From: a virus
DNA: 64,000 nucleotides
Reading direction: 5' to 3' (one strand)
IMG/VR virus record: IMGVR_UViG_3300009545_000003
Span: 1 to 64,000 of that record
Numbering within the stretch: the first letter of the stretch is position 1; each line of letters opens with the position of its first letter. This document shows positions 1 through 64,000 of the stretch, in pieces. The notes beneath the pieces were generated by a model, which saw only the letters and a program-made list of their open reading frames with translations, searched no databases and was not told the DNA's origin. A program made the translations under genes and the position numbers.

Positions 1-131
1 GGTCCTTCGAGATCCTGGACAGCGTTGTAAAGAAGATTTTGTCCTCTAAGGCATAACTGTGTAGGGTTCTCTCTACACTGCTCGCAGATGTCAAGGTGCG
101 CGTGGAATTTTGATGCGCCTTGAAGGGTCAT
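1..131 (-). CDS. Partial small protein with CxxC motif
   Basis: The reading frame starts at the ATG at 131-129 and is open to the left edge, so only the first 43 residues are visible. The start overlaps the stop of the DnaJ-like gene as ATGA, the coupling used throughout this arm, and AAAGG lies just upstream. The visible part contains H-x-D-I-C-E-Q-C, then L-C-x-R-G. This resembles short zinc-binding phage proteins with a C-x2-C plus a later LC. The function is unknown and the C-terminus lies outside the window. Confidence 0.6.
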   Translation of the reverse strand, partial: MTLQGASKFHAHLDICEQCRENPTQLCLRGQNLLYNAVQDLEG

Positions 132-688
132 AGGCCTTTCCTTTCTCTTTGTGTCTTAGGGCCCGATAACCAACCTTTAGGAATTACAGGATTATGTATC
201 TCAATCTCACCTGTACCGAAACACTTATAGCATGTTTCGTAGAAATGGCCCAATTGAACATTTACATAGCCACGTATGCAGCTTGGACAAAATTGTAAGA
301 ATCCTATTCGTCCTGTTCCATGGCATCTAGAACAAAACTCTGTTCTTGTTCTAGGACGGGTATTGTAACCCCTATGTTGACAAACAGAGCAATCTTTGCC
401 ATTCTTTAGAGGACCTAATCCTAGCCCTAACTCAACTAGAGGAACTCCATCTACTGTCTTATCTAGCCGAATACTCTTAAAAGCATCTACAGTAAAAATA
501 GCGCTATCTTTTTGTAGACGTTGGTACACTTGATCCATTTTCTTGAATTTTTCTTCAGCGTATGGATCATTAGGATTTAGATCAGGGTGCAACTTTCTCG
601 CTGCTACGCGATACGCAGACTTGAGCTGATCTAGTGTTATAGGAGCAGTTAAACCAAATGTATCAAAAAGATCAGTTGCTAGAGTCAT
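128..688 (-). CDS. DnaJ-like protein: J domain plus zinc-binding repeats
   Basis: The protein has 186 residues. Residues about 10-60 form a J-domain-like helix pair with the HPD tripeptide (KLHPDLNPND). Residues about 97-165 hold four CxxC repeats, mostly of CxxCxGxG type (CSVC, CSRCHGTG, CPSC, CYKCFGTG), as in the DnaJ zinc domain. The C-terminal substrate-binding domains of full DnaJ (about 370 aa) are missing. J domains recruit and stimulate Hsp70, so this protein may recruit host DnaK for phage replication or assembly, but that role is inference. It overlaps the upstream SLOG-like gene by ATGA (685-688) and the downstream partial gene by ATGA. Confidence 0.85.
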   Translation of the reverse strand: MTLATDLFDTFGLTAPITLDQLKSAYRVAARKLHPDLNPNDPYAEEKFKKMDQVYQRLQKDSAIFTVDAFKSIRLDKTVDGVPLVELGLGLGPLKNGKDCSVCQHRGYNTRPRTRTEFCSRCHGTGRIGFLQFCPSCIRGYVNVQLGHFYETCYKCFGTGEIEIHNPVIPKGWLSGPKTQRERKGL

Positions 689-1113
689 CTAAAGCTCCCA
701 TCTGGTCGAATGATCCAAACTTTACAGGTTTTCGACCTTGCATATCGAATGGTGGCCCATGTACCTGAACGAAGCACCTCATACGGCTCTTTTGGAGTAG
801 CTATGAGAATACGAGACGCATTCACAATCATGTGATTACGGTTGATGAATTCATCTTCTTTCATAATCTCATGATTGAAGCATACTCCACGTCTCGATCT
901 ATCTTTTGGGTTACCCATGGGATAACCAGGATAGGCTACAATGTGATAGCCGTAGTTAAAGGCTAGTGTGGCAGCCTGTACGTCAGCTCCCACACATAGT
1001 CCGTGTCTGAATTGAGATAGTTCAGACTTGTAATTCTTCAGAAGAGTGATAAGGCTATCCATCTGACTACTGGACATTCCTTGTTGGGTGCCTGTGAAAC
1101 CAATTAGCTCCAT
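685..1113 (-). CDS. SLOG/YspA-like Rossmann-fold protein
   Basis: The protein has 142 residues. The N-terminus GFTGTQQGMS, a central LCVGADVQAA and IVAYPG, and a late LRSGTWATIRYAR match the SLOG (DprA/Smf-like, YspA/YpsA-related) Rossmann fold, whose glycine-rich first loop and later G-A-D and S-G-T-W motifs bind a nucleotide-like ligand. Family members act in nucleotide sensing or processing, and the substrate here cannot be told. It overlaps the downstream J-domain gene by 4 nt and the upstream gene by 10 nt. Confidence 0.7.
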   Translation of the reverse strand: MELIGFTGTQQGMSSSQMDSLITLLKNYKSELSQFRHGLCVGADVQAATLAFNYGYHIVAYPGYPMGNPKDRSRRGVCFNHEIMKEDEFINRNHMIVNASRILIATPKEPYEVLRSGTWATIRYARSKTCKVWIIRPDGSFR

Positions 1114-1406
1114 GGTACCTCGTACTTAGCTGGATTTGCCTTGATCTCATCAATGATGCGATCATAGCATGCGTCATAGGTTTCTCCAGTTTGACGTTGA
1201 CTGGACAATTCGAATCTCTCATAGTGAGTGGAGGCTCGAACATTACCATAATCAGTCCGAGTCTTACAGGCTTTGCACTCAGAAAAAATGAAACTATGAG
1301 GTTCCAACCAGAATTGTAAGTCAGATTCACTGAGATACTTACAACGAACCATCACTACAGTCACAGTGCGTGAGTTCTTGACTTTTACTTTCTGATTGTC
1401 CGTCAT
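1104..1406 (-). CDS. Unknown protein with one CxxC
   Basis: The protein has 100 residues and no family I recognise. It has a single ECKACK motif near the middle (residues about 43-48) and a basic N-terminus rich in K and V. One CxxC alone is weak evidence for zinc. The gene is coupled: its ATG at 1406 overlaps the preceding stop as ATGA, and its own end overlaps the SLOG-like gene by 10 nt. Confidence 0.75.
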   Translation of the reverse strand: MTDNQKVKVKNSRTVTVVMVRCKYLSESDLQFWLEPHSFIFSECKACKTRTDYGNVRASTHYERFELSSQRQTGETYDACYDRIIDEIKANPAKYEVPWS

Positions 1407-1699
1407 GATCTCACCACCTTAAAATCGAGAACTGAAGTCACTATTAAGATTCCAACTCCTGTGTTATAGACGTTGGTTGACCAGCCATCAGGCTCCATAG
1501 TGTTGATGTTTTGAGTAACTCGATCCCATACAGTAACCGAGTTATCGAAATCAGTGTCTTTAAGCCAGAGAACGAAGACATACTTCGTGTCATCGTCAGT
1601 AGAAGGGTGGAGTTCATCTACTCTTTCGATGAGCCCCTGCACTCCGTCTAAAAACTCGAGTTCATCGAGTTCCGTTCGAGTCGACGAAAGTTCCATCAT
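1403..1699 (-). CDS. Unknown acidic early protein
   Basis: The protein has 98 residues, is acidic in the first half (ELDELEFLDG, HPSTDDDTK) and then alternates hydrophobic residues (YVFVLWLKD, VGILIVTSVLDF), which suggests beta strands. No family is recognised. Both ends are ATGA overlaps with neighbours (1403-1406 and 1696-1699), which supports its being a real member of the leftward operon. Confidence 0.75.
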   Translation of the reverse strand: MMELSSTRTELDELEFLDGVQGLIERVDELHPSTDDDTKYVFVLWLKDTDFDNSVTVWDRVTQNINTMEPDGWSTNVYNTGVGILIVTSVLDFKVVRS

Positions 1700-2055
1700 G
1701 ACTTGGTCTCCATGCTCCGAAGCACTTCAGCCTGCTCCCGTTCCAGCCGTCGGCCGATTTGAATGCCCCAATACGTCATGAGAAGGTACGTATGAAACAT
1801 AGCACGATTCTCAGTGACGATGAGATGACCTGGCATGTCTTTCTTCATCATGTCCATGAGCCTCTCGAGACTGCCTGGCAGGCTTTGTTTTACCATATCA
1901 ACTGCAAAGTTAGCAATTAACGTACCAGCCGCCTCGTTCATGATGCTTCGTGCTACCTCAGGAAAGTCATCTCCACCTTGTGCCCCAAAATTGACTTTGG
2001 AGTAGTCAGTTGAGCGTTTTACTTCTTCTTTGAGCATCTCAGCAATGGTCTTCAC
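1696..2055 (-). CDS. Unknown, predicted mostly helical protein
   Basis: The protein has 119 residues and starts with GTG at 2055. That start overlaps the stop of the upstream 50-residue zinc microprotein as GTGA. The sequence is helix-rich (KTIAEMLKEEVKR, LERLMDMMKKDM, IGRRLEREQAEVLRSME). No known family was recognised. It lies in the leftward early operon driven by the promoter near 2463-2492. Confidence 0.75.
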   Translation of the reverse strand: MKTIAEMLKEEVKRSTDYSKVNFGAQGGDDFPEVARSIMNEAAGTLIANFAVDMVKQSLPGSLERLMDMMKKDMPGHLIVTENRAMFHTYLLMTYWGIQIGRRLEREQAEVLRSMETKS

Positions 2056-2204
2056 TTACTGGCCACCCTTCTGCTCTGTTCGAGTTCCTTAGCAAGGGCC
2101 TCGCAGGTTTTGGCGTGATTGAACTTTTGACCAGCATACTGTGGGCGGGTAAGGTTTCCCCGCTTTAACTGCCATCCGCATGTGCACTTATAGCCGTGCT
2201 TCAT
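2052..2204 (-). CDS. C2HC-type zinc microprotein
   Basis: This is a 50-residue gene, shorter than usual length cut-offs. It begins at ATG 2204 with GGAG about 8 nt upstream and ends in a GTGA overlap with the next gene. It reads MKHGYKCTCGW, then about 20 residues, then HAKTC. The arrangement CxCGW-x~20-HxxxC looks like a single zinc finger. The same CxxCGW...H...TC pattern is present in the 58-residue gene at 47442-47618, so the two are probably related. DNA, RNA or protein binding is possible, but no target can be named. Confidence 0.65.
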   Translation of the reverse strand: MKHGYKCTCGWQLKRGNLTRPQYAGQKFNHAKTCEALAKELEQSRRVASK

Positions 2205-2249
2205 TCGTAAGACTCCATTCTTAGGGTTATACTTCGTTTAAAGAAGGGT

Positions 2250-2297
2250 GGTGACTGACTGCTTATGAAGTTCCAGCCTTACAAGCTGCCAGCCACC
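2250..2297 (-). ncRNA. Long hairpin in the early-operon leader
   Basis: On the minus strand GGTGGCTGGC (2297-2288) pairs with GTCAGTCACC (2259-2250) over 10 positions, two of them G-U. After one mismatch GCTT pairs with AAGC, leaving an 18-nt loop. It lies between the promoter at 2463-2492 and the first substantial gene of the leftward operon (2052-2204), so it would be in the 5' leader. There is no U-run after it, so a simple terminator is unlikely. An attenuator, RNA stability element or binding site are options. Confidence 0.45.
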
Positions 2298-2346
2298 GCT
2301 CCCCCCTTAGTTGCTAATTCCTGTTTCATTTTCCTGCATGTGGATA

Positions 2347-2397
2347 TCAACAGCTTCGGCCTTGGTGTTCACCATAGACCCATGGGCCGAAGACCAT
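2347..2397 (-). CDS. Possible 16-codon leader peptide
   Basis: An ATG at 2397-2395 has a textbook AGGAGG at 2408-2403 (5-nt spacing), about 50 nt downstream of the predicted transcription start, yet the frame encodes only 16 residues (MVFGPWVYGEHQGRSC). A second overlapping frame at 2375-2307 gives 22 residues. A perfect ribosome site in front of such a short frame, followed by the hairpin at 2250-2297, suggests a translated leader. It could equally be a decayed gene. Confidence 0.35.
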   Translation of the reverse strand: MVFGPWVYGEHQGRSC

Positions 2398-2462
2398 AGT
2401 AACCTCCTCTCACTGCGACCGTGTTTTGCTCTGGATTGTACTTAATTTCTTATCATATAATT

Positions 2463-2492
2463 ATTATAATATAACTCGATATCGGATGTAAA
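2463..2492 (-). promoter_or_regulatory. Early promoter P1 (CCGATA class)
   Basis: On the minus strand the -35 TTTACA (2492-2487) and -10 TATAAT (2468-2463) are separated by 18 bp, with TCCGATATCGAGTT in the spacer. Two other sites in the window, at 2962-2991 and 58444-58473, have the same -35, -10, spacer length and CCGATA core. It reads leftward into the operon 2204 to 1. Confidence 0.7.
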
Positions 2493-2499
2493 CAACATT

Positions 2500-2631
2500 T
2501 TATCTGCTTGATAAACTATTTTTCTGACGTTTAATAATGTTCATCCAAGCGAACAGATACTGACAGAATTTGCACCAACCTTTATCTCCACAATCAGGAG
2601 TATAAGCTTTGTTACATCCATTACAGATCAT
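2500..2631 (-). CDS. Zinc-ribbon microprotein (43 aa)
   Basis: The ATG at 2631 overlaps the stop of the upstream 104-residue gene as ATGA, and the frame ends with TAA at 2500-2502. Its cysteines are MICNGC near the start and WCKFC about 14 residues later, a compact CxxC-x~14-CxxC zinc-ribbon layout with a basic tail. The stop sits just upstream of promoter P1, so this gene belongs to the P2 transcript. Function unknown. Confidence 0.6.
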   Translation of the reverse strand: MICNGCNKAYTPDCGDKGWCKFCQYLFAWMNIIKRQKNSLSSR

Positions 2632-2942
2632 ATTTTGACGTAACCTTTCTTAATATTTGCATTTCCCTCAGCTTTAGCCTCACGTTCCAGAAATTGAAGA
2701 TCATTTTCAGCTTTACTTTCTCTCTTGCTTCTAGATAAAGCAGCATAGTCAGCTTGGTCGTATTCTCTAGCATTTAATCTAATTACGTTAGCTTCACCCG
2801 TGATAGGATCGACAAACCTATGTACTAGATCAATCTCAGGTAGAGTCTTATTTCCGAAATTTGGTATAAGCTTTACTAGCTCATTCACAACAACTTCGAA
2901 AGTAGTAGACTTGTCCACACGTAGTTTAGCTGATGCTTTCAT
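2628..2942 (-). CDS. Unknown early protein (104 aa)
   Basis: First gene after promoter P2: its ATG at 2942 is about 13 nt from the predicted transcription start, with GGAG 8 nt upstream. The sequence has a beta-like N-terminal half (STTFEVVVNELVKLI, EANVIRLNAREYDQADYAALSRS) and a charged helical tail (SKRESKAENDLQFLEREAKAE). I do not recognise a family. Its position directly behind a strong conserved promoter suggests early, high expression. Confidence 0.8.
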   Translation of the reverse strand: MKASAKLRVDKSTTFEVVVNELVKLIPNFGNKTLPEIDLVHRFVDPITGEANVIRLNAREYDQADYAALSRSKRESKAENDLQFLEREAKAEGNANIKKGYVKI

Positions 2943-2961
2943 ATTTATTCTCCATAATTCT

Positions 2962-2991
2962 ATTATATATTAAACTTGTATCGGTTGTAAA
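2962..2991 (-). promoter_or_regulatory. Early promoter P2 (CCGATA class)
   Basis: The minus-strand -35 TTTACA (2991-2986), an 18-bp spacer containing ACCGATA, and -10 TATAAT (2967-2962) match the architecture of P1 and P3. The leader to the gene at 2942 is very short. The iteron array begins about 50 bp upstream of the -35. Confidence 0.7.
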
Positions 2992-3043
2992 CTACTTTTT
3001 ATCTGCACAGTCAAAATCGGTAATGGTGACACGGGTAACATTT

Positions 3044-3230
3044 TACGTGCCTAGGTACATGCCTGATCAGGTACGTCCCTGAGTGTACATGCCTGAAGGT
3101 ACGTGCCTGAGTGTACATGCCTGAAGGTACGTGCCTGAGTAAGGTACATACCTGAGCGCGCCCGGGTAGGTACGTGCCTGAGGGTACGTGCCTCTGAGCG
3201 TCGTCGTCGTATACTGGCACGTACACGCCT
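3044..3230. repeat. Iteron-like array of GGTACRTGCCTGA
   Basis: About eleven copies of a 12-13 bp unit close to GGTACRTGCCTGA are packed head to tail (units begin near 3044, 3054, 3070, 3085, 3098, 3113, 3126, 3143, 3169, 3183 and 3221). Spacing is mainly 13-15 bp, and a 28-bp pair (3085-3110, 3113-3138) is repeated exactly. Copies with A and G at the variable position alternate. There are no spacers of CRISPR type. The array lies between divergent transcription units with an AT-rich stretch beside it (3240-3360), the usual look of a replication-origin iteron set or multi-site operator. An open frame over it on the minus strand is repeat-driven and not called. Confidence 0.75.
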
Positions 3231-3296
3231 AAGCGCATATACCTAAAGAAAAACGGCATTATTTTTGCATTTAAACTGTGTGAATGTAATTTGTTA

Positions 3297-3369
3297 TCAA
3301 AATGTTACTGTGATAAGCAAGTTTAATCGTATCAATAACTTACAAAACGACAAGGTAACATTATGTTAC
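3297..3369. promoter_or_regulatory. GTAACAT operator cluster
   Basis: TCAAAATGTTACTGTGAT at 3297-3314 is identical over 18 bp to two copies in front of the LuxR-type gene (7275-7292 and 7304-7321). At 3355-3369 is the perfect dyad GTAACAT-T-ATGTTAC. Single GTAACAT half-sites also occur at 3035-3041 and 4040-4046. These sites flank both sides of the divergent control region and are best read as binding sites for one phage regulator. Confidence 0.6.
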
Positions 3370-3740
3370 TTTGGTGTTACCGTGTTCTAAATAATACCGC
3401 GAGTCTTATCCCTGTTGCTTTTTGCAATAAAATACAGTCGAAAATGCCCTATTGTACCTGTACGCGCGCGTAGGTGAAAGGTGATCATTTGAGGATGAGA
3501 TGGATTTGTGCAATACGGCTTCTACGGGTTTTAATCAAACTATGATAAGATGTAAATAGAATGATAGACAGGCCTAGGGGAAACCGGATCTGTTTTCAAG
3601 GAAAAATGGATTTTGGGTTGCCGTCGGACGCACAGCTTTCGGCAAACCAGTTTGACTTCGTTGTGGATTTGAAGTCATCCTTTGAGTGATCCAGCACTAT
3701 AACTGGAGCCCAATCCACACTCCACTCGAGAAGGGTCTTA
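3370..3740. other. Intergenic control region, no convincing gene
   Basis: This AT-rich stretch between the operators and the first rightward gene holds no strong coding frame. One 27-codon frame (ATG at 3606, stop 3687-3689) has AAGGA 3 nt before its start and is only weakly supported. A palindromic run GTACCTGTACGCGCGCG lies near 3454-3470. Rightward promoters for the gene at 3741 must lie here, but I could not pick a clear -35/-10 pair. Confidence 0.5.
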
Positions 3741-4016
3741 ATGGACTGTTGTCTACTTTCACAAGAGGAAGTCGGTCGATTAGAGCACTATAACCTATTG
3801 CCTAATCATGAAGAACATACACACATTCCAGCAGCTGAAGCAATTGCCGGTCTCAAGGATGACTCACTGCTGTTGATCACCAGCCGAACTGGTCGCAACT
3901 ACGTTACACTTCCAAAGTTACACTTTCTTCGTGCACTTCCATCCGGACCATCTCAAATAAAGGTCATCCAACGAGTTGTGAGCAACCACATAAGTGAGCT
4001 TAAGCCCCTGCGCTAG
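3741..4016 (+). CDS. Unknown protein (91 aa), first rightward gene
   Basis: This reads as a soluble protein with a helical N-terminus (LSQEEVGRLEHYNLL) and a central beta-like segment (DSLLLITSRTGRNYVTLPKLHFL). No family recognised. It is the first gene to the right of the iteron/operator region and is separated from the next gene by a 140-bp operator-bearing gap, so it is probably transcribed alone. The start is taken as the first ATG, and the ribosome site (AGAAGGG) is acceptable. Confidence 0.6.
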   Translation: MDCCLLSQEEVGRLEHYNLLPNHEEHTHIPAAEAIAGLKDDSLLLITSRTGRNYVTLPKLHFLRALPSGPSQIKVIQRVVSNHISELKPLR

Positions 4017-4039
4017 CGTATCAATTATTGATCTACGCG

Positions 4040-4094
4040 GTAACATATGGGTATACATCATAAAAATGCAGTGTATACCGCTTATCACAATAAG
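4040..4094. promoter_or_regulatory. Operator half-site plus two inverted repeats
   Basis: The segment before the gene at 4160 contains GTAACAT (4040-4046), an 8-bp inverted repeat GGTATACA (4050-4057) / TGTATACC (4072-4079) separated by 14 nt, and a tight CTTAT-CACA-ATAAG dyad (4081-4094). CGCGGTAAC occurs twice (about 4036 and 4134). No U-run follows, so these look like protein-binding dyads rather than terminators. Confidence 0.45.
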
Positions 4095-4159
4095 TTCACA
4101 AAGTAATCTATTTATAGTTACTTTAATACCTTCGCGGTAACCCCGCAGAGAGGAGCACC

Positions 4160-4522
4160 GTGGCCAACTTTTATCATAAAGATGATCCAGATCTCATCAC
4201 TAAGAAAGTCGGCGCGAAGCTTTTGAGTGAGGGGTACCGTAGCTGGCTAGGACGAATGGTGCCAGAAGACATTAGAGAGCAATTCGGTCTACCTGAAGGT
4301 GCCACATGGGCTGATGCCATTGGCCTTCAAACAGTGAAAAGAGCTCTCGCACTTATCGGTAAAGAGCAAGTTTGTTTTTCCGCAATTACTGAACTCAGAG
4401 AGAGCACGGAAGGTAAGACTCCTGAAAGAGTCATGGTAGCTCAGAACACGGAGTTAATGGCTCTTGCGGCAGCAATTAATCAGCCACCCGCACCTGAGCC
4501 TGGAGAAGAAAATGAGTCATGA
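4160..4522 (+). CDS. Unknown protein; possible terminase small subunit
   Basis: The GTG start at 4160 has GAGGAG 5 nt upstream. The protein has 120 residues. Its middle, with ALALIGKEQVCFSAITELRESTEGKTPERV, resembles the helix and 'E-x-T-E-G-K-P' segment seen in many small terminase subunits and related phage DNA-binding proteins, but no clear N-terminal HTH is visible. It also lies 4.3 kb from the large subunit, with a minus-strand block in between. The terminase role is therefore only a suggestion. The end overlaps the following membrane-protein gene by 11 nt. Confidence 0.5.
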   Translation: MANFYHKDDPDLITKKVGAKLLSEGYRSWLGRMVPEDIREQFGLPEGATWADAIGLQTVKRALALIGKEQVCFSAITELRESTEGKTPERVMVAQNTELMALAAAINQPPAPEPGEENES

Positions 4523-4676
4523 ACTTAGTCAACTAAGCGTCATCATCTCTCTTATCGGTTTTATCATCTACATCTTTACCCATGAAGATCGGCCAAGGTA
4601 CGTCGAGATTGGTAGGTTGATGTTCGCTATCGGTTTGCTAGCCTTTCTGATTCATTACAGCCCGAAGCTGTTTTGA
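4512..4676 (+). CDS. Small two-helix membrane protein
   Basis: The best start is ATG 4512, with GGAG 6 nt upstream, giving 54 residues. An in-frame upstream ATG (4464) has no ribosome site. Two hydrophobic segments are obvious: LSVIISLIGFIIYIF and IGRLMFAIGLLAFLI, joined by a charged loop (THEDRPRYVE). It overlaps the preceding gene by 11 nt. Small two-TM phage proteins include holins and host-membrane modulators, but the location away from the lysis genes argues for an early role. Confidence 0.7.
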   Translation: MSHELSQLSVIISLIGFIIYIFTHEDRPRYVEIGRLMFAIGLLAFLIHYSPKLF

Positions 4677-4847
4677 AAGCGCCGTCAACTGTTCAGCGGA
4701 CTCTTCAAGCCGGGTGCACTGTCTTACAATCGAGGTGCACGAAAGCTCTGGGGTGAAGATAGTGAGAAAGTTAACTGAACGTCGGAGATCATCGAAGTAC
4801 CTAAGAATCTCATCGACACGACATTTATACTCTGAGCGAGTGATCAT
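4638..4847 (-). CDS. Unknown helical protein (69 aa)
   Basis: This is the last gene of a leftward cluster. It is predicted helical with heptad-like spacing (EYKCRVDEILRYFDDLRRSV, RLEESAEQLTALSKQLRAVM), so a small coiled coil is likely. Its 3' end overlaps the convergent membrane-protein gene by 39 nt. Its start overlaps the stop of the upstream zinc-ribbon gene as ATGA. No function assigned. Confidence 0.6.
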   Translation of the reverse strand: MITRSEYKCRVDEILRYFDDLRRSVNFLTIFTPELSCTSIVRQCTRLEESAEQLTALSKQLRAVMNQKG

Positions 4848-4963
4848 TTCTTCGCCGCTTTCTTAAAGCAAGGCGGACAAACATACTTGTTCCGAATGGT
4901 GCGACGAAACGGCTTACCGCAAACGGAACAAGAACCATTTCGGTTGAAGAGTGGTTGATTCAT
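4844..4963 (-). CDS. Zinc-ribbon microprotein (39 aa)
   Basis: The ATG at 4963 and stop at 4844-4846 both form ATGA overlaps with the neighbouring genes, strong evidence for a translated gene. The protein contains CSVCGKPF and, 13 residues on, CPPC, a classic CxxC-x~13-CxxC treble-clef or ribbon knuckle, with a lysine-rich tail. It resembles standalone zinc fingers used by phages to bind host proteins or nucleic acid. Confidence 0.7.
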   Translation of the reverse strand: MNQPLFNRNGSCSVCGKPFRRTIRNKYVCPPCFKKAAKK

Positions 4964-5235
4964 CTGATTCCACACTCCTCATCGGCTAACGTTCTGAGAA
5001 TGAGCTTCAACTGATGACCGACTGCGTCGATCAGCTGTTCTGGACTATTCCCACTGATGACGGTCAAGCTGTCAATTCCTGAAACCGTCCAATGGTTGAA
5101 CTGTAACTCGACTTCAATGCCATCAAAATAGCGGTTGAACCACAGCCAAGGGTTGTTCTCATTCTTAGCTGGCTCTTCGAAGCCAAGAGCAAGAAGCACG
5201 ACTTCCAAACGATTGGTTGGTTTACCGCTGCTCAT
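4960..5235 (-). CDS. Unknown protein (91 aa)
   Basis: A soluble protein with aromatic-rich centre (NPWLWFNRYFDGIEVELQFNHWTVSGI) and a helical C-terminus (SPEQLIDAVGHQLKLILRTL). No family recognised. It overlaps its upstream neighbour by 14 nt and its downstream zinc-ribbon gene by ATGA, so it belongs to the leftward operon. Confidence 0.7.
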   Translation of the reverse strand: MSSGKPTNRLEVVLLALGFEEPAKNENNPWLWFNRYFDGIEVELQFNHWTVSGIDSLTVISGNSPEQLIDAVGHQLKLILRTLADEECGIR

Positions 5236-5455
5236 GTTTCACCTCCAATGAATCGAGCATCTCAGTAACTCGTTCGACGTGAGTTAGTTCTTTTACATAT
5301 GGAGCGCCATAGTACTTAGGCACAGTGAGAGGTGCTTCGACTGGCCTAGGCTTCGGCCAGTTGCTGATGTAAAAGTCGGCTGCTTTATTAACGCCGAACT
5401 CGAGAGCACGACCTAAGAGATAGCCGATCGCGCCGATAACAGCATCGTGGTTCAT
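5222..5455 (-). CDS. Unknown protein (77 aa)
   Basis: The N-terminus (AVIGAIGYLLGRALEFGVNKAADFYI) is amphipathic and weakly hydrophobic; the rest is proline-rich then charged. A peripheral membrane association is possible but not shown. The start overlaps the upstream gene by 4 nt and the end overlaps the downstream gene by 14 nt. Confidence 0.65.
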   Translation of the reverse strand: MNHDAVIGAIGYLLGRALEFGVNKAADFYISNWPKPRPVEAPLTVPKYYGAPYVKELTHVERVTEMLDSLEVKHEQR

Positions 5456-5595
5456 GCCTCACCTCTAGTGAGATGCCAATGAATTACGAGCCAGTCAGCG
5501 AATTCAATTTTATGTCCATGCTGCAGACACCAGGTCGAGAAAAAACCGAAGTTTTGTCGAGCAGCATACGTAAACGATGAACTTAACTGTTTCAT
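5452..5595 (-). CDS. Unknown small protein (47 aa)
   Basis: I place the start at ATG 5595, which has GGAG about 6 nt upstream. The longer frame to 5655 would run back through the terminator hairpin at 5642-5661. The protein is rich in aromatic residues and histidine (FGFFSTWCLQHGHKIEFADWLVIHWHL). No family recognised. Confidence 0.6.
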   Translation of the reverse strand: MKQLSSSFTYAARQNFGFFSTWCLQHGHKIEFADWLVIHWHLTRGEA

Positions 5596-5633
5596 AGATT
5601 CTCCTTTCCTAATGCCTAACCATCGATTAGACA

Positions 5634-5661
5634 TAAGGAAAGGGAGGACTTTCATCCTCCC
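5634..5661 (-). terminator. Terminator after winged-helix gene 1
   Basis: On the minus strand GGGAGGA-TGAAAG-TCCTCCC (5661-5642) is a perfect 7-bp hairpin followed by TTTCCTT. It lies immediately after the stop of the gene at 5668-6051, so it probably ends or attenuates that transcript before the smaller downstream genes. Confidence 0.6.
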
Positions 5662-5667
5662 AACCAG

Positions 5668-6051
5668 TTACGCTGCTACTGTGGATTCAGGCTGCTTGGC
5701 CGGCGCTTCAACTTCGATCGTTGGGTTGACGACCTTTGCGACGCCGAGCTTGCTGAGGTGATGAAGGTGCCACATGCAAGAGAGTTTCACTCCAGCATTA
5801 GCAGTGAGACCCGCAGTCGTCGCGAACTTCGTGATTTCGTCGATTGTGAATTCGCGATTCGGATCCTGTGCAAGAGCAGCGATCACGATCTGACGCTGTT
5901 TGCCACGAGGAGCGATTGCCGGAGCGGCGATCAACTGGTAGCGACGTTCGGCTGGCGGAGTGTTCTTCGTCGTCTTCTCAACGGCGGTTGTGGTTGTCTG
6001 AGCGGCTACGCTCTCATTTGCCTTCACTTCAGTGTTTTTGCTGTTCTTCAT
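5668..6051 (-). CDS. Phage winged-helix-like protein, paralogue 1
   Basis: The protein has 127 residues. After a low-complexity T/A/K-rich N-terminus, residues about 37-110 contain GKQRQIVIAALAQ, an EFTIDEITKF helix and SCMWHLHHLSKLGVAKV. The layout of GKQRQ, a putative HTH and a W-H-L-x-Q/H-L-x-x-L-G-x-V wing is shared with the genes at 6829-7128 and 44768-45196, so the three are paralogues. The fold looks like a winged helix, suggesting DNA binding. The gene has its own promoter (6102-6162) and terminator, pointing to abundant expression. A nucleoid-associated or regulatory role is inference. Confidence 0.7.
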   Translation of the reverse strand: MKNSKNTEVKANESVAAQTTTTAVEKTTKNTPPAERRYQLIAAPAIAPRGKQRQIVIAALAQDPNREFTIDEITKFATTAGLTANAGVKLSCMWHLHHLSKLGVAKVVNPTIEVEAPAKQPESTVAA

Positions 6052-6101
6052 GGTGTTCTCCTTGTGTTTCAGAATAACAAGTAATTTGCTATTCTGATCT
6101 A

Positions 6102-6162
6102 ATTATAAATCAACTTTTCTGAGAAGTACACAACTTAATACGTGTACCTCTCAAATTGTCAA
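6102..6162 (-). promoter_or_regulatory. Promoter region of winged-helix gene 1
   Basis: Two overlapping minus-strand candidates lie here. One is TTGACA (6162-6157), a 16-bp spacer and TATTAA (6140-6135). The other is TGTACT (6130-6125), 17 bp and TATAAT (6107-6102). Both read into the gene starting at 6051. TTGACA is the best -35 match to sigma-70 found in the intergenic regions. Confidence 0.55.
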
Positions 6163-6172
6163 ACTTTGGTAA

Positions 6173-6394
6173 TCAGCCGTTCAACTTGCCCAAGCGTACC
6201 CAGTTAGCGATGCGAGTCAACATCGTCATCTCATCGACGTCGAACTGATATGAGCGGGTTTCAACAAATTCACCAGCTTCAAAAAACTCAACGCTGTAGC
6301 CCTGAGGATCAGGCATGCGTTTGCCGTCACCAAAGCGGTGCATCTCCGTACTCACACGTACGGTGTAGAGTACTTTTCGCAATTCGTTTGCCAT
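6173..6394 (-). CDS. Unknown protein (73 aa)
   Basis: The start at ATG 6394 is preferred: it sits behind AAGGAGAATGAA in a leader module that is duplicated upstream at 6757-6831, whereas the longer frame reads through that module's hairpin. The protein is beta-like and acidic in its second half (YSVEFFEAGEFVETRSYQF, DVDEMTMLTRIANWVRLGKL). No family recognised. Confidence 0.7.
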   Translation of the reverse strand: MANELRKVLYTVRVSTEMHRFGDGKRMPDPQGYSVEFFEAGEFVETRSYQFDVDEMTMLTRIANWVRLGKLNG

Positions 6395-6458
6395 TTCATT
6401 CTCCTTGGCGTAGTGAGCGCCCTCCAGAGTCAAGCGGCTCTGAAGGCCGATCAAGCTA
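6391..6458 (-). promoter_or_regulatory. Duplicated leader module, copy 2 (hairpin plus SD)
   Basis: Read on the minus strand this segment is TAG-CTTGATC, a 9-bp hairpin (CCTTCAGAG ... CTCTGGAGG, 8-nt loop), GCTCACTAC, then AAGGAGAATGAAATGGCA. The same order and the same flanking words occur in copy 1 at 6757-6831 although the stem sequences differ. It separates the tiny membrane gene at 6456-6569 from the gene at 6394. Confidence 0.6.
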
Positions 6459-6569
6459 GGCTCCACCTTTACCAACATAGCGGGGCATGTCTGGCTCCCA
6501 CAGGCTGAAGTGTTGATGGTCAAATACGACGTAGAGGAAGATGCAGATCACTCTCCACAGCATGATCAT
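6456..6569 (-). CDS. Tiny membrane-like protein (37 aa)
   Basis: ATG 6569 overlaps the stop of the previous gene as ATGA and has GGAGG 5 nt upstream; the stop is TAG at 6456-6458, which is also the first codon of leader module copy 2. The N-terminus MIMLWRVICIFLYVVF is a short hydrophobic segment, followed by a polar tail. It is the third of three consecutive short genes that each have a strong ribosome site. Confidence 0.6.
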   Translation of the reverse strand: MIMLWRVICIFLYVVFDHQHFSLWEPDMPRYVGKGGA

Positions 6570-6673
6570 CTGCGCCTCCGTGGCTTGCTACTGAACAGGC
6601 TCACCGCGATGTAGATCACAAAGGGCAGCATCAGCCACCAGATCGATGGGTGCAGCGTGAAGGTAATGCTCAT
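6566..6673 (-). CDS. Tiny membrane protein (35 aa)
   Basis: ATG 6673 overlaps the preceding stop as ATGA, with GGAGG 5 nt before it. The protein has a single hydrophobic stretch (IWWLMLPFVIYIAVSLF) and a basic end (KPRRRR), the positive-inside pattern of a one-pass peptide with the C-terminus in the cytoplasm. Function unknown. Confidence 0.65.
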   Translation of the reverse strand: MSITFTLHPSIWWLMLPFVIYIAVSLFSSKPRRRR

Positions 6674-6762
6674 TTCGTCCTCCGGGGCATGAAGGTGTAG
6701 AGAGCGATTAGGGTAATGGTGCTCAACGTCAGCGGAACTCCAATTGCGATCACGTATGCCAT
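6670..6762 (-). CDS. Tiny membrane protein (30 aa)
   Basis: ATG 6762 follows AAGGAGAATGAA in leader module copy 1. The peptide is almost entirely one transmembrane segment (YVIAIGVPLTLSTITLIALYTFM) ending in PRRTK. It begins a run of three coupled genes of 30-37 codons. Candidates include membrane-targeting host-takeover peptides, but nothing here fixes a function. Confidence 0.65.
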   Translation of the reverse strand: MAYVIAIGVPLTLSTITLIALYTFMPRRTK

Positions 6763-6831
6763 TTCATTCTCCTTGTCGAGCTGTAGTGAGCTCTCTCCAA
6801 AGCCATTCGGCTCTGGAGAGAGATCAAGCTA
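6757..6831 (-). promoter_or_regulatory. Duplicated leader module, copy 1 (hairpin plus SD)
   Basis: On the minus strand this reads TAG-CTTGATC, then a 14-bp hairpin (6822-6791, CTCTCTCCAGAGCC / GGCTTTGGAGAGAG with a 4-nt loop), GCTCACTAC, and AAGGAGAATGAAATGGCA. TAG is the stop codon of winged-helix gene 2. Copy 2 at 6391-6458 keeps the flanking words but has a different stem that still pairs, implying the structure itself is selected. Confidence 0.65.
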
Positions 6832-7128
6832 CTTACTCTCTACGAAGCCGAGCAGCTCGAGCTGGTGGAGGTGCCAGCCGGTGGACTCTGCTACGGTGTA
6901 CTTGCTCTTGTACTTGTCCCCTATGATCTCTGCTACAGCCTCTCTGGAGAGGAACTCCTCTGGCTTGCTGCGGAGGGCGTCGGCTGTTGCTTGACGCTGC
7001 TTGCCCTTGAAGCTGAGTGGGCAGGTGGGAAGGATCTTGTAGCTCTTCAGCTTAGCAGGAACCTTCGTGGTCTTGACGATGGTAGCGGTTACGATGGTAC
7101 CGTCTGCGAGTTGAACTTGAGTGGTCAT
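6829..7128 (-). CDS. Phage winged-helix-like protein, paralogue 2
   Basis: The protein has 99 residues. Residues about 38-95 hold GKQRQATADALRSK, a helix pair EFLSREAVAEII and TGWHLHQLELLGFVE. This matches the paralogues at 5668-6051 and 44768-45196. The N-terminus (VQLADGTIVTATIVKTTKVP) is beta-like and differs from paralogue 1. The gene is first in its leftward transcript, behind the promoter at 7174-7202 and opposite the LuxR-type regulator gene. A DNA-binding role is inferred from the fold pattern only. Confidence 0.7.
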   Translation of the reverse strand: MTTQVQLADGTIVTATIVKTTKVPAKLKSYKILPTCPLSFKGKQRQATADALRSKPEEFLSREAVAEIIGDKYKSKYTVAESTGWHLHQLELLGFVESK

Positions 7129-7173
7129 TTTGTTCTCCTTGAGGTTGAAGTAGCATCAATCAACCATGAATAT

Positions 7174-7202
7174 ATAATACTATATCTTTGGTCGTATGGA
7201 AA
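7174..7202 (-). promoter_or_regulatory. Leftward promoter of winged-helix gene 2
   Basis: The minus-strand -35 TTTCCA (7202-7197) and -10 TATTAT (7179-7174) have a 17-bp spacer. It drives the leftward transcript that starts with the gene at 7128 and includes the three tiny membrane genes. It lies about 75 bp from the regulator operators at 7275-7321. Confidence 0.5.
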
Positions 7203-7274
7203 CCCAAAGTGGGTTAGCCGTCCGCCTGGTTTTCGAATGCCAAAGTATAGTATTTAAAAGTTGTGATAATACCT

Positions 7275-7321
7275 TCAAAATGTTACTGTGATAAACAAAT
7301 TCTTCAAAATGTTACTGTGAT
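7275..7321. promoter_or_regulatory. Two operator copies before the LuxR-type gene
   Basis: TCAAAATGTTACTGTGAT occurs at 7275-7292 and 7304-7321, 29 bp apart, and once more at 3297-3314. The second copy ends 6 nt before the regulator's ATG and occupies the place where a ribosome site would normally be, so regulator binding would directly block its own expression. A related ATGTTAC dyad is at 3355-3369. Confidence 0.65.
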
Positions 7322-7327
7322 GGTCGT

Positions 7328-7534
7328 ATGACAAAACGCGAAGCCCAAATCTCTCGTCACATTCTTCTTGGCTGGCCGTATTCGAGAATAGCTAAAGAAT
7401 TTGAGTTAAATCTTCCAACAGTCAAAAAACACGTCAGTAACATCTACAACAAAGTAGGTTGTTCCACACATGTCGAATTTGTTAGTATGGTTCTCAATAG
7501 TGCTGACTTCTTAAACCAAATCTACGGAGTCTGA
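7328..7534 (+). CDS. Stand-alone LuxR/GerE-type HTH regulator
   Basis: The protein has 68 residues and consists almost only of a LuxR-type (GerE) helix-turn-helix: EAQISRHILLGWPYSRIA, then KEFELNLPTVKKHVSNIYNKVG. The K-x-H-V-x-x-I-Y-x-K-V-G recognition-helix signature is clear. There is no sensing or receiver domain, as in Bacillus GerE. It sits divergent from winged-helix gene 2, with two copies of an 18-bp repeat immediately upstream, so autoregulation is likely. The third repeat copy near 3.3 kb suggests it also controls the divergent early region. No Shine-Dalgarno sequence is evident. Confidence 0.85.
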   Translation: MTKREAQISRHILLGWPYSRIAKEFELNLPTVKKHVSNIYNKVGCSTHVEFVSMVLNSADFLNQIYGV

Positions 7535-7535
7535 A

Positions 7536-7796
7536 ATGGTTCCATCTGGACCTTGCCACTGTGGTAACGTAGCTTTTTACTATGCTGGTGGACAGCTATT
7601 CTGTGAGGAGCATAAGGCTGAAGCTGTTGATATCGTTCGAGCTGAGTATAAGACGACGGTGGCCGGCGAGCAGATGGTGAAGGTTCGACACAGGTTTAGG
7701 TTCAGTGAGGATGAGATAAGTCCGATTAGACTATCTTATTGGGGTGGTAGTCGTGTTCATAATAGGTATATAGACCGGCCCACCTACAATATCTAA
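7536..7796 (+). CDS. Unknown protein with CxC/CxxH zinc motif
   Basis: The protein has 86 residues and directly follows the regulator gene. The N-terminal CHCGNVAFYY ... FCEEH (CxC-x~16-CxxH) looks like a small zinc-binding knuckle. The rest is basic and beta-like (KVRHRFRFSEDEISP). It is probably co-transcribed with the HTH gene, from which it is separated by 1 nt. Function unknown. Confidence 0.7.
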   Translation: MVPSGPCHCGNVAFYYAGGQLFCEEHKAEAVDIVRAEYKTTVAGEQMVKVRHRFRFSEDEISPIRLSYWGGSRVHNRYIDRPTYNI

Positions 7797-7803
7797 ATTT
7801 TTC

Positions 7804-7913
7804 GGGGCCACTGGCTCCTTCTAAGCTGTGACCGGGCATTAGACCTCCTGCTGCGGTCGCGGAGCGCGAGGTGCTGCGCTAAGCCGGGTGGTGCCGCCGA
7901 TCACCGCCCGGCT
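7804..7913 (+). other. GC-rich hairpin cluster upstream of packaging genes
   Basis: This gene-free 110-bp segment is clearly more GC-rich than its surroundings. It contains GGGGCC-ACT-GGCTCC (7804-7818), an ACCTC (7843-7847) / GAGGT (7868-7872) pairing, and a 12-bp stem AGCCGGGTGGTG (7882-7893) / CACCGCCCGGCT (7902-7913) with an 8-nt loop. There is no U-run, so it is not a typical terminator. Possibilities are a structured RNA or a packaging (pac/cos) site, given the terminase 0.9 kb downstream. Confidence 0.5.
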
Positions 7914-7943
7914 CCAATTAATCGGCAACGACTGGAGGAACAA

Positions 7944-8156
7944 GTGGATCACGATCACAATCCACAGCAGGTCGTTATTCATCAAGTTGATCCTGGTCAG
8001 TTTGCTGCTCTCCTTCATCTAGGGTACATGATCCTAGCAGCTATCACGAAAGCGCAGGGAACTGATACAACCAAAATTGTAGAACTAACGAGTAAGCTCA
8101 AAGCATCTGGTGATGCTCTGAAGTCGGTAGTGTCTGCTGCACAAAACCAACAGTGA
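7944..8156 (+). CDS. Small helical phage protein, tandem paralogue A
   Basis: The GTG start at 7944 follows GGAGG at 5-nt spacing. The protein has 70 residues and ends with LTSKLKASGDALKSVVSAAQ. The following gene has LAATLKTSGDALAALVVAN in the same place, so the two look like tandem paralogues. Similar short helical proteins are common just before terminase or head genes in environmental phages. Function unknown; no enzymatic motif. Confidence 0.7.
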   Translation: MDHDHNPQQVVIHQVDPGQFAALLHLGYMILAAITKAQGTDTTKIVELTSKLKASGDALKSVVSAAQNQQ

Positions 8157-8163
8157 GGAAACT

Positions 8164-8373
8164 ATGTCTGCTGAATTTGATGCACTGTCCGCACAGGTTG
8201 CGGAAAATACGAGCGAAGAAGCGTCGGCCGGTCAGCTGATCCAGAACATCGCTGCCCAGCTCGCCAACAACCCCACACCTGAGCAGGTTAAAGCTCTGGC
8301 TGCGACTCTCAAGACTTCCGGTGATGCACTGGCTGCCTTGGTAGTTGCGAACACCCCTGCAGCTCAGGCGTAA
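8164..8373 (+). CDS. Small helical phage protein, tandem paralogue B
   Basis: The protein has 69 residues and is alanine-rich with regular helices (MSAEFDALSAQVAENTSEEASA, LIQNIAAQLANN, VKALAATLKTSGDALAALV). It follows paralogue A after 7 nt and is followed by a strong terminator at 8409-8444. The composition suggests an abundant coiled-coil or virion-associated protein, but there is no direct evidence. Confidence 0.75.
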   Translation: MSAEFDALSAQVAENTSEEASAGQLIQNIAAQLANNPTPEQVKALAATLKTSGDALAALVVANTPAAQA

Positions 8374-8408
8374 TAAGCTCTCGCAACACGAGAGAACCAA
8401 GGCAACCT

Positions 8409-8444
8409 AGGGGAGATTTCGCAAGAAGTCTCCCCTGATTTTTT
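8409..8444 (+). terminator. Rho-independent terminator
   Basis: AGGGGAGA (8409-8416) pairs perfectly with TCTCCCCT (8429-8436) over a 12-nt loop, followed by GATTTTTT. It ends the transcript of the two small helical genes before the packaging module. Confidence 0.85.
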
Positions 8445-8468
8445 AAAAGGTATCCTAATGAAAGGAGG

Positions 8469-8744
8469 ATGAATCACGTGGATCGTGAGCCTAAGATTGG
8501 CGAAGCGGTCATATGGCATGAATCTGATGGAACTCCAGCTAATGCTCTTATCACAGCTGTCTGGGGACCAAAATGTATCAACGTTGTTATCGTTTCTGTA
8601 GACGTTAACAAACAAGATAACTATGGACGTCAGACTGAGCGTCGTACGAGTTGTTCTCATAAGACTCTTACAAACGTTCATGGCTTTTACTGGAGATTTC
8701 CAGAAGAAGAACCTAACCCATATGTCCCACCAACATCGATCTAA
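8469..8744 (+). CDS. Unknown protein upstream of terminase
   Basis: The protein has 91 residues and begins MNHVDREPKIGEAVIWHESDGTPANALITAVWG, typical of a small beta-barrel (SH3-like) protein. An NPYVPPTSI tail suggests a flexible C-terminus. GGAGG lies near 8464. It sits right before the large terminase, where a small terminase is often found, but no HTH is visible, so I do not assign that role. Confidence 0.7.
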   Translation: MNHVDREPKIGEAVIWHESDGTPANALITAVWGPKCINVVIVSVDVNKQDNYGRQTERRTSCSHKTLTNVHGFYWRFPEEEPNPYVPPTSI

Positions 8745-8798
8745 CTAACCTCCGTTGCCTAGGAATCCACGAGAAACCTTAAAAGCAACGGCAAGGAC

Positions 8799-10094
8799 GT
8801 GATTCTTCCTATGCCAGTATTCGCACAGTTCGGGGCAAAAGCTCATAAGTTCGTGTCGCGACACCCGAGTCAGGACAAGAAGTATACGCTTCTTGAGGGG
8901 AGTGTTCGTAGTGGGAAGACCTTTGCAATCGATGCAAAGATTGTACTCCATCTATGCCTCTATAAAGTCAACGGAAAAAGAGTTATTTGTGGAGCAACAA
9001 AACAATCTGTCTACAAGAACATACTCCTTGACTTATTCCAAGTTGTTGGCAAAAAGAACTATGCTTATAACCGAGCTACTGGCGAACTCGAACTCTTCGG
9101 AACTCAATGGTTTGTAATTGGTGCTAAGGATGAAGCTTCTTATAAGCAAATCCTTGGTATGACTATCGCTATCGCGATATGTGATGAGTGGACTGAGTTT
9201 CCACAAAGTTTCACCAAGCAGTTGTTTATGCGTCTTTCTCCTCCAGGATCGAGATTATACGCATCTACCAACCCAGGTACGCCTCAGCATTATCTTTTCA
9301 CCGATGTTATCAACAACGATAACTTTGATAGTGACTTAGAGGTTATTCACTTCACTCTGGATGATAACCCTAATCTGGACCCTGTTTCTAAGAGACAGAT
9401 TATCTCTTCTCAGAAGGGCGTTTACTACCAGAGATATATCCTTGGGCTATGGGTTGTGGCTGAAGGTGCTATCTACAAAGATAGTTGGCATGATAAGTTT
9501 CTTTATGATGACAGTACAAGGCCACCTACGTTGTACGCTTCAGGTGGATTCAGGCAGCACATCATCACCATCGACTATGGCACGCATAACCCTTGCGTCT
9601 TTTTAGAGTATTTCGATGACGGTGAAGTAAGTTGGTTGGATAGAGAGTACTACTGGGATTCTGTTAAGGAAATGAAACAGAAGACTGATAGGGAATATGC
9701 TGACGATCTCGAGAATTTTATTAAGAAGTCACGCCGTGTTGCTCCGTCGCGTCCAATCCTTGTCGTGGACCCCTCAGCAACCTCCTTCAAAGTCGAACTC
9801 ATCCAAAGAGGATTTATCGTTATTGACGCTGACAACGACGTTCTCGACGGAATCCATAGAGTCTCTGAAGTTGAGGCAACCGGAAATCGCAGAGTTCATA
9901 AGGATTGCACCCAGTTCAGACGTGAAAAAGGTCTTTACGCATGGGATGCTAAGGCTGCCGAAGACGGAACAGAAAGACCTCTCAAAGTAAATGACCACGC
10001 TATGGATGCTGATCGGTACGGACTCACGTATCTATATCCTGAGTGGAGAACTCTAAACATTCAGAAAGTAGCAGACATGAGAAAGGCAGCATAA
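8799..10094 (+). CDS. terL: Terminase large subunit
   Basis: The 431-residue packaging motor pumps DNA into the prohead and cuts concatemers. The ATPase domain has Walker A GSVRSGKT (residues 34-41) and Walker B IAICDE (D129, E130), followed by the STNPG coupling motif (156-160). The RNase H-like nuclease domain shows acidic clusters at ITIDYG (D259), LVVDPS (D324) and NDHAMDAD (399-404). The start is GTG 8799 or ATG 8811; AAGGA lies close to the GTG. It is followed 1 nt later by the portal gene, as expected for a packaging operon. Confidence 0.97.
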   Translation: MILPMPVFAQFGAKAHKFVSRHPSQDKKYTLLEGSVRSGKTFAIDAKIVLHLCLYKVNGKRVICGATKQSVYKNILLDLFQVVGKKNYAYNRATGELELFGTQWFVIGAKDEASYKQILGMTIAIAICDEWTEFPQSFTKQLFMRLSPPGSRLYASTNPGTPQHYLFTDVINNDNFDSDLEVIHFTLDDNPNLDPVSKRQIISSQKGVYYQRYILGLWVVAEGAIYKDSWHDKFLYDDSTRPPTLYASGGFRQHIITIDYGTHNPCVFLEYFDDGEVSWLDREYYWDSVKEMKQKTDREYADDLENFIKKSRRVAPSRPILVVDPSATSFKVELIQRGFIVIDADNDVLDGIHRVSEVEATGNRRVHKDCTQFRREKGLYAWDAKAAEDGTERPLKVNDHAMDADRYGLTYLYPEWRTLNIQKVADMRKAA

Positions 10095-10095
10095 G

Positions 10096-11808
10096 ATGCC
10101 AAGAGCTAGTAGGAAGAAGAAGACTGAGACTGTTGATAGTCTAGACGCAGCTCTAGACCTCAATATGCTCAGAAGCCTTCAGCCCGTGATGGCTGATAGC
10201 TATCAAAATGTTCCTGCTAGGATTGGAAATGGTACTCCTAATCTAGTAAACAGTGGAAACTATCCTTTAGTTCGTTTGACTGAGCAGTATCCTTTGATAC
10301 TGAGTCTATACAGAAGCTCATGGATTGTTCGTAAAATTATTGATCAAGTCGCAAATGACGTGTTCAAAGTTTTTCCTGTTCTAGATTTCGATGTTTCTCC
10401 TGAGCAAGTATCTGCTTTTCGCAACATGCTTCTGAAGACTAGAACTATTACCAGACTTCGGTCACTAGCTAAGTGGGGTAGATTGTTTGGTGGCGCTGGC
10501 GCCATCATGGTTTTAGACGGTCATGATGATCTTCGGAAGCCTCTTGACGTAGATGACGTTCAAGTCGGGGCTTACAAAGGCCTCATCGTTCTTGATAGGT
10601 GGTCAGGCATCATTCCGGGACCTGAGATCAATTCTGACATCAATGATCCTGAGTCTTTCGGACTTCCAACTTATTACAACTGCATCATGGATGCGGGTAA
10701 TGTTACGGTTCACCATTCTAGAGTTTTACGATTTACTGGAAGAGAACTTCCTCAATGGGAAGTTCAGGTTGAACTGTACTGGGGCATGTCAGAAGTAGAA
10801 GTAATATTCGATGAGCTGAAGAAGAGAGATTACAGTTCATGGAATATCGTATCATTATTGACGCGCGCCCAGGTAATGGCTTTGTCAGAACCTCAATTAG
10901 CCACCATGATGTCTGGTGCAGGAACATCTAATGATGCGTTTAACATGTTTGTTAACCGTATGGAGATGATTTCTCAGCAACTGAACAACAACGGACTTTT
11001 GATTCTCGGTAAGGACGGAAAGCTCGAAAATAAGAGCTACGGATTTGGTGGAGTTTCTGACGTCTACCGAGAGTTCATGAAGGATCTTGCGGCGGCAACG
11101 GGCATACCCTATGAGGTAATCTTTGGCCGAAACCAGGGTATGGGCGGCGAGATGGGGAACAACGGAGGCGCTTCTCTTCAGTTATACGATAACATGATTG
11201 AAGAGAAAAGAATTTCAGAAGCCAATCCAGTCATAGATAAGTTGCTTCCAGTAATGTGTATGTCTATCTTCGGGAAAGTTCCTGAAGATTTAGTGTATCA
11301 TTGGACTCCAATAAGGGCTCTTACTGAAAAGGAGCGTTATGATCTTGCGAAATCGGCTGTTGAGTCTGTACTCATGGCTTACAACGCTGATCTCCTCACT
11401 AAGAAAGAGGCCCGTACTGAGCTTGCTACTGGCTCTGGTACTCATGGATTGTTTAATCTTCCACAGGAAGCTGTCGCTGCTACACCCGACCTATATGCTT
11501 CAGAGGCTATGCTTGGCGCTCAATTTGATCCTGATGGCAACGATGAAGATACAGTAGGTGGAGTATCAGTGGGTGAAGATCCTCCTGATGGCACTCCTGG
11601 AGCTCGTTCAGGTGAGCAAGTTCCCGTCGAAGCCAAACCTGTTGGAGTTAAAGGTCTAATCTGGCACAAGAGCCGTAGATTGACTGAAGGACCTGGTGGA
11701 GCTGCTTCTAAAGGAAGTGCTGGAACTAACTCATCAAGCACTACTAAATCTCTTCACCAATCCATGCAGCACTCTGTTAAACATGAGACAAAGAAACCAA
11801 AAAGATAG
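10096..11808 (+). CDS. Portal protein (DUF1073 family)
   Basis: The protein has 570 residues. The N-terminal half carries the DUF1073-type portal pattern: YPLILSLYRSSWIVRKIIDQVANDV, then AKWGRLFGGAGAIMVLDG, and later GIPYEVIFGRNQGMGGEMGNNGG, which is highly characteristic. A dodecamer of this protein forms the DNA entry vertex and docks terminase. The C-terminal 90 residues are disordered and G/S-rich (LTEGPGGAASKGSAGTNSSS). It directly follows the terminase and is followed by head-completion genes. Database labels for this family sometimes mention an anti-CBASS enzyme; nothing here supports that. Confidence 0.93.
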   Translation: MPRASRKKKTETVDSLDAALDLNMLRSLQPVMADSYQNVPARIGNGTPNLVNSGNYPLVRLTEQYPLILSLYRSSWIVRKIIDQVANDVFKVFPVLDFDVSPEQVSAFRNMLLKTRTITRLRSLAKWGRLFGGAGAIMVLDGHDDLRKPLDVDDVQVGAYKGLIVLDRWSGIIPGPEINSDINDPESFGLPTYYNCIMDAGNVTVHHSRVLRFTGRELPQWEVQVELYWGMSEVEVIFDELKKRDYSSWNIVSLLTRAQVMALSEPQLATMMSGAGTSNDAFNMFVNRMEMISQQLNNNGLLILGKDGKLENKSYGFGGVSDVYREFMKDLAAATGIPYEVIFGRNQGMGGEMGNNGGASLQLYDNMIEEKRISEANPVIDKLLPVMCMSIFGKVPEDLVYHWTPIRALTEKERYDLAKSAVESVLMAYNADLLTKKEARTELATGSGTHGLFNLPQEAVAATPDLYASEAMLGAQFDPDGNDEDTVGGVSVGEDPPDGTPGARSGEQVPVEAKPVGVKGLIWHKSRRLTEGPGGAASKGSAGTNSSSTTKSLHQSMQHSVKHETKKPKR

Positions 11809-11819
11809 GAGGATAAGGA

Positions 11820-12290
11820 ATGCAGCTTCCAATCGGAACTCCTCCGAAAATTGTCTCAGAGAAGAAAGTAGGACCACTAAACTGTGCTATTGAGTTTCCC
11901 AAAGGAGCTATTAGAAGCGGAAAAACTTGGAAGGGAGAAAGTCCTGCGGACTACGGTTACATTTTTGGATACATTGGTGCTGATGGGGATGAGATAGACT
12001 GCTACATTGGAGACTATCCTGAATCTACGAGAGTCTATGTAGTAAATCAGACCCATCTTCATGCTACTGATGTATTTGACGAGCATAAAGTTATGTTAGG
12101 GTTTCCCTCTAAGGAAGAAGCTTTAACTACTTACATGTCGGGCCATGACAAAAGTAACCAGATTTTCTACAGTATGGTAGACTTGTCTATGCAGGATTTC
12201 ATTAGGTGGCTGAAGCATGGAAACCTTAACCTCCCACTCTCCAAAAACGTCGCCTTTTCTAGTTCCGCGTCGGTTCGAAGCTTCGTTTAG
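11820..12290 (+). CDS. Inorganic-pyrophosphatase-like (InPase) domain protein
   Basis: The protein has 156 residues and shows a conserved acidic set: ADYGYIFGYIGADGDEIDCYIGD, RVYVVNQ and FDEHKVMLGFPSKEEALTTY. This matches the phage InPase-type domain found near head genes and in polyvalent proteins, which is predicted to hydrolyse pyrophosphate or a related phosphoester. The role in the head module is not established. GGAGGATAAGGA precedes the ATG. Its 3' end overlaps the next gene by 74 nt. Confidence 0.75.
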   Translation: MQLPIGTPPKIVSEKKVGPLNCAIEFPKGAIRSGKTWKGESPADYGYIFGYIGADGDEIDCYIGDYPESTRVYVVNQTHLHATDVFDEHKVMLGFPSKEEALTTYMSGHDKSNQIFYSMVDLSMQDFIRWLKHGNLNLPLSKNVAFSSSASVRSFV

Positions 12291-13086
12291 AAAAGCAGTA
12301 GCCACTGTCTTACAGCGAAACCTCAGACAGTGTAAAAGTCACGAAGAAATAGATGATTGGCTAAATGAGTTAGCTTTCGCTGGAAGGGACCCTGATTTCA
12401 AGTTAGAATCACAAAAGATGTCAATGGTTCTAGTAAGAAATATCAATATCCATAACGTCTATGGCTGGCGTGAAGCTGCCCGTAGTACACGCGGAGGGAG
12501 TCGGATTGTACCCTACCTCAATGAAACTAAAAGAGGAACTATAGGTAAGACAATCACTCAACAGATTCATGAAACTACTGAAGCCATTTCTTCTGTTCCT
12601 GAAAGAATTTCACGAAGACTTGCGAGTCAAGCAGCTTATGCGAGATCTCAAGGAGCTACGGAACAAGGGGTGTTCCATATTCTAAGGAGAAGTTTTATAG
12701 CAAACGTCCTTAGAAATATCTCAATGATCTCTAATCAGAATCCTCACCTCATAAATTCTGAGCTAACTGAGGCAAGATCATCTGATCTCAACATAAATTG
12801 CTTCTTCTGGGTTACTTCTCATGATTCTCATGTCAGAGCGTCTCATCGAAAGATGCAGGGAGTGGTAGTATTTTGGAGAGATCTTCCTTCTCCAGAAGCT
12901 TTAATAGGCGCTCCAGCTTCTCTAGGACACTATTCACCTGGTCATTGTCCTGGCTGTCGTTGCAGTCCTGAACCTATTTTTTCTGTGGACGATTTATTCC
13001 ACAATGGCGTAGCTAGAGTTAGAGTTTATCTAAATGAGAGAATAGAAAATCTAACAAAGGCACAATTTCTCGAAATCCTGGATTAA
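12217..13086 (+). CDS. Minor head protein, Mu gpF / SPP1 gp7-like
   Basis: The protein has 289 residues. The C-terminal part has the head-morphogenesis signature: WVTSHDSHVRASHRKMQGVVVFW, then HYSPGHCPGCRCSPEPIF, corresponding to the D-x-R-V-x-H...PG...C-R-C pattern of Mu gpF-like proteins. The upstream helical region (KTITQQIHETTEAISSVPERISRRLASQ) is typical as well. It binds the portal and helps initiate head assembly in related phages. Its start lies inside the preceding gene (74-nt overlap) with only a weak ribosome site, so translation may be coupled. Confidence 0.85.
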   Translation: METLTSHSPKTSPFLVPRRFEASFRKAVATVLQRNLRQCKSHEEIDDWLNELAFAGRDPDFKLESQKMSMVLVRNINIHNVYGWREAARSTRGGSRIVPYLNETKRGTIGKTITQQIHETTEAISSVPERISRRLASQAAYARSQGATEQGVFHILRRSFIANVLRNISMISNQNPHLINSELTEARSSDLNINCFFWVTSHDSHVRASHRKMQGVVVFWRDLPSPEALIGAPASLGHYSPGHCPGCRCSPEPIFSVDDLFHNGVARVRVYLNERIENLTKAQFLEILD

Positions 13087-13096
13087 GGAGTAACAC

Positions 13097-13294
13097 ATGG
13101 ATTTAGGTAATTCAGTTTTCAGTCAATTTCCACACAAAAGCGTTAGCGATTCTAAAATGAATCTTAACGGTGGAAATGGCGGAGGTAACTCGGGTGCCGT
13201 GATAAGCCCCGCTCCTGGTCTGGGAATGTCTGCTTATCAAGACCCTTCAGTTAAGGTTAGCGCACAACTACCCAAGAGACAAGGAGGAAGCTAA
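13097..13294 (+). CDS. Unknown small disordered head-module protein
   Basis: The protein has 65 residues, is rich in G, N, S and P (NGGNGGGNSGAVISPAPGLGMSAYQDPS) and has no predicted fold. AAGGAG precedes the ATG. The stop overlaps the next gene's ATG by 1 nt. It may be a flexible linker or minor capsid peptide; no family recognised. Confidence 0.7.
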   Translation: MDLGNSVFSQFPHKSVSDSKMNLNGGNGGGNSGAVISPAPGLGMSAYQDPSVKVSAQLPKRQGGS

Positions 13295-13503
13295 TGACAC
13301 CAATGAATGGAGGGTACAGTGCTTGTTCCACTGGCCCTGTACGTGATCTGACGCCAGAAGATTCTTCTTCACATCATATCCCTATCACCGACTCTCCGTT
13401 TTCAATGAGTAACTATGGTCCTCCTTATGCTGTAGCTCAGGGTCAAAGTCATATACCTATGCAGTACTCTGGAGGGCCATTCGAGGCAGAAAGGATTAAG
13501 TAA
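13294..13503 (+). CDS. Unknown small disordered head-module protein
   Basis: The protein has 69 residues, is low-complexity and rich in S, P, G and Y (DSSSHHIPITDSPFSMSNYGPPYA). Its ATG follows AAGGAGGAAGCTA, a strong ribosome site. It is translationally joined at both ends (1-nt overlaps) to its neighbours, which supports it being real. No function assigned. Confidence 0.7.
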   Translation: MTPMNGGYSACSTGPVRDLTPEDSSSHHIPITDSPFSMSNYGPPYAVAQGQSHIPMQYSGGPFEAERIK

Positions 13504-14939
13504 TGGCTAAAGAGCAAGTATCTCTTTTCTATGGTCTAATACTTAGTCCGAATATGGAGATGACTCCAGAAGGGTATTTAATCTGTAAGAATGTACCCAT
13601 CTGCCGTAGCGGATACCAAGAATATTTTGGAAGAGAACTTGAAGGGTTTCCTGGCTTTACAGATTCATGGGGACTGGACCCTAATCTAAAATATAAAGTT
13701 CTTAGGCCCAAAGAAGAGGTAGTTCACCCTGACACGATTACTTCATTCGAAGGTAAGACAGTTACAGACACTCATCCTAATACGGAGGGTAATGTCCTAA
13801 TTGTTGATAACGACGAAGAATTCAATTGCGGTCACATACAAAATGTCACACAAGGTCCAGATACTCCTGATGGCAATGTAACGCTGCAGGGAAACCTTGT
13901 CATTAAGAATCCCGAGTTGATCGAAAAGGTCAGACCTACGGGAGACCCGGAAAATGGAATACGTGACGTAAGTTGCGGATACATTCTTCGCCTCAAGAGA
14001 CTTGCTGATGGTTCCATCTCAATGTATCGAATTAGAGGGAATCATGTGGCTGTGGTACCAACTGGCAGGGCCGGAGACCGAATTGCAATTCAGGATGCGG
14101 CCCCGCCCGAAATCAAAACTCAGAAAAGGAGCACTATGAGCCTACGTGATCTGATTCTCGGACGGGGCGTTAAGTCTGCTATTGCTGACGCTTCGGACGA
14201 GGATCTAGCACTGATTGGTCATACTCTTCTAGCTACGGATTCTAAAGGCGAAGAAAAGGATGACAAGGATAAGGGGAAGGTTACAGTAACAGCTGCTGCA
14301 GTAGATGCTGCACATGATGCTACAACGTGCCCAGCCTGTGACGAAGCAAACAAGACGCATCACAAAGGAGCTCACGACGCTCTAGACGCGATGCTTCACG
14401 CTAGCAATGATGCTGATCGCTCAATGCATCGGAAAGCACTTGGAGATATGATTGGTGAAGATTCCACTTCAGCAGCTGATGAGGGCAAAGAAACTCTCGA
14501 AGAGCTGAAAGCTAAAGAAGAGAAAAAGGGCGCAAAGGATGATGGCGCTGCTGATGAGGATGAAGGCGCCATGGACGGAACAGAGCCTGAGCGTATTGAC
14601 AACAAGGGAGCAAGCGTTTTGAAAGCTGCGAATGATTCTATTCTCGGTCACGTCAAGGCAATTCGTCCCCTAGTTGCTAGCTTCCTAACAATTTCCCGGG
14701 AGAAACGGACTGTTGACCAGCAGGCCGCTATCGATAGTTACAATGGCATGGTCAAGAGTCTGAATAACTCTGGTGGTAACGTGTACAAAGTTCTTACCAC
14801 TTCAAGAATTCCGGATGGAATCGGCGCTGTTGATTCTAGGCCGAATGAAATGAAGTCCTGCACCTGTTTTGATGGTGTTTCGTACCGTAAGGGCATGGAG
14901 CGTCATCAGCAGAACTGCGTCGCCAAGGAAGGGAAATAG
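13503..14939 (+). CDS. DUF2213 prohead protease / scaffold protein
   Basis: The protein has 478 residues. Residues about 15-200 match the DUF2213 family: YLICKNVPICRSGYQEYFG, TDTHPNTEGNVL, RDVSCGY and GNHVAVVPTGRAG. In this family they form the prohead maturation protease (conserved His and Ser). The remainder is a charged, helical, alanine-rich region (KGEEKDDKDKGK, EELKAKEEKKGAKDD) typical of a fused scaffolding domain that is removed during maturation. The C-terminus is unusual: CTCFDGVSYRKGMERHQQNC is a possible zinc knuckle. It precedes the decoration and major capsid genes. Confidence 0.85.
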   Translation: MAKEQVSLFYGLILSPNMEMTPEGYLICKNVPICRSGYQEYFGRELEGFPGFTDSWGLDPNLKYKVLRPKEEVVHPDTITSFEGKTVTDTHPNTEGNVLIVDNDEEFNCGHIQNVTQGPDTPDGNVTLQGNLVIKNPELIEKVRPTGDPENGIRDVSCGYILRLKRLADGSISMYRIRGNHVAVVPTGRAGDRIAIQDAAPPEIKTQKRSTMSLRDLILGRGVKSAIADASDEDLALIGHTLLATDSKGEEKDDKDKGKVTVTAAAVDAAHDATTCPACDEANKTHHKGAHDALDAMLHASNDADRSMHRKALGDMIGEDSTSAADEGKETLEELKAKEEKKGAKDDGAADEDEGAMDGTEPERIDNKGASVLKAANDSILGHVKAIRPLVASFLTISREKRTVDQQAAIDSYNGMVKSLNNSGGNVYKVLTTSRIPDGIGAVDSRPNEMKSCTCFDGVSYRKGMERHQQNCVAKEGK

Positions 14940-14945
14940 CAAAAC

Positions 14946-15506
14946 ATGCCAGCATCAGTCATCCCTGTAAAAGGACTGTACCTAGGATTCGTCGGGAGCA
15001 TCAGCAGCGAAGGCTATTCCCTTCGGTCCGAGAGGCAAGTAAAGCCGACAGATACTCTAAGTATCGCGTTCGGTGAAACTGCCGTTCTTAACACGGACAA
15101 CACATATTCCAGTGTTGCTTCGTTTATCGCAGGTTCAGGTACGTTGACTGCCAGTGTTCCTGTAGGAATCGCTGTTAGTAACGTGAATATCAACCCGACG
15201 TACAATGTTCAAGGAACTAATGGGGCACCTACTCCTGGAGGATCTTATCTTCCTGGTCAGCCTTGTGATCTCCTTGTTCAGGGTACTATCAACGTCTATT
15301 GCCCTCACGGCACCCCGACTGCCGGTGGTAACGTTTACATTCGAACTGTTCTTAATGCTTCTGTTTCGAGTGGCGTTGTCGGTGCTCTTGAGGCTTTGGC
15401 TGATGGTAGTAACTCAGTCCTTTACCCCAACTTTAAATGGAAGACTGGTTTCCTGGAAGTAGATGGCACAGCACAGGTTACCATTCTTGCTCGTCAGATC
15501 CCGTAA
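14946..15506 (+). CDS. Capsid decoration / structural cement protein
   Basis: The protein has 186 residues, is beta-rich and contains AFGETAVLNTDNTY and VPVGIAVSNVNI. Its position between the protease/scaffold and the major capsid protein is the standard one for the trimeric cement protein that stabilises DUF2184-type capsids. No membrane or enzyme motif is present. Confidence comes from the composition, length and position. Confidence 0.7.
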   Translation: MPASVIPVKGLYLGFVGSISSEGYSLRSERQVKPTDTLSIAFGETAVLNTDNTYSSVASFIAGSGTLTASVPVGIAVSNVNINPTYNVQGTNGAPTPGGSYLPGQPCDLLVQGTINVYCPHGTPTAGGNVYIRTVLNASVSSGVVGALEALADGSNSVLYPNFKWKTGFLEVDGTAQVTILARQIP

Positions 15507-15533
15507 AGCGGAAGAAAGGTCGATTAGAATACA

Positions 15534-16544
15534 ATGAGTCTAAATCCACGTGAATATGAGCAGAATCTTCAAGCTCTGCGGAGTGGAAAAGTCCTTTCTG
15601 ATGCTGCTGCGGCTGCAACGGGACAGACTTTTCTTATGGCGGAGCTTGCCAAACTAGATCCGGTGGTTCGTCTGCCTTTGGAGAACTACACCTATCTTCG
15701 CGATCTTCCCATTGATCGCGGCGGTGGTTGGATCATGAACCATATCGCCCACAACGTAGATTTTCGCGGGCCGGCTGATAACTCAGCAGGATCTCAGACC
15801 AACGATTCTCGCGTAATCGAATACAACAACAATCAGGACGTCTGGCCCGTGTTTCCGTACCAAGTACGCGTTCGGATTCCGATCGTGGAATCTTTGCGTA
15901 TGGCACAGGTCGGCCGTAGTCCTCAGGACCTCCTGGATAAGGGTGTTCGCGTTGACTACAGCAAGACTCTCGATCGCCGGGCATATGCTGGCTTCGCGGG
16001 AATCTATGGATTGGTAAACAATCCTGCTTCGACTGCAACAGCTCTTCCTGCCACTGGTACTGGTTCTACCATTACCTGGTCAACGAAGACTCCTGTTGCG
16101 ATTCTCGGTGACTTTAACTTCATGGCTCTAACGATTTGGAACGCTTCTGGTAACGCCCCTGGCGCTATGCCTGATCGATTCCTTATTCCGCCAACTCAGT
16201 ACATCATTCTGACTCAGCCAATGGCGCTTGTTGGTGGAACTCAGGGTTATGCTTCAATCGCAGATTACGTCAAGAGGAATTATCTTGGTGCTGCTTTTGG
16301 AATTGAACCTGAATTCTATCCTCTGCCGGCATGGCTCGATGGTCAGGGTCCAAGTACTTCACAGGAAATCATCGCCTACAAGTACGATAAGGATTGCCTG
16401 AGCTTGGGTATTCCTCAGGAGCTCACTCGGTTTGGTGCGCCTCCGTCGATCGTATCTGGATGCTTCGAATTCTTGTACCTGGCGAATATCGGAGTAGTCA
16501 AGATTAACCGGCCTACGACCGTTGGTTTGTTCTACGGCTGCTAA
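15534..16544 (+). CDS. Major capsid protein (DUF2184 family)
   Basis: The protein has 336 residues. It shows the family features RGGGWIMNHIAHNVDF, a DVWPVFPYQVRVRIPIVESLRMAQ segment and the C-terminal QELTRFGAPPSIVSGCFEFLYLANIGVVKINRPTTVGLFYGC. These proteins have an HK97-like fold and build the icosahedral shell. A strong terminator (16564-16603) follows, allowing high separate expression. Codon use is richer in C/G-ending codons than in adjacent genes, as expected for a highly expressed gene. Confidence 0.9.
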   Translation: MSLNPREYEQNLQALRSGKVLSDAAAAATGQTFLMAELAKLDPVVRLPLENYTYLRDLPIDRGGGWIMNHIAHNVDFRGPADNSAGSQTNDSRVIEYNNNQDVWPVFPYQVRVRIPIVESLRMAQVGRSPQDLLDKGVRVDYSKTLDRRAYAGFAGIYGLVNNPASTATALPATGTGSTITWSTKTPVAILGDFNFMALTIWNASGNAPGAMPDRFLIPPTQYIILTQPMALVGGTQGYASIADYVKRNYLGAAFGIEPEFYPLPAWLDGQGPSTSQEIIAYKYDKDCLSLGIPQELTRFGAPPSIVSGCFEFLYLANIGVVKINRPTTVGLFYGC

Positions 16545-16563
16545 CCTTTTCCTGGCAAGGAAC

Positions 16564-16603
16564 ATGCGGGTCTCTACTGGTCTCAGGGGACCCGCATTTT
16601 TTT
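16564..16603 (+). terminator. Rho-independent terminator after capsid gene
   Basis: ATGCGGGTC (16564-16572) pairs with GACCCGCAT (16589-16597), with a 16-nt loop and seven T residues completing the element. It separates the head genes from the connector genes and would limit read-through after the most abundant product. Confidence 0.9.
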
Positions 16604-16615
16604 AAGGAGAGTCAC

Positions 16616-17104
16616 ATGATTATTAGGTCTAGTCGGCATGTTAATCTACACTCAAAGTCTCAAGAAGCTACGAGAGCAGATCATCATGGCCTTCTTCACG
16701 TTCCGGCTAACACTACTGTTAGAGTTCCCAATGATGTTCTCGATCATCCGGGTAACAGAATGCTGTTTGACGATGGAACCATAACTGAATTCGGAAAGAA
16801 ACGCAAAAGACCAACGGATGAGGAAATTCAAGACGCAAGGTCACAATCAGAGCTTAAGGGAGAAGAGCGTCCGATTAAGCCTCTTGAAGATGAAGATCCT
16901 CCCCTTCAGACTTCTTCAACCACCTCTCAGATTCCACAAGCACCAGTCGTTACATCGGCTGATGCTAATCAGCAAGCTAAAGGTACGCCGACTCCGGTTG
17001 CGCAGGAAGTTCCTTCCTTAATTCCTACTGCTGAAGAAGTTTCTGATGAAGAATCAGGTGAACTTGATGAAGAAGTAGAAGTAGAGGAAGAAGGTAAGGA
17101 GTAA
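16616..17104 (+). CDS. Unknown protein with acidic C-terminus
   Basis: The protein has 162 residues. The first 55 residues look folded (HGLLHVPANTTVRVPNDVLDHPGNRMLFDDGTITEFG). The remainder is P/Q/T-rich then extremely acidic (EESGELDEEVEVEEEGKE). Similar small proteins lie between the capsid and DUF4054 genes in related phages; the role is unknown. AAGGAG precedes the ATG. Confidence 0.75.
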   Translation: MIIRSSRHVNLHSKSQEATRADHHGLLHVPANTTVRVPNDVLDHPGNRMLFDDGTITEFGKKRKRPTDEEIQDARSQSELKGEERPIKPLEDEDPPLQTSSTTSQIPQAPVVTSADANQQAKGTPTPVAQEVPSLIPTAEEVSDEESGELDEEVEVEEEGKE

Positions 17105-17106
17105 TC

Positions 17107-17856
17107 ATGGGTAACTATGGGTTTCCAGATATAGCAGGTTTCTATGACATGCTGTACGGCACTGCCGGAGTAGATTTCGGTGGCCTTACTCTGATGTATT
17201 TCGGCGGGGCAGCTGGAATGGTATTCTCTGGAAACCCACAGTACACCCTAACTGATTTTCTGTCTATTTATCCTAAATTCTTTGGCCCGCCTACTGAACT
17301 TACTACAATTGTCATAGTTCTAAATTCTCCAATAGTTTCTGGCTTGACTTCACAGCAACTTGCTGGAATTAAAGTAGGTCAATTAGTAGTAAATCTTAAT
17401 TCCATTCCGAAAGATACTTTGGTTGAGTCCATAAACACAGGCACCGGAACAATTACTCTTACAAATGTAGCTACCGCTAATGATACTTCTCTCACAGTAT
17501 ACAAAGCACCGTGGGCGCCTTTGATTGTGATGATGACTTATCTTCAGCTTGCTTTAGCTTGTGTGATGCAGGCTAGATATAAGCAGATGTGGATCATGCA
17601 GGTAGCTTATTTTGTGGCACATTACATTACTCTCTACCTAAGAACAGAAGCTGGTCCTAATATCACGGCTGCTCAAGTAGCCTCATCTGGATTGACTAAA
17701 GGAATTATCGTCCACAGAGCGGCTGGCGATGTAAGTGCTAGTTCAAAGGTGATTGACGGCTGGGAGAATTGGGGTGCTTGGGGCGAAACTCAGTATGGAG
17801 AATTGTTTATCACAGTAGCTATGTCTACTTGTGCCGGACCTATATGGGTGCCCTAA
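17107..17856 (+). CDS. DUF4054 head-completion protein with inserted beta domain
   Basis: The protein has 249 residues. The family signatures are YPKFFGPP, then LQLALACVMQARYKQMWIMQVAYFVAHYITLYLRT, SGLTKGIIVHRAAGDVSAS and WGAWGETQYG. Related proteins plug or extend the portal at the neck. Residues about 73-138 are an insert not needed for the family core (SPIVSGLT ... GTGTITLTNVATANDTSLTVYK), with the pattern of a small Ig-like beta domain. A similar insert is in the neck gene at 18958. The gene ends at 17856 and the next begins at 17857. Confidence 0.8.
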   Translation: MGNYGFPDIAGFYDMLYGTAGVDFGGLTLMYFGGAAGMVFSGNPQYTLTDFLSIYPKFFGPPTELTTIVIVLNSPIVSGLTSQQLAGIKVGQLVVNLNSIPKDTLVESINTGTGTITLTNVATANDTSLTVYKAPWAPLIVMMTYLQLALACVMQARYKQMWIMQVAYFVAHYITLYLRTEAGPNITAAQVASSGLTKGIIVHRAAGDVSASSKVIDGWENWGAWGETQYGELFITVAMSTCAGPIWVP

Positions 17857-18552
17857 ATGGCTTTCAATTTTAGGAGAGACGATTTAGAGTATTGGCGAGC
17901 TAAGAAACGCGGTAAAGAAGCCGCGGCTGAGCTAGAAAAGTCAAAAACTCCTAAGCGAGAAAAAGTTTCTGTTGAAGTAATTAAGAAGGGAAATGCTCAA
18001 GATTTCTTTATGGGAATCAAGAGAATTGGTTCCTCTATGCTTCTGGTGGGCATTCCAGGAGATACTTCAACAGCAGCCCGTAGGAGAAAAGAAATTCAGA
18101 AGAGGATCGAAAAATTCACTTCTACTAAGAAATCAAGTGTTCTTAAGAAAAAGACACTAGTTAAACTCAAGAAAAGATCTACTCTTGGCAATGCTTACCT
18201 TTTAAGGTTGTTCGAGAAGGGTTCTCCACTAAAACAGCAACCTCCAAGATCTGTTCTGAAGGCTTCTCTTTTTTATCCTCCTACAAAGAAGAAAATTTCT
18301 GAAATGTTGGCGCAGGCCTCTCAGCTTCAGGTAGAAGGAGAGACTACACAGGCTCAGGCAATTCTGAAGAAAGTAGGAATACTTGCCTCACAAGCCGCTA
18401 GGGACTGGTTTGAGAATCCTGCTAATGGATGGCCTGGTAACAGTCCAGCTACTATCAGAATGAAGGGTTTTGATTCTCCTGGTATCTTCACGAACACCAT
18501 GAGAAAAGCTATAACCTACTTGTTAAGAGAAGAGAGAATCCCAGATGAGTGA
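17857..18552 (+). CDS. Neck / virion morphogenesis protein (HK97 gp10-like)
   Basis: The protein has 231 residues. A lysine-rich N-terminal half is followed by LVGIPGD, NAYLLRLFEKGSPLKQQPPRS, ILASQAARDWFENPANGWPGNS and GIFTNTMRKAITYLL. The pattern of VGIP, 'neighbour-loop' RSVLK and a terminal helix that ends in an ability-to-assemble motif is seen in phage tail-completion proteins. It overlaps the next gene by 8 nt. Confidence 0.7.
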   Translation: MAFNFRRDDLEYWRAKKRGKEAAAELEKSKTPKREKVSVEVIKKGNAQDFFMGIKRIGSSMLLVGIPGDTSTAARRRKEIQKRIEKFTSTKKSSVLKKKTLVKLKKRSTLGNAYLLRLFEKGSPLKQQPPRSVLKASLFYPPTKKKISEMLAQASQLQVEGETTQAQAILKKVGILASQAARDWFENPANGWPGNSPATIRMKGFDSPGIFTNTMRKAITYLLREERIPDE

Positions 18553-18958
18553 AGTAGATGATCTAGCTTTTGTAGTAGACGATGGCGTCTTATCTGAAGG
18601 ATACCAGATTTCTCGTTCTACTGGCTCATTTCAACTTGGTGGTTGGGTTACTTCCTCAGTAACTATTCCTGGCTATGGAGTAGTTTCAGTAGCTAGTGAA
18701 GAGGATTTAGACATAATTCCAGAGGCTGACCGAGTAACCGGGGCAATGGTCTTTCACTCTCAGCAGAGAATTTATCTTACTCAATTAGATGATGAGCAAG
18801 GAGATCCAAATGCTGGAGCTTCTGATGGTGTTGATCCTACTCAAAGAGTAAGTGATATTATTCTTTGGGGTTATACTTCTTGGAGAGTTTTACACGTTGG
18901 ACCATACCCGAACCGTAATTTTTGGAAAGCGATCGCAGTCAGATTGGCTGGTAACTAA
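18545..18958 (+). CDS. Head-tail connector protein
   Basis: The protein has 137 residues and is acidic, with beta-like segments (SFQLGGWVTSSVTIPGYGVVSVAS, RIYLTQLDDEQGD, VSDIILWGYTSWRVLHVGPY). WRVLHVGPYPNRNFWKAIAVR is a recurrent ending of proteins encoded between the gp10-like and neck-terminator genes. The assignment rests on position and that motif. The stop overlaps the next ATG by 1 nt. Confidence 0.65.
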   Translation: MSEVDDLAFVVDDGVLSEGYQISRSTGSFQLGGWVTSSVTIPGYGVVSVASEEDLDIIPEADRVTGAMVFHSQQRIYLTQLDDEQGDPNAGASDGVDPTQRVSDIILWGYTSWRVLHVGPYPNRNFWKAIAVRLAGN

Positions 18959-19785
18959 TGCAGAGTATCCAATATCCTGATGGGAACTTATTCACTTCAG
19001 ACGCTCATACTGATAAAGAAGTTGAAACTTTATTTCAGTTTGTGGCTGCTCAATTATTGGGAATTCTAGCATCTCCACTAGTCATAGATGTGACTCTTAC
19101 AAATGGTGTAGACGTTGTTCTTCCTAGTCAACCTGATCTTCCAAATGACACTTGGCTTATTTACCCTGGTCAGTCTGTCTCTGGTACTGGTATTCTACCA
19201 GGAGCTACAGTGGTTTCGGTTGACTCACTAGCGGGGCTAGTAACATTAAGTAATAGTGCTACGCAAAGCGGAGTATCTCAACTGACATTTACTGATTCTC
19301 TAGCTTTTGCTAAAGTAAGAATCGGTTGGCTTAGACAAGGTCAACCAGGTCCTTCTATAGATAAGGACACTGCTTTCATAAGGTGCACTACAGAAGATTC
19401 TCAGTATTCCAGACTTAGAGATAATCAATTTTCTGGGCAGACTGGGACTTTTACGGATGTCTTCACTAGAACTTGGACGAGTCATTGGACTTTCTATGGG
19501 CCTAGTTCTACTGGAAACTGTAAACTGATTCAATCAGGGTTGATTAAGTCAGAATTTGCTACAAAGTATCTAGCAAGCAGTAAACTGTACATCAATCCAT
19601 CAATTGAGGAACCTTCTCGAGGTCCTGAGAAATTCCAAGGTCAGTGGTGGGAAAGACAGGATATGCGGATCGACTTTAATGAGGAAATCACAGAAACACT
19701 TACTGTTGGTACTGTGAAATCTGTTGAAGTTAAGATCTATAACGAAACTGGTCTAGAAACCGACTTTACGGTCACTGCGCCATAA
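18958..19785 (+). CDS. Phage neck terminator protein (LIC_12616-like) with beta insert
   Basis: The protein has 275 residues. DKEVETLFQFVAAQLLG at the start and FAKVRIGWLRQGQPGPSIDKDTAFIRCTTEDSQYSRLRD and WWERQDMRIDFNEEIT later match the LIC_12616-type tail terminator. An extra segment, residues about 38-113 (SPLVIDVTLTNGVDVV ... LAGLVTLSNSATQSGVSQLTF), interrupts the core. It has the same G-x-V-x-S-V...V-T-L-S-N-x-A-T pattern as the insert in the DUF4054 gene. It likely caps the tail tube at the neck. Confidence 0.75.
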   Translation: MQSIQYPDGNLFTSDAHTDKEVETLFQFVAAQLLGILASPLVIDVTLTNGVDVVLPSQPDLPNDTWLIYPGQSVSGTGILPGATVVSVDSLAGLVTLSNSATQSGVSQLTFTDSLAFAKVRIGWLRQGQPGPSIDKDTAFIRCTTEDSQYSRLRDNQFSGQTGTFTDVFTRTWTSHWTFYGPSSTGNCKLIQSGLIKSEFATKYLASSKLYINPSIEEPSRGPEKFQGQWWERQDMRIDFNEEITETLTVGTVKSVEVKIYNETGLETDFTVTAP

Positions 19786-19815
19786 CACAGTTACGACGTA
19801 AGGAGTCACTAAAGT

Positions 19816-21240
19816 ATGTCATCCAATCCGTTACCTCTTAGCATCATTGCGGACGTAACTGTGGTGACCAATTCACCTCAAGTATCCGCACCTACTTTCA
19901 ATAAAGGGCTGGTCGTTGATTCTTCAGCTCATATTCCATCTTCCGAACGGGTTCGAGAGTATCTCCAAGGAAATTGGTCCTCTGAGATGCTAACTGATGG
20001 ATTCACTTTAACAGATCCTGCTTATATAGCAGTTGGCCTTTACTTTGCACAACCTCAGCCTCCAAGAGCCGTTCTAGTCGGTAGATTAGATGCTACTGCT
20101 CTTCAGACCATTGCAATAAATACTCCTGGCACTGGTTGGGCTGTTGGTGATACGTTCTCAATTTCTGGTGGAACTGGCGGTGTAGGTGTTGTTCTAGCGG
20201 CTGCGTCAGGAATCCCATCGTCTATTGGAATAGTTTCTGGTAAGCAAGGAACTGGCTATGCTACTGGTACTGGAGAAACTACGGCCGCAGTAAGTCCATC
20301 TGTTGGAACTGGATTGCTAGTGGATATCTCAGCTATTGGAGAAACTCCTCTTCAGGCTTTTCAGTACTGTAGACTTGCAAATGCTGAGTGGTATCCTGGC
20401 ATGGTGTGTGGAGCTGCTAAGGCTGACCACATTGCAATTGCCGCATGGACTCAGACTCAAGTTGGAACTCTGTACATGGGTGTAACATCTGATGCTGATG
20501 TTCCAACAGGAACTGCCGGCAATGTTCTTTTGCAGATATTTGCCGCCAATTCTAGTAGAACCTGGATGCAGTACGCTACAACTCAGAGTGGCTTGTATCC
20601 TAACCAACCTTATTTCGCTGCTGCTGTTATGGGCAGAGCAATGGGTTCTAATACTCAACTTTCAAATTCTTCTTTCACCATGAAGTTTAATGCTGGACTT
20701 CCTCTGGTGAATGTTTTCGTAGAGCCTCTGACTTCAAGTCAAGTTGGAAAGATTGAAGGTACTACTCCAGGTGAAGGTCCTAACGGTAACCTTTATCTGA
20801 ATTATGCCAACAAGTTCAACATTCTTGAACAGGGAACAATGATGGCAGACCTGGTCTTTATGGACCAGATGGTAGGGCTTGATGTACTAGCTGCTAACAT
20901 TCAATTCAATGTTCTAAATAAGTTGACAACACTTCCCAAAGTTCCTCAAACAGATGCCGGTCAACAGATTCTCGTACAGGCTGTTGAAGATGCTCTGGCT
21001 CAGTCAGCGAATACGGGATTCATTGCCGGCGGAATATGGGAAGGTCAAACCATCGATGTTGGGAGCAGTAAACTAGTTGCTGGTACTGCTCTTCCACTTG
21101 GCTACCTTGTTCTGACTCCTAAATACAGCAGTATGAGTCAGTCAGACATTCAGGCCCGCAAAGCTCCTCCAATCTATGTAGCACTTATCGAGGCTGGGGC
21201 TGTTCACTTCGTCACAATTGAAGTTCTGGTCCAAGCATAG
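19816..21240 (+). CDS. Tail sheath protein (DUF3383 family)
   Basis: The protein has 474 residues. The start PLPLSIIADVTVVTNSPQV, then FNKGLVVDSS, GLYFAQPQPPRAVLVGRLD, and the end ITIEVLVQA after PIYVALIEAGAVHFV match DUF3383 sheath proteins of contractile tails. An insert at residues about 95-177 is glycine-rich beta (PGTGWAVGDTFSISGGTGGVG, GKQGTGYATG), a common surface-decorating domain. The sheath contracts to drive the tube into the cell. It is followed by the tube gene. Confidence 0.9.
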   Translation: MSSNPLPLSIIADVTVVTNSPQVSAPTFNKGLVVDSSAHIPSSERVREYLQGNWSSEMLTDGFTLTDPAYIAVGLYFAQPQPPRAVLVGRLDATALQTIAINTPGTGWAVGDTFSISGGTGGVGVVLAAASGIPSSIGIVSGKQGTGYATGTGETTAAVSPSVGTGLLVDISAIGETPLQAFQYCRLANAEWYPGMVCGAAKADHIAIAAWTQTQVGTLYMGVTSDADVPTGTAGNVLLQIFAANSSRTWMQYATTQSGLYPNQPYFAAAVMGRAMGSNTQLSNSSFTMKFNAGLPLVNVFVEPLTSSQVGKIEGTTPGEGPNGNLYLNYANKFNILEQGTMMADLVFMDQMVGLDVLAANIQFNVLNKLTTLPKVPQTDAGQQILVQAVEDALAQSANTGFIAGGIWEGQTIDVGSSKLVAGTALPLGYLVLTPKYSSMSQSDIQARKAPPIYVALIEAGAVHFVTIEVLVQA

Positions 21241-21252
21241 AAAGGAATATAG

Positions 21253-21693
21253 ATGACAACCTATGCCTTTAAGAGTATTGTGGGAGCGTTTACGGATCCT
21301 GATGCCGGAACATTTCCATTTGAGGGTCAGCAAGGCGTGAAGAACATTACGGTCGACTATAGCATCGACCGTACTGTTCATGATGTTGCCGCAGATGGCA
21401 CTGTCATGGTCAGCTATGTTTCTGGTAGCAATGGATCATTCACGTTTGAGACTCAGCAGAATAGTACCTTACACCAATTCTTAGTAAACTGGGCTAATAT
21501 CAAGTTTACTTTGAGTGAGAATCAAAACGCTCAGAGATTTGCAACTGGAGCCATTAAAGTTGTTGATCTCCTTAGCGGGGCTACTCACATTCTAACTGGT
21601 GTTACTCCTCAGAAAATTCCTGACAAGCCATATGGTCCTTCAGGTGGTTTCGTTACCTGGAAACTTATGGCAGCCAATGTCATAACGATGTAG
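21253..21693 (+). CDS. Tail tube protein (DUF3277 family)
   Basis: The protein has 146 residues with YAFKSIVGAFTDPDAGTFPFEG near the start, then DGTVMVSYVSGSNGSFTFETQQNST and a C-terminal GPSGGFVTWKLMAANVITM. This matches DUF3277 tubes that pair with DUF3383 sheaths. AAGGAATAT precedes the ATG. Position directly after the sheath supports the call. Confidence 0.9.
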   Translation: MTTYAFKSIVGAFTDPDAGTFPFEGQQGVKNITVDYSIDRTVHDVAADGTVMVSYVSGSNGSFTFETQQNSTLHQFLVNWANIKFTLSENQNAQRFATGAIKVVDLLSGATHILTGVTPQKIPDKPYGPSGGFVTWKLMAANVITM

Positions 21694-21709
21694 AACTAGG
21701 AGATCGAAA

Positions 21710-22087
21710 GTGGAAAATCGGCAAACTTCAAGACAGATAACGGTGGGGGAAAGAACTTTCGAGGTTAAGAAGATGGATCCTCGAACAGCATGCTGGCTCT
21801 ATACTACTTTAGCGGCCAGAGCTGACAGCGGAACCATGATGAACGCTCTAGGAAAATTACCTCGAGAAGAATACACAGTGATAGAAAGTGAAGCTTTAAG
21901 ACGAGTCTACTTTTTAGATGATAAAGAGGGAAACACTTTTCCTACTCCTATTATAGGAGCTAGTGGAGTAGTTACCTTACCTCTAGAAGCAGATGAATTA
22001 ATGAAACTTCTAGCAGAATCACTGGCGTTCAGTCTTTCCCCTTTTCTAGTCGGCCCAGAGTCGAATTCACTGAACAACCAGAAGTGA
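21710..22087 (+). CDS. Tail assembly chaperone (short product)
   Basis: The GTG start at 21710 follows AGGAGATCGAAA. The protein has 125 residues with ITVGERTFEVKKMDPRTACWLYTTL, typical of the chaperone that binds the tape measure before tube assembly. Near its end CCCTTTT (22039-22045) sits in the correct zero-frame phase for -1 slippage, and the -1 frame is open into the next gene. This gene and the following one are therefore probably the G and GT halves of a frameshifted pair. Confidence 0.8.
   Translation: MENRQTSRQITVGERTFEVKKMDPRTACWLYTTLAARADSGTMMNALGKLPREEYTVIESEALRRVYFLDDKEGNTFPTPIIGASGVVTLPLEADELMKLLAESLAFSLSPFLVGPESNSLNNQK
22039..22045 (+). other. Candidate -1 ribosomal frameshift site
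   Basis: CCCTTTT fits X-XXY-YYZ, with zero-frame codons TCC-CCT-TTT. After a -1 slip the frame continues TCT-AGT-CGG-CCC and stays open through 22084 to the stop at 22282-22284. Tail chaperone genes of many tailed phages use such a site, which supports the assignment. Confidence 0.65.
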
Positions 22088-22284
22088 ACTGGGAACCGAC
22101 AGAATATCCTACATTGGATCCGTTTCTGATGAGACCGGTTCAAGCGGGATTTTGGAGACTCCACGAAACATTCGACGGAACATACACAATAGATGATCTT
22201 TTTGATATCGTGGAGTTTCTAGACGTTCGACTAGAGAATGAAAACCGGGCTGCAGCCTGGAGAAGGTCGCAGGAACATGGCTGA
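22084..22284 (+). CDS. Tail assembly chaperone, frameshift extension
   Basis: Read alone, this is a 66-residue frame from GTG 22084 that overlaps the previous stop as GTGA. The frame is open upstream to the slippery site, so its main product is more likely a fusion of about 190 residues. The sequence (FDGTYTIDDLFDIVEFLDVRLENENRAAAWRRS) is helical and acidic like GT domains that recruit tape measure. It overlaps the tape-measure start by 8 nt. Confidence 0.65.
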   Translation: MNWEPTEYPTLDPFLMRPVQAGFWRLHETFDGTYTIDDLFDIVEFLDVRLENENRAAAWRRSQEHG

Positions 22285-23911
22285 GAATATCCTTGAAAGT
22301 TATTTTATAAGAGTTGGAGCCTTACCAGACACCGCCTCTTTTCACAAACTTGGATTTGTGCTCAAGGATTCTCAGAAAATCGTAGAAGGTTTCACTCTAG
22401 GCTCTGCATCCGGATTTCTTAAATTTGAAGCAGTAGCTGTTGGTGCATTATCTGCTATTGGCCTAGGCCTCATCGGCTTGGCTGACAAGACAGCTATGAC
22501 AGATCAATCGTACAGGTTACTTGGTCTTCGTATGATGATGACTAAGGAATCTGCCCGTGCTATGCAGGTTTCTCTAGATGAATTAGGAGCTACCATAGAT
22601 GAGGTAGCGTATGACCCCGAGCTTAACAAGAGATTTCAATTTCTGTATGAGCAGAATATTAAGCTCGGAAGAGCCATGGGTGGTAGTTTCGATGAAAACA
22701 TGAAGAGAATCCGAGACTATCGGATGGAAGTAAAGAGATTTACTACTGAGTTTGAATTTCTTCTTGGTGGAACGATTTCTAAACTTTTCGAAAAAGCTGG
22801 CTATAGCAGTGATGATACCCTCAGAAAACTACAGGATCTTAATGAGTGGTTCACTACAAATCTTCCTGGAATTTCTGATGAAGTATCTTCTGATCTTCTT
22901 CCTATCTGGACTGACTTTAAAATAGTTATTTCAGATATAGGAGATATGGCTAAAACAGCTGCGGGAGATTTTCAGTATCTGTTTGGAGCATTAAGTGGAG
23001 ATGACTCAATAACCACTACCGATGTTAGTGCTAAGAGTCTTCTAAGAACTTTAGATGATATCGTCAATCTAGTCACAAAAGTGATCATCTCTTTTGATCT
23101 GATTGGAAAGATTGGTGGTCATGCTTTCATGTCCATAGCCAACAGCGCCATTGCTGCTTTTGATGCTGCTAGTGGAATGGCGACTTTCAATGATCAAAAA
23201 ATCAAAGAATCCAAGCTTTACTTAAATAAAGCTGCTGATGAAGCTGTTTCTACCGCAGCCGATGTTAGAGACTATTTCTCTAGTAAAGGTCACTATGACA
23301 ATTCTGATTTTGCAGCTGTAAATAAGTACAATGATACTCATGGTCCAATTAGATCTGAAGTTCTGTCTAAAGCTCCTATGAATTATTCAGGAGCAGGGAC
23401 TACTAGCATGAGATCTCTTGCGGAAATGGTCTCTAGTAAGACAGGAATTCCATCTAATCTAATTCTAGATCAGTGGGCTCATGAGACTGGTGGTTTTTCT
23501 AGTTCTGTTTTTAAATCGAAGAATAATGCTGCTGGTATTGAAAACAGAGATAAGACATATAAGCAGTATGCTACTCTGGACGAATTTGCTTCTGACTACG
23601 CGAAAATCCTTACCAGCAAGAGGTACAAAGACCAGGGAATTCTAGAAGCTAAAGACATAGACCATTTTGCGGCTGCGCTGAAACGTGGTGGATACTATGA
23701 AGATAGCTACAAGAATTACGCTGCTGGTATGCAGACTTGGGAAGGGAAGATGGGTGGTGGAGATATTATCATCCATAACCAGCAGATAACTATTCCTCCA
23801 GGTACTTCTCCTGCTCAAGGAAGTAAAATGGTTTCTGATGGTTTGATGGAAGTTCTTAGGGGCAGAGACCAACGAACGATGGCTCAAACAGCTGGAGGAG
23901 CTTTTCACTAA
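22277..23911 (+). CDS. Tail tape measure protein with GH73-like domain
   Basis: I choose ATG 22277 (MAENILESY) with AGGA just upstream, giving 544 residues. The N-terminal half is helical with hydrophobic stretches (LKFEAVAVGALSAIGLGLIGL) as in tape measures. Residues about 370-510 hold SNLILDQWAHETGGFSSSVF, NAAGIENRD, YKQYATLDEFASDYAKIL and KRYKDQGI, the layout of glucosaminidase (GH73/FlgJ-like) domains with the catalytic Glu in HETGG. It sets tail length, and the short size implies a short tail. It may also cut peptidoglycan during DNA entry. Confidence 0.85.
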   Translation: MAENILESYFIRVGALPDTASFHKLGFVLKDSQKIVEGFTLGSASGFLKFEAVAVGALSAIGLGLIGLADKTAMTDQSYRLLGLRMMMTKESARAMQVSLDELGATIDEVAYDPELNKRFQFLYEQNIKLGRAMGGSFDENMKRIRDYRMEVKRFTTEFEFLLGGTISKLFEKAGYSSDDTLRKLQDLNEWFTTNLPGISDEVSSDLLPIWTDFKIVISDIGDMAKTAAGDFQYLFGALSGDDSITTTDVSAKSLLRTLDDIVNLVTKVIISFDLIGKIGGHAFMSIANSAIAAFDAASGMATFNDQKIKESKLYLNKAADEAVSTAADVRDYFSSKGHYDNSDFAAVNKYNDTHGPIRSEVLSKAPMNYSGAGTTSMRSLAEMVSSKTGIPSNLILDQWAHETGGFSSSVFKSKNNAAGIENRDKTYKQYATLDEFASDYAKILTSKRYKDQGILEAKDIDHFAAALKRGGYYEDSYKNYAAGMQTWEGKMGGGDIIIHNQQITIPPGTSPAQGSKMVSDGLMEVLRGRDQRTMAQTAGGAFH

Positions 23912-24696
23912 TGTCAAGCGGAATGTTTCTACCTGCAGCTCTTTCATTAGCTGCTTTTACTTCTGAGCAACTGATATTTGGAGCCAGTGAAAATCCTCAA
24001 TTAGACATCGCAGGAGGAATATGGACTCCTCCTCAGTACTCAGAACCAGCTCTAACTATTTTAAGTGTGATTCAACCTCCATTTACAATTAGTGCTAGAC
24101 AAGGTTCTCCAGTTCAAGTTGACTACGTCTTTGACGCTGTTTTTAGATTGACACACGCTAGAAGACTAAGAAAAACTTCTCATCCTGTTCTAACAGGCGC
24201 TAATATATCAGATCACGCTTATATCGAACCTGCTAGGGTGACGTTAGAGATTGGAATGTCAGATGCTATGGCGTCCTATTCTCAAGGAGTTTGGACCGGG
24301 TTTTCTACAAAGAGTATATCTGCTTGGCAGGTAATTAAGAGTCTTCAGATCAGTAAGACTCTTATAACACTAACTACTAGATTAGATACTTACATTAACT
24401 GTCTAGTTCTGGATGCTACGGCGCCAGATGATAACAAAACTAAACATGCTTTAAAGGCATCGATAGTTTTAGAAGAAACACTATCGGCAAGTGTAACTTC
24501 TGTTCAGTCAGTTAGTGCAAGATCTCAGTCCACTGATTCAACTTCCAATGGAGTTATTCAATCTCGAGCTCCAAATTCAGCCCAATTAGAGCAGAATGCT
24601 TTACCCTCTGATCTTTATCCGGGTGTTAAAACTTATCCACAAATTCCAGGATCAGGAGACGTTAGTAGTAATAACTGGAGCAGAACTCTAGACTAG
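23911..24696 (+). CDS. Baseplate protein, Dit-like
   Basis: The protein has 261 residues. The central DYVFDAVFRLTHARRLRKTSHPVLTGANISDHAYIEPARVTLEIGMSD is the signature of Dit-like N-terminal domains in contractile phages, which form the ring joining tube to baseplate. The C-terminal 80 residues are serine-rich and probably disordered. It begins at the last base of the tape-measure stop and is followed by the baseplate-plug-like gene. Confidence 0.75.
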   Translation: MSSGMFLPAALSLAAFTSEQLIFGASENPQLDIAGGIWTPPQYSEPALTILSVIQPPFTISARQGSPVQVDYVFDAVFRLTHARRLRKTSHPVLTGANISDHAYIEPARVTLEIGMSDAMASYSQGVWTGFSTKSISAWQVIKSLQISKTLITLTTRLDTYINCLVLDATAPDDNKTKHALKASIVLEETLSASVTSVQSVSARSQSTDSTSNGVIQSRAPNSAQLEQNALPSDLYPGVKTYPQIPGSGDVSSNNWSRTLD

Positions 24697-24704
24697 GAGA
24701 TAGG

Positions 24705-25130
24705 ATGTCTCTTCAAGTAATTCCTTTGACTATTTCTCCTAATCAGCAGGCTACTGTTCTTTTAACTGTTGATGGAGTATCTTTACAGTTAAACGTAGCT
24801 GTGAAGTATAATCAGATGGCTGGGTACTGGATTTTGAGCATATCTGATGCCAGTGGAAATCTTCTTATAGACTCAGTTCCAATGCTAACAGGAAGTTATC
24901 CAGCTGCTAATATATTAGCTCAACAGGCCTATCTTAAGATAGGAAGCTGGTACATAGTGAATGTGTCTAATCTTTTTCCTAAAACTGGTAGTAACACTGG
25001 ATATGGAGAAGGATTCTATGGTGCTGGTCCTTATGGTGGTGAAGAAGGATTTGGCGGATTAGACTACCCGAATGATACGAATCTAGGAACAGATTTTCAG
25101 CTCTGGGTGGATGACACACCGCTCTTTTAG
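24705..25130 (+). CDS. Baseplate plug-like protein (Pam3 gp18 type)
   Basis: The protein has 141 residues. VDGVSLQLNVAVKYNQMAGYWILSISDASGNLLIDSVPMLTGSYPAANIL is the conserved stretch of the short beta-rich 'baseplate plug' proteins encoded next to the hub. The C-terminal part has GYGEGFYGAGPYGGEEGFGG, a glycine/tyrosine-rich flexible segment. GGAGATAGG precedes the ATG. It is followed by a 124-bp gene-free gap holding a dispersed repeat. Confidence 0.75.
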   Translation: MSLQVIPLTISPNQQATVLLTVDGVSLQLNVAVKYNQMAGYWILSISDASGNLLIDSVPMLTGSYPAANILAQQAYLKIGSWYIVNVSNLFPKTGSNTGYGEGFYGAGPYGGEEGFGGLDYPNDTNLGTDFQLWVDDTPLF

Positions 25131-25136
25131 GTCTAG

Positions 25137-25228
25137 TGTGCAAATACTGGATGATAAATTATACATTACCTGTATGCACAAGTAAACCCTTGGTATCCCT
25201 GGATTTCCCTGGAGTGACCCTGGTATTA
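25137..25228 (+). repeat. Dispersed regulatory repeat, copy A (CCCTGG x4)
   Basis: This 92-bp element is about 80 percent identical to copy B at 51951-52044, including an identical 30-bp run (25194-25223 and 52008-52037). It begins with TGTGCA (25137-25142) facing TGCACA (25175-25180) and continues with four CCCTGG-type boxes spaced 10-11 bp apart (25187, the imperfect CCCTTGG, then 25197, 25207 and 25218), one helical turn each. It fills the only sizeable gap inside the tail operon. Confidence 0.75.
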
Positions 25229-25254
25229 AACAAAATGATCAATTGGGTGATTAA

Positions 25255-26361
25255 ATGTCAACTGCGATAGCATCTTCTAAGATTCCGTTCTTTGGGAGGG
25301 CGTGGTCTTTGACCGTTACTCCCAACACGGGTCCTAGTGCAGGAACTCCTATCGTTATCACGAGTGACACTTTTGAACCTGAGCCACTACGAATGACTTT
25401 CGAGGTAACTCAACTTGCTTTTTCTGCCCTATGGCATGCTGAGATTACTATCTGGAATGCTAACGGTCCTATTTCATCAGGTCCTTCCAAAGGAATAAAT
25501 CTGTATCAAGCAATAATTCAAGAAGGAGATATGGTAACTCTGTCAGCAGGTTACCAGTTTGATTACCCTTATCCTTCTATACCTCCTGTGATATGGAATG
25601 GACCGATATTCTTTACCATCCAAGATAGACCTGACGTTGTTGATCAGAGGCTGATTATTCATTGTCTCTTAAACCGAGCTTTGACTACTCAGAACTTTCT
25701 AAATGCCACATTGCCAGCTAGGTCCACTCAATTTAGCCAAGCTCAGTTCATCGCAGAAAATGCCATTAACAAAATTGGAATCAAACAGTCTCAAATCCAA
25801 TCCGCTTTTTCTGCAGCTAAACCACAACGAGGATCAGGTAACTTACCAAGAGCGAAGACTTATTTTGGAAATCCCCACCACTACCTCAATAGATTAGCGG
25901 AGCAATCTAATTGTCTTTCTTGGTTTGATGCTACCCACTGGAATGTAGATACTATGCAGCAGCCTACAGGACCATTAGTAGGAACCTATGCCCCTGTGAT
26001 TCCTCTGGGTCCTCCACCTCAAACAGCAGGTAAGACGTCTTTTACTCTTATTGGTCAACCTAGACAGACTCAACTTGGTGTTGACTTTAGGATACTCATA
26101 GATCCTTTAGTTCAAGTAGTAGCGCCACTAGTCAAAGTCGGACTGGCCATGCAATATATACGTCAAGCTCCAATTGCTCCTAATCCGAGAGGATCATTTC
26201 CTCCTCTACCTCTAGTAGACCAATACGTCGTTGTTGGAGTCTGTATTAGAGGAGACACTAGAGGTAATGAGTGGTATACGGATATTACTGGAGTAGCACA
26301 GATTCTTACTGCTATTCAACTTCTTGGTCAGAGTGGACAGTCCGACCCGACAGGAAACTAA
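25255..26361 (+). CDS. Baseplate hub protein
   Basis: The protein has 368 residues, is beta-rich and proline-rich, with PEPLRMTFEVTQLAFSALWHAEITIWNANG near the start and a hub-like middle (FFTIQDRPDVVDQRLIIHCLLNRAL). The linear order plug, this protein, spike, wedge, J-like is that of baseplate hubs in DUF3383-type contractile phages. Identification is by order and general pattern rather than a decisive motif. The start lies just after the dispersed repeat. Confidence 0.7.
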   Translation: MSTAIASSKIPFFGRAWSLTVTPNTGPSAGTPIVITSDTFEPEPLRMTFEVTQLAFSALWHAEITIWNANGPISSGPSKGINLYQAIIQEGDMVTLSAGYQFDYPYPSIPPVIWNGPIFFTIQDRPDVVDQRLIIHCLLNRALTTQNFLNATLPARSTQFSQAQFIAENAINKIGIKQSQIQSAFSAAKPQRGSGNLPRAKTYFGNPHHYLNRLAEQSNCLSWFDATHWNVDTMQQPTGPLVGTYAPVIPLGPPPQTAGKTSFTLIGQPRQTQLGVDFRILIDPLVQVVAPLVKVGLAMQYIRQAPIAPNPRGSFPPLPLVDQYVVVGVCIRGDTRGNEWYTDITGVAQILTAIQLLGQSGQSDPTGN

Positions 26362-26363
26362 AA

Positions 26364-27074
26364 ATGCTTTCAATTCAAGAGAGACTAGGTCTATCGACAG
26401 AAGCAATTGAAGGAGCTTTGTGGCAATGGGCTTGTATGCTTCGAACGGCAATACCTGCGTACGTAGTCTCTTTTGATCCTGTGGCTCAAACTGTTACTGT
26501 TCAAATCGCTATCAAAGAAATTGTTCTTAAGCCGCCTCCGTCAACTAGGGCTACTCCTAGTCCAGGAGTAACTCAAAATATTCCAACAGATGAGTCTATA
26601 GACAAATTAGAAGATGTCCCAATTATGATGATGAGAGTTCCTGGATGGTCTCTTACTTTTCCTATAGTCGAAGGAACTGAATGTCTTCTAATTTTCTCTG
26701 ATATGTGTATAGACGGGTGGTGGCAAAATGGAGGTTTACAGCCTCAAGCTGATCGTCGTCGCCATGATCTTTCTGATGCGATGGCTTTATTTGGCCCCTG
26801 GTCTCAGCCTAACAATATTCCTAACTATTCAACATCTTCTGTCCAGCTTAGGTCAGATGATCTTACTGTGGTGGTCGATCTCAGTCCTTCTAAGATTTCT
26901 ATCACTGCTCCTGCAATTGATCTTGTTTCAACCGGAGATATAGACATTCATGGTAAGAAAGTAACTATCACTAGTGATGATGACAACACCACTATTGACG
27001 GTAAAGTCTTCTTACTACATACCCACTCAGGAGTAGCAACGGGTGGAAGTGATTCAGGACCGGTGACACCATAA
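26364..27074 (+). CDS. Baseplate spike protein (gp138-like)
   Basis: I take ATG 26364 (AGGAA upstream), giving 236 residues; a longer frame would overlap the hub gene. Residues about 30-140 look like the OB-fold N-terminal spike domain (AYVVSFDPVAQTVTVQIAIKEIVL, VEGTECLLIFSDMCIDGWWQNGG). A beta-helical C-terminus (ITAPAIDLVSTGDIDIHGKKVTITSDDDN) ends LLHTHSGVATGGSDSGPVTP, where H-x-H is the usual iron-binding tip. It is the membrane-piercing needle. Confidence 0.85.
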   Translation: MLSIQERLGLSTEAIEGALWQWACMLRTAIPAYVVSFDPVAQTVTVQIAIKEIVLKPPPSTRATPSPGVTQNIPTDESIDKLEDVPIMMMRVPGWSLTFPIVEGTECLLIFSDMCIDGWWQNGGLQPQADRRRHDLSDAMALFGPWSQPNNIPNYSTSSVQLRSDDLTVVVDLSPSKISITAPAIDLVSTGDIDIHGKKVTITSDDDNTTIDGKVFLLHTHSGVATGGSDSGPVTP

Positions 27075-27472
27075 TGGCAACTATCACAGTTAGGGCTTTA
27101 GACCCTGTCACGTGGGAACCACTTCAAGGAAATGGTCAAGATAGCTTTATATCTGATCTTCAGGCTGTAACTCAGATAATAGCTACTCGACTTAAACTAT
27201 TTCAAGGTGAGTGGTTTCTAGATCTTTTAGATGGTTTACCTCTTTTTAACAGAATCCTCGGGTCTTCTGGTAGTGTAGTTAACCTTAAAGTCGTGGTGAA
27301 TCTGATTTCGCAAAGAGTTAAGTTGTCACCATTCGTTACTTTAGTCACCAATGTAAAGGCTAGCTACCAAAACAGAAGTTTTAAATTCTCAGCGGAAGCT
27401 GTTACTCCTTTTGGTACTGTCTACATTGTTAGTTCACCTGGCTCATCAGCCTCTCTCACAGTTTCTAATTAG
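27074..27472 (+). CDS. Baseplate wedge protein, gp25-like
   Basis: The protein has 132 residues. DLQAVTQIIATRLKLFQGEWFLDLLDGLPLFNRILG is the conserved stretch of gp25/W-like wedge subunits that attach the sheath to the baseplate. The ATG shares one base with the spike stop codon. It is followed by the J-like gene, the usual partner. Confidence 0.85.
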   Translation: MATITVRALDPVTWEPLQGNGQDSFISDLQAVTQIIATRLKLFQGEWFLDLLDGLPLFNRILGSSGSVVNLKVVVNLISQRVKLSPFVTLVTNVKASYQNRSFKFSAEAVTPFGTVYIVSSPGSSASLTVSN

Positions 27473-27480
27473 AGGGTTAA

Positions 27481-28680
27481 ATGGCATACTTCGCACCGAA
27501 GGTAACAGCTGCTGGTCTGTCAGTACCTGTGTTTAGTGACGTCCAGCAAGTTTTGATAGATGCCTATCGTGCTTGCTATGGAGCCACTACGTATCTAGGA
27601 AATGATTCTGCTGATTATCAGTGGATTACTGCTCTGACTCTTAAGATCAACGACAATATGGGGCTATGTCAATTAGCCTATAATCAGAGATCTCCATTAA
27701 CAGCCATCGGATCGGGTTTGGACAGTATCATTAAGTTGAATGGAATAGCTAGAAAAACTCCTTCTTTTTCTACGGCTATTTTAGTTCTGTCTGGAATCCC
27801 AGGAACTACGGTACTTAACGCTTTAGTAGCTGATGTTAATGGAATTCTGTGGTCTCTTCCAGAAACCGTTACTATTGGACTCAGTGGCACCGTTGGAGCT
27901 ATCGGAACTGCACAACAAAGTGGAGCTATAAGTGCGGCTCCTAATACGATTAAGTTCCCTGTCGGTGGATTCACAGGTGGATGGACAGGAGTAACTAATC
28001 CAACAGACGCTATTCCAGGAAATATTCCAGAAGCAGATTCTCAACTAAGATCTAGGCAGGCTATTTCGGTAGCATTGCCTTCATTGACTAGATTGGCTGG
28101 CACTATAGGAGATCTTCTTCAGGTCCCTGGCGTTACGAGAATCAATGTAATTGAGAATCAAACTAATGTCACTGACGTGTTTGGAAACACAGGACACTCA
28201 ATTACTTGTGTAGTTGAAGGTGGAACTGATCTTGCTGTAGCTACCTCTATATATAACAACAAAGGTATTGGCTGCAATACAGATGCGGCTACTGCTACGG
28301 CGATGCTGACCGTAAATGTTACTGATCCTAATTCAGGTAACATTACGCCAATAAGTTTCATCAGACCAAGTTATGTCGCTATCTACATAAGTCTTTCAGT
28401 TCATGGACTTACTTCAGCCTTTAATTCTGCGATGCAAGATGACATCGTAAGCGCTCTTTCAACCTATTTGAATGGCCTTAAAATTGGAGAAGCTGTTATC
28501 TTCAATGCTCTTATGGCTGTTGCAATGTCTGTGAATAAGAGTCTTTTAGCTCCAGATTATAAGGTCACAGTTATGACTACTGGAGTAGCTCCTAGTCCAG
28601 TAGGAACAACTGATATTGTTCTTAACTTCTGGGAAGTAGCTCAAGGAATCCCAGCTAACGTAATCATTACGGTGGTGTAG
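27481..28680 (+). CDS. Baseplate J-like protein
   Basis: The protein has 399 residues. FSDVQQVLIDAYRACYGATTYLGNDSADYQWITALTLK, LDSIIKLNGIARK, PEADSQLRSRQAISVALP and the C-terminal FLNGLKIGE / FWEVAQG set match Mu gp47 / P2 J wedge proteins. It forms the baseplate periphery with the following DUF2612 protein. The ATG at 27481 follows AGGGTTAA. Confidence 0.88.
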   Translation: MAYFAPKVTAAGLSVPVFSDVQQVLIDAYRACYGATTYLGNDSADYQWITALTLKINDNMGLCQLAYNQRSPLTAIGSGLDSIIKLNGIARKTPSFSTAILVLSGIPGTTVLNALVADVNGILWSLPETVTIGLSGTVGAIGTAQQSGAISAAPNTIKFPVGGFTGGWTGVTNPTDAIPGNIPEADSQLRSRQAISVALPSLTRLAGTIGDLLQVPGVTRINVIENQTNVTDVFGNTGHSITCVVEGGTDLAVATSIYNNKGIGCNTDAATATAMLTVNVTDPNSGNITPISFIRPSYVAIYISLSVHGLTSAFNSAMQDDIVSALSTYLNGLKIGEAVIFNALMAVAMSVNKSLLAPDYKVTVMTTGVAPSPVGTTDIVLNFWEVAQGIPANVIITVV

Positions 28681-28681
28681 T

Positions 28682-29266
28682 GTGAGTACAACACCAGTTC
28701 AAATTCTTCCTGTGAGCTATTACTTAGATTTACTTACTTCTGAGTATAGTTCTGCTGATGTTTTTAAACAGTGGCTTCAAACACCGCTGAACATCTTGAA
28801 TGATATTTCTAACTGCCTAGTAGACATCGAAGGCGCTTTTGATCTTGATGTAGCTGTCGGTGTTCAATTAGATGTTTTAGGCCAGATAGTCGGTGTCTCT
28901 AGAGTAGTTCCATTTCAGCCTAGCTTTAGTATTAGTCCTATTCTAGATGACGTTACATATAGACTTCTGATCAGAGCTACCATAGCAAATAATCAATGGG
29001 ATGGAAAAATCGGAAGTCTCTATCCTCTTTGGTCCCAACTATTTGCTGGCGGTTACATCATCATTCAAGACAATCAGAACATGAGCGCTAACATTATTCT
29101 CACAGGAACTTTTACTTCAATAATTCAAGACTTGATCACAAATGACATGATTGTTCCTAGGCCTGAAGGAGTCAAGTATAATTACTTCGTTGGCGGCCTT
29201 CCGTTCTTCGGATTCGACAGAGACGATGCGTTCGTCGCCGGTTGGGATACTGGCAAGTGGAGCTAA
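28682..29266 (+). CDS. Baseplate wedge protein (DUF2612 type)
   Basis: The GTG start at 28682 comes 1 nt after the J-like stop. The protein has 194 residues with FDLDVAVGVQLDVLGQIVGVSR, ILDDVTYRLLIRATIANNQWDG and FFGFDRDDAFVAGWDTGKW, which match DUF2612 proteins that take the place of P2 gpI. It links the wedge to the tail fibres encoded next. Confidence 0.85.
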   Translation: MSTTPVQILPVSYYLDLLTSEYSSADVFKQWLQTPLNILNDISNCLVDIEGAFDLDVAVGVQLDVLGQIVGVSRVVPFQPSFSISPILDDVTYRLLIRATIANNQWDGKIGSLYPLWSQLFAGGYIIIQDNQNMSANIILTGTFTSIIQDLITNDMIVPRPEGVKYNYFVGGLPFFGFDRDDAFVAGWDTGKWS

Positions 29267-29269
29267 GAG

Positions 29270-30289
29270 ATGCCTGGAACTAATAATTTTCTACAGTGGA
29301 ATCCTTCTCAGACTAATCAGGAGAATGACGCTGCTTACTTGGCCGACGCTCAAAGAGTTGGTGGAGCTCCGACAGGAAACGTATTTCCTTCTTTAACTGG
29401 AAATAAGTTGTTCTACCAAGTAAGTACTTTTGTAGCGGCTTTTGCTCAGATGATGGCTACAAAAAACTATAACATGCAAGATGGGAATTTGTCTACTTTG
29501 GCAAGTATTTTATCTGCTGTTCTAACTAATAATGATCTCAGGGCTGAGATACAATTTGTAACATGGTCTTCGACTGTTAATCTGGATTGTTCTAAGTACA
29601 ATGGTTTCGAAATTCCTTTAAATGGAAACACTGTACTTAACATATCTGGTTTTGTTCCAGGACAATTTATTAGATTTATTTTTGCCCAAGACGCTACTGG
29701 AGGAAGAACTGTTACTTTCCCAGGTACTTGGTCTGGATCTTGGCAACCTGATCCTACTCCTAATTCTATAAGTGACTATACAGTAGAAGTAGATGCTTCA
29801 GGAACTTCATTCTTTCCAATGTCTCCTGTGGTAAGTGACATTGGTATTATTAGTACCCCTATTAATCAAAGAGGCACTCCAGCTGCCGCTAGGTTTCCTA
29901 CTGTTTCTGTAGGAGATAATAGTACCTCAGCAGCTACAACCGCATGGGTAAGAGCCTTTCTAAGTAGTCTAGGAATTGCTTTTAGTTTAGGATCTACTTC
30001 TGGCTATATTAAATTTGGATCTCTGTTCGGAAATGCAATTCTTCAGTACGTAACAGGATCTTCTCAAAGTGTCTCTCCCGGTCCTTTTACAGTTAACTTC
30101 GCAATTCCATTTCCAACGAGTTGTTTGTCCGCTAATGTAGGAACATTGTCATCTTCAACAGATGATACTAAGATGCCAATCTTTACTCTCATTTCTAAGA
30201 GTACTACTGGCGTTTCAGTTGCTATGCAGAGAGTTCCTGATCATGGTTATGATCCAGCTAGTCCAGTAGTCTGGGCTTTAGGTAACTAA
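29270..30289 (+). CDS. Tail fibre protein with gp53-like C-terminal domain
   Basis: The protein has 339 residues. An N-terminal attachment region (FLQWNPSQTNQENDAAYLADAQRVGGAPTG) is followed by a beta-rich middle and a C-terminal domain YIKFGSLFGNAILQYVTGSSQSV ... VNFAIPFPTSCLSANVG, the signature of the gp53-like tail fibre C-terminus. It is probably trimeric and contacts the cell surface. It follows the wedge gene by 3 nt and precedes a much larger fibre gene. Confidence 0.82.
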   Translation: MPGTNNFLQWNPSQTNQENDAAYLADAQRVGGAPTGNVFPSLTGNKLFYQVSTFVAAFAQMMATKNYNMQDGNLSTLASILSAVLTNNDLRAEIQFVTWSSTVNLDCSKYNGFEIPLNGNTVLNISGFVPGQFIRFIFAQDATGGRTVTFPGTWSGSWQPDPTPNSISDYTVEVDASGTSFFPMSPVVSDIGIISTPINQRGTPAAARFPTVSVGDNSTSAATTAWVRAFLSSLGIAFSLGSTSGYIKFGSLFGNAILQYVTGSSQSVSPGPFTVNFAIPFPTSCLSANVGTLSSSTDDTKMPIFTLISKSTTGVSVAMQRVPDHGYDPASPVVWALGN

Positions 30290-30300
30290 GGAGAAATCGC

Positions 30301-33300
30301 TTGAAAAAGATAAGTTTGCTGCTTCTACTCATGTTTACAATTTCCCTTAGTGCTCAGACAATTACTACTCCAAATGTAGGTTTAGAACTACCGGCTGCTG
30401 GGTCAACTAATTGGAATCTACCTCTTAACTACAACTTTAATCTTCTTGATCAGTTACTTGGTGGGTTAAAGACTTCTGGACTTAAGTTAGCGTATCAGCC
30501 TATTTTGTCTCTAGGTTCACCTAGTGCTATCTGCAACGCTAACAATAAAGGTCAGATGGACTTTGACACTACTACATCTCCTTGGACTCAGTATGCTTGT
30601 GATGGCATTAGTTCTTGGCATGCAGTTGGCGGTAGTGGTGGGGGAGGTGGAGGAGCTACTTTTCCAACCTTACCTGGTATTGTTTGGAATACCACAACTC
30701 TAGCCTCCAGGAACGCCGTTTTTGGTGATATAGTTGGGTTATGGGGTAGTTGCACTGGATACCTTAAATCTGATGGAACATGTTCTATTCCATCACCTGG
30801 TACATCAGGCACAGTAACACCTGACAGTAAGTACAACCGCGGAAACGGAATGTACTTAGTTGGTGATTCTACCTCTATCGGTGGTGTTATTACTCTTTCA
30901 GGAGCCCCTGTTAATGGCACTGGAAGTTTTGACTGTCCTGGCCCGGCGAACGCAAACTGGGGTCAAACATCTCTTCGTCTTGACGTCACTCCTTATCAAT
31001 ATTTTAATTGTGACAAGACAACTTCGACTTGGAAAGAAGGAACACCTCTCAACTCTACGGTCGAAATGATCTTTGCAAATTTCAATCAGCAAAGCACACA
31101 ACCGTTGAGCACGGGTGACTATCCGTACCCTGGCACTCGCTACTCAAATAGCGGCGGCATTCCTAACTCTGGTAATGCTGCTTGTCTAGATGTGTATAAC
31201 ACGCAACTCTATGCGTGGGAAGACCCTGCTGATAATCGTCAGAACACCTACTTTCTTAACTGCGGAATTGGCGACTGGCTTAACTGGGCTCACTCGATTG
31301 GATGGGGGACGATTGCCGATGGGCCTTCAACCATTGTCGGCACAATCAGAGCGGCTGTATCTTATGCTGGCACGCCTCGATCTGGCCGCATTCCTGCGCA
31401 ATCTACATCATCGGTAACGACGTCAGGTACGTGGACAAATTTTGATCCTACCAATTCGTCAACGACTGTGAGCGGAACATGGGCAAGCGGTGCTGCGTCT
31501 GGCTCGATTACCACACCGGGCAGCATAGCGCATTACTGGCGCGTGTCGGACACCACAAACCCAAACTCGATACCGTCTGGAACATACGTCACTGTCATCA
31601 CAGGCAGCGCGGTTACATTGTCAGCGTCTACAACGGCTGCTATCACTGGCGACACGTTGCTATTCTGGAACCCGTCTATCGCGCCGTTTCGTGCAGGCTA
31701 CGCCAAGTGCGGCACGTCTGGCGCCGTGATGGAGTTCACTACTATGCCTGCATCGGGTGCACTCGACTTTACGTACCTTATAGACGGCACACCGGGCACG
31801 GCAACAGCCAATATATCTATTGATGGTGTGGCGGCTGGATCAGTTAGTAGCGGTGACGGCGGCGCGTTCAGCACCGTGCACTATGCGCAGGCATGGTGGG
31901 CTAAGAGGTTCCTGCTAGTTGGTACCGCTCAGCACAAGTTTGACGTGACTGTTACATCGGGTTCATTCTGTCCAATCGAAGTGACTACCCCTAAGCCGAT
32001 CGGTTGGGATGGTATGTCGCAACCCAAAGTTGTGCAAAGTATTATGCCGCCTGCGGGTGATGGGTACAACGGTCTCGACAACTTAATATCTGAAGCACAA
32101 GTTTCTATCATTAACGAACTGAAAGGTGACGGATACAACATTAGTGCGGCTGATCTCTGGGGCGGGTGGCCTGAGTCAAAAGGTAATCTCACACCGGGCT
32201 TTGGTTTTCCGTTCTGCGTACACCATGCGTGCGTTTACAAGAACGGCATCGATGGTGTGTATGAGTCGTCGCCGCACTTCAACGTTGCTGGCAACACACT
32301 CAACGCATACACGAATCTGCAAGCAGCAGATCGTATACCTAACCCTGCGCCAAACTTGCTGCCGGGCACGTCTGGCTTGCTCACTGTAGACAAGACACAG
32401 AGCGCGGCGATTACAGATGTTGATGCAACAAAGGTCGATGTACTCACAAATTCAAATACACATTCTACGGGACCGCAAAATGTTCTCACTGGTGGGTACC
32501 TTAAAGTTGGTGAGAGGTATTATGCCGTGGGCAATCCAAACTCAAACATCATCACTAACAGTGGTACGTTCACTGGTGGTTCTGCGGCCATATCTGTAAC
32601 GGCAGGGCGTTCACTTATCGTCATCATGGACAACGCCTCTGTCGCCACTCTGTCTGGTGGTGAAGCAACCATCAACAAAACACTCGGCACAGGTGGAGGA
32701 TTCACAGTCTCTGGTACAGCAATCAAGAACGTGGTGGGCGGTACCGAGACGCTTACAATTTCACCAGCGGCAAGCACTACAACTTGGATTGAGTTCTCGA
32801 ATCTAAACCAGACGACACCGTTCGAAGCTTCGACAGCGTTTGGCGTACTGCCTCAGTTCATAATTTTTCAGAAGCAGACTGAGAACATGCTGATCACAGC
32901 ACCGGGAGATTTACTGATCAGCTTCAGTACACAAGGTTGCACCAATTTGAGCAACGCAACATCGACTCCACCGTGGACCGCACCAGACGGTATGACCACG
33001 TTTGTGCCTAGCGCTGGCAGTCTCACCGGTATGCGTGTGTGGACCGGAGTAACACCCCCACTGGGCTCAGTGAACTATACGCTTACACCGGGCCGTCATT
33101 GTACGTCCATCGATAACGGTGACAGGTACTACGGACTATTTGCGGTGCGCCCCTCATTCGCAGCTAATCAGAGTGCACACGTAACTGAGTGGGTCGATGA
33201 AAACGGCGTGCTTCAATCATGGGTAGATCGCGCTGGAGCACCGGGCGGAAATCTTGCGGCTGGTGGTACTCCAACAGCTTCACAGATCTCAGGAGCACAA

Positions 33301-34926
33301 TACGCTGCGTCTACAAATACAGCCGATGCCTACTCAGTAACTTTGTCACCAACTATTGCTACTTATGCTGATGGCTTAACCGTGCGGTTTCTCCCATCTG
33401 CAAGTAATACCACGACCACACCCACCATAAACGTCAATGGCATTGGTGCTAGCACCGTAACTCTCATGAGTGGCAGTGCCGTTGCCGCTGGTGATCTATC
33501 AACATCCGCAGTTGCCTCTGTAGTGAGAAAAGGAACTACTTGGCAGTTGCAAAATCCTCAGGTCAGTAGTGGCGGTGGTGGGTCTGGAACAGCCGTAAAT
33601 CACAACGGTGGCTCGACTGAAGCAACGCTCAATATTAGTGGTATGGATGTGCAGGTTTGCTCAGACTCCAGCGGCAGCGGAACGGCTCAGTCTTGCAACA
33701 CTTCGAACGTATACACTTTGGCGTCGGGTAATTGCTTCGTATACAAGACGACGACAACGAACAGCGGCACAGGTCTCACGATCAACCCGAACGGGTCTGG
33801 TGCAAAGCCCGTGGCGGTACCGGGGTCGTCTGGTTGGACTACCACTCTTACAGCGTCGTTGATTCCAACAGGAAAGCCGTTGCTGACTTGTTATGACGGC
33901 ACCAATTTGAACATTCAGCAAACTGGTGTCACCACCGCGTCAACGGCAGGCACCGTTCCTTTCGGTACAGATACTAGTGGATCAACCACTACTTATGTCA
34001 TACCTTCCACTTCTCCCACGGTAACTTCGTTGACGAGTGGGCTCACCATTCTGGCAAGATTTGGGGGCAGAAACACTAGCTCTACTCCAACTCTTAATTT
34101 GAATGGTCTTGGTGCGAAAACGATTGTTAAGGGATCTGGTTCTAATACCAGACCGCTCGCTGGTGCCGATATCAACACCGGCACCACGTATCTTCTTTCT
34201 TACGATGCAGGCAGCACGACGTGGCTGCTGATGAACCCGAACACTGCCTCCCTCATTTACAACGACATCACGAACAGTTCGTTCCTTAGTGCTGGAGTGA
34301 GTACGGTATGCGGCTCGACCACGATCTTCAGTCCGTCTGCGAGTTGCTTCAATCAAGACGATGTGTCCGGTGTATTCGCACTCGGTAACGCTGGCGGCGG
34401 TCTCAATGTCGTGCATGGATATCAGGCTATGCGCAACAGTAACGGCTCCGCGCTTCAAACCGTAGCGTATGGTGCTTTTGCGGGCCTCAACAACAACTCC
34501 AATAACTCTGGTTACTTTGGAATCTCGGCTGGCTCTAACTCTGTTACGCAGTCGAACCAGTGGATGTGGGGCAATGGTGTAACGGACAACTGCTCAAATT
34601 GTCAGGATTTCGGCAACTCGGCGATCACGATTACCAAGATGGCAGGAACTGATGCGAAGCCGACTCAAACGGCGATTGCTTCTGCTACGACGATTGCCCC
34701 AACTTCGCCCGTCTTCCATGTGACCGGCACGGCGACAGTTAGCACGATCACGCCACCAACCGGGTGCACCGCAGCCGGTTGGTCCTGCAAGATCATGATC
34801 ATTCCCGATGGCGCATTCCTTACCGCGACAGGCGGGAACATAGCGTTAGCTACGACCGCCGTCGTGAATCGAGTGTTGGAGATGATCTATGATCCCGGAA
34901 CAAGCCTTTGGTACCCGAGTTACTAG
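30301..34926 (+). CDS. Giant mosaic receptor-binding/fibre protein with signal-peptide-like start
   Basis: The protein has 1541 residues and starts with TTG after AAGGAG. Residues 1-19 look like a Sec signal peptide (KKISLLLLLMFTISLSAQ), which is odd for a virion protein. Next is a base-attachment-like motif (ELPAAGSTNWNLPLNYNFNLLDQLL). The region about 160-680 contains GDSTSIG, a carbohydrate-binding-like stretch and SSPHFNVAGN, weakly recalling SGNH hydrolases. Two fibre repeats (about 1005-1090 and 1230-1310, both with L-N-x-N-G-x-G-A) follow, and a repeat-rich tip (GYQAMRNSN, GAFAGLN) closes. Base composition switches several times along the gene, suggesting recombination. Confidence 0.8.
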   Translation: MKKISLLLLLMFTISLSAQTITTPNVGLELPAAGSTNWNLPLNYNFNLLDQLLGGLKTSGLKLAYQPILSLGSPSAICNANNKGQMDFDTTTSPWTQYACDGISSWHAVGGSGGGGGGATFPTLPGIVWNTTTLASRNAVFGDIVGLWGSCTGYLKSDGTCSIPSPGTSGTVTPDSKYNRGNGMYLVGDSTSIGGVITLSGAPVNGTGSFDCPGPANANWGQTSLRLDVTPYQYFNCDKTTSTWKEGTPLNSTVEMIFANFNQQSTQPLSTGDYPYPGTRYSNSGGIPNSGNAACLDVYNTQLYAWEDPADNRQNTYFLNCGIGDWLNWAHSIGWGTIADGPSTIVGTIRAAVSYAGTPRSGRIPAQSTSSVTTSGTWTNFDPTNSSTTVSGTWASGAASGSITTPGSIAHYWRVSDTTNPNSIPSGTYVTVITGSAVTLSASTTAAITGDTLLFWNPSIAPFRAGYAKCGTSGAVMEFTTMPASGALDFTYLIDGTPGTATANISIDGVAAGSVSSGDGGAFSTVHYAQAWWAKRFLLVGTAQHKFDVTVTSGSFCPIEVTTPKPIGWDGMSQPKVVQSIMPPAGDGYNGLDNLISEAQVSIINELKGDGYNISAADLWGGWPESKGNLTPGFGFPFCVHHACVYKNGIDGVYESSPHFNVAGNTLNAYTNLQAADRIPNPAPNLLPGTSGLLTVDKTQSAAITDVDATKVDVLTNSNTHSTGPQNVLTGGYLKVGERYYAVGNPNSNIITNSGTFTGGSAAISVTAGRSLIVIMDNASVATLSGGEATINKTLGTGGGFTVSGTAIKNVVGGTETLTISPAASTTTWIEFSNLNQTTPFEASTAFGVLPQFIIFQKQTENMLITAPGDLLISFSTQGCTNLSNATSTPPWTAPDGMTTFVPSAGSLTGMRVWTGVTPPLGSVNYTLTPGRHCTSIDNGDRYYGLFAVRPSFAANQSAHVTEWVDENGVLQSWVDRAGAPGGNLAAGGTPTASQISGAQYAASTNTADAYSVTLSPTIATYADGLTVRFLPSASNTTTTPTINVNGIGASTVTLMSGSAVAAGDLSTSAVASVVRKGTTWQLQNPQVSSGGGGSGTAVNHNGGSTEATLNISGMDVQVCSDSSGSGTAQSCNTSNVYTLASGNCFVYKTTTTNSGTGLTINPNGSGAKPVAVPGSSGWTTTLTASLIPTGKPLLTCYDGTNLNIQQTGVTTASTAGTVPFGTDTSGSTTTYVIPSTSPTVTSLTSGLTILARFGGRNTSSTPTLNLNGLGAKTIVKGSGSNTRPLAGADINTGTTYLLSYDAGSTTWLLMNPNTASLIYNDITNSSFLSAGVSTVCGSTTIFSPSASCFNQDDVSGVFALGNAGGGLNVVHGYQAMRNSNGSALQTVAYGAFAGLNNNSNNSGYFGISAGSNSVTQSNQWMWGNGVTDNCSNCQDFGNSAITITKMAGTDAKPTQTAIASATTIAPTSPVFHVTGTATVSTITPPTGCTAAGWSCKIMIIPDGAFLTATGGNIALATTAVVNRVLEMIYDPGTSLWYPSY

Positions 34927-34957
34927 TATGGATTACTTATTTGAGGAGAAAAACTAG

Positions 34958-35497
34958 ATGCCTCATAGAGATGATATGGATGGATGTTCTGAGCTAGAGG
35001 TTCTCCGAGAAGATTTAAGTGAAAAACATCTTCAGAATAGAAAGGACATACACTCTCTCAAAAATACCACCCAAGCTCTCATTCTTAAGCAACATGAACT
35101 GGAGTTGAAATTGAATCCATTGATTGGTGATGGTCTTAAAATCGGTCTGATAGAAAAATTATCAGATCAGATATCGGGCCTTGCCAAAGATGTCCAACGG
35201 ATAGTCCTGTTAAGAGCCAAAGAAGAAGGAGAAGAGAAAGGACAAGAGGCGGAGAAGCGAAAAACTAGCAGAGTAACTGATAAGCTCATAGCCTTTGTTG
35301 GATTACTTTTAGTATTGGCTCAGGTTTATCTCATGGTAAAGGACTCTAGAAGGCAAGACTCGATAGATACTCTAACCACAATCATTCAGCAACAGAACAA
35401 GTCAATCAATCAGATCAAAACTCAAGGTACTGAAAATCAGATTCAAAACTATGAGAATCAAGGTGAGAATCAGCGCAGAAAGGATCATCAGAATTGA
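34958..35497 (+). CDS. Coiled-coil protein with one transmembrane helix
   Basis: The protein has 179 residues. A long charged coiled coil (residues about 12-100) leads to one hydrophobic helix (LIAFVGLLLVLAQVYLMV, about 112-129). A glutamine/asparagine-rich tail (IIQQQNKSINQIKTQGTENQIQN) follows. The gene overlaps the endolysin start. Spanin-like or holin-regulating roles fit the layout, but this topology also suits other membrane-anchored tail-end proteins, so the function is open. Confidence 0.65.
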   Translation: MPHRDDMDGCSELEVLREDLSEKHLQNRKDIHSLKNTTQALILKQHELELKLNPLIGDGLKIGLIEKLSDQISGLAKDVQRIVLLRAKEEGEEKGQEAEKRKTSRVTDKLIAFVGLLLVLAQVYLMVKDSRRQDSIDTLTTIIQQQNKSINQIKTQGTENQIQNYENQGENQRRKDHQN

Positions 35498-35985
35498 ATT
35501 CCTTTAGCACAGTAGACGTTATAGCCGCATGTCATGAATTTTCTCCTCAATTAAAAGTAGTATCTTCCCTGGACTCTTTTAAAGTTATGTTGGCTATAGC
35601 TGCTGTGGAATCTGGAGGCGCCGATCCTAAATTCGCTGGACACGATTGTGGACCTAGATTCGAACCAGTCTACTACGTAAATGGCTACTGGTATAACAAA
35701 AGTCCTAAAGTACAGGAGGCCGTAGCCAAGTTTGATAGACATGGAGCCTCAAGTTTTGGTCCATGGCAGATGATGTTCTTTAACTTTTCTCCTACCAGAA
35801 CTCCTGATGAGTTACTTACTAATCTGGAATCCTGTGCTCAGGATTTTGTAGCCTGGTTTAATGGCTATGTATCACATCAACGTCCAATCTCTTTGGATGA
35901 AATCGGCGAAATATGGAATGCAGGTCATAAGACTTCAGATATTCCATATACGACGAAACTCACAAAAGCGTATAATTTAATCTGA
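35494..35985 (+). CDS. Endolysin, lysozyme-like/transglycosylase fold
   Basis: The protein has 163 residues and starts with TTG 35494 within the previous stop (TTGA). VMLAIAAVESGGADPKF gives the likely catalytic Glu, FEPVYYVNG and SSFGPWQMMFFNFSP follow, and the C-terminal EIWNAGHKTSDIPYTTKLTKAY has the N-A-G-H...PY pattern of transglycosylase/lysozyme-like hydrolases. It should cut glycan strands at the end of infection. There is no signal peptide, so it needs a holin, which may be at 36440. Confidence 0.8.
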   Translation: MNSFSTVDVIAACHEFSPQLKVVSSLDSFKVMLAIAAVESGGADPKFAGHDCGPRFEPVYYVNGYWYNKSPKVQEAVAKFDRHGASSFGPWQMMFFNFSPTRTPDELLTNLESCAQDFVAWFNGYVSHQRPISLDEIGEIWNAGHKTSDIPYTTKLTKAYNLI

Positions 35986-35995
35986 AAGAGGTCTT

Positions 35996-36415
35996 ATGAG
36001 GAAAATTCTTGCCGTAGTTCTTTTAGCGGTAGCTTCACTTGCTGTTCAAGCACAGGCTACGCAAACAGCATCACTGAAATGGACTGAGCCAACAACTACT
36101 ATTCCAGTTGGATTTCGTGTCTATCAGATTGCTCTAACTTCTACTCAAGCATCTTGCCCTGTATTTTCACAAACTACATGGAAACTTGCTCAGGATAGTA
36201 TTCCTGCTACGCAACCAAATTGGGTAGTTCCTAATCTTCTTACTGGTACTACTTACTGCTTTGCTGTGACGGCCTATAACACCTTTGGAACGGGTACTGG
36301 TGGAGGAGGAGAATCTGGCCCATCAAATCTTCTAATGTTGCCGGACCCTACATCAGGAGGAGGCACGGCAGGCACGCCACCTTCTCCAACAACATTAAAC
36401 GGAACACGTCAATAA
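35996..36415 (+). CDS. Exported fibronectin-III-like protein
   Basis: The protein has 139 residues. RKILAVVLLAVASLAVQAQ is a clear signal peptide with cleavage expected after AQA. The mature part has ASLKWTEPTTTIPVGFRVYQI and TYCFAVTAYNTFG, the two strands that mark an Fn3 domain, and then a G/P-rich tail. A phage-encoded exported Fn3 protein between the endolysin and holin-like genes is unusual. It could bind the cell wall or block superinfection, both inference. Confidence 0.75.
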   Translation: MRKILAVVLLAVASLAVQAQATQTASLKWTEPTTTIPVGFRVYQIALTSTQASCPVFSQTTWKLAQDSIPATQPNWVVPNLLTGTTYCFAVTAYNTFGTGTGGGGESGPSNLLMLPDPTSGGGTAGTPPSPTTLNGTRQ

Positions 36416-36439
36416 TGCTAGCGGGGGTAAGGAGATAGA

Positions 36440-36769
36440 ATGGGAGTATTTTTTGAGAAGGCAATAGTAAACTGGAAGTCAACTGTTCAAGGCATCCTAA
36501 CAGCACTTCTCGGGACGACAGGTCCACTCTCGGCTTTTCTAGCTGCTCTTCAAGCTATTAAGCAAGCCGCCAATCAGGGAGCAGCTGACTATCGACTTGC
36601 TATTTGGGGTGCGGGACTTACTTGTCTTGCTGCTACTCTAAAGGTGTGGCTCGGTTTGATTTCAAATGACGCGAAGCCTTCGGCGACTTCATCTGTCACT
36701 ATTGAATCTACCTCACCGATTGTTGTACCACCTGTCGCAGTTGAAACGCCGACGGAGAAAAAACAATGA
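36440..36769 (+). CDS. Holin-like membrane protein
   Basis: The protein has 109 residues. It has two hydrophobic stretches, GILTALLGTTGPLSAFLAALQAI and AIWGAGLTCLAATLKVWLGLIS, separated by a polar turn, and a P/T/V-rich, K-ended C-terminal tail. This is the usual size and shape of a class II holin, and it sits in the lysis region with AAGGAGATAG as ribosome site. It overlaps the lipoprotein gene by ATGA. Confidence 0.7.
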   Translation: MGVFFEKAIVNWKSTVQGILTALLGTTGPLSAFLAALQAIKQAANQGAADYRLAIWGAGLTCLAATLKVWLGLISNDAKPSATSSVTIESTSPIVVPPVAVETPTEKKQ

Positions 36770-37233
36770 AGAAATTTTTCTTTCTAGTACCTTTCGTACT
36801 CCTGCTTGCAGGTTGTCCGTCTGGCACTAATCAGCAGAAAGCAGCTAATGTCGCTAAAAACGTTGCAACATTTGTGAAGCAAGCACAGAACACCGAAATC
36901 ATGGTCTTTAATTCAGGACAATCTTGCTTGGTAAGTAATCCTGATGGTAAGGGCTGCATCGTCATTACCCAAGAAGAGCATGTATTTCTTGAGCAGCAGT
37001 TCAAGGCTATCTTTACGCTAGACAACACATTGGATTCATGTATCAGAACATCAACTACTACTGCTGGAATTGTTCAGTGTGCTGATACTGCAGTGAATAC
37101 AGTGGATGATTTGAATTCGCAGGGAGTACTCCAACTCAAATCAGATAAAGCACGATCCACATTCACATCAGTAATCAGTGCGGTGAAACTCGGTATTCAG
37201 AGTATCTCAACAATTCTGGGAGGTGGTCAGTGA
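36766..37233 (+). CDS. Lipoprotein in lysis region
   Basis: The protein has 155 residues. KKFFFLVPFVLLLAGCPSG is a lipoprotein signal with lipobox LAGC (Cys at 17). The mature part is helical and soluble with several cysteines. A lipoprotein beside holin and endolysin fits an outer-membrane spanin subunit, but it is longer than most o-spanins and no obvious i-spanin overlaps it, so a superinfection-exclusion lipoprotein is equally possible. Confidence 0.7.
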   Translation: MKKFFFLVPFVLLLAGCPSGTNQQKAANVAKNVATFVKQAQNTEIMVFNSGQSCLVSNPDGKGCIVITQEEHVFLEQQFKAIFTLDNTLDSCIRTSTTTAGIVQCADTAVNTVDDLNSQGVLQLKSDKARSTFTSVISAVKLGIQSISTILGGGQ

Positions 37234-37433
37234 ATCCAGCCACAGGTCTTTTGATTGCTCAACAACTGTTGACTTATCTACCACAGGCAATTGCGTCTTA
37301 CAACGTTTTGAGGGCTGAACTTAAGGATGCTACTTTGCCTCCTGCAGAAGAACTTTTAGCAAAGGCGGACGCTATTAACAATGCTGGAATCGCTGATGCG
37401 GATGTTGAGATCAATAAGTATAAGAAGCCTTAA
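37230..37433 (+). CDS. Unknown small protein, last rightward gene
   Basis: The GTG start at 37230 overlaps the lipoprotein stop as GTGA. The protein has 67 residues and is predicted helical (GLLIAQQLLTYLPQAIASYNVLRAEL, ALPPAEELLAKADAINNAG-like). Its first helix is moderately hydrophobic. It ends the rightward operon about 70 bp before the terminator. No function assigned. Confidence 0.65.
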   Translation: MNPATGLLIAQQLLTYLPQAIASYNVLRAELKDATLPPAEELLAKADAINNAGIADADVEINKYKKP

Positions 37434-37454
37434 GGCGGGAATCTTCCTGCTAAG

Positions 37455-37504
37455 AGTACGTGTATAGCACCATTATACTATATTCTCCTTGTTAGACACG
37501 TACT
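37455..37504. repeat. Inverted repeat between convergent operons
   Basis: AGTACGTGT (37455-37463) and ACACGTACT (37496-37504) are perfect 9-bp inverted repeats separated by 32 nt. The loop contains CATTATACTATATTCTCCTTG, almost identical to CATTATCCTATATTCTCCTTG at 45194-45214 (the ribosome-site region of winged-helix gene 3). On the minus strand that loop gives only a 7-codon frame. It may be a remnant of a promoter or leader. Confidence 0.5.
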
Positions 37505-37505
37505 A

Positions 37506-37546
37506 CGCCCTGCATCTCTTCGGAGGTGCAGGGCGTTCTTGTGTTT
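37506..37546. terminator. Bidirectional terminator
   Basis: CGCCCTGCA (37506-37514) pairs with TGCAGGGCG (37527-37535), with an inner CTC-TTCG-GAG stem. TTCTTGTGTTT follows on the plus strand. It lies exactly between the end of the rightward structural operon and the end of the leftward replication operon, so it should stop transcription from both sides. Confidence 0.8.
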
Positions 37547-38029
37547 CTACGCATTTTCAAGGGCCACCTTAATCTCCAGAGCAGTCGGCTGATCTGGGTA
37601 GTGAAGAATACCTTCAATATCAGGAGCCGCGAAATCAGGTCCCTTTGGAGTTTTTGTCCCATATTTCTGACCCGGTTCCACAGGGGCCACCGTCTTTGTC
37701 ATGTTAGACAGATGGACTTCTTTAAAGATTCTATCTGCTGGAATACCGTATGATACGTCAGTTCCCACAAGAACATAAACAGAATCAGCTATTCCATCTG
37801 CTATCTCAGAAATGTTTTCTAGACTTGGATCAAAATCTCCAATATCAATTTGTACTGGAAATCCCATGGCCATCAGTGTCTCTCTGACTTCTTCAACTAT
37901 CAAAGAAACACGCAAACGTTTTACTTCAATCGGAATATCTAGTGTCGGTGTTTCGCTTACAAGATGCCCATACTTATTATGGAAATCTTTAAGCATCTGC
38001 TCCTGACTGTTCAATTTTAAGGCGATCAT
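37547..38029 (-). CDS. MazG/PRA-PH-like nucleotide pyrophosphohydrolase
   Basis: The protein has 160 residues. MLKDFHNKYGHLVSETPT, VSLIVEEVRETLMAM (the EExxE metal ligands) and EIADGIADSVYVLVGTDVSYGI (E-x-x-D) are the helix motifs of all-alpha NTP pyrophosphatases. These convert an NTP to NMP and pyrophosphate. T4 uses an enzyme of this superfamily (gp56, dCTPase/dUTPase) to remove dCTP and feed dCMP to its hydroxymethylase. Such a role is attractive here given the gp42-like gene at 42492, but substrate is inference. It is the last gene of the leftward operon and overlaps the nuclease gene by 41 nt. Confidence 0.8.
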   Translation of the reverse strand: MIALKLNSQEQMLKDFHNKYGHLVSETPTLDIPIEVKRLRVSLIVEEVRETLMAMGFPVQIDIGDFDPSLENISEIADGIADSVYVLVGTDVSYGIPADRIFKEVHLSNMTKTVAPVEPGQKYGTKTPKGPDFAAPDIEGILHYPDQPTALEIKVALENA

Positions 38030-38495
38030 ACAGTTCCTTTCGTTTCTCCAGTCTGATTCGGTTAAAGGTTTCTACGCCATGCCCGTCTACGAGATAAGGG
38101 CCCTTGGGTAGCCAGATTAAAGGATTGTCATTACGTTTTCTATTGTATAACGCTAGTAAATCCAGGGGTATCAAGGCGGTTGTGCAAGCAACTGGATGAT
38201 ATATAATATATAAAACGGTTGCACACCGGGCCAGGCGTTTACAAACTTCGTACTGGCGCAGATCATTTACAGCATCCCAGGGCTGGCAAGACGGAACACC
38301 GTCATGAATCTGTATAGCGTCTTTTGCTTCATTAATCTTTATTTCAAAGAACGTCACTACCCCTGAAAATGCATGGTATGAATCAGGTAAACCAAGAGTA
38401 GTGCGGTCACTGCTTTTGATCACAGTGCCGCCTATCTCTTGTTTCACTCTATTAGAGAACGTCGCATTGAAGTAGTTCTCTCTCACTCTAACCAC
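37989..38495 (-). CDS. PD-(D/E)XK family nuclease-like protein
   Basis: The protein has 168 residues and starts GTG 38495. GLPDSYHAFSGVVTFFEIKI gives the G-x-P-D ... F-E-I-K order of PD-(D/E)XK and VRR-NUC nucleases, with an upstream RVKQEIGG helix. Later, AVNDLRQYEVCKRLA fits the conserved Q-x-x-x-C/L helix. Such enzymes resolve Holliday junctions, trim DNA or degrade host DNA. Its overlap with the MazG-like gene suggests coordinated expression. The specificity cannot be read from sequence. Confidence 0.65.
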   Translation of the reverse strand: MVRVRENYFNATFSNRVKQEIGGTVIKSSDRTTLGLPDSYHAFSGVVTFFEIKINEAKDAIQIHDGVPSCQPWDAVNDLRQYEVCKRLARCATVLYIIYHPVACTTALIPLDLLALYNRKRNDNPLIWLPKGPYLVDGHGVETFNRIRLEKRKELYDRLKIEQSGADA

Positions 38496-38629
38496 CTTTT
38501 ACTGCATCTAGAGCACATCCATCCATTTTCAATCTTATCCCACTCTGTCCAACAGTGAACAAAGAAACACCAGGCATAAGAACAAAGTGTTAAGATTCCT
38601 TCGAGTAGAATTACAATAGCGTACTTCAC
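38483..38629 (-). CDS. Membrane-anchored zinc-knuckle microprotein (48 aa)
   Basis: The GTG start at 38629 overlaps the stop of the glycosyltransferase-like gene as GTGA. The protein begins with a hydrophobic helix (KYAIVILLEGILTLCSYAWCFFVH) and ends with MCSRCSKRWLE, a CxxC knuckle. The stop overlaps the next gene's start region by 13 nt. A combination of one membrane helix and one zinc knuckle is unusual; function unknown. Confidence 0.6.
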   Translation of the reverse strand: MKYAIVILLEGILTLCSYAWCFFVHCWTEWDKIENGWMCSRCSKRWLE

Positions 38630-39624
38630 TTTTTCATCAACCTTTCCAACGTTTCCATGGCCTGCTCTTTCGTACTTAAATTTGTGTTGAGCCAGTCACG
38701 CTGACCTTCAACTCGACGAGTATATTCTGGGAGTCCGTATTCTTGCTCAAACTGTTGCGGATTTCCTCGAAAAGATTCTCCCATAGTGGCCGCGTCGGCT
38801 GGATCAGAGTACACAGGACTTTCTGCCCATACCGCATTAAGATAGCGCGTTCTCCACCAACCAGATCCTGCGCTTGGGTATCCTGCTGAAAGAATCCCAA
38901 AGCAGTCAGCGAAAAGCTGGACAGTTTGATCTTCTGTAAGTTGTGCTCCAAGATTCTTGTTTCCAACATATTCCACGGGGAAACTAAATCGTTGTCTATT
39001 GATCCAAGAAGAGTGATTGGATAAAGCAGCCATAACCCATTTTCTTTGTTTTTCATGAGGCTCAGGCACTGTGACTGAAGGGTACTTGAGCCAATGGCTT
39101 GGGTCAACTGTATGGAGATGTGCATGTATGTTCTCCCTCATCAAAAAATCGTGATCTCCCCAAGGAAACATGGGGGCTAGTACAGGTGCATTGTTTCCTG
39201 CGTTGTCTATCCTAGACAGAAGATCAATAGACTTTCGTGTGTCTTCGAGAACATTTTCTTTATATGGGAAATTCTTATAGCTTAGGTAATCTCCCCATCT
39301 TCCCAAAGCATACTTAGCAGACTTACCGAAATTACAGAAACTCCAATCATCTGCAAACCAACAGAATCTACTACCCATGATATTGGCTACGTAGTGAGTC
39401 TCAGGAACCTTACCGGCAGTTATTGAATTCAGAGGAGCTAGGCCTAGAAATGCATAGTCATAGACATACTCTATGTTCTCACCTATGTCTATAGCTATCC
39501 TATGAACCTCATGACCCATTTCCTTCAGAATTTCTTCTAGGAGATATACGAAAGTTACGTAATCTCTACGGATTCTCGTAGAACCGAACATGCGATTCGT
39601 GTACCCTGTGATGAGTATCTTCAT
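38626..39624 (-). CDS. Glycosyltransferase-like protein (GT-B pattern)
   Basis: The protein has 332 residues. The N-terminus MKILITGYTNRMFGSTR is a Rossmann-type first strand. EEILKEMGHEVHRIAIDIG, and a C-terminal FADCFGILSAGYPSAGSGWWRTRYLNAVWAESPVYSDPADA (nucleotide-sugar-site-like E/G-x-x-G pattern), match GT-B-type phage proteins. In phages with hydroxymethylated bases such enzymes put sugars on DNA, so it is a candidate DNA glucosyltransferase; glycosylation of another target remains possible. It is coupled to neighbours on both sides. Confidence 0.55.
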   Translation of the reverse strand: MKILITGYTNRMFGSTRIRRDYVTFVYLLEEILKEMGHEVHRIAIDIGENIEYVYDYAFLGLAPLNSITAGKVPETHYVANIMGSRFCWFADDWSFCNFGKSAKYALGRWGDYLSYKNFPYKENVLEDTRKSIDLLSRIDNAGNNAPVLAPMFPWGDHDFLMRENIHAHLHTVDPSHWLKYPSVTVPEPHEKQRKWVMAALSNHSSWINRQRFSFPVEYVGNKNLGAQLTEDQTVQLFADCFGILSAGYPSAGSGWWRTRYLNAVWAESPVYSDPADAATMGESFRGNPQQFEQEYGLPEYTRRVEGQRDWLNTNLSTKEQAMETLERLMKK

Positions 39625-39830
39625 TTTAAGTCCTTAAGCTCCTCTCCACACTCTTTGCACCACCAACCATCTGCTGGTGTGTAGCCTTTAATTCTGTGTC
39701 TACAAGTATCAGGATTATTGACATATCCTGCTTTTCTAAACACATGATCAGGATGCCAGGTCCTGAATTCTGGAAGAGGTATTCCTGGCGCTAGTATCTC
39801 AGGTCCAGTGTTCTTTGGAAGTTCCTTCAC
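39621..39830 (-). CDS. Zinc-binding protein (69 aa)
   Basis: The ATG at 39830 overlaps the previous stop and the stop overlaps the next start (both 4 nt). The C-terminal half carries DTCRHRIKGYTPADGWWCKECGEEL, a C-x-H ... C-x-x-C zinc-ribbon pattern. The N-terminus is proline-rich. It may be an adaptor for the replication genes around it; function unknown. Confidence 0.7.
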   Translation of the reverse strand: MKELPKNTGPEILAPGIPLPEFRTWHPDHVFRKAGYVNNPDTCRHRIKGYTPADGWWCKECGEELKDLK

Positions 39831-40186
39831 TTTACCTCTCCATTTGTGAGACAGTCTAGTTTACCTATGGTCTGAAGCAGAATTAACCCGTGGTTAGAAA
39901 TCGTAGAAAACCCCTCAAATCTCATAGCTAACCCTGCAGAGATTAAACTATCTCTACCATACTTACTGGAGATAAAACCATCCCATTTGATACCTGAACG
40001 AAACTGAAGAAGAACTTCTTTTTCAGCTCCTGACATTTCATTCCAAATGTCTTCTGCTTCTTTTTTCGTTAAAGCTTCCCATTTTACATTGTCAAGAAAC
40101 ATCGATTTCTCCTTCTGAATTCCATGAATTGTTATACTCCCATCATCGTTCAGACTTGCGTATTCTGTTCTCAATTTATCTGTCAT
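39827..40186 (-). CDS. Unknown protein next to DNA polymerase
   Basis: I take ATG 40186, which overlaps the polymerase stop as ATGA, giving 119 residues (the longer frame reads back into the polymerase). The sequence has YASLNDDGSITIHGIQKE and a helix-rich middle (ALTKKEAEDIWNEMSGAEKEVLLQF). The last part (DSLISAGLAMRFEGFSTISNHGLILLQTIG) resembles a winged-helix C-terminal half. No confident assignment. Confidence 0.7.
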   Translation of the reverse strand: MTDKLRTEYASLNDDGSITIHGIQKEKSMFLDNVKWEALTKKEAEDIWNEMSGAEKEVLLQFRSGIKWDGFISSKYGRDSLISAGLAMRFEGFSTISNHGLILLQTIGKLDCLTNGEVK

Positions 40187-42075
40187 TCTGTACATTCTTT
40201 CCAATTTTTCCCTGTAGCAACGTCCCACAAGAGTGGAACCCGACAACTGATCCTTTCATCTGGGGCTTCAAGCAGTTCTTTGAAATCTTTGACTCTCTCC
40301 GGATTACGTATGTCACCGTCGAGTTCATCGTGAACTGTAGCTCTAAGTAGGATTGTAAGAAATCTACGGTTTCTAAATGTCTCCAGAAGCTTGACTTTGA
40401 GTGTGTCAGCGGCGGTACCCTGAATGATAGCGTTAAGGGCCGTATGGAGACGTTGGCCATCTGGGTATCTTCTTCGTCTACCCATTCGCGTACGCACATA
40501 CTTTCTATTTTTAGCGACCGACATTGCTTCTTTAGAAAGATTTCTAGCTTCTGGAAAACGTTCATCATACTGATCCGCAATCTCGAATGCTTTGTGCATT
40601 CGGCAGGTAGAGGTGTGCTTTTTTCTATCCCACTGGGTATCTACGGGGCATCCACAATTACAGTGCAGTCCAAGCTTTCTGGCAAGCTTTGGTATTCCCA
40701 TGGTATAGAGTTTACCGAAATTGTTATGCTTAGCGTCCTTTCTTTTCTGACCGAGGAGGTTGGCAACGAGTTGATGAAAGTCCATGGTAGGATCAAGGTT
40801 GTACTCACGGATAAGTCTTTCGCTCTTAGAGTAATGGGCGAACCACCTAAATTCAATTTGGCTTGCGTCTGCAGCAACATACAAAGCTCCGTCTTCTGGA
40901 ATGAAGAGTTCACGGACAATCCATGCCGCGATCTCTGCTTCCTCTAACTGATTTTCGACCTTCATTACCTGCTGAATGTTACAACCTCTTTGATCACGTC
41001 CTCCAGAGGAAGCGTAACGTCCAGTTACTGTGCCGTACTCATCGCCACGAAGTTGATGAAGAGTGTATCGTAGAATGTTCTTAAAGTCTAAGAGTCTACG
41101 ATACTTCTTCAGATATTTCGAATTCAGTGAATGAAGCTTACGTGCCGCTATACAGGCTCGAACTACAGGATGATCAACCTGAGAGATGTACTCTTCGCCA
41201 AAAGTAACTTCGCCGCCAAGTTCTTCTTCAAATCTTGGATATTCAATACTAAGCATATCAAAGACTTTTCGAAGATCTTTCGGAGAGTTTGGGTTAACCC
41301 TTAATCCTGTAGCCCTCCAGATAGACAATATAGCTTCTTGATGAGCTAACTCAACCTCTTTGATCCAGCGATCTAGTTTAGCTACATCTATCCTAGCTCC
41401 CGTTGCCTCCATCGAAGCCGTACAGAAAATCAACTGATCTTCTAAATCACAGACGGCATTTAAGCCTTGAGAATCGATTTCGGGTTGCTGCCCAAGATCT
41501 AGTTCTAAATGTAGTTTAGCGTCATTCTCAGCATATGGACCAATCTCAGCTGCTGAACAATCAAAGATGTCTGTGGGTCGTACCCCTGAATCTACTTTCC
41601 CCTTTCCAAGAATATCTTGGGAAAGTTCTTCTAAGTTGTATCTCCTTCGATTTTCGTCTAGTAACGCGGCCTTAAACGCGGGATCGTGTAACTTGCAATC
41701 AAGTTCTTCAAAGTCCACTCCCCAACGCGTAATGGCTTGATAATCTCCCTTAGCATTGAGTATAGAGAGATGTCTTCCTCGCAATTCATTTTTCGACCAA
41801 CGACGAACGACGTTCTCATCTAGATTTCCTCCGCCTCGGTGACCCACTGGGAAATAATAAGTTTTCTTATCAGGAGTACAGATAGAAATTCCAGCTATTT
41901 GTGAATCAACTGCATTGTGTGTTATTGTTTTGTACTCAGAATCAAATCCAAAATGAAGATCCATCGGATAACTAGAAAAAGAAGGTAGTTCGACAGGAGC
42001 TTTCCACCCTGTATCTGGATGGTGACCTGAGAACAAGTTCCCTACCATACCGGGTTTTGGCTTAATCCCTGCCAT
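40183..42075 (-). CDS. DNA polymerase, family A, with zinc-like insert
   Basis: The protein has 630 residues. The 3'-5' exonuclease motifs are GFDSEYK (D45, E47), NAKGD (N107, D111) and YAENDA (Y181, D185), so proofreading should be active. The polymerase motifs are A, AADASQIEFR (D403); B, RKDAKHNNFGKLYTMG (R445, K449, F453, Y457); and C, VHDEL (H582, D583, E584). Between motif B and the next helix are C472, C474, C476 and C491 with H494, an insert that looks like a zinc knuckle and is not usual in the Pol I fingers. It replicates the phage genome together with the primase and helicases encoded nearby. Confidence 0.95.
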   Translation of the reverse strand: MAGIKPKPGMVGNLFSGHHPDTGWKAPVELPSFSSYPMDLHFGFDSEYKTITHNAVDSQIAGISICTPDKKTYYFPVGHRGGGNLDENVVRRWSKNELRGRHLSILNAKGDYQAITRWGVDFEELDCKLHDPAFKAALLDENRRRYNLEELSQDILGKGKVDSGVRPTDIFDCSAAEIGPYAENDAKLHLELDLGQQPEIDSQGLNAVCDLEDQLIFCTASMEATGARIDVAKLDRWIKEVELAHQEAILSIWRATGLRVNPNSPKDLRKVFDMLSIEYPRFEEELGGEVTFGEEYISQVDHPVVRACIAARKLHSLNSKYLKKYRRLLDFKNILRYTLHQLRGDEYGTVTGRYASSGGRDQRGCNIQQVMKVENQLEEAEIAAWIVRELFIPEDGALYVAADASQIEFRWFAHYSKSERLIREYNLDPTMDFHQLVANLLGQKRKDAKHNNFGKLYTMGIPKLARKLGLHCNCGCPVDTQWDRKKHTSTCRMHKAFEIADQYDERFPEARNLSKEAMSVAKNRKYVRTRMGRRRRYPDGQRLHTALNAIIQGTAADTLKVKLLETFRNRRFLTILLRATVHDELDGDIRNPERVKDFKELLEAPDERISCRVPLLWDVATGKNWKECTE

Positions 42076-42511
42076 ATACTATTCCATCTACCTCAATCAC
42101 GATCCCAGCTAGTAGAAGAACATCCAGTCCGCGTTCGTCAGCATACGACTGCTTAGCGAAAATAGTTTTGATCTTCGTATTAGCAATCATCTTAGCACAG
42201 ACAAAACACGGAACACAAGTACAGTACATCGTATGAGCTAATTCAGGTCGAAGACATTGAAGTAACGCATTTTGCTCAGCATGAACTGCCATACAGTTTG
42301 ACGTATCTCCGGGCTTATCTCCAGCACCCCGACAAGGGTGATCAGTGCAATGATCAAAATCGCTCGGAGGACCATTGTATCCTGTGGCGAGAATATGTCC
42401 TTCTTCATCTGTGATAATCGCTCCTACTGCTCTTCTAACGCATGTACTTCTAGAAGCAACCTGATCTAGAATGTTAAAGAAGTAAAGTACCTTACTTATC
42501 CGCAAGGACAT
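42062..42511 (-). CDS. Deoxycytidylate (dCMP) deaminase
   Basis: The protein has 149 residues. It has the zinc catalytic pair: VHAEQNALLQC (His, Glu) and CVPCFVCAKMI (Cys-x-x-Cys), plus ATGYNGPPSDFDHC and SNCMAVHAE, the nucleotide-site signature of dCMP deaminases. The enzyme turns dCMP into dUMP, a precursor for thymidylate. It is encoded between the polymerase and the thymidylate-synthase-fold gene and overlaps both (14 and 20 nt). Confidence 0.92.
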   Translation of the reverse strand: MSLRISKVLYFFNILDQVASRSTCVRRAVGAIITDEEGHILATGYNGPPSDFDHCTDHPCRGAGDKPGDTSNCMAVHAEQNALLQCLRPELAHTMYCTCVPCFVCAKMIANTKIKTIFAKQSYADERGLDVLLLAGIVIEVDGIVYGRD

Positions 42512-43361
42512 GAAGCACCTCCAATGCTTGCTGTTTTGGCTTGGCTAGAATCTGAGCATAGTAAATCCATGGCTCGGGACCTTCCTTAAACATTTTGTCT
42601 GGAATGTCTAGCATGTTCTCAAAATCTTTATGAGTGATGGCTAGATACTTCTCATAAGCAAAATCAGGAGAACTTTGAGTACTTAGTTTCTTATCTGCAA
42701 TAACTTCTAAAGCTGATTTCCAGTCTTTCTCATACAAGTGACTAGAGCCTAAATTGAATGTTACGGAACCTACGATACAGCCAGTACGAAGACCTATCCA
42801 ATTCGTAATTTGACTGAACGTGTAAAAATCGTATGGAAGACCAAGCCAAGCATCTGAACTTCTCATATTAACTATTGCATGAAGTCTATGTCCAACATCA
42901 TTCTTACGTATAAGCCACTGCACAGAAATAGTGCAGGGAATATCTTTTGAATCAGAAGGACTAGGTGTCCAGATCGTAGCTACTGCTTGTCTCGAATCAG
43001 GTTTTCTGAGTGTCTCCACTATGTATGGAATTTGAGGCATAAGTCTCGGTCCATACGCACCTGATAAGATGTGCCCATCATCTGAAAAAGTTCTCATGAT
43101 ACTGTTGTATTTCGCTATAGTGTCAACACCGTTTAAACCGGCCATGATCCAAATCCATTCAGCTACCATGAATTTGTAGTTCAAATCTCTAACAGGAGAT
43201 ATGATAATGTTCTCAAGACCCCATTTAACTTCAACAGAAACGTTAAGGATTTCCCTTGTCTTCTGATCTCTAGGTGAATACTCTTTACCTTCATCCAATA
43301 GAGTTTTAAGCAAAGTAACCCAAGCCTTCGTGATACTGAGTTCACTGATCAATTTCGCCAC
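42492..43361 (-). CDS. Thymidylate-synthase-fold enzyme, dCMP-hydroxymethylase-like
   Basis: The protein has 289 residues. Fold markers are E68 (AEWIWIMAG), R124 (DSRQAV), the catalytic C143 (IPCTISVQWL) and SSHLY (205-210). The residue that in thymidylate synthases is Asn (GLPFN) is Asp here: GLPYDFY, D178. T4 dCMP hydroxymethylase gp42 also has Asp (NMRSNDVVFGFRNDY) and reads CTNTVQYLIR before it, close to CTISVQWLIR here. The Asn-to-Asp change switches uracil to cytosine recognition, so the substrate is probably dCMP. The presence of ThyX at 49923 makes a dTMP role unnecessary. It could make 5-hydroxymethyl- or 5-methyl-dCMP. Confidence 0.8.
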   Translation of the reverse strand: MAKLISELSITKAWVTLLKTLLDEGKEYSPRDQKTREILNVSVEVKWGLENIIISPVRDLNYKFMVAEWIWIMAGLNGVDTIAKYNSIMRTFSDDGHILSGAYGPRLMPQIPYIVETLRKPDSRQAVATIWTPSPSDSKDIPCTISVQWLIRKNDVGHRLHAIVNMRSSDAWLGLPYDFYTFSQITNWIGLRTGCIVGSVTFNLGSSHLYEKDWKSALEVIADKKLSTQSSPDFAYEKYLAITHKDFENMLDIPDKMFKEGPEPWIYYAQILAKPKQQALEVLHVLADK

Positions 43362-44283
43362 GTAGTACCTCCTTGATGATGTTCGCCATATATTCTGGGT
43401 TACTTCCTTTGAATCGTTTCATGTAGGACGGATGAGCTATCTTATGAGTCTTGAACCTACAACCCTTAGGAAGCTTACATGTTCCTATAAGTTGATCGAA
43501 CCATGATTTAGCCGGCCCTCCCATTAAGAACATGTGTTTCATCTCAGGAAAACTCCAAATGATTTCTTCTAGAGAATGAATTATGTCTCCATGAGGACCA
43601 AAGGCGTTTGAGAATGCTATGTCTTCTTCAGCTAGTTTTACCATCGAAATAGCCGTGTTGATATAGCCACTAGATCCATTCAAAGCAAAAAATGGAATAT
43701 CAATAGAGGCGTGGTTAGGCTGATCTCCAATGAATACGTACTTAGCTGCAGGAGAACCTATAGCTCCATTTGGAAGATATCGGTAAGTTTGATTCACATG
43801 AAATAGAACGTATTCCACATGATGCTTCGTGTAGTCGAAGATCTTCCAATTCATCACATGATCTAGTTCCCAGTACTTGTCACATATCCTGTGAAACTTG
43901 TCCCAGCCGTACCTTTCAAAATCCGCTGTGTTTAGTCTGAAGTTATCATCTAAAACTTTCTGTTTCGGCATACACAGAAACTGGAAGATGGGCCGACTAG
44001 ACGCTAGTCTTTTGAATAGCTTCAAACCTTCCCAACCACCTATGGCGTCATAGTTTCTATGAATAGGGCCATACACTGCTTCTCCAGCGAACAACCTATC
44101 ATGAACTATGTTTCTTGAATTTAGCAGAGAAAGATTCAGAATCTGTAGATAGTGTTCAACAACGTTTGCGCCTTTTGGCGGAGGTCCTTCATGGCGATAT
44201 TCCCAACCAAGTGCCTGGAGTTTTTCAGCAAGAGTAGTTTTCCCGCTACCGTCAGGTCCTTCTAGAACTATAACCTTAGCCAT
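43342..44283 (-). CDS. Fused P-loop nucleotide kinase and UDG-like domain
   Basis: I take ATG 44283 (GGAGG upstream, then AAAAGA), giving 313 residues. The N-terminus has GPDGSGKTT (residues 9-17), a P-loop with the thymidylate/deoxynucleotide-kinase flavour, and HDRLFAGEAVYG (lid-like). The second half resembles family 4/5 uracil-DNA glycosylases: FIGDQPN (motif A, 184-190), IPFFALNGSSGY, FSNAF (226) and HPSYMKRF (motif B, 284-291). A kinase acting on hydroxymethyl-dNMP would parallel T4 gp1. The glycosylase-like domain could act on modified DNA or serve as the transferase seen in thymine-hypermodifying phages. It overlaps its neighbours at both ends. Confidence 0.75.
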   Translation of the reverse strand: MAKVIVLEGPDGSGKTTLAEKLQALGWEYRHEGPPPKGANVVEHYLQILNLSLLNSRNIVHDRLFAGEAVYGPIHRNYDAIGGWEGLKLFKRLASSRPIFQFLCMPKQKVLDDNFRLNTADFERYGWDKFHRICDKYWELDHVMNWKIFDYTKHHVEYVLFHVNQTYRYLPNGAIGSPAAKYVFIGDQPNHASIDIPFFALNGSSGYINTAISMVKLAEEDIAFSNAFGPHGDIIHSLEEIIWSFPEMKHMFLMGGPAKSWFDQLIGTCKLPKGCRFKTHKIAHPSYMKRFKGSNPEYMANIIKEVLRGEIDQ

Positions 44284-44617
44284 TCTTTTCCTCCGGAAGA
44301 GCCCACAAAGAAATGAACTGACAAACATTACAATAGACGTGAAGATGCTGTTCTGTCACGCCAGCACAGTTACAGATGTGAGTATGCTCTCCTAGAGGGG
44401 TTTTGCATTTTACTTCTGGGGGCTGATTTCCTTCACAGTATTGCGAACTGAATTTTCTTCTTTTCTTAAGAGAAAAGAAGTTATCCATAGCAAAGCATTT
44501 AGGACATTCAATGAATGCTATTCTGTTCGCAGTATAAGGACCATATGCTGTTTTAATTGATGGAAACTTGCGGACGGCCATGCTAGGAAGAAGCGCGTCG
44601 AACGAATCATTATCCAT
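44276..44617 (-). CDS. Cysteine-rich zinc-binding protein
   Basis: The start at ATG 44617 (AGGA upstream) is preferred over GTG 44638. The protein has 113 residues and contains ECPKC, QYC, VKCKTPLGEHTHICNCAG and YCNVC, at least four cysteine pairs or singles suited to two zinc sites. It overlaps the kinase gene by 8 nt, suggesting a functional link with the nucleotide cluster. No family recognised. Confidence 0.7.
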   Translation of the reverse strand: MDNDSFDALLPSMAVRKFPSIKTAYGPYTANRIAFIECPKCFAMDNFFSLKKRRKFSSQYCEGNQPPEVKCKTPLGEHTHICNCAGVTEQHLHVYCNVCQFISLWALPEEKNG

Positions 44618-44638
44618 AGATCCTCGTGTAAAGTTCAC

Positions 44639-44767
44639 ACCAGAGGTTGATCGTAATCGATCAGCTGAGATGTTTGGTTTAAAGGGGTACGGGGTGAGGA
44701 GCCTTTCGACTCAACCCACCCCGCAGACTAGCACACAGTAAGGAGAACTCAAACTGTGTACTAGAAG
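44639..44767 (-). other. Structured non-coding gap with hairpins
   Basis: Read leftward this gap after winged-helix gene 3 holds an ACACAGT (44733-44739) / ACTGTGT (44753-44759) hairpin just past its stop. A GC-rich hairpin CGGGGTG / CACCCCG (44690-44723) is followed by CCCCTTT, and a perfect TGATCG-ATTA-CGATCA dyad lies at 44648-44663. The middle one may be a terminator, although its U-run is poor. No gene is present. Confidence 0.5.
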
Positions 44768-45196
44768 TTAAGCAGCTGCAACAACTGAGGAAGCAGGAAC
44801 TTCGGTAGCTGCTGGAGCCGGCGTAACATGCTCATCGACAATCTTGAGCGTCTTCATCTGCTTGAGGTGCCACTCTGTAGAAGCCTCAACCGGATGCTTC
44901 GACTGAAGACCTTCAACATTCTTTGCGATCTCAGCTACGCTGAAGAATTTGTCTTCACCCTGTGCAGCAGCGAGTTTCTGCATTGACTTCACAACCGCTG
45001 CGCGTTGTCCAGAAAACTTGCTCACGTCAACACCTTGCAGAAGACGATAGCTCGCAGAACCCTTAGCCACGCGGGGCTTCTTTTCTTTCGCAGGAGCATC
45101 TACCGAAGTAGTTGCTGTCTGAGCTGCCTTCGGCGCTTCTGCCGCTACCTTGTCGCCAGTCTTCTGCTTGCCCTTGACTTCAGTCTCGTTTGCCAT
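44768..45196 (-). CDS. Phage winged-helix-like protein, paralogue 3
   Basis: The protein has 142 residues with a low-complexity A/K/T N-terminus and tail. The centre, KGSASYRLLQGV, SGQRAAVVKSMQKL, KFFSVAEIAKNVE, and TEWHLKQMKTLKIVDE, aligns with the paralogues at 5668-6051 and 6829-7128, including the G-x-Q-R box and W-H-L-x-Q wing. GGAG lies about 11 nt upstream of the ATG, farther than usual. It is coupled by position to the gene at 45218, which ends in a similar wing-like segment. Confidence 0.7.
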   Translation of the reverse strand: MANETEVKGKQKTGDKVAAEAPKAAQTATTSVDAPAKEKKPRVAKGSASYRLLQGVDVSKFSGQRAAVVKSMQKLAAAQGEDKFFSVAEIAKNVEGLQSKHPVEASTEWHLKQMKTLKIVDEHVTPAPAATEVPASSVVAAA

Positions 45197-45217
45197 TATC
45201 CTATATTCTCCTTGGCT

Positions 45218-45841
45218 CTAGGCCACTATTTCCAGCACGCCTTCAGCGGCTAGTCTATGCACAAAGTAGGTCACTGTCCTACTTATTTTGCACTTTGTCT
45301 TTAACCTTCCAGTAGCTAATTCAGTGATCTTGTAGATACTAGAAGGTCCGACTTCTTTGAAAATTTCCACTATAGTACGAGGCCGACCTTTGATGTGTTG
45401 AATGTCCACATCTTTCTTAAGAGCATACTCACGATTAGTTTTATCGAGTCTGAGTGAAGTTTCGATGCAATCATCCCAAGCACTTTGATCAAGGGACTTT
45501 ATGAATCGGTAAGCTTCTTCCTCAGAAATTTCATCTAACTCGGAAATTACTCTTGCGACTGTGTTAAGTGGAAATGGTTTGTTTGTTCGGATGAACAGAT
45601 TAATCCTATCTTTGAAACTTTGACGAAACCTTTCGAAATTAAAGCTTGTCTTAGTTTCATTTAAAGGCCATAGTCTGTCTCCTGCCGATTTAACGAATTC
45701 ATACTCTGTGAGTACTAACTCCGTTAATAAGACTGGATGAATTAGAAGGGCTTTTCTATACTTAGTTTCGAAGCAGATCCATACACCGAATCCAGTGAAT
45801 GGAGCTTTCTCGTTGTAAGTAGTAACCTCGCGAATTTCCAT
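45218..45841 (-). CDS. Unknown protein with C-terminal winged-helix-like segment
   Basis: The protein has 207 residues. The N-terminal 100 residues are beta/alpha without known motif (GFGVWICFETKYRKALLIHPVLL). The C-terminus GRPRTIVEIFKEVGPSSIYKITELATG ... TVTYFVHRLAAEGVLEIV looks like a winged helix, comparable to the W-H-L-x-x-L-G-x-V wing of the three small paralogues. It is the first gene behind the promoter at 45883-45912. DNA-binding regulator is a reasonable guess. Confidence 0.65.
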   Translation of the reverse strand: MEIREVTTYNEKAPFTGFGVWICFETKYRKALLIHPVLLTELVLTEYEFVKSAGDRLWPLNETKTSFNFERFRQSFKDRINLFIRTNKPFPLNTVARVISELDEISEEEAYRFIKSLDQSAWDDCIETSLRLDKTNREYALKKDVDIQHIKGRPRTIVEIFKEVGPSSIYKITELATGRLKTKCKISRTVTYFVHRLAAEGVLEIVA

Positions 45842-45882
45842 GCCGATGGAAAGCCTTTCGAATTATTCAATCTTGATTTAAT

Positions 45883-45912
45883 TGTATACCATCTTTTACA
45901 AAGAAGATACAA
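45883..45912 (-). promoter_or_regulatory. Leftward promoter candidate
   Basis: The minus-strand TTGTAT (45912-45907), an 18-bp spacer and TATACA (45888-45883) lie about 45 bp before the gene at 45841. The region 45842-45963 is the only noticeable gap in the leftward operon between 38 and 51 kb, which supports a promoter here. Confidence 0.45.
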
Positions 45913-45963
45913 CCAAATCGTAACTAGATGCAAATCATTAGTAACCAGAGTTTCGATTACTTC

Positions 45964-47445
45964 TCAAAATCGATAACTAAAGGCACCGTTTGGTAACAAC
46001 AAAAACACTCTTTCCTTCGCACGGGTCATGGCGACATACCAAATTCTGTGCTCATCGTCAGGATGTTTAGTCATGTTATTGAACACTGATCGACTCATGT
46101 CAGGATCAATAATGACTGTATGAGCTTCTCTTCCCTTAGATTGGTGGATTGACATGAGCTCTACTTTAGGCAAGGCGCATCTCAAAACTCCAGCATGCCT
46201 GATAAGATCTGGTAGAGATTCTCTACCCGGGATAGTTGGTAGAGCAAAGTACCAATTGTGGTAGTCTGGCCGTGAGATGAAAACATCCTCAATAGTTAAT
46301 GAAAGTTTCTGCTTAATCATGTCTCTTGCAGAAGGCCTAATAAAATCGTCAGACATGAAACGAAATAGAGTTTTCAGTCTATCTGAGCTTTCCTCTTTTT
46401 TCTTAAAGAGGTTATACCACGCAAAAAGAGCTACTCGAGTTTCTTTGCTATTGACAGGACTTCCCTTTCCTATATAAGGAATTCTTTCTCTTTTAAGGAT
46501 GCTAGCAAGATCTGCTCCTCTGTAGTGGTTCCTAAAGAGTATGTAGGTTTTCTCACTAAGATCTGTTGTGGTGATGTAGCCAGCGTTGCGTACTGAGCCA
46601 ACAGATTCTGTCGGAGCATATTCTTTTTGAAGCCTCTTCGAGATTCTGTCGGTAATTTTTCTAGCAGCATAGTGAACTGATCGAGACACCCTATGAGATT
46701 GATTAAGAACTTCAACTGAATCTGATCTAAAGTCTTGGAATACGGAACTATCCGCACCTGCCCAGTTAAAGATCGCTTGGTCGTCATCCCCCGCAACATA
46801 CCATGTACCTGCTTTCTGACCTAGAATGTTTACTACTTCCCATTGAAGTTTAGATAGATCCTGAGCTTCATCAATAAAAAGAACGTCGATGTCGAGAGGC
46901 TTTCCATACTCCACATATCTAGATAGGAGATCGGTGTAATCCAGAATTCCTTCAGCAGTTTTCCAGGCCCTATAGGCTTTCGTGAACCACACCGCGTATT
47001 TAAAGTCAATATCATCAGGAGCATTTTCTAAAGCCTCTTGCAGCATTATTTTACGGTGTCGTCCATGATGATTAATTTGAAGAAGAACATCATCTTTTGT
47101 AGCTGGTTCTAGTCCTCTCTCATATTCTTCTATCCATGGATCCAAATCTGAGCCAGTTAACTTAACTCCAAGTTTCTTTCCAAAAATTCTTATATTCTCA
47201 GGCCTAACTATTTGATCACGGCCTATTCCTAGTTGATGATAGCAAATAGAATGAATAGTCTTACAGTAAGGAAACTCTTTTTCTGTTTTCCCTGTTCTAT
47301 GTAGTGCTTCTAATCTAGCGGCTCTAGTGAAAGTTAGAAACGCAATTCTTTCTGCTGGTATTCCACTGTCAAGTTCTCTTTCGAGATACTCTAGCAGTCT
47401 CGTCGTCTTTCCCGTGCCTGGAGGCCCTAATAATTTGTGTTTCAT
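45964..47445 (-). CDS. UvrD/PcrA-like superfamily 1 DNA helicase
   Basis: The protein has 493 residues. Walker A GPPGTGKTT (7-15), motif Ia FLTFTRAARLEA, Walker B LFIDEAQDLSKLQW, motif III VAGDDDQAIFNWAGA, motif IV-type NQSHRVSRSV, motif V SIHQSKGREAHTVIID and motif VI YVAMTRAKERVFLL are all present. It is shorter than bacterial UvrD (about 720 aa), having reduced accessory subdomains. It unwinds DNA in replication, recombination or repair. It is coupled by ATGA to the zinc microprotein gene upstream. Confidence 0.93.
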   Translation of the reverse strand: MKHKLLGPPGTGKTTRLLEYLERELDSGIPAERIAFLTFTRAARLEALHRTGKTEKEFPYCKTIHSICYHQLGIGRDQIVRPENIRIFGKKLGVKLTGSDLDPWIEEYERGLEPATKDDVLLQINHHGRHRKIMLQEALENAPDDIDFKYAVWFTKAYRAWKTAEGILDYTDLLSRYVEYGKPLDIDVLFIDEAQDLSKLQWEVVNILGQKAGTWYVAGDDDQAIFNWAGADSSVFQDFRSDSVEVLNQSHRVSRSVHYAARKITDRISKRLQKEYAPTESVGSVRNAGYITTTDLSEKTYILFRNHYRGADLASILKRERIPYIGKGSPVNSKETRVALFAWYNLFKKKEESSDRLKTLFRFMSDDFIRPSARDMIKQKLSLTIEDVFISRPDYHNWYFALPTIPGRESLPDLIRHAGVLRCALPKVELMSIHQSKGREAHTVIIDPDMSRSVFNNMTKHPDDEHRIWYVAMTRAKERVFLLLPNGAFSYRF

Positions 47446-47618
47446 TCTACTTTGAATCCTAACATTCTTAAGTACTGTTTCAAGTGGTGTTGTACTTCTT
47501 CACAAGTCAGTCTTGAATTGTGTCTTCCTAGAAATCTGTCTGCATCAGTGACTGGCTTACTTTGCCACCCGCACTTAGGACAAGGGTCTCCTTCATGATC
47601 AGAATTCGAAGAGTTCAT
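47442..47618 (-). CDS. Zinc-finger microprotein (58 aa)
   Basis: The ATG at 47618 lies inside the end of the upstream gene (20-nt overlap). The stop overlaps the helicase start as ATGA. GDPCPKCGW ... GRHNSRLTC is a CxxCGW-x~19-HxxxxxC pattern like that of the 50-residue gene at 2052-2204. The C-terminal half is a basic helix. It may be a small helicase partner, from position only. Confidence 0.65.
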   Translation of the reverse strand: MNSSNSDHEGDPCPKCGWQSKPVTDADRFLGRHNSRLTCEEVQHHLKQYLRMLGFKVE

Positions 47619-48048
47619 ACTGCTTTTCCTCTACTTTTCTCTGCTCTGATTTCAGAGTAGGTATTCCATGTCCCCATTGATCTTCAACAAACATCACATT
47701 CTCAGGAGTAAATGGTTCATTCATCATTCGGCTCTTAGAGAATCTTGTCTTACCTTCTTCGTGAATTGGACTATCACATTCAAATTCTGCGTGAATCAAA
47801 GTGCAGATAACAAGTGCAGATACCCAAGGGCCTGTCATTTGTATCAAAGGAGCGGGTAATCCTAGTCTGCACTTAGTATCCACAGCTATTTCGAAGAGAA
47901 CAGAGCTATCAACAACGCCCACAGAGCCAGACTCAATGACATCTCGAATATCAGATGCGAGTGATTTAACTCTGTCATCTGAACGAAGAGCATTCCACTC
48001 TTCCTGAGCAATATTTGGATTATATCTTGCATGAGGATCCCACCACAT
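47599..48048 (-). CDS. Unknown protein (149 aa)
   Basis: A soluble protein with WDPHARYNPNIAQEEWNAL at the start and MMNEPFTPENVMFVEDQWGHG later. No catalytic motif is obvious. It is followed by the zinc microprotein and helicase genes and preceded by the MazG-like gene after 1 nt. Confidence 0.7.
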   Translation of the reverse strand: MWWDPHARYNPNIAQEEWNALRSDDRVKSLASDIRDVIESGSVGVVDSSVLFEIAVDTKCRLGLPAPLIQMTGPWVSALVICTLIHAEFECDSPIHEEGKTRFSKSRMMNEPFTPENVMFVEDQWGHGIPTLKSEQRKVEEKQYELFEF

Positions 48049-48049
48049 T

Positions 48050-48403
48050 TCACTCTCCTATTTGCGCTGAAATCTTACTCTTTTGCTTCTCACGAATCTT
48101 ATCAATATTTCGCCAGACTCTTTCTATTTCTATTTCATAAGCTTTCGCAATATCTATATCAATCGCGGTGCATAAGGCTGCTAGAGTAATTACTACTCCT
48201 CCTACTTCTTGCGGAGCCTCTCCAGTTGACCTACTATAGACGTACTCAACCATCTTCAGTACGTCTTCTTTTGTAAGAAATATCTGGGCTAACTCAATAG
48301 ATTCTTCAGTGAATCTAAGAGCTCTTTCTTTTACGTTTTGTGTTCTTTCTTTTCCATGGCAGGTAAGACACCACCAGTGAACTACTTGCTGAAATGAAAT
48401 CAT
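48050..48403 (-). CDS. MazG-like nucleotide pyrophosphohydrolase 2
   Basis: The start at ATG 48403 overlaps the previous stop as ATGA and has GGAGG upstream, giving 117 residues. ERALRFTEESIELAQIF (EExxE), the central VEYVYSRSTGEAPQEVGGVVITLAALC and a terminal helix WRNIDKIREKQKS are typical of this widespread phage NTP-PPase group. A second such enzyme besides the one at 37547 suggests separate substrates. It lies next to the 2-deoxyribosyltransferase-like gene. Confidence 0.85.
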   Translation of the reverse strand: MISFQQVVHWWCLTCHGKERTQNVKERALRFTEESIELAQIFLTKEDVLKMVEYVYSRSTGEAPQEVGGVVITLAALCTAIDIDIAKAYEIEIERVWRNIDKIREKQKSKISAQIGE

Positions 48404-48798
48404 CGATTTGGATCCTCCAGCCAACGTACTGATTTGTAGTTAGCAATTGCGTAGTCAATTTCAGATTTTGTAGATGAACCTACATAACCATCAACGTTAA
48501 TAACCAAGATTTCATCGGCAAGATCAATCTTACGTTTGTGAAGTTCATCGAGTTGAATTTTTTCTTCTTCAGTAATCCCGACTATTTCGCCATGTTCTCT
48601 CTTTGCCCAGTCCAACTCATTAGCACTGTGAGCAAAGAATCCGACTGAAAGAACAATATTTCCTTTCATTGTTTCTTCGAAATTAGATTGCATGTACTGC
48701 TTATAGAATCTTGTTGAGCCACATAAGCAGACAATCTTGGGCCTAGGACCCTTACCTTTGAAACGGGTTACGTGTAAAAATGGTTGGTCTTTATTCAT
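48400..48798 (-). CDS. Nucleoside 2-deoxyribosyltransferase-like protein
   Basis: The protein has 132 residues. PKIVCLCGSTRF, a central HGEIVGITEEEKIQLDELHKRKIDLADEILVINVDGYVG, and SSTKSEIDYAIANYKSVRWL are characteristic of the SLOG/DRTase-like family that binds nucleosides or nucleotides. Such enzymes swap or hydrolyse deoxyribosyl bonds. It is coupled to the MazG-like gene, suggesting a joint task in nucleotide salvage or in cleaning the pool of unwanted nucleotides. Confidence 0.8.
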   Translation of the reverse strand: MNKDQPFLHVTRFKGKGPRPKIVCLCGSTRFYKQYMQSNFEETMKGNIVLSVGFFAHSANELDWAKREHGEIVGITEEEKIQLDELHKRKIDLADEILVINVDGYVGSSTKSEIDYAIANYKSVRWLEDPNR

Positions 48799-49081
48799 CT
48801 TTCCTCCTGTTTTTCCACCAAAACTTTAAATATTGAATTAAAGTTTTTGGCTGCTTAATTTCCATGTAATCACGATAGTAAACTGTTTCCCATTCATCAC
48901 TAGGAAACTGTAGACAAATTCCCAGTGGAAGATGTCTAAGCGCAGTTTCGACAAGCATTTTATTAGTTCGAGGATTTCTTCCATATGGAGTCACTCTCAC
49001 GCCATATGGAAGAGATTCAAAATCTACAATGACCATCGGATCTATTTGGAGTAGTAACTCTTTAAATTCTCCTTCAGTCAT
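48791..49081 (-). CDS. Unknown protein (96 aa)
   Basis: The protein has 96 residues with VIVDFESLPYGVRVTPYGRN and aromatic-basic C-terminal helix (IQYLKFWWKNRRKDE). GGAGGAAAG precedes the ATG. It overlaps both neighbours by 4-8 nt. No family recognised. Confidence 0.7.
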   Translation of the reverse strand: MTEGEFKELLLQIDPMVIVDFESLPYGVRVTPYGRNPRTNKMLVETALRHLPLGICLQFPSDEWETVYYRDYMEIKQPKTLIQYLKFWWKNRRKDE

Positions 49082-49263
49082 CTTTCCTCCTGTTCCTTAT
49101 ACTCATGTCTTAACTTCTCAATTTCTTCTTTAGATCTCATCCCTTCATTGTGGATGGCACCTGTAGTGAAGTGAACTTTACAATCTAAACAAAAGAACCT
49201 ACAGTAGTTAGTGTCAGGTCCTGATACTTCAACACTACTGTGATTAGGATGAGGTCCCCACAT
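49078..49263 (-). CDS. Small zinc-finger-like protein (61 aa)
   Basis: GGAGGAAAG precedes the ATG at 49263. YCRFFCLDCKVHF has a C-x3-C-x2-C arrangement, preceded by HPNHSS, followed by a charged helix (RSKEEIEKLRHEYKEQEE). It overlaps the methyltransferase gene by 20 nt. Function unknown. Confidence 0.65.
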   Translation of the reverse strand: MWGPHPNHSSVEVSGPDTNYCRFFCLDCKVHFTTGAIHNEGMRSKEEIEKLRHEYKEQEER

Positions 49264-49915
49264 CTTTCCTCCATTTTGCTATGGTTGTCCAATTCTTTTC
49301 TCCTATACGAGGAGTGTTAAGAAGTCTAAATCCCATGTATTCGAAAGTGTTGAGCATCCTCGCAGCCAGGTCTCTGTGCCCTCGCTTTGTTAAGTGAAGT
49401 TCCATGACAACGTATCTTACGTCTTTGTTCAGTTGATCCCAAGGTAAATCATACTCAGCTCCTTCTATATCACACTTGACTATAGTAGGACGAAGTTCCT
49501 TGAGAATACTTCGTAGTCCGATGCCTACTACCACCTGCTCTGATCTACCACGAGTAGGTATCGTGCTATGAAGAGCATTATTCGTTTTGTCATTGACATA
49601 AATCTTAATGTCTTTACCTTCAAGTTCATCGGGAACTACCGCCCTGTAAAACGCACCAAATTTAAAGTGAGTAGCATTGAGTTCCAAAATTCGGTAATTT
49701 GATGCTTCAGCCTCAAATGACCACAGTAGTGTACCAGGTCTTTCAAGTAAGGCACGAGAACCAAAACAGCCAATGTGCCCGCCGAGATCCAGGACCCTAT
49801 CAGTAGCATCCAACCCAAGAGGAAAATAACTCTTCGTTTCGTTAAGTATCCACTCATCAAAAGTTCCTTTCCTGTAAGTGATACCTAACTCAGGATGTTG
49901 AATAAGTTCTGTCAT
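49244..49915 (-). CDS. FkbM-family methyltransferase
   Basis: The protein has 223 residues. VLDLGGHIGCFG is the S-adenosylmethionine-binding GxGxG loop, FEAEASNYRILELN the acidic ribose loop and PTIVKCDIEGAEYDLPW the FkbM signature (D-x-E-G-x-E). These enzymes O-methylate sugars or similar hydroxyl groups. It lies beside a glycosyltransferase and ThyX, so methylation of a glycosylated base or a surface glycan are both possible. Confidence 0.85.
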   Translation of the reverse strand: MTELIQHPELGITYRKGTFDEWILNETKSYFPLGLDATDRVLDLGGHIGCFGSRALLERPGTLLWSFEAEASNYRILELNATHFKFGAFYRAVVPDELEGKDIKIYVNDKTNNALHSTIPTRGRSEQVVVGIGLRSILKELRPTIVKCDIEGAEYDLPWDQLNKDVRYVVMELHLTKRGHRDLAARMLNTFEYMGFRLLNTPRIGEKNWTTIAKWRKDVGTSS

Positions 49916-49922
49916 ATCATCC

Positions 49923-50714
49923 TCAGATCTTCGAATTTAAGAATGTGTACTTTTCAATTCCGTCAACTATCTCGACTCTCATATCTTGATAAAGATTCGG
50001 ATAGCATGTTTGCTGTTCTCGCGCTACTTCACCAAAGACAATTCTAATTTCTTCCTCAGCTACACTGTCTGTTCTTTGTTCTATAGCCCAACGCATAGAA
50101 CGATGGTTTCCTGTGAATCCTATCATAGTAGCTAAGCCTATGGGAGCCAGCCTACGCATTGCACTTGTGAGTTTCTTCTTAGTTCCAAAATCTTTAATTT
50201 CGTCAAGACTCAATAACTGAGTTAACTGTAGTTGAATTCCTTCAAGTGTCTCAAAGGTTGATTTGAAGATGGCCATGATCTCATCTTTTTTCTCATGTTC
50301 TTCAAATACTCTTGGAAAATATCCCTTAAGAGCGTCTAATCTTACATACCTTAAACTTTCTTGTGAGAAGCTATTTCCAATTCTATTCCTAACTAACTCA
50401 TGCGTAAACACTCTAGACACATCTAGAAAGATGTAACTATCATAAGCATGTTCTATAACAGATCCGTGTCTAGTTTTAAGAATGTTATCTACATAAAGAG
50501 AATTTCCTTCACGAATTTTTAGAACATTCTTATTCATTCCAGGTTGAAAAGAACGGTAACAACCACGTCCCATTACTTCGATAAGTTTTTCTGCATCTGT
50601 TGGAGCGTCAGTTATCCAATCAGGAATACCTAACGCATCAAAGTAGCCTTGTATGCCAGATTCTATGATCTTTGTCTGGGCTACATGGAAAACTTGAGGT
50701 CTCACAATCTTCAT
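49923..50714 (-). CDS. thyX: Flavin-dependent thymidylate synthase ThyX
   Basis: The start at ATG 50714 overlaps the previous stop as ATGA, with GGAG 5 nt upstream, giving 263 residues. VFTHELVRNRIGNSFSQESLRYV is the ThyX motif (usual RHR is RNR here). TRHGSVIEHA and CPNL-like YPNLYQDM segments agree. It makes dTMP from dUMP with flavin and methylenetetrahydrofolate. With ThyX present, the thymidylate-synthase-fold enzyme at 42492 is free for another substrate. Confidence 0.92.
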   Translation of the reverse strand: MKIVRPQVFHVAQTKIIESGIQGYFDALGIPDWITDAPTDAEKLIEVMGRGCYRSFQPGMNKNVLKIREGNSLYVDNILKTRHGSVIEHAYDSYIFLDVSRVFTHELVRNRIGNSFSQESLRYVRLDALKGYFPRVFEEHEKKDEIMAIFKSTFETLEGIQLQLTQLLSLDEIKDFGTKKKLTSAMRRLAPIGLATMIGFTGNHRSMRWAIEQRTDSVAEEEIRIVFGEVAREQQTCYPNLYQDMRVEIVDGIEKYTFLNSKI

Positions 50715-51349
50715 ACTATCTCCAGTGTCTTTCGAAATGCTTCTGGCAAGACTTTGAAAGGAACTATTGGCCAAAACACTTCATGATAGTTTCTAACAGC
50801 GTTTTCACTATGCATTGTGCAGACCATATGTTCTTCCGCCGATTGAGCTGATGTGCTTCCTGAGTTGATGAACTTACAATCTTCAGCTAGATACACACTC
50901 TCATCAAAAGGATTCTTAAGAGCATATTCTCGCCGATACATTATTGAAGCTCCCCAGATACTGCCACGATAGTGTGAAGCAACTTTCCTAACACTATCCC
51001 ACCAGTAAACTTTGTTGTATCCTACAATGTCTCCACCAAATCTAGAAAACATGTCTAGCTGATCAGATATCCTGTTAGGACCACTCCAATCATCGTCATC
51101 AAAATGACAGATGAACTCTCCGCTAGCTATCTTAGCTGCATAGTTTCTTTTCTCAGCTAAGTTTCTGAAATTGCCTCTAGTGTACCTACAACGTGGAAGA
51201 CCGCCTAAGAGATCTATATTGCGAGATTCACTCTCAATAACGATCAGCTCTAGATTACTATAGGTTTGATTCCTATAGCAATCTAGAGCTCGCTTAAAGA
51301 GATCTCTTCTATTTATTGTAGGAATCGTAACTGTTACTAGAGGAGTCAT
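50711..51349 (-). CDS. Glycosyltransferase family 2
   Basis: The protein has 212 residues. VTVTIPTINRRDLFKRALDCYRNQTYSNLELIVIES is the GT-A N-terminus and FICHFDDDDWSGPNRI carries the DxD metal/nucleotide-sugar motif. GSIWGASIMYRRE is the acceptor region. It transfers a sugar from a nucleotide donor. It is coupled to ThyX (ATGA) and to the DUF3310 gene (ATGA). A DNA-base or protein/glycan acceptor cannot be told from sequence. Confidence 0.87.
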   Translation of the reverse strand: MTPLVTVTIPTINRRDLFKRALDCYRNQTYSNLELIVIESESRNIDLLGGLPRCRYTRGNFRNLAEKRNYAAKIASGEFICHFDDDDWSGPNRISDQLDMFSRFGGDIVGYNKVYWWDSVRKVASHYRGSIWGASIMYRREYALKNPFDESVYLAEDCKFINSGSTSAQSAEEHMVCTMHSENAVRNYHEVFWPIVPFKVLPEAFRKTLEIV

Positions 51350-51660
51350 AGTCCAGGATTTCTTTCCATGAAGCTTACAAGGTAATTCTGATAGAATTGA
51401 CCTTTCTTATAATTCTCAAGTTCAATTCCCTTTTCCTTGGCACGGTCATTGTACTTGTAAACATTCCCCTTTAAGAATCCGATAAATTCTTGAGGAGTCA
51501 TTCGATTCTCAAGTACTTTAATCGTTTCATAGACAGTGTCTCCACCATAATGAGATGGATGATTAATGGTTTCACTGGATTGTAACGGAACTTCCGTCAT
51601 TACTTTCGTCAGTTTCTCCAATACTGGCGTCTTCTTTCTTGAGCCCTTGGATTCTTTCAT
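51346..51660 (-). CDS. DUF3310-family protein (T7 gp1.7-like)
   Basis: The protein has 104 residues. INHPSHYGGDTVYETIKVLE, then EFIGFLKGNVYKYNDRAKEKG, is the DUF3310 signature found in T7 gp1.7, which has nucleotide kinase activity on dTMP and dGMP. Its place among nucleotide genes supports a nucleotide role. It shares 89 nt with the start-side gene at 51572-51925. Confidence 0.8.
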   Translation of the reverse strand: MKESKGSRKKTPVLEKLTKVMTEVPLQSSETINHPSHYGGDTVYETIKVLENRMTPQEFIGFLKGNVYKYNDRAKEKGIELENYKKGQFYQNYLVSFMERNPGL

Positions 51661-51925
51661 TCTCTTTTTCCTCTTTTCTTTTCGTTAAAAACGCATGCAC
51701 TTCATCAAGAAGCTGTGTGTCTCCTAAGGTAGTGTTAAACACAAACTCACACTTAGGTAGGAGTTCTGGGGGTAGAGCGGGTGTGAATTGGAATATCGAT
51801 CTATCCCCACTAAACAGCCACTCTAACGCTCGTGATGCATGATCTCTAGCACTGAGACCTTGCTTTTTTGCTTCTTCTCTTAGATTGTCAAGAGACTTAC
51901 GGGTTAAGTCAATGTGGATCGCCAC
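51572..51925 (-). CDS. Unknown protein with charged helices
   Basis: The start is GTG 51925 with AAGGAGAAAA before it. The protein has 117 residues: an N-terminal strand-helix (IHIDLTRKSLDNLREEAKKQGLSARDHASRALEWLF) recalling ribbon-helix-helix or helix-hairpin proteins, and a charged helical C-terminus. The dispersed repeat copy B lies just upstream (51951-52044), so it may regulate this gene. Confidence 0.65.
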   Translation of the reverse strand: MAIHIDLTRKSLDNLREEAKKQGLSARDHASRALEWLFSGDRSIFQFTPALPPELLPKCEFVFNTTLGDTQLLDEVHAFLTKRKEEKENERIQGLKKEDASIGETDESNDGSSVTIQ

Positions 51926-51950
51926 TTTTCTCCTTTTTCCTTGGTTAATT

Positions 51951-52044
51951 TGTGCAAATCCTGGATGATAAAATATACACCAGCATATTGCACAAATGAC
52001 CCTGGGTTATCCCTGGATTTCCCTGGAGTGACCCTGGGTGATTA
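51951..52044 (+). repeat. Dispersed regulatory repeat, copy B (CCCTGG x4)
   Basis: This is the second copy of the element at 25137-25228. ATTTGTGCAA (51948-51957) and TTGCACAAAT (51988-51997) form a perfect 10-bp inverted repeat. CCCTGG boxes begin at 52000, 52011, 52021 and 52032, spaced 10-11 bp. It overlaps the last codons of the gene at 52007-52222 and faces the start of the gene at 51925, here on the opposite side of transcription to copy A. Confidence 0.75.
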
Positions 52045-52222
52045 CCTTAGGCATATTTAATGCCCAGGCAATTTGACTCATAATCTCTTCAGAGAGCAAT
52101 TTCTCATCCACTATAAAACTCTTTCCACCTGCCATAACAGCATCAAGAATCTTACAGTAGTTTTCTGCTGAAAGTTTAGCCCGAAGGATATTCATTTGAG
52201 TTTTTGTGAAGGTTGCAGGCAT
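52007..52222 (-). CDS. Unknown protein (71 aa)
   Basis: The protein has 71 residues and is helical (FTKTQMNILRAKLSAENYCKILDAVM, KLLSEEIMSQIAWALNMPKV). Its last 13 residues (ITQGHSREIQG and neighbours) are encoded within the CCCTGG repeat, so the C-terminus may be there by chance. The start at 52222 overlaps the primase stop by 1 nt. Function unknown. Confidence 0.65.
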   Translation of the reverse strand: MPATFTKTQMNILRAKLSAENYCKILDAVMAGGKSFIVDEKLLSEEIMSQIAWALNMPKVITQGHSREIQG

Positions 52223-53712
52223 TAGATTTCTGGCTCCTCCTTCTCAAATTCTGCTTCAGAATAATCTTCAGTCTGCCGATTAACCTGAGCAGACGGTATT
52301 GACCAAGCTCGGATTACCTTGCCTTTGATCTTGATCAAAGTGTATGCGCAGTTTCTCCGATGTAACACTGAGAAAAGTTCATGGTTGCTAATAATCGTTT
52401 TCTGAGACGTAAGATATCTTTGAAGAAAATCGACCTGAAATAGAACTTGATCTTTTTCAATGATCGGCAATCCTCGAAGTAAGTCATCTCTTCCTTTCGA
52501 CCTATCACTTAAAGCCAGGTAGTCATCAATCTTATTAATCGTTGAACCGAATTGTGAAGCATCATCTGGAGCCTCTATATCAGATTTTTGAGATAATAGA
52601 TTCTTTACTTTCTGCTCCCATTGAGGTTGCTTAACCGGTCTAATCACTAAGTCCATGATTTCAAAACATCTTTTTCTTAGCTTTTCAAACGTTCTGAATT
52701 CATCTGATGACAATGATAAGTCTTTTCCATTCACCTCCAAAATATAGGTTGGTGGGTCACTTAAGATCTTCCGAAGATTTCCCACCGTAATTTCATCGAA
52801 GTTACTCTCATCTTCCCACGGTTTGTGTCCAACTCCAAACGGCAACTGGAGACATTGTTTCCGATCACAATGAGAGCATAATGGTTCTTCATCGCACTTG
52901 TACTGGTACTGTCTTGCATTGAGACTTTTAATAAGCGCCTCGACTTCACGAGATCCAAGAGGAGGCGAAACATAATTCTGGTTATGATACCGAAGCTTGT
53001 CTTCCCAACCATTTGGTGAAGACTTCCGGTAGAATACTCCGTAACTAAACAGTCCGACATTTCTAGTACCCTGGGGAAGCCCTTCCTCTGTAAGAGTCTT
53101 TAAGCATGGCGGCATCTGATCAATCTGTATGAGTCCACTGTTCTGAGAAGAATCGATCTTCTCCTTTCCTGTGTAGTACTGGACTCGGGCAAGAAACTCT
53201 TCAAATTCTACTGAGCCTGTCTCGAAGACGGCGTATCGCACTGTATTCTGTGCGTTGAAATACGGAAGATTGAGCCAGTTGCCAACATTCTGTGTAGTAC
53301 TCTTAAGTTGCTTGGGAAAAATTTCGGTTTTGTTCGGGAATCCTAAGAGACCCGCCCACTTCTTTAGCAGTGATTGTACCGTAGAACTCGGCTGAGCTTC
53401 CTTAAAGAAAACATAAAGGTGAGCTCCACCACTCTTAGAACGGCACACGGTTAGTGGTAGATTCCTTGCCGCTACACGAGAATACAATTCTCGATGATCT
53501 ACTGTGTCTATGTCGACATCGATTGCTCCCCAAAAGCACTTTCCCTCTGAATCAACAGGTACAATACCTAGGCCTTGATCTCCAATTAGATGTTTTCTGT
53601 AATCTTCCTCAGAAACTGGAGTTAAAACGGTAGCCATGTTCCCTGTGGTTCGTTCAAAAGTGCCATGTGCCAGCGCAGAACCACGAAATAGATTCGCAAA
53701 CTTATCTAGCAT
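52222..53712 (-). CDS. Archaeo-eukaryotic-type primase (AEP)
   Basis: The protein has 496 residues. GAIDVDIDTVD (D-x-D catalytic acids), SKSGGAHLYVFF (S-x-x-G-x-H), TEIFPKQ and NVGNWLNLPYFN are the AEP primase motifs also seen in TOTE-type systems. A cysteine set (CDEEPLCSHCDRKQC) about residue 275 looks like a zinc module. The C-terminal part is helical with a wing-like end (LFSVLHRRNCAYTLIKIKGKVIRAWSI). It makes primers for the family A polymerase encoded nearby. Confidence 0.88.
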   Translation of the reverse strand: MLDKFANLFRGSALAHGTFERTTGNMATVLTPVSEEDYRKHLIGDQGLGIVPVDSEGKCFWGAIDVDIDTVDHRELYSRVAARNLPLTVCRSKSGGAHLYVFFKEAQPSSTVQSLLKKWAGLLGFPNKTEIFPKQLKSTTQNVGNWLNLPYFNAQNTVRYAVFETGSVEFEEFLARVQYYTGKEKIDSSQNSGLIQIDQMPPCLKTLTEEGLPQGTRNVGLFSYGVFYRKSSPNGWEDKLRYHNQNYVSPPLGSREVEALIKSLNARQYQYKCDEEPLCSHCDRKQCLQLPFGVGHKPWEDESNFDEITVGNLRKILSDPPTYILEVNGKDLSLSSDEFRTFEKLRKRCFEIMDLVIRPVKQPQWEQKVKNLLSQKSDIEAPDDASQFGSTINKIDDYLALSDRSKGRDDLLRGLPIIEKDQVLFQVDFLQRYLTSQKTIISNHELFSVLHRRNCAYTLIKIKGKVIRAWSIPSAQVNRQTEDYSEAEFEKEEPEI

Positions 53713-53745
53713 GGCAGTTTCCCTTTTGACGAATTTTAAGAAGTT

Positions 53746-53770
53746 GGCCGATTGCTCATAACAACCGGCC
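53746..53770 (-). terminator. Hairpin after the SSB-like gene
   Basis: On the minus strand GGCCGGTTG (53770-53762) and CAATCGGCC (53754-53746) pair over 9 bp with a 7-nt loop, followed by AACTTCTTAAAATT. It lies between the end of the gene at 53779 and the primase start. The U-run is weak, so read-through is likely. Confidence 0.5.
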
Positions 53771-53778
53771 TTCTGCCA

Positions 53779-54585
53779 TTAAAGTTCTGACGCCGGAGCA
53801 TCATCCGTCGGGAAATCTGTATCAGCTGCTTCTCCTGTGGTATCGACCTTGATGTTCATTGCACGAAGAGCAGAGAAATTCTGCTCCATTTGCTTGAACA
53901 AATCTTGATCGACAAAACCGGCTGGCACGAGTTTCTTTTCGTACCATTCATTGTTTCCGTCTCTCATTGTGACGACCTGAATCTTATACTTCTTCGCATA
54001 CATCGGAAGTCTAGTCAGTCTCACATTAGCAAGGAACTGTTTTGAAAGACGAAGTCCAGTTGATTTGTAGCTCGTAGCGATAGGCATCGGATCTGAAGTC
54101 AAAGTGAAGCACATCAGATTGTGATACATCGTGCAGAGCGGTGGATTACTTGTATCCTCTGCCACTGTTGATCCATTACCCCAGGCACTGTACTGACATG
54201 AAGCACAGCCTACTGGACAAATGCTTCCGCCATCAATACCATTCGCTGACATACACTCAACACCGCCACCTTCATCAATCGGAAAATACTTAATCCGATT
54301 ACGGAAGAAAAACAGAGGAACTAATTCAAGTGTTTCTCCGTAGATCTCCTGGGTAACGCTATTGAATAACTGTCCTTCAGCGAGACCTTCAATGTACGCT
54401 TTGTCATTCTTTCTCTTTTGCGGAGAAAGTGCCTGGCAAAGTCCTAAACGAGGTAGGAGTATATCAGAATTCTCAACATCTTCCATACCCTTCTGATGTC
54501 CGACCTCACTTCGCATCCATTCAGGAACTTCTGAATTGTTTGCGAGCGCCGAGTTTTTTGTTTGAGTGATTTCTGTTTTACTCAT
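53779..54585 (-). CDS. Cysteine-containing replication-associated protein, possibly SSB-like
   Basis: The protein has 268 residues. ENSDILLPRLGLCQALSPQ, EGQLFNSVTQEIYGETLELVPLFFFRNRIKYFP, then CPVGCASCQYSAWG ... LCTMYHN hold a conserved cysteine cluster likely to bind zinc. TSYKSTGLRLSKQFLANV and a C-terminal acidic tail (DTDFPTDDAPASEL) follow. An acidic tail and position beside primase and the small helical gene suggest a single-stranded-DNA-binding or recombination mediator role, by analogy only. Confidence 0.6.
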   Translation of the reverse strand: MSKTEITQTKNSALANNSEVPEWMRSEVGHQKGMEDVENSDILLPRLGLCQALSPQKRKNDKAYIEGLAEGQLFNSVTQEIYGETLELVPLFFFRNRIKYFPIDEGGGVECMSANGIDGGSICPVGCASCQYSAWGNGSTVAEDTSNPPLCTMYHNLMCFTLTSDPMPIATSYKSTGLRLSKQFLANVRLTRLPMYAKKYKIQVVTMRDGNNEWYEKKLVPAGFVDQDLFKQMEQNFSALRAMNIKVDTTGEAADTDFPTDDAPASEL

Positions 54586-55093
54586 CTAGGTTGCTTGCCC
54601 CTCTCACGGTTATGCTCTGTTTGAAATACGTGTTAATTCCTGGTGGAACATCCTCACTGTTAGTGAGTTTCTGCTTCACCATGGAACTCATCGTCTGGTA
54701 GTTGACAGTAAATAGATCCTCAAGACCGTTCTCCTTGATCCATTTGTAGAATGATTCTCTGTCAGCTACTGAGCAGTAGACGTCATCCTTGATCGTAAGT
54801 GAAACGCCACCGTCCAACTTGACGGAATTCATCGATTCACCTTCAAGGAAGTCTACTAAGATTTGATTCATCGCTTCTATGGTTAAGTTTTCTTCCTTAA
54901 CCTTAGATTCATATTCTGCTTTTCGAATCTTAGCATGAACAAGAACATCGCCAAAATGCTTCGCGTTTAGAGGAATCTCTTGTTCTCTTAAGAGAGTCTT
55001 AATTCTTTCCTTTTCAGCGCTGACCCTCTGTTGGTACTCTGGCTCCCCAGAGAACTTGGTTATCTGATCCTTCAGATGTGAGTACTTTCCCAT
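54578..55093 (-). CDS. Conserved-looking phage protein near replication genes
   Basis: I take ATG 55093 (AGGAG 6 nt upstream), giving 171 residues. The N-terminal half is helical (IKTLLREQEIPLNAKHFGDVLVHAKIRKAEYESKVKEE). The C-terminal half, KLDGGVSLTIKDDVYCSVADRESFYKWIKENGLEDLFTVNYQTMSSMVKQKL, is reminiscent of proteins paired with the cysteine-cluster gene downstream in related phages. It overlaps that gene by 8 nt. Function unknown. Confidence 0.7.
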   Translation of the reverse strand: MGKYSHLKDQITKFSGEPEYQQRVSAEKERIKTLLREQEIPLNAKHFGDVLVHAKIRKAEYESKVKEENLTIEAMNQILVDFLEGESMNSVKLDGGVSLTIKDDVYCSVADRESFYKWIKENGLEDLFTVNYQTMSSMVKQKLTNSEDVPPGINTYFKQSITVRGASNLDE

Positions 55094-55358
55094 TAGTTTC
55101 TCCTGGTCCAAACACTGTTGGAACAAAAATGTTTTGTCTTAGTGGTATTGTTCTGTTCTTAAGTTTGTCTTCTTCCTCCCATTTATTAAGGAGTTTTTGT
55201 CCCTTTTCTCTCCACTCGAGTAGTTCTTCTAGAAAAGCTAAAGTTCTACCAGAAGACTTTACTACGTCTTGTGGAACTTTTGATCCTTTTTGCATTCTGT
55301 GAAGAACGCTCCATGACTCAATTTCACTCTTCAAAAGAGCGTTTGGATCTGTTGCCAT
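55014..55358 (-). CDS. Unknown protein (114 aa)
   Basis: The protein has 114 residues with charged helices (WSVLHRMQKGSKVPQDVVKSSGRTLAFLEELLEWREKGQKLLNKWEEEDKL). The C-terminal 25 residues overlap the start of the next gene by 80 nt, a large overlap that may mean a shorter product. No family recognised. Confidence 0.65.
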   Translation of the reverse strand: MATDPNALLKSEIESWSVLHRMQKGSKVPQDVVKSSGRTLAFLEELLEWREKGQKLLNKWEEEDKLKNRTIPLRQNIFVPTVFGPGETNGKVLTSEGSDNQVLWGARVPTEGQR

Positions 55359-55361
55359 GTT

Positions 55362-55631
55362 TCATCCTTTGTCTTTAGGGCACTTAAAATCATCAAGTAC
55401 CCTAATCGGTTTTCGATACTTTGTTATTTCTCCACAGTTACATTCTACAGTACCAATCCGACCCTTGTATACTCCACGAAGTATTGGAGTAGAAGTAACT
55501 GCATAATGAGATTTTTTCTTTTCTGCTTGCCTTCTCGTTTTCAATTCTGTTAAAAGTGTAAGTTTTTCTCGAGCATTATGAATCATTATGTCGAGAATTT
55601 GATCTGATCCGCCGAAATCAGAATGGCACAT
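55362..55631 (-). CDS. Zinc-ribbon protein (89 aa)
   Basis: The protein has 89 residues. A helical, basic first half (AREKLTLLTELKTRRQAEKKK) is followed by a beta and zinc segment: GTVECNCGEITKYRKPIRVLDDFKCPK, with C-x-C and a later C. It overlaps the helicase gene by 14 nt at its start, suggesting it may be a helicase partner. Function unknown. Confidence 0.65.
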   Translation of the reverse strand: MCHSDFGGSDQILDIMIHNAREKLTLLTELKTRRQAEKKKSHYAVTSTPILRGVYKGRIGTVECNCGEITKYRKPIRVLDDFKCPKDKG

Positions 55632-57126
55632 CGTTTTCCTCCTGCATTATTTCTGCTACCCAGCGTGAAGTTGTCCACTCTGCGAGTTTTTCATGATTAC
55701 GAAGAGCTTTCAAAATTATACCGCTTGCTGTTCGTTCTCTGTTTGGTCCGACAACAACATAGTCTTGGAATAGAGCTTGGAATCGTTGACCTGGGCGATG
55801 TACTCTATCTTCACTCTGGGCTCTAGTTAGTAGAGAGTGATCGTTGGATAGATAGTCGACGTTGGAACACTTAGTGAAGTTATGACCAAACCTTCCGGCC
55901 TGTGGCTGACCAATAAGGAGAGCCGGGCCTTCTGGATCTGGTGAATCTGGACGAAAGAGAGAAATAGCGTCTGACCTAACAGTTTTAGACTGTCCTCCTT
56001 GTAGCACACGAACTTCAAGTCCTTCGAACCTCTCTTTGGCCATTCTTTCAAGACGAGCAATTTCTGGTCTAAACCTACACCATGTAATAAGTCTGAATCC
56101 AGGGTCTTGTTCAATCCTGAATTCAAGATAGTCCAAGAACGAAGTCGTAAGTTCACATCCAACTTCCACAACTTGAGGTTCATCACTTTCTTCATCTTTC
56201 ACACCACCTAAGAATCCTGAACAAATCTGCGCCAGTCTAAGTGACTTGACTGGCGCAGTAGTTACGACAGATACTTCATCTGTATTATTAAGATAAGCTA
56301 CGAATTCGTCCCTCATCGAGCAGTAAATTTCCCATGTCTTAGATGACAACTTTACTTCACGAAGGGGCGCTTTCATTTTAGGAAGAATATCTAGACACTG
56401 AGATTTTAGTCTACGCAACACCCACGGCTTTATCTTAGCTTGTATTTCTTCTATATAGTAAAATCCAATGATCTGCTTATTCATGTAACCACCCATTTTA
56501 GCGTGGTGGTTTCGGAAAGCATAGTAGTTTTTGAAACCTAATATAGCAGGATCTAAGAAAGCGAACTGAGAATATAGACCAAGAATTGAGTTACCTACTG
56601 GTGTGCCATTCATGATAGTTCGTCGAGATGCTTTAGGTCTAATCATCATGACGCCCTTAGTCTGAGCCGCTTTGAAATTGGATATGGTAGATGATTCATC
56701 TACTACAGCCCAAAACTTTCTACCAGCTAGCATTGCTAGGAGATTTCTAACGTGAGCAATATTTCTCAAAAGCTCTACGGATACTACAACCCACAGTAAA
56801 CCCTTTGACTTGTCTGGCAGCCTAACACTACGACTAGTAAACTCGTGAATAATGCCAGGAACGAAACTATGCTCAATAATCTGAGAAAATGTTGGGTGAA
56901 TCCACACGTCTTTAACTTGTGCTGGACAAATGATAAGAACACAATCTATCTCCTTATGCTCATATAAGAAACACGCAGTATCAATAACTTGCTTTGTCTT
57001 GCCGGCTCCCATTTCATCAAGAAGGCCAAACGCCGCATTATTGTACAGAGCTTGAACACCATCAAATTGGTGATCAAAAGGTACATATCGGCACTTAGAC
57101 CAGTCAAAAGACCGCACGTCTTGCAT
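55618..57126 (-). CDS. SNF2-family DNA translocase/helicase
   Basis: The protein has 502 residues. GLLDEMGAGKTKQVIDTACFL (Walker A) and WAVVDESSTISNFKAA (Walker B; DESS replaces the usual DEAH) lie in domain 1, with RRTIMNGTPVGNS as motif III. Domain 2 has LITWCRFRPEIARLERMA, LLIGQPQAGRFGHNFTKCS and SEDRVHRPGQRFQAL, the SNF2 motif VI. Related phage proteins move along DNA to clear bound proteins or remodel forks. It has a roughly 240-nt structured non-coding region just upstream. Confidence 0.9.
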   Translation of the reverse strand: MQDVRSFDWSKCRYVPFDHQFDGVQALYNNAAFGLLDEMGAGKTKQVIDTACFLYEHKEIDCVLIICPAQVKDVWIHPTFSQIIEHSFVPGIIHEFTSRSVRLPDKSKGLLWVVVSVELLRNIAHVRNLLAMLAGRKFWAVVDESSTISNFKAAQTKGVMMIRPKASRRTIMNGTPVGNSILGLYSQFAFLDPAILGFKNYYAFRNHHAKMGGYMNKQIIGFYYIEEIQAKIKPWVLRRLKSQCLDILPKMKAPLREVKLSSKTWEIYCSMRDEFVAYLNNTDEVSVVTTAPVKSLRLAQICSGFLGGVKDEESDEPQVVEVGCELTTSFLDYLEFRIEQDPGFRLITWCRFRPEIARLERMAKERFEGLEVRVLQGGQSKTVRSDAISLFRPDSPDPEGPALLIGQPQAGRFGHNFTKCSNVDYLSNDHSLLTRAQSEDRVHRPGQRFQALFQDYVVVGPNRERTASGIILKALRNHEKLAEWTTSRWVAEIMQEENDVPF

Positions 57127-57139
57127 AACCCGTTTTTCC

Positions 57140-57390
57140 CTTCAGATATTAGGTAACTTATTCACGGCTCCTAAACATACACTCGGCATGGTGTTCCCGA
57201 TTACGGAGTATCTTTCCGGGTCGGTTGAGTGTACAAACTACATCCAGTCTTATGGCCAATCTTTCGCTCTCAGACTAGTAGAGCCGTGAATAAGGTACCC
57301 GACTGGTTTGGCTCCGCAAAGTAACCGCCAAGTAAAATCTCTGCGCCGTACCTTCCAGTCTTATCTTTACGGTGTTACCCTTATCGGGTA
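57140..57390 (-). ncRNA. Large structured non-coding region
   Basis: On the minus strand GGTACCTTATTCACGGCTC (57299-57281) pairs with GAGCCGTGAATAAGTTACC (57170-57152) at 18 of 19 positions, enclosing 110 nt. That loop has its own nested pairing (TACACTC / GAGTGTA around an inner CCCG / CGGG). To the 5' side are TACCC-GATAA-GGGTA, an ACCGTA / TACGG pair and CGCAGAG / CTTTGCG, plus two copies of CCAGTCTTAT (57244-57253, 57355-57364 on plus) that can both pair with GACTGG at 57301-57306. The region lacks any coding frame and its first hairpin overlaps the stop codon of the gene at 57381. A regulatory leader, ribozyme-like or large phage RNA are possibilities. Confidence 0.6.
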
Positions 57391-57689
57391 ATTTCTTCAT
57401 CTTCTTCATCTGGATCTTCAGGACCAGAAAATCTTGCCCGAAGAATTACCTTACACTTTTCTTCAGAAAATCTATAAGGATTCTCATAGATTTCTGCTAG
57501 AAGCTCAGATTCCCCATCATAACTTACTCGAACCAATAGAAACTGACAATCAGGTTCTACAGGAACAACCATAAGTTTGTCTTCGAACCCCAGGCCTTCT
57601 TCATACTCCGGCACCAAATCTTCTGGTAATCCAAGAGCAACATCAAAAGGACTGGCGTCAACTCGAATGAGCAGCGCCGTCGATGCCAT
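57381..57689 (-). CDS. Unknown acidic protein (102 aa)
   Basis: The protein has 102 residues. GGAG precedes the ATG at 57689. Beta-like segments (LLIRVDASPFDVALGL, KLMVVPVEPDCQFLLVRVSYDG) end in an acidic tail (PEDPDEEDEEITR). Its stop codon sits in the first hairpin of the downstream structured region. No family recognised. Confidence 0.75.
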   Translation of the reverse strand: MASTALLIRVDASPFDVALGLPEDLVPEYEEGLGFEDKLMVVPVEPDCQFLLVRVSYDGESELLAEIYENPYRFSEEKCKVILRARFSGPEDPDEEDEEITR

Positions 57690-58176
57690 TTTTCTCCTCT
57701 AGAGAATTTATGAATCCGTTGAGAGTGGGCCAATAATAGGGGGCCGATATATCTATCGTCTCGTCTTTCCAGAACTGGCCGTAGTGTTGCGGGAATTTTC
57801 TTACAAGATTACATCTGTGAGAATAGTGGAACTCCTCGCAACCTAACCAGGCTGGAGGTTCTTGTGAATCTGTATCGTAGCTGGGAACTACTATAGAATT
57901 AATGTAACCTCTTGAGCACCACTCACCTATCGCACACGCTATATATAATTTGAGCCATTCTTCATGACCCGACCACATCTGTACGGCAGGGTGTCTACGC
58001 CAGTGAGAAAAAGTTCGATCGAAAGGAACTAACGTGCCTAGACTCTGAGGGAGATACGGTTTGTTCTCCAAGATCTCTAGAATCTGGCCTGCTTCTACCC
58101 GTTGTTTTCCGAGTCTTCTAAGATCTAGAAACTCCATCGATTTTACAAATGAAGTTACAGGTAGAAAGGTTTGCAT
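57658..58176 (-). CDS. Pyrimidine dimer DNA glycosylase-like (MSMEG_6728/DenV type)
   Basis: The protein has 172 residues. MQTFLPVTSFVKSMEFLDLRRLGKQRVEAGQILEILENK, then FSHWRRHPAVQMWSGHEEWLKLYIACAIGEWCSRGY, match the pyrimidine-dimer excision family whose members recognise UV-damaged DNA. Key residues (the R-L-G-K-Q-R box, H-P-A-V-x-M-W) are present. It may repair damaged phage DNA, although some members are annotated without biochemical proof. It overlaps the following gene by 32 nt. Confidence 0.82.
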   Translation of the reverse strand: MQTFLPVTSFVKSMEFLDLRRLGKQRVEAGQILEILENKPYLPQSLGTLVPFDRTFSHWRRHPAVQMWSGHEEWLKLYIACAIGEWCSRGYINSIVVPSYDTDSQEPPAWLGCEEFHYSHRCNLVRKFPQHYGQFWKDETIDISAPYYWPTLNGFINSLEEKNGIDGAAHSS

Positions 58177-58177
58177 G

Positions 58178-58384
58178 TTAAGCTGCCATCTCCTCAGGCC
58201 AGATTACTTCGATTGATTCCCCAACAGCACTTGCAATTGCTTTCATCGTTTTAAGAGTGACATTTTTTCCTTGTTTAGCATTCCAGAGCGTCATCCTAGT
58301 CAAACCAGTAGTTTCACAGATTTGATCATCGGAAATTCCTTTCTGCTCCATTAATTCGGCAATTCTATTTGCGTGCACTGACAT
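58178..58384 (-). CDS. XRE-family HTH regulator
   Basis: The protein has 68 residues, a single Cro/C1-type helix-turn-helix: ANRIAELMEQKGISDDQICETTGLTRMTLWNAKQGKNVTLKTMKAIASAVG. Its gene comes first after promoter P3 (58444-58473). It probably controls the leftward early transcript or itself. GGAGAAGAAG lies upstream of the ATG. Confidence 0.88.
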   Translation of the reverse strand: MSVHANRIAELMEQKGISDDQICETTGLTRMTLWNAKQGKNVTLKTMKAIASAVGESIEVIWPEEMAA

Positions 58385-58443
58385 AATACTTCTTCTCCTA
58401 TGGTTGGCAGAATCGTTTGTTATATGATTTACTCTATAGTATT

Positions 58444-58473
58444 ATTATATAACAACTTAATATCGGATGTAAA
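58444..58473 (-). promoter_or_regulatory. Early promoter P3 (CCGATA class)
   Basis: The minus-strand TTTACA (58473-58468), an 18-bp spacer with TCCGATATTAAGTT, and TATAAT (58449-58444) match P1 and P2. It reads into the HTH gene and on to the pyrimidine-dimer, acidic-protein and SNF2 genes. The spacer CCGATA core is the best evidence that the three are regulated alike. Confidence 0.7.
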
Positions 58474-58492
58474 ATACTTTTTAAACTTTGTT

Positions 58493-58945
58493 TCATCGCT
58501 TATTTAGGTGTACAAGTGTTAAGAAGTCTTCCCATTGTTTAGATTCACCGTCTAATTCATAATGATCATAGTGCTGTCCACAAAGTCTTTCAAAACCTCC
58601 TTGTGACTGTATCGAGTAAATTAAAGAAGTACCCCAAGGAAATTTCCATTCATGAGTTCCTGCATTTAGTAGACCATTGAGTTTAAGAAAGATATCGAAA
58701 TGTTCCATCTCAAAATCTCTCTTACTTTTCTCTGAGGCAAAAACATAAAGAATTCTAGAATTTGGAGTTAAAAGATTCTTGAAGAACTGACGTTCTTGCT
58801 CAATTTTAGAAATCAGACTCCGTCTCAGTCCAGAAGACTGTGTCAATCTGAATTTCGGGTTCTTTGGGTTCTTCACCGCCTCCACGAACTGAGAATAGAA
58901 GCTTGATGAGGTAACAGAGTCCTTGTTCGTATTCTTCGCTGTCAT
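58493..58945 (-). CDS. Unknown protein, start uncertain
   Basis: The longest frame is 150 residues from 58945, but its first 47 residues overlap the previous gene in another frame, and there is no ATG or GTG between there and residue 81. The product probably starts near 58806 with a rare start codon or overlaps fully. The confident part has FAFASEKSKRDFEMEHFDIFLKLNGLLN-like sequence, aromatic and charged, no known family. Confidence 0.5.
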   Translation of the reverse strand: MTAKNTNKDSVTSSSFYSQFVEAVKNPKNPKFRLTQSSGLRRSLISKIEQERQFFKNLLTPNSRILYVFASEKSKRDFEMEHFDIFLKLNGLLNAGTHEWKFPWGTSLIYSIQSQGGFERLCGQHYDHYELDGESKQWEDFLTLVHLNKR

Positions 58946-59102
58946 AGTTTCCTATCCATTCTGAGGTTATTCGTAGCTCACCGTTATAGCCACGTAATTC
59001 GTAGTATCTACGCCATGAAAGAGCATGAACTAGCGTAGGTAAAGGCGACGAATTAAGAGGAACGTTAAAAGAGTCTACTACGTTGTATTCCCGTCTCTCC
59101 AC
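58806..59102 (-). CDS. Unknown protein (98 aa)
   Basis: The protein has 98 residues with LRITSEWIGNYDSEEYEQGLCYLIKLLFSV followed by an acidic tail (GGGEEPKEPEIQIDT). It overlaps the gene at 59065 by 38 nt and the frame at 58493 by up to 140 nt. No family recognised. Confidence 0.6.
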   Translation of the reverse strand: MERREYNVVDSFNVPLNSSPLPTLVHALSWRRYYELRGYNGELRITSEWIGNYDSEEYEQGLCYLIKLLFSVRGGGEEPKEPEIQIDTVFWTETESDF

Positions 59103-59415
59103 GTAATATCCTCACGATCTGATCTTCATGCATGCAGATGTTTCCTAGCCTGTTTAAAACGTCACTGGCCTGCATTCTAGCTTCATCTACCCAAACATAT
59201 CCCATCATGCCATCTTCTTTGAGGTGATCTGAAGCATGCCATAGAAAGTACATAGCGTCATTCGTAGTTTCAGGCCAATAATCCCAATGAAACTCCTCCG
59301 GATTAGGTTCTGTAACCCAGCCATAACTGAACCGGTCACAGATTTCAATCGCGCAGTCTAGAACAGGATCATCAACAGACCACCGTCTATACAATACAAG
59401 AGCAGTACAACTCAT
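59065..59415 (-). CDS. Unknown protein (116 aa)
   Basis: The protein has 116 residues, rich in tryptophan and acidic residues (EEFHWDYWPETTNDAMYFLWHASDHLKEDG). The ATG at 59415 overlaps the upstream lipoprotein-like stop as ATGA. No motif recognised. Confidence 0.65.
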   Translation of the reverse strand: MSCTALVLYRRWSVDDPVLDCAIEICDRFSYGWVTEPNPEEFHWDYWPETTNDAMYFLWHASDHLKEDGMMGYVWVDEARMQASDVLNRLGNICMHEDQIVRILRGETGIQRSRLF

Positions 59416-59678
59416 TTGATCCTCTCATAGTTGCATTCACGCTCTATCGAACTAACAGCTGTTGACATGGAGGTGTACGGCCTTGGATCTCTGTAAGGAT
59501 CTGCAATGAATATTTTCTCATCAAGTTGAATCAGTTCTCCGCAGATTTTACCATTAACTTTTAAGACCCAAGTGCTGTCCTTAGAGTTAAACCATCCTGT
59601 TGCCAACTTGTTCATTTCGGTAAGACAACCTGCAAGATAGGCAACGCCTATCAGCATGGTTACTAGAACGTATTTCAT
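59412..59678 (-). CDS. Putative lipoprotein / membrane protein
   Basis: The protein has 88 residues. MKYVLVTMLIGVAYLAGC is a short signal-like segment with lipobox LAGC (Cys at residue 18). The mature part contains WVLKVNGKICGELIQLDEKIF and RECNYERIK. Phage lipoproteins often block superinfection at the cell surface; that role is not shown here. It is coupled to its neighbours by ATGA overlaps. Confidence 0.65.
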   Translation of the reverse strand: MKYVLVTMLIGVAYLAGCLTEMNKLATGWFNSKDSTWVLKVNGKICGELIQLDEKIFIADPYRDPRPYTSMSTAVSSIERECNYERIK

Positions 59679-59860
59679 GAACGTTTTCCATCCTGTTCTA
59701 TCAGAATACTTTCAAAAGCTGTTGCTGGAAATGAATGCCAACCGCATTCAGATTGAAAGTGCATTACTCCAGTCTTACGATTGTGAGTCAACTTATAAAT
59801 CTCACCATCATATCGGCTACACGGACCGTCATGTTCTTTTAGTCTCAATCTCATCCACAT
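59675..59860 (-). CDS. Unknown protein (61 aa)
   Basis: The protein has 61 residues and a pattern of C at 14 and 39 with HFQSECGWHSF. The first ATG (59860) lies inside the previous gene (32-nt overlap); an internal ATG at 59854 is equally possible. No family recognised. Confidence 0.55.
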   Translation of the reverse strand: MWMRLRLKEHDGPCSRYDGEIYKLTHNRKTGVMHFQSECGWHSFPATAFESILIEQDGKRS

Positions 59861-60395
59861 CGAGTGCTCCTTCTCTGGGCTGCGCCTCTCGGGATCGAGC
59901 AGCTATTCCCGTCATTGCACTAGCACCGTTTTTCCATGCCTGTATGTCTTGCTTGAGCGCGGCATTCTCGCCCTGTAATCGGCAGTTCACTTGTTGCAGA
60001 TGGCTCAGATCATGAATGTGCGTAGCATTCGCTACTTCCAAATCGTGAATTTTGATCAGCGAGTTGCCATATGCGGAGCACAGTTCTTTTCCTTTGCGCT
60101 CGAAGTCGTCTCTCTCGGTGCGCAATTGCTCAATGTAAGATTCGGGAGCATAAACCTGTTTCTGTAGCTCACTGATCTGCTGGGCCTGGAGGGCTGAGTA
60201 TTCTTCAATCCACGTCGCTACATCAGCGACATCTAGATTACGTGAAGACGTGAAACCCTTTTTCCATAACCATTTCTTAATGTTCTCATGAATGTCTTCT
60301 CCTATTTTTCCTTGGCATACATGCGTATCAGTTATGCAGTTATAGGCTTTACCACATTGGCTGCAAACTACTGGTCCACCTATAGTTTGTTCCAT
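59829..60395 (-). CDS. Zinc-finger plus coiled-coil protein
   Basis: The protein has 188 residues. The N-terminal VVCSQCGKAYNCITDTHVC is a CxxC-x~13-C zinc site. Residues about 65-150 form a long coiled coil (SALQAQQISELQKQVYAPESYIEQLRTERDDFERKGKEL). Its codons are more GC-rich than those of neighbours, suggesting recent acquisition. Function unknown. Confidence 0.65.
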   Translation of the reverse strand: MEQTIGGPVVCSQCGKAYNCITDTHVCQGKIGEDIHENIKKWLWKKGFTSSRNLDVADVATWIEEYSALQAQQISELQKQVYAPESYIEQLRTERDDFERKGKELCSAYGNSLIKIHDLEVANATHIHDLSHLQQVNCRLQGENAALKQDIQAWKNGASAMTGIAARSREAQPREGALDVDEIETKRT

Positions 60396-60396
60396 T

Positions 60397-60855
60397 TTAC
60401 CCTCCAGTCACTTGCTGATCTTCTTCAACCTTAATCTGTAATCTACGCTGCAGAGCATTCGCTTCCTCAATATTCTTATTGAGTATAGCAAGTTGAAGGG
60501 CAATTTCTCCATGAAACACGATCTTTGCTCTTAGAGTCATGTCTTTGAGATTAGTCGTGAACATATCGATGGTCTGCTGAATTTCTCCTGGCGACATTAA
60601 GTGCATTCCTTTCTGTTCCATATACTTTCCGTTAGTCAAGACGTACATCGTAGTTTGATCGCTTTCGAATCCACTTCCAACAATCTTGTGACAACCAATG
60701 CAGAGATAGTGCCAGCTTCCTCGTATTCCGAAAGATGTGTGTTGACTGAGTGCCGTATCAAAGATGATTTTAGGGCTCTTTTGGGAGCAGCTTTCACACC
60801 TTTGGCTTCTGATCGGATTCATCTGGCTCAGCCCTCGTTGGTAGTAACATACCAT
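60397..60855 (-). CDS. Unknown protein with CxxC pairs
   Basis: The longest frame is 152 residues. The start may instead be ATG 60822 (MNPIRSQRC) because the region before it overlaps the previous gene. SQRCESCSQKS and YLCIGCHKIVG give two CxxC pairs. The rest is helical (LQLAILNKNIEEANALQRRLQIKVEE). Function unknown. Confidence 0.6.
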   Translation of the reverse strand: MVCYYQRGLSQMNPIRSQRCESCSQKSPKIIFDTALSQHTSFGIRGSWHYLCIGCHKIVGSGFESDQTTMYVLTNGKYMEQKGMHLMSPGEIQQTIDMFTTNLKDMTLRAKIVFHGEIALQLAILNKNIEEANALQRRLQIKVEEDQQVTGG

Positions 60856-60973
60856 TACTATTGCGACAGTATACGTTTCCTGAAGGTTTATGAAAATAGA
60901 ACTCAGTCTTAGTCTGCTTGGATAGGTCTGGAGATCTTACGATCTCCAGACTACAATGCTTACAGCGTATCAC
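60794..60973 (-). CDS. Zinc-ribbon microprotein (59 aa)
   Basis: The GTG start at 60973 overlaps the previous stop as GTGA. IRCKHCSLEIV gives a CxxC and VYCRN a later cysteine. The central part contains SKQTKTEFYFHKPSGN. It overlaps the next gene by up to 62 nt. Supported mainly by the coupling overlap and the ribosome site GGAGGACGC. Confidence 0.55.
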   Translation of the reverse strand: MIRCKHCSLEIVRSPDLSKQTKTEFYFHKPSGNVYCRNSNGMLLPTRAEPDESDQKPKV

Positions 60974-61197
60974 GCGTCCTCCGAAAAACTTCTTTCTGGC
61001 ATTGAAAAAGCGTGTGGAATCCCACAGATATTCGTAAGGTGCTTCTGGTAGTTTTGCATTCGACGGGCTATTTTGTTAGCCCAAATTTGTGCAGTGGTTT
61101 GGTCTTGAAAGCCGTTGTGTAAAACCCGGTCTTTCTCGATCGTTATGTCAACATAGAAGGGCTCACTTTCTGTTCTCTGTGCTATTATTACAGGCAC
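60970..61197 (-). CDS. Unknown protein (75 aa)
   Basis: I prefer GTG 61197 over TTG 61269 because the GTG has GGGGAG 4-5 nt upstream and removes a 61-nt overlap with the previous gene. The product is 75 residues (PVIIAQRTESEPFYVDITIEKDRVLHNGFQDQTTAQIWANKIARRMQ and so on), a beta-alpha sequence with no known family. Confidence 0.6.
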   Translation of the reverse strand: MPVIIAQRTESEPFYVDITIEKDRVLHNGFQDQTTAQIWANKIARRMQNYQKHLTNICGIPHAFSMPERSFSEDA

Positions 61198-61208
61198 TTT
61201 TCTCCCCT

Positions 61209-61388
61209 TTACTTCAGTTTGAGATACCCGCTTACTCCTTCCTTTTCTATAATATCTGGTCCTAGCCAACTCTCGAGAGACTCTATGGCTTTCTTTAACG
61301 CTCTCTTGTGTCCTTCAGAGCCCAGATTCTTGAAACGATATTTATCTAGTACGTGATCTCCTAGAGTAACTAGGATATAGTAAATCAC
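61209..61388 (-). CDS. Unknown small protein (59 aa)
   Basis: The GTG start at 61388 overlaps the previous stop as GTGA. The protein contains ILVTLGDHVLDKYRFKNLGSEGHKRALKKAIESLESWL, an amphipathic helical layout. TAA at 61209 is 11 nt before the next ribosome site. Support comes from coupling and spacing. Confidence 0.6.
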   Translation of the reverse strand: MIYYILVTLGDHVLDKYRFKNLGSEGHKRALKKAIESLESWLGPDIIEKEGVSGYLKLK

Positions 61389-61843
61389 TTAGGTTCCTCT
61401 ATCCATGTAAATACTTTAAATGCACCTATAGCTCCTAGATTCTCCTCAATTTCAAAAGAACTGCCGATTTGTTTTTCCATCCACTCTAGGATGTGGGGAA
61501 GTTGGTAAGAAATCTCATTTAATGAGCCGCCGCCTGTGTTGAATCTGGCGCGGTATCTCTTCTCGCCATCTCTATCAGGCTCAACAGCTAGCCAACCGTG
61601 ATACTTCTTCGGAAGTTCTGGCTGTGAGTGTTCTGGCTGTGAGTATTCTCTCACGGCGTTTATTTCGTCCAGTAATTCCTGGATAGGTCCTAATACCCAA
61701 CCGCGGCCATCACACTCAGAACAGATTTCCTGTGACCCGTCATCTTCGATAAGAGTCGTGTGCTTTGCTCCACCACACGACTGACACTCAAGCCTAAAGT
61801 CTTCAGGCACCGTTTCCCAGTTCACTTCTTGGTCAAGGATCAT
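61385..61843 (-). CDS. DnaJ-type zinc-repeat protein
   Basis: The protein has 152 residues. ECQSCGGAKHT and ICSECDGRGWV are two CxxCxG repeats like those in DnaJ zinc domains. A direct repeat (SQPEHSQPEL) follows, encoded by a duplicated TTCTGGCTGTGAGT tract near 61619-61650. The C-terminal half is mixed alpha/beta (RARFNTGGGSLNEISYQLPHILEWMEKQI). Function unknown. Confidence 0.65.
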   Translation of the reverse strand: MILDQEVNWETVPEDFRLECQSCGGAKHTTLIEDDGSQEICSECDGRGWVLGPIQELLDEINAVREYSQPEHSQPELPKKYHGWLAVEPDRDGEKRYRARFNTGGGSLNEISYQLPHILEWMEKQIGSSFEIEENLGAIGAFKVFTWIEEPK

Positions 61844-62043
61844 GCTGACCTCCTATAAGTGCCAGCCGTTTGAACATCAATTCTGTGCTGAACTCTAACT
61901 AGCTCAGATTTAGAGAGTTTATCGGTAATTTCGAGTAAATCACCTGGGAGGCAAATTCTCTTAATCGAGTTATCTTCACTTGTATAAACGTACAAGTGGC
62001 ATCTTACTCCAGAATCATTTTTGACGTAGACACTATGCTTCAT
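61840..62043 (-). CDS. Unknown protein (67 aa)
   Basis: The protein has 67 residues, beta-like in the first half (KHSVYVKNDSGVRCHLYVYTSEDNSIKRI) and helical after. The ATG at 62043 overlaps the previous gene by 11 nt and the stop overlaps the next gene by ATGA. No family recognised. Confidence 0.6.
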   Translation of the reverse strand: MKHSVYVKNDSGVRCHLYVYTSEDNSIKRICLPGDLLEITDKLSKSELVRVQHRIDVQTAGTYRRSA

Positions 62044-62281
62044 GTGATTTCACCTGCCTTAGGTATTCTGTTTCTGATAATCCAGTTACCCAGCGTCCTC
62101 CACGATTGTATACGTTATGAGCTGCGCAGGCTCCACACATTAAGTAGCCTCGTCTGTCTTTTTCATGGTATACTATTGTCTCAGCTATTCTTCCACAAGG
62201 AATATAGCTATTTATAGACAGTGTGCTTGCTTCTTGGCAGAGTGATCCTTCAGGAAGTTTTATGAGAGGAATATCACTCAT
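62033..62281 (-). CDS. Zinc-binding protein (82 aa)
   Basis: The ATG at 62281 overlaps the previous stop as ATGA. SLCQ, YIPCGRIAETIVYH and YLMCGACAAHNV provide a CxxC and nearby C and H residues for zinc. Function unknown. Confidence 0.65.
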   Translation of the reverse strand: MSDIPLIKLPEGSLCQEASTLSINSYIPCGRIAETIVYHEKDRRGYLMCGACAAHNVYNRGGRWVTGLSETEYLRQVKSHEA

Positions 62282-62436
62282 TCTCCACCTCCTGCTCTCT
62301 TTTCCTTACGAAGCCGATCTTTCTCCATCTGAGCCCAACGAGTTTTCTTTGTTGGGTTGTTACGTTTCGTGTGCTTCTTGCACGCGTATCTATTTCCTAG
62401 TCTACGTCGTGCGGCCTTACCTGTGGCGTTCGCCAT
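62278..62436 (-). CDS. Very basic small protein (52 aa)
   Basis: The start is ATG 62436, with GGAG 8 nt upstream; the stop overlaps the next ATG. The protein is strongly basic (KAARRRLGNRYACKKHTKRNNPTKKTRW, RLRKEKR), so DNA or RNA binding is probable. It lies in a stretch with no longer frame and would be missed by length filters. Confidence 0.65.
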   Translation of the reverse strand: MANATGKAARRRLGNRYACKKHTKRNNPTKKTRWAQMEKDRLRKEKRAGGGE

Positions 62437-62471
62437 CCTTCGCTCTCCGATTACGACTACTCCGTCGTCGG

Positions 62472-62645
62472 TTAAGTGTTCTTTACAATTCGCTCTGTGA
62501 AATCAGGAACAAGAGCAATCACATCATCGAGAAATTTTTGACCCTCAGCAACAGTAGGCTTACCGTGACTAATATTGTTGATAGATCGGTTGATGAGTTG
62601 AAATCCCACTACTAAAAGATTCTTGAGTTTTTCTTCTTCAGTCAT
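62472..62645 (-). CDS. Unknown helical protein (57 aa)
   Basis: The ATG at 62645 is preceded by GGGAGTAAATGGGACT-type leader with GGGAG, and the frame ends with TAA at 62472. MTEEEKLKNLLVVGFQLINRSINN and KFLDDVIALVPDFTERIVK are amphipathic helices. No family recognised. Next gene starts 36 nt later. Confidence 0.6.
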   Translation of the reverse strand: MTEEEKLKNLLVVGFQLINRSINNISHGKPTVAEGQKFLDDVIALVPDFTERIVKNT

Positions 62646-62653
62646 AGTCCCAT

Positions 62654-62899
62654 TTACTCCCTACTGTTGATATCTGTTAGATAGTCTTGAAGGCCGCTAA
62701 TTCTTTGACCTTCAAACTTGTGTTCAAAATGAATTGGGTAACCAGAGCCAGAAGGAAAAACAGTGATAGATTCTCCTGGTCTTCCTTTGTTAACAAATCG
62801 GTTTATTTTCTCTCCGAAGTGTTCTTCAGGCTCCCACCCATGCGCGGCCAGAATTTTGACCGCGCGCGAGTTGATGACAGAAAGCTTAAGACTCATCAT
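62654..62899 (-). CDS. Unknown protein (81 aa)
   Basis: The protein has 81 residues, beginning MMSLKLSVINSRAVKILAAHGWEPEEHFG, with beta-like segments later (SITVFPSGSGYPIHFEHKF). The start overlaps the previous gene by 14 nt. Function unknown. Confidence 0.6.
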   Translation of the reverse strand: MMSLKLSVINSRAVKILAAHGWEPEEHFGEKINRFVNKGRPGESITVFPSGSGYPIHFEHKFEGQRISGLQDYLTDINSRE

Positions 62900-63065
62900 C
62901 TTCCTCCAGAGTAAAGGCTACGTCACTTTTGAAGATTGAGCCATTTTCTTCAAGCATTTCACAGTCAGACTCATCCAGAGAAAAGATTTCTTTGGTTTCA
63001 TCATTCCAAAGATACGTTTCCTCAAGATTTGAATTCGGCCTTTCGACTATCAAAAGCTTAGCCAT
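62886..63065 (-). CDS. Acidic small protein (59 aa)
   Basis: The ATG at 63065 overlaps the previous gene by 8 nt and the frame ends TAA at 62886-62888. The protein is acidic throughout (NDETKEIFSLDESDCEMLEE, TLEEDDES), with a KLLIVERP start. Such acidic phage proteins sometimes mimic DNA or bind polymerase; no evidence either way. Confidence 0.6.
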   Translation of the reverse strand: MAKLLIVERPNSNLEETYLWNDETKEIFSLDESDCEMLEENGSIFKSDVAFTLEEDDES

Positions 63066-63216
63066 TAGACCTCTTTTCTTTGAGTGGTCTTCCAGGTTTC
63101 CCGAGAAGAGTGTTGGCGGCCTTACGGAAGATAGAGGCCTGCATCTTAATTCTCATAGCCTCTGCATCTAGTTTGGAGGCTTCCTTCATGATTTTCGTGG
63201 CAAGGTTACTTTTCAT
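63058..63216 (-). CDS. Basic small protein with AT-hook-like tail (52 aa)
   Basis: The ATG at 63216 has GGAG 5-6 nt upstream. A helical N-terminus (NLATKIMKEASKLDAEAMRIKMQASIFRK) is followed by GKPGRPLKEKR, where G-R-P within basic residues recalls an AT-hook. The pairing of a basic gene with an acidic one next to it (62886-63065) is notable. Function unknown. Confidence 0.6.
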   Translation of the reverse strand: MKSNLATKIMKEASKLDAEAMRIKMQASIFRKAANTLLGKPGRPLKEKRSNG

Positions 63217-63349
63217 TGTTTCTCCTTAAAAATTATGGCGGCGTCTGCAGTTTGTGCGTCTGCATCTTCAGCATCTTTTCTAGCCGGTTGTACACCCTGC
63301 ACTAGCGATTACTGCTGTTCTCACCTTTGACACTAAGGCCACCGCCAGC

Positions 63350-63541
63350 TCAAACTGAAATAGATTTCGAGTCATCATTCCAACCCATCACTTTGTCATC
63401 ATTTTCTCTAATGGCAGTAGTCAGTTCATTCAACCTATTCTCTACTTCTTTAGAGACTTTCTCTGCTCTAGCAAGAGCTAGTACTTCCATTGCCATTATA
63501 AGCAAATCCCCAGTAGAAACCATTTCTTTGTTAACAGGCAT
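63350..63541 (-). CDS. Unknown helical protein (63 aa)
   Basis: The protein has 63 residues and is helical (GDLLIMAMEVLALARAEKVSKEVENRLNELTTAIREND). The start overlaps the previous gene by 11 nt. The gap 63217-63349 to its left has no convincing frame. Confidence 0.55.
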   Translation of the reverse strand: MPVNKEMVSTGDLLIMAMEVLALARAEKVSKEVENRLNELTTAIRENDDKVMGWNDDSKSISV

Positions 63542-63806
63542 TTTTCTTCTCCTCTTTTCGATGAATTCGTTTCATCCACCATTCTGAAATCCAGTGCATT
63601 CTTAGACTAAAGACTCGTCGCATCCAGATCAATTCTTCGCCTTTGTACTCTCCGTACACTATGACGAAAAGATCTATACACTTAAATCTGTGTGTGCCGT
63701 TGCAAAGGCAAGAGTTCATGGAATAGCGCCACGTTACTCTCTCATCGAGAATCTCAGAGAATAATTCCTGCGTCATTTGAAAGTCAGACACTATTCTACC
63801 TCCCAT
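63531..63806 (-). CDS. Unknown protein (91 aa)
   Basis: The protein has 91 residues with SCLCNGTHRFKC (possible metal site), VIVYGEYKGEELIWMRRVFSL and a basic tail (WWMKRIHRKEEKK). It overlaps both neighbours by 11-16 nt. No family recognised. Confidence 0.6.
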   Translation of the reverse strand: MGGRIVSDFQMTQELFSEILDERVTWRYSMNSCLCNGTHRFKCIDLFVIVYGEYKGEELIWMRRVFSLRMHWISEWWMKRIHRKEEKKNAC

Positions 63807-64000
63807 GGCTGGAGCTCACGAATATTGTTGCTGATCTCCTCAGCATAGACTCCAGTCTCATCTATTCGTGTTATTCGGTAAGAAATCGAACCAGTGCCTG
63901 GAGCGGCAGCATGGTGAACTACTGTATCTCCAATTTTATTAAGTTTAACTGCTCTAATATAACAATCGTATGGTTCTTCTACACCTTCACCTGTGAACAC
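63791..64000 (-). CDS. Partial protein at right edge
   Basis: The frame runs to the last base of the window. A GTG lies exactly at the edge (64000-63998), so the true N-terminus may be outside. The visible 69 residues contain KIGDTVVHHAAAPGTGSISYRITRIDETGVYAEEI, resembling a small beta-barrel protein. No function assigned. Confidence 0.5.
   Translation of the reverse strand: MFTGEGVEEPYDCYIRAVKLNKIGDTVVHHAAAPGTGSISYRITRIDETGVYAEEISNNIRELQPWEVE

Follow-up and report, generated by a model that had tools for sequence, protein, structure and literature searches.

A conserved, structured non-coding RNA upstream of a phage helicase gene, in a position that holds tRNA genes in sister phages

The question raised by this locus is whether a non-coding gap between two phage genes (57127-57380) is an untranslated spacer or a structured RNA, and if it is an RNA, of what kind. 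The original prediction, made by reading the letters, was that it is a structured phage non-coding RNA, perhaps riboswitch-like or ribozyme-like, that can adopt two mutually exclusive folds. We found that the locus does contain a conserved structured RNA, now supported by the compensatory changes that the prediction had named as its own refutation test. We did not find support for the two folds. The best reading is that this is a new, lineage-specific structured phage non-coding RNA, which adds a family to a kind of RNA already known but still unexplained, and that it is probably a working RNA molecule.

Setting and conservation of the folded structure

The window (the whole 64-kb stretch of DNA that was analysed) is contained in a 69.6-kb virus record with genes for a terminase, a family A DNA polymerase, a primase, and an SNF2-type helicase. 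The gap lies in a run of minus-strand genes, in the order HTH regulator, pyrimidine-dimer glycosylase, orf102, non-coding stretch, SNF2-type helicase. This gene run, including the RNA, looks like an operon from its arrangement. There was no open reading frame of at least 50 amino acids inside the structured region, in agreement with the prediction that no frame exists there. The main features are:

57152-57392, minus strand: structured non-coding RNA, whole, in two domains (covariation and sequence constraint, below)
55618-57126, minus strand: SNF2-type helicase, gene downstream of the RNA (Pfam PF00176 and PHROG 62)
57381-57689, minus strand: orf102, gene upstream of the RNA, without a family match
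57138-57143, minus strand: GAAGGG, likely Shine-Dalgarno sequence of the helicase gene, 8 nt past the 3' arm of the inverted repeat described below (from sequence, with comparable spacing in the relatives L002 and L004)

Elsewhere in the window, the primase (52222-53712) matches the archaeo-eukaryotic primase domain of TOTE conflict systems (PF22548) and also PriCT_1. The first 7 kb contain two gaps of ~500 nt without open reading frames of at least 60 amino acids, and a tandem repeat with 14/28-nt units (TACGTGCCTGAGGG) at 3044-3193.

The minus strand of the region is predicted to fold with an energy of -83.7 kcal/mol, compared to -66.3 ± 4.9 kcal/mol for shuffled sequences (z -3.5), and the corresponding sequence from L002 gave a z of -5.35. 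Because folding of single sequences is weak evidence, we looked for relatives by searching with the helicase protein. Two relatives, L002 and L003, contain the entire RNA upstream of a helicase that is 89% identical, and their RNA sequences are identical to one another. A third relative, L004 (helicase 75% identical), has domain 1 and is missing domain 2. That is, there are two distinct sequences for the whole RNA and three for domain 1. The RNAs of the window and L002 share 75% identity, compared to 54% at four-fold degenerate positions of the helicase gene next to them, indicating that the RNA is under constraint (purifying selection).

The shape of the RNA is kept in related phages and the letters are not. 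Among the 62 pairs of the consensus fold of the window and L002, there were 11 double compensatory changes and 6 single changes that keep the pair, and none of the pairs was broken. The RNAalifold energy of this two-sequence alignment was -83.7 kcal/mol, compared to -30.0 ± 4.2 kcal/mol in 300 column shuffles (z -12.7), and none of the 300 shuffles attained 11 double changes. Sliding the pairing partner by one to three columns left 31-38% paired, compared to 100% in register, and 0-1 double changes instead of 11.

We also used a test that is not circular, in that the fold is taken from one sequence and then projected on the other. The minimum-energy fold of the window, projected on L002, had 11 double changes, 8 single changes, and 5 broken pairs. 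Random placement of the same substitutions broke a mean of 23.7 pairs, and at least 12 in every trial. With the projection reversed, the result was weaker and still significant (18 broken pairs compared to 29.6; a number as low was found in 0.04% of trials). The folded structure is real, beyond chance, and compensatory substitutions preserve it in homologues. A chance structure or an untranslated spacer might be favored by there being only two distinct full-length sequences, and by our not finding the RNA beyond a small clade. Given the intact pairs, the slid and shuffled controls, and the projection test, we consider the probability of either to be very low.

The same changes define the strand. 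All 17 changed pairs are kept on the minus strand, and 7 of the 17 would break on the plus strand, indicating a minus-strand RNA, in the same orientation as its flanking genes.

Anatomy of the two domains

Domain 1, at the 5' end, contains four helices, all on the minus strand:

57375-57391, minus strand: P0, hairpin UUACCC/GGGUAA with loop GAUAA, which holds the stop codon of orf102 (57383-57381)
57346-57372, minus strand: P1, pseudoknot stem, CCGUA (57372-57368) with UACGG (57350-57346), changed in L004
57301-57360, minus strand: P2, stem GACUGG (57360-57355) with CCAGUC (57306-57301), with covariation in L002 and L004
57315-57345, minus strand: P3, hairpin within the pseudoknot loop; in L002, two double changes and two single ones that keep the pair

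The location of the upstream stop codon in the 5' hairpin was correctly anticipated. In L002, P0 carries a double change from C-G to U-A, along with a single change of U-A to U-G; L004 has a different hairpin in its place. P1 and P2 cross and therefore form an H-type pseudoknot. P1 is invariant between the window and L002 and is CCGCA/UGCGG in L004, so that the support for P1 is this single change of U-A to C-G. P2 is GACCGG/CCGGUC in L002 and has been largely rewritten in L004, as GAGGU(GG)/(CC)ACCUC. P3 in L004 is GUCA/UGAC. A conserved YGGAGCC (57316-57310) follows P3, and L004 keeps it along with ACCGYAA and RCGGCG. Domain 1 of L004 was detected only by a targeted search of the syntenic stretch with filters off, using a covariance model from the window and L002 (15.1 bits, E 0.0005 over 211 nt). 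The MAFFT alignment of L004 was wrong in domain 1, so its stems were read by eye and with a script.

Domain 1 bears on the possibility of a riboswitch or other switching RNA. The two copies of CCAGTCTTAT on which the alternative folds were proposed are present (within 57243-57253 and 57354-57364; the copies are also written TCCAGTCTTAT), as is the GACTGG at 57301-57306 with which either could pair. In addition, pseudoknotted riboswitches with an embedded hairpin, such as preQ1-II, have a general layout like that of domain 1, including an H-type pseudoknot and conserved loop letters. However, P2 covaries with one copy only. In L002, copy 1 changed from GACUGG to GACCGG jointly with the change of the 3' arm from CCAGUC to CCGGUC, whereas copy 2 keeps GACU for its own partner in P6, AGUCU. 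The last letter of copy 2 is changed in L002, leaving only five possible pairs with the P2 arm, one of them a wobble, and copy 2 is absent from L004. Thus, the alternative pairing is not a conserved feature. Further differences from riboswitches of the preQ1-II type are the lack of a match to any Rfam riboswitch, the lack of a known ligand gene (the downstream gene is not metabolite-related), and domain 2, which has no counterpart there. We regard a switch as improbable.

Domain 2 is a three-way junction in which the P5 helix carries the P6 arm and the P7/P8 arm:

57157-57294, minus strand: P5, closing stem of domain 2, 15 consensus-fold pairs within the 19-bp repeat, 13 of them invariant
57244-57278, minus strand: P6, arm with a conserved internal loop GAGA/CAUA, carrying the second copy of AUAAGACUGG (comparison with L002)
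57177-57234, minus strand: P7/P7b/P8, arm with a terminal loop around AAAGAUAC; 5 double changes, all of them keeping the pair

P5 is formed by the 19-nt inverted repeat (57152-57170 and 57281-57299), which is matched at 18 of 19 positions, spans 148 nt, and encloses nested stems, all as originally described. P7 has three consecutive double changes. Because domain 2 is missing in L004, the RNA is modular. The apical regions of domain 2 at 57201-57265 (minus strand) resemble each other (GAAAGAUACUCCGUAA and GAAAGAUUGGCCAUAA), and less clearly so in L002; this likeness hints at a possible internal duplication.

It is conceivable that the repeat defines an element that functions as DNA, such as a miniature mobile element, an origin, or a protein site. 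The 13 invariant pairs would fit such an element, as would the loss of the repeat-bounded domain from L004. Against this, there are compensatory changes in all of the inner arms and in the repeat itself (between the window and L002, one double change of C-G to G-C, and one pair that is U-G/U-A). The 7 of 17 pair changes that are valid only on the minus strand are valid through G-U pairs, a signature of RNA. The repeat arms have no further copy in the window save distant, chance-like matches, and we did not see a target-site duplication. P5 changes less than the other stems, but the difference was not significant (Fisher p 0.20), and we rejected special conservation of P5 as a DNA or protein site. 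A DNA-level element seems highly improbable.

The pseudoknot, three-way junction, and conserved unpaired letters of this RNA would fit a self-cleaving ribozyme or intron-like element. However, a search of the whole window with Rfam 15 covariance models at the gathering cut-off gave no match, including to GOLLD, ROOL, riboswitches, ribozymes, and group I introns. At E up to 10, positions 57000-57500 gave only chance matches far below the cut-off, none of them to a ribozyme or intron family. A group I intron had been considered because of the pseudoknot and the context of tRNA-Leu(UAA) and gave no model match. To our knowledge, and by inspection, the fold has no equivalent of the P3 hairpin of HDV-like ribozymes. 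A ribozyme or intron-like element is very improbable, and no positive evidence was found for ribozyme-like or riboswitch-like function.

The slot upstream of the helicase gene

We compared the position of the RNA with the corresponding position in virus contigs that encode a helicase at least 65% identical. In several sister phages tRNA genes occupy this slot: tRNA-Leu in L016, tRNA-Leu, tRNA-Arg, and tRNA-Met in L146, and, in L144 (292-955), tRNA-Leu and after it a gene for a GIY-YIG/NUMOD3 homing endonuclease, which immediately precedes the helicase gene. L015 has tRNA-Met followed by a well-folding stretch of ~220 nt. In L014, L145, and L147 there is neither the RNA nor a tRNA, and the start of the helicase gene overlaps the preceding gene. 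L143 had too little upstream sequence to judge. Scans of the whole compared records, several of which are fragments, found no tRNA outside the slot, and records with the RNA gave no tRNA at all. That is, the slot holds the only tRNAs of the sister phages, indicating that the RNA sits in the RNA-gene slot of the clade. The window phage has no tRNA at all; the RNA occupies the slot rather than adjoining tRNAs. The RNA itself does not match a tRNA or tmRNA by ARAGORN or RF00005.

The stretch in L015 (5772-6000, between tRNA-Met and helicase) folds with a z of -4.58 compared to shuffles and has no Rfam match. It is unrelated to domain 2 by covariance model; the slot may thus hold another structured RNA, of a different type, in this relative.

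The explanation that we prefer, tentatively, is that the RNA is transcribed with the operon and most likely excised, to become a stable RNA or ribonucleoprotein that acts in trans. It would be part of a polycistronic transcript from the HTH gene through the pyrimidine-dimer glycosylase gene, orf102, and the RNA to the helicase gene. No promoter-like site was found directly before the RNA, and one with 11 of 12 matches precedes the HTH gene. The lack of one immediately upstream of the RNA, together with the tRNA slot, suggests that the RNA would be released from the operon transcript in the same way as phage tRNAs. RNase III-type processing could plausibly take place at P0 and at the long P5 helix. 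The excised RNA could then persist and act in trans during infection.

The main rival is that the RNA functions in cis as an intercistronic leader of the helicase gene. It might bind a protein, possibly the helicase itself or some other protein of replication, or it might shield the mRNA, thereby setting helicase translation or mRNA stability. Two findings count against action in trans, in that a cis leader would account for them just as well. First, the RNA immediately precedes the helicase gene in each of the three lineages (the window, L002/L003, and L004) even though its upstream neighbor changes. In L002 an additional open reading frame with a Gly/Thr-rich tail (4140-4736) lies between the orf102 homologue and the RNA, and the RNA has stayed with the helicase gene. 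Second, the distance from the 3' end of the structure to the Shine-Dalgarno sequence is nearly constant (6-9 nt) in the three lineages. In L004 the pseudoknot alone precedes AAAAUAAAGGAG, and this also fits a leader, as do the overlapping helicase starts of the relatives that lack both RNA and tRNA. A fixed position by the start region of one gene in homologues, as seen here in three lineages, is expected of a cis operator, but is not decisive given the tRNA slot. Since tRNA genes use the same slot in sister phages, the closeness of the RNA to the helicase gene needs no function in cis. Furthermore, we found no conserved pairing of the structured domains with the Shine-Dalgarno sequence, and domain 2 can be absent. 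The absence of domain 2 from L004, like there being only two distinct full-length sequences, also weighs against action in trans. We consider a cis leader a serious possibility, below action in trans.

A known example of such regulation is the T4 gene 32 translational operator, in which an H-type pseudoknot precedes the region where translation of a replication gene starts. The pseudoknot here has a similar position, most closely so in L004. In the window, a second domain of 150 nt lies between the pseudoknot and the start, unlike the operator. The gene controlled there is an SSB gene, and here the gene encodes an SNF2 helicase.

Distribution and relation to known phage RNAs

The RNA appears to be confined to a small phage clade, as far as the searched collections of viral contigs and genomes indicate. 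A blastn search against phages and plasmids gave no real match. Degenerate DNA patterns for domain 2, run on 2.9 million viral contigs and 84,980 species genomes, gave either no match or the known contigs alone. Extra matches to domain 1 patterns either failed the test for P1/P2/P3 pairing or resembled coding sequence. The covariance models R1 and R2, run on the relatives' loci and on the whole records of 16 relatives, found only L002 and L003. Matches of R2 on the opposite strand were read as the mirror of the same hairpins and not as a second RNA. A candidate pseudoknot after the tRNA-Leu of L016 (ACCGCAATT) failed the model (2.4 bits) and the topology test.

T4 has a single cluster that combines tRNA genes with rnaC and rnaD, which are stable RNAs, and with segB, a homing endonuclease gene. 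RNAC and RNAD (species 1 and 2 stable RNAs) are small phage RNAs of 139 and 119 nt located in the tRNA-gene cluster, and their function is unknown (PMC9697503). The position of our RNA is comparable, and segB is of the GIY-YIG type, as is the endonuclease gene in the slot of L144. RNAC ends in a tRNA-like T arm, unlike the RNA described here, and neither of its domains proved homologous to RNAC or RNAD, the highest covariance score being 3.4 bits (E 0.37 over 381 nt). GOLLD and ROOL are ornate phage and prophage RNAs that are often near tRNA islands, and ROOL has multiple pseudoknots (PMC12286853). The RNA in the window is comparable in position but differs in size, with ~240 nt compared to often more than 800 nt for GOLLD, and matches no Rfam model.

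It is also conceivable, although rather unlikely, that the slot of the tRNAs was taken over by a new class of phage RNA. Such a compact RNA or ribonucleoprotein would act in trans; it could, for instance, serve as a decoy or guard against host defence, or bind ribosomes or a nuclease. It would be assembled from two modules, and the pseudoknot module could also occur by itself.

Reading the raw sequence can detect real RNA structure that family databases miss. Orphan structured RNAs near phage tRNA genes, including T4 RNAC and RNAD, GOLLD, and ROOL, resist functional assignment. The RNA in the window is a further, independent, and compact RNA in a tRNA slot, with a clear modular anatomy and a defined strand. 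Because some relatives lack it or have tRNAs instead, presence and absence can be compared, and small mutational tests are possible.
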